A DNA stretch of 7,223 bases from Bacillaceae bacterium (lineage in GTDB: Bacteria > Bacillota > Bacilli > Bacillales_A > Planococcaceae), in NCBI GenBank assembly GCA_030149685.1, contig JASLGI010000099.1:1-7223 (forward strand), given 5' to 3'. The translations under genes and the position numbers were made by a program. Every line of letters begins with the position of its first letter. Position 1 is the stretch's first letter. Below the pieces are notes generated by a model. The model saw only the letters and a list, made by a program, of their open reading frames with translations, made no database searches and was not told where the DNA came from. Below are positions 1-7,223 of the stretch, one piece after another.

Positions 1-2
1 AA

Positions 3-233
3 ACAGCATTAGTTGAGCGCCTTAACGGTGTTTTAACAAACAATGGTGCAGAAATCATCGAGTCAAAAGAGTGGGGCAAACGCCGCTTCGCTTATGAGAT
101 TCAAGATTTCAAAGAAGGATTCTACTATCTCGTAACTTTCACAGGTGAAGGTAAAGCGATCGATGAATTCTCACACGTTGCAAACATGAACGAAGACGTT
201 CTTCGTTACATGACTGTTCGCCTTCCAGAATAA
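3..233 (+). CDS. rpsF: Ribosomal protein S6 (bS6), 3' part, 5' end cut by window edge
   Basis: Small-subunit ribosomal protein that pairs with S18 on the central domain of 16S rRNA. The reading frame beginning at base 3 runs 76 codons to TAA at 231-233. The product carries the bS6 core, including NGAEI, EWGKRRFAYEI and the GFYYLVTF strand, then a C-terminal ALRYM-like stretch read here as VLRYMTVRLPE. B. subtilis S6 is about 95 residues, so roughly 19 N-terminal residues and the start codon lie before the window. It is the first recognisable gene of the rpsF-ssb-rpsR operon. S6 and S18 bind each other in the ribosome, which fits their shared transcript. In many bacteria an S6:S18-binding leader RNA controls this operon, but that leader would sit upstream of rpsF and is not visible. 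Identification is secure. Confidence 0.97.
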   Translation, partial: TALVERLNGVLTNNGAEIIESKEWGKRRFAYEIQDFKEGFYYLVTFTGEGKAIDEFSHVANMNEDVLRYMTVRLPE

Positions 234-280
234 TATCGTCGGAATTAACGATAAAATAATGAAAGGGGCTGTATGCTGAT

Positions 281-832
281 ATGATTAACAATGTCGTATT
301 AGTCGGTCGTTTAACGAAAGATCCGGAGTTGAAATATACCCAATCAGGAATTGCTGTAACGAATTTTACACTTGCTGTGAATCGTCCATTTAAAAACCAA
401 CAAGGTGAAAACGAAGCAGATTTTATTAACTGTGTAGCCTGGCGTCGTCAAGCTGAAAATACAGCGACATACGTAGGTAAAGGTAGCTTAGTTGGAGTAG
501 AAGGACGTATCGAAACACGCAATTATGAAGGGCAAGATGGTCGCCGCGTTTATGTGACAGAAGTCGTTGCAGAAAGCGTTCAGTTTTTAGAGCCACGTAA
601 TGTTGCTCAAAAACGTCAAGAGTCATCAGGTTTCAGTGCACCGAGCTTTCAACAAAATCGTCCACAACCATCATTTGGTGGAGCGAACACAGGCGCACCG
701 ACATTTCAGCAAAATGCACAGCCACAATCGCCACAGCAACAACCACAACAACAAAATCATACAAACATTAACGATGATCCGTTTTCAAAAAGCGGCTCTG
801 TCGATGTGACAGATGATGATTTACCATTCTAA
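281..832 (+). CDS. ssb: Single-stranded DNA-binding protein SSB (SsbA type)
   Basis: Binds and protects single-stranded DNA during replication, repair and recombination, and recruits partner proteins through its acidic C-terminal tip. The 183-residue product starts [17 protein letters not shown]. Residues 1-105 form the OB fold, with the family segment [16 protein letters not shown] at 45-60 (including the DNA-stacking Trp54) and ending near QFLEP. Residues 107-160 are a disordered Gln/Pro/Asn-rich linker with a duplicated APxFQQN motif at 120-126 and 139-145. The tail has NDDPF at 164-168 and the canonical tip DDDLPF at 178-183. The ATG at 281 follows an AAAGGGG ribosome-binding sequence at 262-268 with a somewhat long gap of 12 nt. 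An ATG at 273 is closed by TGA after two codons, so it is not the start. The gene lies 47 nt after rpsF and 40 nt before rpsR. The intact tip and full length indicate the essential replication paralogue rather than a competence-type SsbB. Confidence 0.97.
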
Positions 833-839
833 TGGTAAA
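820..839 (+). repeat. Perfect 9-bp inverted repeat across the ssb stop codon
   Basis: TTTACCATT (820-828) and AATGGTAAA (831-839) are exact reverse complements separated by two bases. In RNA this would fold as an 8-bp, A/U-rich stem with a UCUA loop. The 5' arm encodes the end of the SSB tip and the loop region contains the TAA stop at 830-832. No T run follows, so this is not a standard terminator. It lies about 15 nt before the rpsR ribosome-binding site and could influence RNA processing or the SSB:S18 ratio; that role is inference. Confidence 0.55.
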
Positions 840-854
840 CGTACTCGTTAGTTG

Positions 855-864
855 AGAAGGAGGG
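855..864 (+). promoter_or_regulatory. Ribosome-binding site that sets the rpsR start
   Basis: AGAAGGAGGG is a strong Shine-Dalgarno sequence placed 8 nt before the ATG at 873. A longer in-frame start, TTG at 852, would need its first codons to overlap this site, so it is rejected. Confidence 0.85.
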
Positions 865-872
865 AATTTGTT

Positions 873-1109
873 ATGGCACCACGTCGCGGAGGTCGTCGTC
901 GTCGTAAAGTATGTTATTTCACTTCAAATAACATCAAATACATCGACTACAAAGACACAGATTTACTCAAAAAATTCATCTCAGAACGCGGTAAGATTTT
1001 ACCACGCCGTGTCACGGGAACAAGTGCGAAATACCAACGTAAATTAACACTTGCTATTAAACGTGCACGTATGATGGGATTACTTCCATTCGTATCTGAA
1101 GAGTATTAA
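873..1109 (+). CDS. rpsR: Ribosomal protein S18 (bS18)
   Basis: Small-subunit ribosomal protein that binds 16S rRNA together with S6. The 78-residue product begins [19 protein letters not shown], continues with [19 protein letters not shown] and the hallmark [16 protein letters not shown] at about 43-58, and ends LLPFVSEEY. Length and sequence match B. subtilis S18 (79 residues). The very basic N-terminus is typical of RNA-binding r-proteins. It has a single Cys (residue 14) and no CxxC pairs, so it is the zinc-independent form. The start at 873 is chosen because a strong Shine-Dalgarno lies 8 nt upstream; a TTG at 852 would add seven residues that overlap that site. It is the last gene of the rpsF-ssb-rpsR unit, with a terminator beginning about 8 nt after the stop codon. 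Confidence 0.97.
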
Positions 1110-1116
1110 TAGAAAT

Positions 1117-1153
1117 AAAAACCGATTAGTGTAAATACACTAGTCGGTTTTTT
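1117..1153 (+). terminator. Rho-independent terminator after rpsR
   Basis: The arms at 1117-1131 and 1138-1152 pair over about 15 bp with a single G-U wobble (T1126 with G1143). The loop is TAAATA at 1132-1137, and the 3' side ends in a run of six T at 1148-1153. The stem core is ACCGA paired with TCGGT. This is a textbook intrinsic terminator placed just after the rpsR stop, separating the ribosomal operon from yybS. Confidence 0.93.
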
Positions 1154-1185
1154 CATCTCGTCGCAATTCCCTTATAGGTGAACGC

Positions 1186-1214
1186 TTTTTTCTCGTTTCG
1201 TGTCATGGTACAAT
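1186..1214 (+). promoter_or_regulatory. Candidate sigma-A promoter for yybS-gdpP-rplI-dnaC
   Basis: TGGTACAAT at 1206-1214 is an extended -10 element (TG, one base, then TACAAT, five of six bases matching consensus). The -35 position 17 bp upstream falls in a run of T at 1186-1191 and is poor, which an extended -10 can compensate for. It lies directly after the rpsR terminator and before the first gene of the next cluster. The predicted transcript start, near 1221, would give a leader of about 43 nt. Inferred by motif and position only. Confidence 0.55.
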
Positions 1215-1263
1215 ATGAACGAAAGATTGAATGAGAAGGTTCGATAGAAAGAGAGGTTGACTT

Positions 1264-2193
1264 ATGCAGTCAAACGCGAGAAAGCTTAGTGAAGGAGCAA
1301 TGATGGTCGCTTTATTTGCGATTATTCAATTATTGACATTGTACGTTCCTCTCGTTGGAATCGTGACGATGTTTTTTAGTACGTTACCAATATTTATTTA
1401 TCGATTGCGTCACGATCGTCGTTCAACATTGATGGTTGTTACTGTAGCAAGTGTTGTCGGCACGCTTGTCGGAGGAATATTAGCCGCACCATTTGCTGTA
1501 ACATTTGCTTTGATCGGTTGGGTAATGGGTGAAGCTGTTGCTTTGAAAAAGTCGAAGCTTTATACAATTATGGCTTCTTCTACTGTTTTTCTCATCGCTT
1601 TAGTCATTATTTACGTTTTGTCCATTCAATTATTTAATATAAACGTTGTTGAGCAACTTCAACAACTATGGGCAACGCAACAAGATCAAATGTTGAAAGT
1701 ATTAGAGCAATCAGGTTCATTGACGAAAGAAATGGAGCAAACGTTACAAAATAATTTTGTTCATTTAATGCAAATCGTCCCTGCGCTATTTATGCTCAGT
1801 GTAACGATTATGGCGTTTGTTATGGTCGTCGTTAACTTTTGGGTAGCACGTCGTCTACGTATGAATGTACCTAAATTCTCACGTTTTAGTCAGATGTTAT
1901 TACCAGTGAGCACATTATTTATTTATGGTGTTTTATTGCTTCTCTTTATTTTTGAAGCATTTGATCCAGTATCTAGTGCTCAAGTTACTTTATTGAACGC
2001 GATGATTATTTTCCAAACGTTGTTTTTCATTCAAGGATTGGCGTTTATTAAATTTATGACAGAACATTATAAAGTAGCCAAAGGTTGGACGATTGTCTTA
2101 TTCATACTAGCTATTTTCCTCGCGTCTTTCACTGTTCTCGTCGGAGTGTTTGATGTCGGGTTACGTCGGGCATGGATTGAGAAAAAAGAGTAG
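1264..2193 (+). CDS. yybS: YybS-like DUF2232 integral membrane protein, function unknown
   Basis: A 309-residue hydrophobic protein matching B. subtilis YybS in length, topology and position. Likely membrane segments lie near residues 10-29, 30-46, 54-70, 71-92, 100-121, 168-195, 211-229, 240-265 and 274-297, giving eight or nine passes. Between the fifth and sixth segments, residues 125-165 form a polar stretch rich in Gln and Glu that is probably amphipathic helix. The protein ends FDVGLRRAWIEKKE, a charged cytoplasmic-looking tail. DUF2232 proteins have been compared with the substrate-binding S components of ECF vitamin transporters, but no substrate is established and I see no ATPase or transporter partner gene here. 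The ATG at 1264 follows AAAGAGAGG at 1248-1256 with 7 nt spacing. It ends 14 nt before gdpP, so the two are almost certainly co-transcribed. Family assignment is firm; function is unknown. Confidence 0.9.
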   Translation: MQSNARKLSEGAMMVALFAIIQLLTLYVPLVGIVTMFFSTLPIFIYRLRHDRRSTLMVVTVASVVGTLVGGILAAPFAVTFALIGWVMGEAVALKKSKLYTIMASSTVFLIALVIIYVLSIQLFNINVVEQLQQLWATQQDQMLKVLEQSGSLTKEMEQTLQNNFVHLMQIVPALFMLSVTIMAFVMVVVNFWVARRLRMNVPKFSRFSQMLLPVSTLFIYGVLLLLFIFEAFDPVSSAQVTLLNAMIIFQTLFFIQGLAFIKFMTEHYKVAKGWTIVLFILAIFLASFTVLVGVFDVGLRRAWIEKKE

Positions 2194-2207
2194 AAAGAAG
2201 GGAAGAG

Positions 2208-4184
2208 ATGGAGACGCTATTTCGTAAGCGCCCAATTCGTTGGCCACTTACGGCACTGACGATATTAGGATATATCGGGGCAGTCGGTTTATTTTTATTT
2301 CACTTTTGGGTCGGTCTCTTATATACAATTTCATTCACATTTTTAATCGCGATGATTTGGCGAGATGAAGAGAAAACGTATCAGTCAACAGAGAAGCATA
2401 TCGCTTCACTATCTTATCGATTAAAACGAGTAGGAGAAGAGGCGTTGCTCCAGTTGCCGATCGGAATATTACTCGTGGATGAACGCGGAAAAATTGATTG
2501 GGCGAATGAGTATGCATGTAATATTTTTCATGTAGATTCATTGATAGGAGAGTCATTAGAAGGGGCTCCTGAAATATTACAGACGATTTTTGAAGAAGAA
2601 ACGACTTTCACTTCTCACGTAGCAATAGGAGAACGAATGTATGATATTGATTATCGAAAAAATGATCGGCTCTTTTATTTGTTCGATGTCACAGATCGTG
2701 TAGAAGTGAAAACATTGTATGAAGGTGACCGAACAGTTATCGGGATCGTTTTAATTGATAACTATGAAGAGCTCGCTCAACGAATGGACGATCAGACGAA
2801 AAGTCAGATGAATTCCTTCGTTACATCACTTATTGATAATTGGGCGCGAGAGCATGGTATTTTCATGAAGCGTGTCGCAGCCGACCGATTTTTCATGGTA
2901 CTAAATGAAGAGACATTACAAACGATAGAAGATTCTAAGTTTGCGATTTTAGATGAAGTACGTGAAAAGACGGCGGAGCAAACAGCTGGCCTTACATTAA
3001 GCATAGGTATTGGGACAGGCTCATCTTCCCTTATTGAGCTTGGAGAAATCGCTCAATCAAGTTTAGACCTCGTTTTGGGCCGTGGAGGCGATCAAGTCGC
3101 TATTAAACATGTCGATGGAAAATTACGTTTCTACGGAGGAAAAACGAATCCGGTAGAGAAACGAACACGAGTCCGAGCACGAGTGATTTCACATGCTTTA
3201 CGTGATATGATTCAAGGGAGTGACAAAGTCTTTGTCATGGGGCATAAGATGCCAGATATGGATGCGATCGGTGCAGCAGTTGGTGTTCGAAAAATGGCGC
3301 GTATGAATGAGCGAGAAGGATATCTCGTCGTTGATATGAGTGATTTAGACAATAGTGTGATTCGTCTGATGGAAGAGTTAAAGAAAGACGAACAGTTGTA
3401 TGAGCAAATTATTTCTCCAGATGAAGCGCTTGAACGAATGACCGATCGCTCGTTACTCGTCGTCGTTGATACGCATAAACCGAGCCTCGTCATTGAAGAA
3501 AAAGTGTTGAAGCAAGCAGAGAAAGTCGTCGTCATTGACCATCACCGTCGCGGAGAAGAGTTTATTGCAGATACGATGCTCGTTTATATGGAACCTTATG
3601 CATCTTCGACAGCAGAGCTTGTTACAGAACTGATTGAATATCAGCCGAAAAAAGAAAAGCTCACTCATTTAGAAGCGACAGCAATGCTTGCAGGAATTGT
3701 CGTTGATACGAAAAGTTTTACTTTACGTACAGGTTCACGCACATTCGAAGCCGCTTCTTATTTAAGGATGCACGGAGCAGATACAGTACTCGTTCAACGT
3801 TTGTTAAAAGAAGATGTCGATACGTATTTGGCACGTGCAAAGTTAATTGAATCAGTCGATATAACAGAAGAAGGTATTGCGATTACGAAAGGTGAGAACG
3901 ACATACCGTATAATTCTGTGTTGATCGCTCAAACAGCAGATATTTTACTATCAATGATCGGAGTAACAGCATCTTTCGTTATTGCTCCACGAAATGATGG
4001 TAAAATAGGTATTAGCGCTCGTTCACTAGGAGACATTAATGTACAAGTCATTATGGAAGCACTCGGTGGAGGCGGACATTTAACGAATGCAGCTTGTCAA
4101 TTAAATGTAGGAACAGTGAATGAAGCAGAAGAACTTTTACGAGAGGCAATCTCGGCACAATTTGAAGGAGGAGAAGAAGAATGA
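2208..4184 (+). CDS. gdpP: Cyclic-di-AMP phosphodiesterase GdpP
   Basis: Membrane-anchored enzyme that hydrolyses cyclic di-AMP to pApA, controlling a second messenger tied to potassium/osmotic balance, wall stress and beta-lactam tolerance in Firmicutes. The 658 residues match B. subtilis GdpP/YybT (659). Order of parts: two membrane helices at about 12-32 and 34-51; a PAS domain at about 84-165; a degenerate GGDEF domain at about 172-305, where GGDEF is replaced by AADRF (224-228); a DHH domain at about 340-500; and a DHHA1 domain at about 570-650. Metal/catalytic residues are all visible: H346, D350 and D352 in [10 protein letters not shown]421 in VVDTH, D444-H445-H446 in the DHH motif, D500 in GIVVDT, and GGGGH at 620-624. 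The enzyme therefore looks fully active. The ATG at 2208 follows an AGAAGGG site 14 nt after yybS. The last four bases overlap the rplI start, and its Glu/Gly-rich tail is encoded by the rplI ribosome-binding site. Confidence 0.97.
4165..4173 (+). promoter_or_regulatory. rplI ribosome-binding site inside the gdpP 3' end
   Basis: AAGGAGGAG lies within the last codons of gdpP, with AAGGAGG ending 9 nt before the rplI ATG at 4181. The same bases encode the EGGE part of the GdpP tail. With the ATGA overlap at 4181-4184, this arrangement favours translational coupling of L9 to GdpP. Confidence 0.85.
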
Positions 4185-4627
4185 AAGTAATTTTAACGAA
4201 AGATGTGAAAGGGCAAGGGAAAAAAGGAGACGTAAAAGAAGTCTCACAAGGATATGCACAAAACTTCTTAATTAAACGAGGGCTTGCTGTAGAGGCAACA
4301 CCAGCGAACTTAGGACGTTTAAAAGGACAGAAAAAACGTGCAGCAAAAGATGCAGCAGAGGAATTACAAGAAGCGAAAGATTTAAAAGCAGTTCTTGATG
4401 AAACGACAGTAGAAGTGAAAGCAAAATCAGGTGAAGGCGGTCGCCTTTTCGGTTCGATTACAACAAAACAAATTGCAAAAGAACTTGAAAAAACAAAAGG
4501 CATTAAAGTCGATCGTCGTAAAATGGAACTTGATGAGCCAATTCGTTCACTTGGCCATACGAAAGTTCCAGTGAAATTACATCCAGAAGTAACGGCTACA
4601 ATGCGAGTTCATGTTGTCGAGCAATAA
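4181..4627 (+). CDS. rplI: Ribosomal protein L9 (bL9)
   Basis: Large-subunit protein that binds 23S rRNA near the L1 stalk and reaches out from the ribosome; it helps hold reading frame. The 148-residue product fits the family (149 in B. subtilis). The N-terminal rRNA-binding domain has [21 protein letters not shown] followed by [13 protein letters not shown] at about 24-36. A long charged helix spans about 41-75, and the C-terminal domain includes [11 protein letters not shown] (about 84-94), the K-rich IKVDRRKM and the family ending [19 protein letters not shown]. The ATG overlaps the gdpP TGA by 4 nt, and an ideal Shine-Dalgarno lies inside gdpP. The stop is 15 nt before dnaC. This gdpP-rplI-dnaC order is conserved in Bacillales. 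Identification is secure. Confidence 0.97.
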
Positions 4628-4633
4628 AAGGAG
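4626..4633 (+). promoter_or_regulatory. Ribosome-binding site supporting the GTG start of dnaC
   Basis: AAAAGGAG overlaps the rplI stop codon and ends 9 nt before GTG at 4643. In-frame ATG codons at 4649 and 4652 would be 15 and 18 nt away, too far for this site, so GTG is preferred. Confidence 0.7.
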
Positions 4634-4642
4634 TGGAATGCT

Positions 4643-5986
4643 GTGGAAATGATGCAAGAACGGATTCCTCCACATAATAATGAAGCAGAGCAATCAGTTA
4701 TTGGAGCGATCTTCTTAGATCCCGATGCACTAGTAACCGCAGCTGAAATGATTCGCCCGGAAGATTTTTATCGCCGGGCGCATCGCATTCTTTTTGAAAC
4801 GATGCTGACGTTAAATGATCGAGGCAACCCGGTCGATATCGTCACCGTTTCGGAAGAACTTGCTGCTACGAAGCAGTTAGAAAATGCGGGAGGCATTACG
4901 TATTTAACAGAAATTGCAGAGCGTGTCCCAACCGCAGCTAACGTTGAATATTATGCAAAGATTGTAGAAGAAAAAGCATTGCTTCGCCGTTTAATTCATA
5001 CAGCGACGGAAGTCATCGAAGATAGTTATACGCGCGAAGATGAAGTCGATGCAGTTATTGCCGAAGCAGAAACGAAAATGATGCAAGTATCAAACCGAAA
5101 AAATGTCGGAGATTTTCGCCATATCGGTGATGTGCTCGTTGAAACGTTTGAAAACATTGAAGCATTATATCAAAGCGATGGTGAAGTTACTGGTATTCCG
5201 ACCGGTTTTGATAGTTTAGATCGTATGACTGCAGGGTTTCAACGAAATGATTTAATTATCGTTGCTGCTCGTCCATCTGTTGGTAAAACGGCGTTCGCTT
5301 TAAACATTGCGCAAAACGTCGCAACGAAAAGCGATCGAAAAGTAGCGATATTTAGTTTAGAGATGGGTGCAGATCAACTCGTTCAGCGTATGCTTTGTGC
5401 AGAAGGAAATATCGATGCGCAAGTATTGCGTACGGGAGAACTTGATGAAGAAGATTGGCGCAAAGTGATGGTCGCTTCAGGTAGTTTATCAAATGCGGGA
5501 ATTTTCATTGATGATACACCCGGTGTTCGTGTAAATGAAATTCGTGCGAAGTGTCGTCGTCTACAACAAGAGCATGGTCTTGATATGGTTGTCATCGATT
5601 ACTTACAACTCATTATGGGTTCAGGAAAACCAGGTGAGAACCGTCAGCAAGAAGTATCAGAGATTTCACGTTCGTTAAAAGGACTTGCTCGTGAACTTGA
5701 AATTCCGGTAATCGCCTTATCTCAATTATCTCGTAGTGTTGAACAACGACAAGATAAACGACCGATGCTATCAGACTTACGGGAATCGGGAAGTATTGAG
5801 CAAGATGCTGACATCGTATCATTTTTATATCGTGAAGATTATTATGAAGATGACGTAGCAGATAAAGAAAATATTATTGAAATTATTATTGCGAAGCAGC
5901 GGAATGGTCCTACCGGGACAGTAGAGCTCGCATTTATTAAAGAATATAACAAGTTCGTCAATATCGAACATCATATGGGAATGTAA
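4643..5986 (+). CDS. dnaC: Replicative DNA helicase (DnaB family; named DnaC in B. subtilis)
   Basis: Hexameric ATP-driven 5'-3' helicase that unwinds DNA at the fork and partners with primase DnaG and the loader DnaI. The product is 447 residues (454 in B. subtilis). Residues about 8-105 are the N-terminal DnaB domain (PPHNNEAEQSVIGAIFLD), a linker helix region follows to about 180, and the RecA-like motor begins near GIPTGFDSLDRMTAGF. Walker A is RPSVGKTA with K215 and T216; the catalytic Glu is E240 in FSLEM; Walker B is VVIDYLQL with D319; the arginine finger region is KQRNGPTG with K418 and R420. All essential residues are intact. It is the last gene of the yybS-gdpP-rplI-dnaC cluster and is followed by a hairpin. 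GTG at 4643 is taken as the start, with ATG at 4649 or 4652 as alternatives differing by two or three residues. Because naming differs between species, the gene may also be labelled dnaB. Confidence 0.97.
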   Translation: MEMMQERIPPHNNEAEQSVIGAIFLDPDALVTAAEMIRPEDFYRRAHRILFETMLTLNDRGNPVDIVTVSEELAATKQLENAGGITYLTEIAERVPTAANVEYYAKIVEEKALLRRLIHTATEVIEDSYTREDEVDAVIAEAETKMMQVSNRKNVGDFRHIGDVLVETFENIEALYQSDGEVTGIPTGFDSLDRMTAGFQRNDLIIVAARPSVGKTAFALNIAQNVATKSDRKVAIFSLEMGADQLVQRMLCAEGNIDAQVLRTGELDEEDWRKVMVASGSLSNAGIFIDDTPGVRVNEIRAKCRRLQQEHGLDMVVIDYLQLIMGSGKPGENRQQEVSEISRSLKGLARELEIPVIALSQLSRSVEQRQDKRPMLSDLRESGSIEQDADIVSFLYREDYYEDDVADKENIIEIIIAKQRNGPTGTVELAFIKEYNKFVNIEHHMGM

Positions 5987-6024
5987 CGCAAGGGCCTATT
6001 GTGGATAGGATTTGCGTTCTTTCC
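5985..6024 (+). terminator. Terminator-like hairpin after dnaC
   Basis: AACGCAA (5985-5991, starting within the dnaC stop codon) pairs with TTGCGTT (6012-6018), extended by a G-U pair. After a small internal loop, CCTAT (5995-5999) pairs with ATAGG (6005-6009) around a five-base loop. The tail TTCTTTCC is only moderately T-rich, so termination may be partial. The loop and inner 3' arm contain a DnaA-box-like sequence at 6000-6008. Confidence 0.5.
6000..6008 (-). promoter_or_regulatory. Near-consensus DnaA box (8 of 9)
   Basis: On the - strand this reads CTATCCACA, differing from the consensus TTATCCACA only at the first base. It lies 27 bp before the perfect DnaA-box pair, in the same orientation as the right-hand box. 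It also forms part of the dnaC hairpin, so it may be coincidental. Confidence 0.4.
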
Positions 6025-6025
6025 A

Positions 6026-6054
6026 TTGAAAAAAGTTATCCACATGTGGATAAC
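6026..6054 (+). promoter_or_regulatory. Candidate sigma-A promoter for walRK
   Basis: TTGAAA at 6026-6031 matches the -35 consensus at five of six bases. Exactly 17 bp later, GATAAC at 6049-6054 matches the -10 consensus at four of six. Transcription would start near 6061, giving a leader of about 76 nt before walR. The palindromic DnaA-box pair occupies the whole spacer and the -10, so a protein bound there would block RNA polymerase. No better -35/-10 pair was found in the gap. Confidence 0.45.
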
Positions 6055-6057
6055 TTT
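6032..6057. promoter_or_regulatory. 26-bp perfect palindrome of two abutting consensus DnaA boxes
   Basis: The core TTATCCACATGTGGATAA (6036-6053) is one consensus DnaA box on the + strand (6036-6044) joined directly to a second on the - strand (6045-6053), with ACA ends meeting. The symmetry extends through AAAG on the left and CTTT on the right, giving 26 bp without mismatch. DnaA, the replication initiator, binds TTATCCACA with high affinity, so occupancy is likely. It may be a DnaA titration or regulatory site in front of walRK. As RNA it could form an 11-bp hairpin with a CAUG loop, but no T run follows, so a terminator role is less likely. Confidence 0.7.
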
Positions 6058-6124
6058 CGAAGGACAAACGTGCGCCCCTACAGAAAGAATGATAAAGTAA
6101 AAGAGGGTACACCCTACAAAAAGT

Positions 6125-6131
6125 GAGGTGA
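6125..6131 (+). promoter_or_regulatory. Ribosome-binding site that sets the walR start
   Basis: GAGGTGA matches the anti-Shine-Dalgarno region exactly over seven bases, and its GAGG core ends 8 nt before ATG at 6137. A GTG at 6128 falls inside this site and is rejected; ATG at 6143 is 14 nt away and less favoured. Confidence 0.75.
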
Positions 6132-6136
6132 AAGAG

Positions 6137-6853
6137 ATGTCCATGCAAGATAAAACGATTCTCGTCGTAGATGATGAAAAACCGATTGCTGACATTTTAG
6201 AATTTAATTTAACAAAAGAAGGTTTCGAAGTCCATTGTGCATATGATGGGGAAGAAGCTTTAGAAAAAGTAGATGAAATACAACCGGATATTATGCTGTT
6301 AGATATTATGTTGCCGAAACGAGATGGTATGGAAGTATGTCGTGAAGTTCGTAAAACGTACGATTTCCCCATCATTATGTTAACAGCAAAAGATTCTGAA
6401 ATAGATAAAGTACTTGGTCTTGAATTAGGAGCCGATGATTATGTGACGAAACCGTTCGGAACACGTGAATTAATTGCTCGTGTGAAAGCGAATTTACGTC
6501 GTCATTCAAAAGTAGCTCCAGAAGAAACGATCGAATCATCCGATGACATTGAAGTCGGACCATTAATTATTCAACCAGATGCTTATACTGTGAAAAAACG
6601 TGATGAAGTTATTGAGCTCACGCAACGAGAGTTTGAATTACTCAGCTATTTAGCAAAGCATATCGATCAAGTATTAACACGTGAGCATTTATTACAAACC
6701 GTATGGGGATATGATTATTTTGGAGATGTGCGTACAGTAGACGTAACGATTCGTCGACTTCGTGAAAAAATTGAAGATGAACCGAGCCATCCGAAAATTA
6801 TCATTACTCGTCGCGGAATAGGTTATTATTTACGTAGTCCAGAAGAGGAGTAA
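6137..6853 (+). CDS. walR: Essential two-component response regulator WalR (YycF)
   Basis: OmpR/PhoB-type DNA-binding regulator that, when phosphorylated by WalK, controls wall hydrolases and other cell-wall genes in Firmicutes. With the ATG at 6137 the product has 238 residues. The receiver domain (about 5-120) shows the acidic pair D12-D13, the phospho-acceptor D56 in LLDIMLP, T83 and K105 in the [10 protein letters not shown] segment. T104 corresponds to the Thr phosphorylated by the kinase PrkC in B. subtilis WalR (T101). The winged-helix domain (about 135-235) includes [14 protein letters not shown], the recognition region [25 protein letters not shown] and the wing RRGIGYYLR. Near identity to B. 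subtilis WalR across the receiver makes the assignment secure. It lies 150 nt after dnaC, with no purA between, and 5 nt before walK. Its own promoter is likely in the gap containing the DnaA-box palindrome. An upstream GTG at 6128 and a downstream ATG at 6143 are less likely starts. Confidence 0.97.
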
Positions 6854-6858
6854 CACGT

Positions 6859-7223
6859 ATGCAAAAGGTGAGCTTTTTTCGATCGATTCACGTAAAGTTC
6901 GTATTTATTTATATTTTGCTCATATTAATTGCTCTACAAATTATCGGGCTTTACTTCTCTCGAGAATTAGAGCAAACGTTAACGACGAACTTTGAAACGT
7001 CGATTGTCGATCGGATGAACTTAATTGAATTCAGTGTACGTGAAGAAATGAAAAGAGAACGACAAGAAGACGATCCGACACTAGAAGAAAGTCTTCGGGT
7101 CGTTCTTTCTAGTTTCACATCTCAAGATATTAATGAAATACGTGTAATTGATTCGAAGTATCGAATTGTCGCGACGAATGTATTAGATAATCAAACGCTC
7201 GTCGGTCAGCGATCTATCGACGA
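6859..7223 (+). CDS. walK: Sensor histidine kinase WalK (YycG), N-terminal part, cut by window end
   Basis: Membrane kinase that senses wall status, is activated at the division site and phosphorylates WalR. The frame from ATG at 6859 is open to the window edge (121 full codons). It starts MQKVSFFRSIHVKFVFIYI, resembling the WalK N-terminus of B. subtilis. Residues about 14-34 form the first membrane helix (IALQIIGLYF at its end). The rest, from about 35, is the start of the extracellular sensing domain, with a charged helix (SVREEMKRERQEDD) and a strand region INEIRVIDSKYRIVATNV typical of PAS/Cache-like folds. The second helix, HAMP, PAS, HisKA and ATPase domains lie beyond the window. A GAAGAGGAG ribosome-binding site at 6842-6850, inside the walR tail, is 8 nt before the start. 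The 5-nt gap to walR shows they share an operon. Confidence 0.95.
   Translation, partial: MQKVSFFRSIHVKFVFIYILLILIALQIIGLYFSRELEQTLTTNFETSIVDRMNLIEFSVREEMKRERQEDDPTLEESLRVVLSSFTSQDINEIRVIDSKYRIVATNVLDNQTLVGQRSID

Follow-up and report, generated by a model that had tools for sequence, protein, structure and literature searches.

What is the role of a perfect palindrome made of two touching DnaA boxes that lies between the gene of the replicative helicase and that of the response regulator WalR? The question is raised by a stretch of DNA of 7,223 nucleotides, in the following called the window, and the best supported answer is that the palindrome belongs to a known class of element, a pair of DnaA boxes, present in a strict zero-gap form and at a new place. 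The window contains, in this order, a partial rpsF, ssb, rpsR, a gene for a DUF2232 membrane protein, a gdpP-type gene (named after its homologues), rplI, the replicative helicase gene, walR, and the start of walK. Since the helicase gene stops at 5986 and the likely start codon of walR, which is preceded by GAGGTG, is located at 6137, the gap between both genes comprises about 150 nt (5987-6136). It holds a first hairpin, which is probably the dnaC terminator or a remnant of one, and then the palindrome (Table 1). The stretch 5984-6024 with the first hairpin has a folding energy of -13.8 kcal/mol (z -2.84); the hairpin was not flagged by a terminator scan, and a search of the window against Rfam at gathering scores gave no match.

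Table 1 Features of the region between the helicase gene and walR (positions refer to the window)
Feature	Position	Strand	Basis
Replicative DNA helicase gene (DnaB type; dnaC of B. subtilis)	4643..5986	+	NCBIfam NF004384, 738.9 bits, cut-off 525
First hairpin (AACGCAA...TTGCGTT), short T tract	5985..6018	+	Inverted repeat search
Weaker third DnaA-box-like 9-mer CTATCCACA, one mismatch, within first hairpin	6000..6008	-	Box scan
Perfect palindrome, 26 bp, arms of 13, no gap	6032..6057		Inverted repeat search
Consensus DnaA box TTATCCACA	6036..6044	+	Exact match
Consensus DnaA box TTATCCACA, convergent, abutting the first box	6045..6053	-	Exact match
Extended -10-like word TGATAAAGT, probable walR promoter	6090..6098	+	TG[AG]TA[AG]AGT match
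walR (yycF) response regulator gene	6137..6853	+	NCBIfam NF040534, 441.1 bits, cut-off 340; start ATG 6137 inferred

Related genomes were ranked by the gdpP product, which also points to an uncultured relative of Sporosarcina as the source of the window. Among the best 120 of 7997 GdpP homologues listed, metagenomic copies reached 95-100%, followed by one relative at 81%, one at 72%, and a group at 64-69%, whose named members were nearly all from Sporosarcina, a member of the Caryophanaceae. The top-scoring genomes by GdpP were those designated G637 (72%) and G638 (68%); G688 reached 69%, but with a slightly lower score. For the helicase, the best match in the genome scan was 72%.

DnaA boxes were defined by the 9-mer TTATCCACA (TTWTNCACA), to which both boxes of the palindrome conform exactly. 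The two arms of the palindrome (6032-6044 and 6045-6057) are 13 nt each, 100% complementary and separated by a spacer of 0 nt; the core, an 18-mer at 6036-6053, consists of the two exact convergent boxes, and the symmetry runs 4 bp further on each side. The original prediction had described two exact, touching boxes within a perfect 26-bp palindrome flanked by dnaC and walR and had considered a chance origin improbable; the description proved correct to the base, the flanking genes were confirmed by the family models, and the estimates of chance point the same way. From base composition, 0.09 exact boxes are expected per window and 0.0018 per 150 nt, the 18-mer is expected in about 2e-7 copies per window, and zero-loop palindromes with arms of at least 13 are expected 1.6e-4 times per window; the palindrome is the sole one without a loop and with arms of at least 7 in the 7223 bp. 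When one-mismatch boxes are included, the window holds three, a number that 51 of 200 shuffles also reach and that is not above chance, and therefore only the exact pair is remarkable; the third box-like 9-mer may be due to chance. In a literature text search, the exact 18-mer had no occurrence as a text string.

Upstream of walR, the position of the pair is not conserved among the relatives read. The comparison that the original prediction itself had suggested, conservation of the boxes in the dnaC-walR gap, turned out negative in every one of them: a convergent pair was present in none of 19 walR upstream regions (200 nt each) of the window's family, a single one-mismatch box in one (20 loci were fetched, one of which lacked walR), and no DnaA box was found in the dnaC-walR gaps of G638 and G671. 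Together with the window, these two genomes are the ones in which dnaC and walR were found as direct neighbours (L250, L265); in the family loci read, purA (recognised from translations) or a gene for a secreted-looking protein usually separates the helicase gene from walR, and the product of the intervening gene in G637 carries G5 and Peptidase_M23 domains. In another order, that of Jeotgalibacillus, 2 of 30 walR upstream regions contained a single box and none a real pair; one locus (L153) passed the cut-off of three mismatches, but one of its arms is exact and the other carries all three, and it was rejected. In the 300 nt downstream of dnaC, a single box occurred in 3 of 109 loci, a set in which at least one genome is present twice and which, like the walR upstream regions, is a non-random sample of best protein matches from the searches or of loci from 20 chosen genomes. 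The isolated position invites the explanation that the pair is a functionless chance product or the neutral leftover of a rearrangement, as it is absent at the same place in the relatives read and the window lacks the gene that most of them have between dnaC and walR. In view of the expectation of about 2e-7 copies per window given above and of the exactness of both boxes, we consider this the least probable of the explanations discussed here.

The same arrangement recurs elsewhere in related genomes. Among 261 genomes of the window's family, a set that includes Sporosarcina, an exact convergent pair with a gap of 0-12 was present in 135, compared with 2 of 261 for the reversed control, and in the other order in 129 of 299, compared with 1 of 299; the divergent arrangement showed no excess in the family (16 of 261, control 16 of 261), the control genomes being counted by eye in all three tables. 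Of the 135 family genomes with the pair, 61 were listed, which are related because they are neighbours in the table, and 56 of these 61 have a gap of 0, i.e. the exact 18-mer. When 30 pair loci of the family were fetched, 26 had a gap of 0, of which 20 were located between jag and mnmE and 6 elsewhere, at least one of the latter inside a gene. Of the 30 loci fetched from the other order, 12 were found upstream of dnaA or next to rnpA, 6 at jag-mnmE, 4 at tsaC/ywlC, 2 at tsaD/gcp, 1 downstream of dnaN, and 5 at other places; a gap of 3 prevails upstream of dnaA and one of 0 at mnmE, and gaps of 2 or 3 occur at tsaC/ywlC and of 4 at tsaD. The places at dnaA, mnmE, tsaC and tsaD match DnaA-bound regions of B. 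subtilis as tabulated in PMC4447404 (Table 1). According to the same source, the jag-trmE gap of B. subtilis is among the most strongly DnaA-bound regions with only four boxes, and the trmE operon is described as directly regulated, apparently repressed, by DnaA (PMC4447404, PMC8203912). The jag-trmE site, through which DnaA regulates trmEF-rsmG-noc and which we compared by its description, is of the same kind as the element studied here, and the window's family has the 18-mer or a close variant in that gap; the copy in the window precedes walR instead.

The copies upstream of mnmE allow the sequence rule of a DnaA box to be set against that of a hairpin. Where a start codon could be identified (18 of the 20 jag-mnmE loci), the distance from the end of the pair to mnmE is 18-25 nt. 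In addition, jag-mnmE stretches were taken from 40 family genomes, 38 of which had been chosen because they lack the exact pair; in 39 of the 40, mnmE could be located. The 350 nt preceding mnmE contain a gap-0 pair with no more than three mismatches in 38 of these 39 genomes (L269-L298, L342-L381), with G638 as the exception, compared with 0 of 975 shuffles. In G688, for instance, a degenerate pair is kept at mnmE (L346), and in Jeotgalibacillus a degenerate zero-gap pair was found at jag-mnmE in two of three genomes searched. The columns of the 76 boxes follow the pattern T T A/G T N C A C A with eight exceptions, three each in columns 1 and 4 and one each in columns 6 and 7. The two arms differ in 27 of the 38 pairs, so that the symmetry is broken in these, although the sample is biased towards asymmetry by choice and genomes of the same genus are not independent; in the other 11 the arms are equal, and 9 of the 11 share one change in both arms (TTGTCCACA), a form that fits a hairpin equally well. 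The substitutions, analysed in the mnmE copies, thus follow the tolerance of the DnaA box rather than base pairing, and therefore the mnmE pair is to be regarded as a DnaA site and not as a conserved hairpin. By extension, the view of the original prediction that the boxes in the window are DnaA boxes rather than just a hairpin is well supported by sequence comparison: the gap-0 pair recurs at a locus known to be bound by DnaA, and the variants found there keep the box rule and often break the symmetry. To our knowledge, the strict zero-gap geometry upstream of mnmE is stricter than any arrangement known before.

The palindrome could nevertheless act as a transcription terminator or another RNA hairpin, the match to DnaA boxes being a by-product. 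This is suggested by the perfect symmetry, which extends beyond the boxes, by the nine mnmE pairs with the same change in both arms, and by the predicted folding, which amounts to -12 kcal/mol (z -3.55) for the plus strand and to -13.1 kcal/mol (z -4.01) for the minus strand with its subsequent run of T. However, an intrinsic terminator combines a GC-containing stem with a T tract. On the plus strand, the stem is followed by no more than CTTTCG, and the terminator scan did not report the site; six T stand in a row after the core stem on the minus strand, but there is no recognised gene to be terminated. The only long open frame on the minus strand across the gap (134 aa, 5971-6375, antisense to walR) has no family match and is probably not a gene. 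A terminator is a weak reading because no T tract is present on the plus strand, dnaC already has a hairpin of its own downstream, and the minus-strand frame is without a family match; moreover, the same 18-mer upstream of mnmE has mostly non-complementary flanks, and the arms of the variants there differ in the majority of genomes, in a sample biased in that direction. We therefore regard an RNA element as improbable.

A perfect dyad that is usually present as a single copy in the family genomes carrying it would also suit the operator of an unknown dimeric repressor, which shares the half-site of DnaA by accident. The half-site, however, shows the tolerance of DnaA (TT A/G T N CACA), and the convergent pairs of the other order are also found at dnaA (gap 3), tsaC/ywlC (gap 2 or 3), and tsaD (gap 4), all of which are listed as DnaA-bound in B. 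subtilis (PMC4447404), which makes such a repressor very improbable.

If the element is a DnaA site, its position relative to walR becomes of interest. The pair ends 36 bp upstream of the word TGATAAAGT, which by its likeness to the consensus we take to be an extended -10 element, and its centre would thus be located about 60 bp upstream of the predicted transcription start of walR. The pattern TG[AG]TA[AG]AGT, picked after inspection of these very sequences, occurs in 17 of 19 family walR upstream regions and in 23 of 3800 shuffles, and in 13 of the 19 it lies at -72 to -83 relative to the codons for VDDEKPI (window, -77); a plain sigma-70 scan of the window did not report the word. Because the pair is situated just upstream of this conserved promoter-like word, a regulation of walR is suggested. 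The WalR binding motif had two one-mismatch matches in the window, neither of them in the gap, a number that 99 of 200 shuffles also reach and that is not above chance.

The explanation that we favour, and that we consider about as likely as not, is that the palindrome is a DnaA double box which moved to walR or newly arose there and which most likely lets DnaA tune walRK. Two consensus DnaA sites that face each other with no spacer form a module normally placed upstream of mnmE in the family, and in the lineage of the window a copy stands upstream of the probable walR promoter instead, about 17-18 kb from dnaA as judged by synteny. DnaA would bind the double box as a pair and, once bound, would adjust transcription of walRK, upwards or downwards, with the cell-cycle level or activity of DnaA; the double box would also add slightly to DnaA titration near the origin. 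DnaA acts as a transcription factor at sites of this kind in B. subtilis, including the trmE operon, as reported in PMC4447404 and PMC8203912, and the functional link of DnaA to walR is put forward here as a hypothesis, not as a result. As for the origin of the copy, the two best-scoring relatives, G637 and G638, have no pair upstream of mnmE; G688, which is about as similar, keeps the degenerate one mentioned above. The absence at mnmE in G637 and G638, together with the presence at walR in the window, suggests that the site may have moved from mnmE or arisen anew at walR. An exact 18-mer in G637 (C19:42300) was considered as a relocated site, but it lies inside a SelO gene, where the strand reads YPHVDN, and was taken as a coding coincidence.

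The main rival is a pure titration site: the pair would sequester DnaA in the vicinity of the origin and leave walR unaffected. The proximity to the origin that the original prediction assumed was upheld, by synteny only: the start of dnaA and the end of the helicase gene are located at 71.5 and 53.4 kb in G637 and near 275.8 and 258.5 kb in G638, about 17-18 kb apart in both. Deletion of six DnaA-box clusters outside oriC is reported to cause early initiation in B. subtilis (PMC13220808, PMC11019786, citing Okumura 2012), and in G637 a cluster of seven boxes (five exact, two one-mismatch) is found some 5 kb past the start of walR, in the interval from walJ to rlmH. As in the oriC-proximal clusters of B. 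subtilis (yydA, ywlC, gcp, and others), the boxes of the window are intergenic, outside oriC and, as estimated from synteny, probably near the origin; the gap holds two exact boxes and one with one mismatch. In contrast to these loose clusters, however, the two strong boxes form a strict zero-gap dyad, and the eight most strongly bound regions of B. subtilis hold 4-12 boxes per 300 bp in Table 1 of PMC4447404, compared with two strong boxes and a weak one here. The place just upstream of the conserved promoter-like word also speaks for regulation, and we rate titration as the sole function as possible, if rather unlikely.

Facing boxes are also a feature of the E. coli elements DARS1 and DARS2, which, like the window, have two opposing DnaA boxes with their CACA ends towards each other. 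In a box scan of the two E. coli K-12 sites that we take, by their positions, to be DARS1 and DARS2, the convergent boxes are 5 bp apart at both and a third box follows 3 bp beyond. Since the pair in the window has a gap of 0 and no third box at that place, it was rejected as a DARS on architecture. We know of no counterpart of DARS in Gram-positive bacteria. Boxes I and II of DARS are described as opposed, with DnaA interacting head to head there (PMC8682772), and it is possible that the pair in the window works like DARS.

The proposed regulation of walRK by DnaA has a mirror image in S. aureus, where WalR directly controls dnaA according to PMC10746227: the two regulators are the same and the direction is opposite, as DnaA would act on walR in the window. 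A farther-reaching idea, which we hold to be doubtful, is that the zero-gap convergent double box constitutes a distinct operator for a DnaA dimer and not a seed for a filament, kept by the family at mnmE and moved here to walR, where it would rewire replication initiation to essential cell-wall control and close a loop with the WalR-to-dnaA arm; in this reading, DnaA molecules bound head to head to the double box might even exchange nucleotide, as at DARS. Wall growth and chromosome replication have to be coordinated in a cell, and through the paired site, replication initiation and the control of the cell wall may be coupled in the organism of the window; a walR promoter with a DnaA site would, if real, provide the return arm to the control known from S. 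aureus. Independently of this, the zero-gap geometry of the family offers a simple natural substrate for studying the binding of two DnaA molecules that face each other.

Several further box arrangements were observed in the course of the analysis. The seven-box cluster of G637 (L329, C19:45973-46272) is located downstream of the walR operon and is likely the counterpart of the yydA cluster of B. subtilis, and five one-mismatch boxes lie between rpsF and the gene of the GTPase YchF in the same genome (L330, C19:60138-60242). At one locus (L127), the same core is part of a longer palindrome, but this adjoins a run of N and was left out of the analysis. Among the fetched loci, a 26-mer identical to that of the window was found only in the genome G516 (L283, 1497-1522), between two unrelated genes. 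Finally, five family genomes have divergent boxes with 1 bp between them (TGTGGATAA-N-TTATCCACA), which at the two loci inspected (L340 and, by its likeness to L340, L338) are situated where the tsaC/ywlC (Sua5) gene begins.
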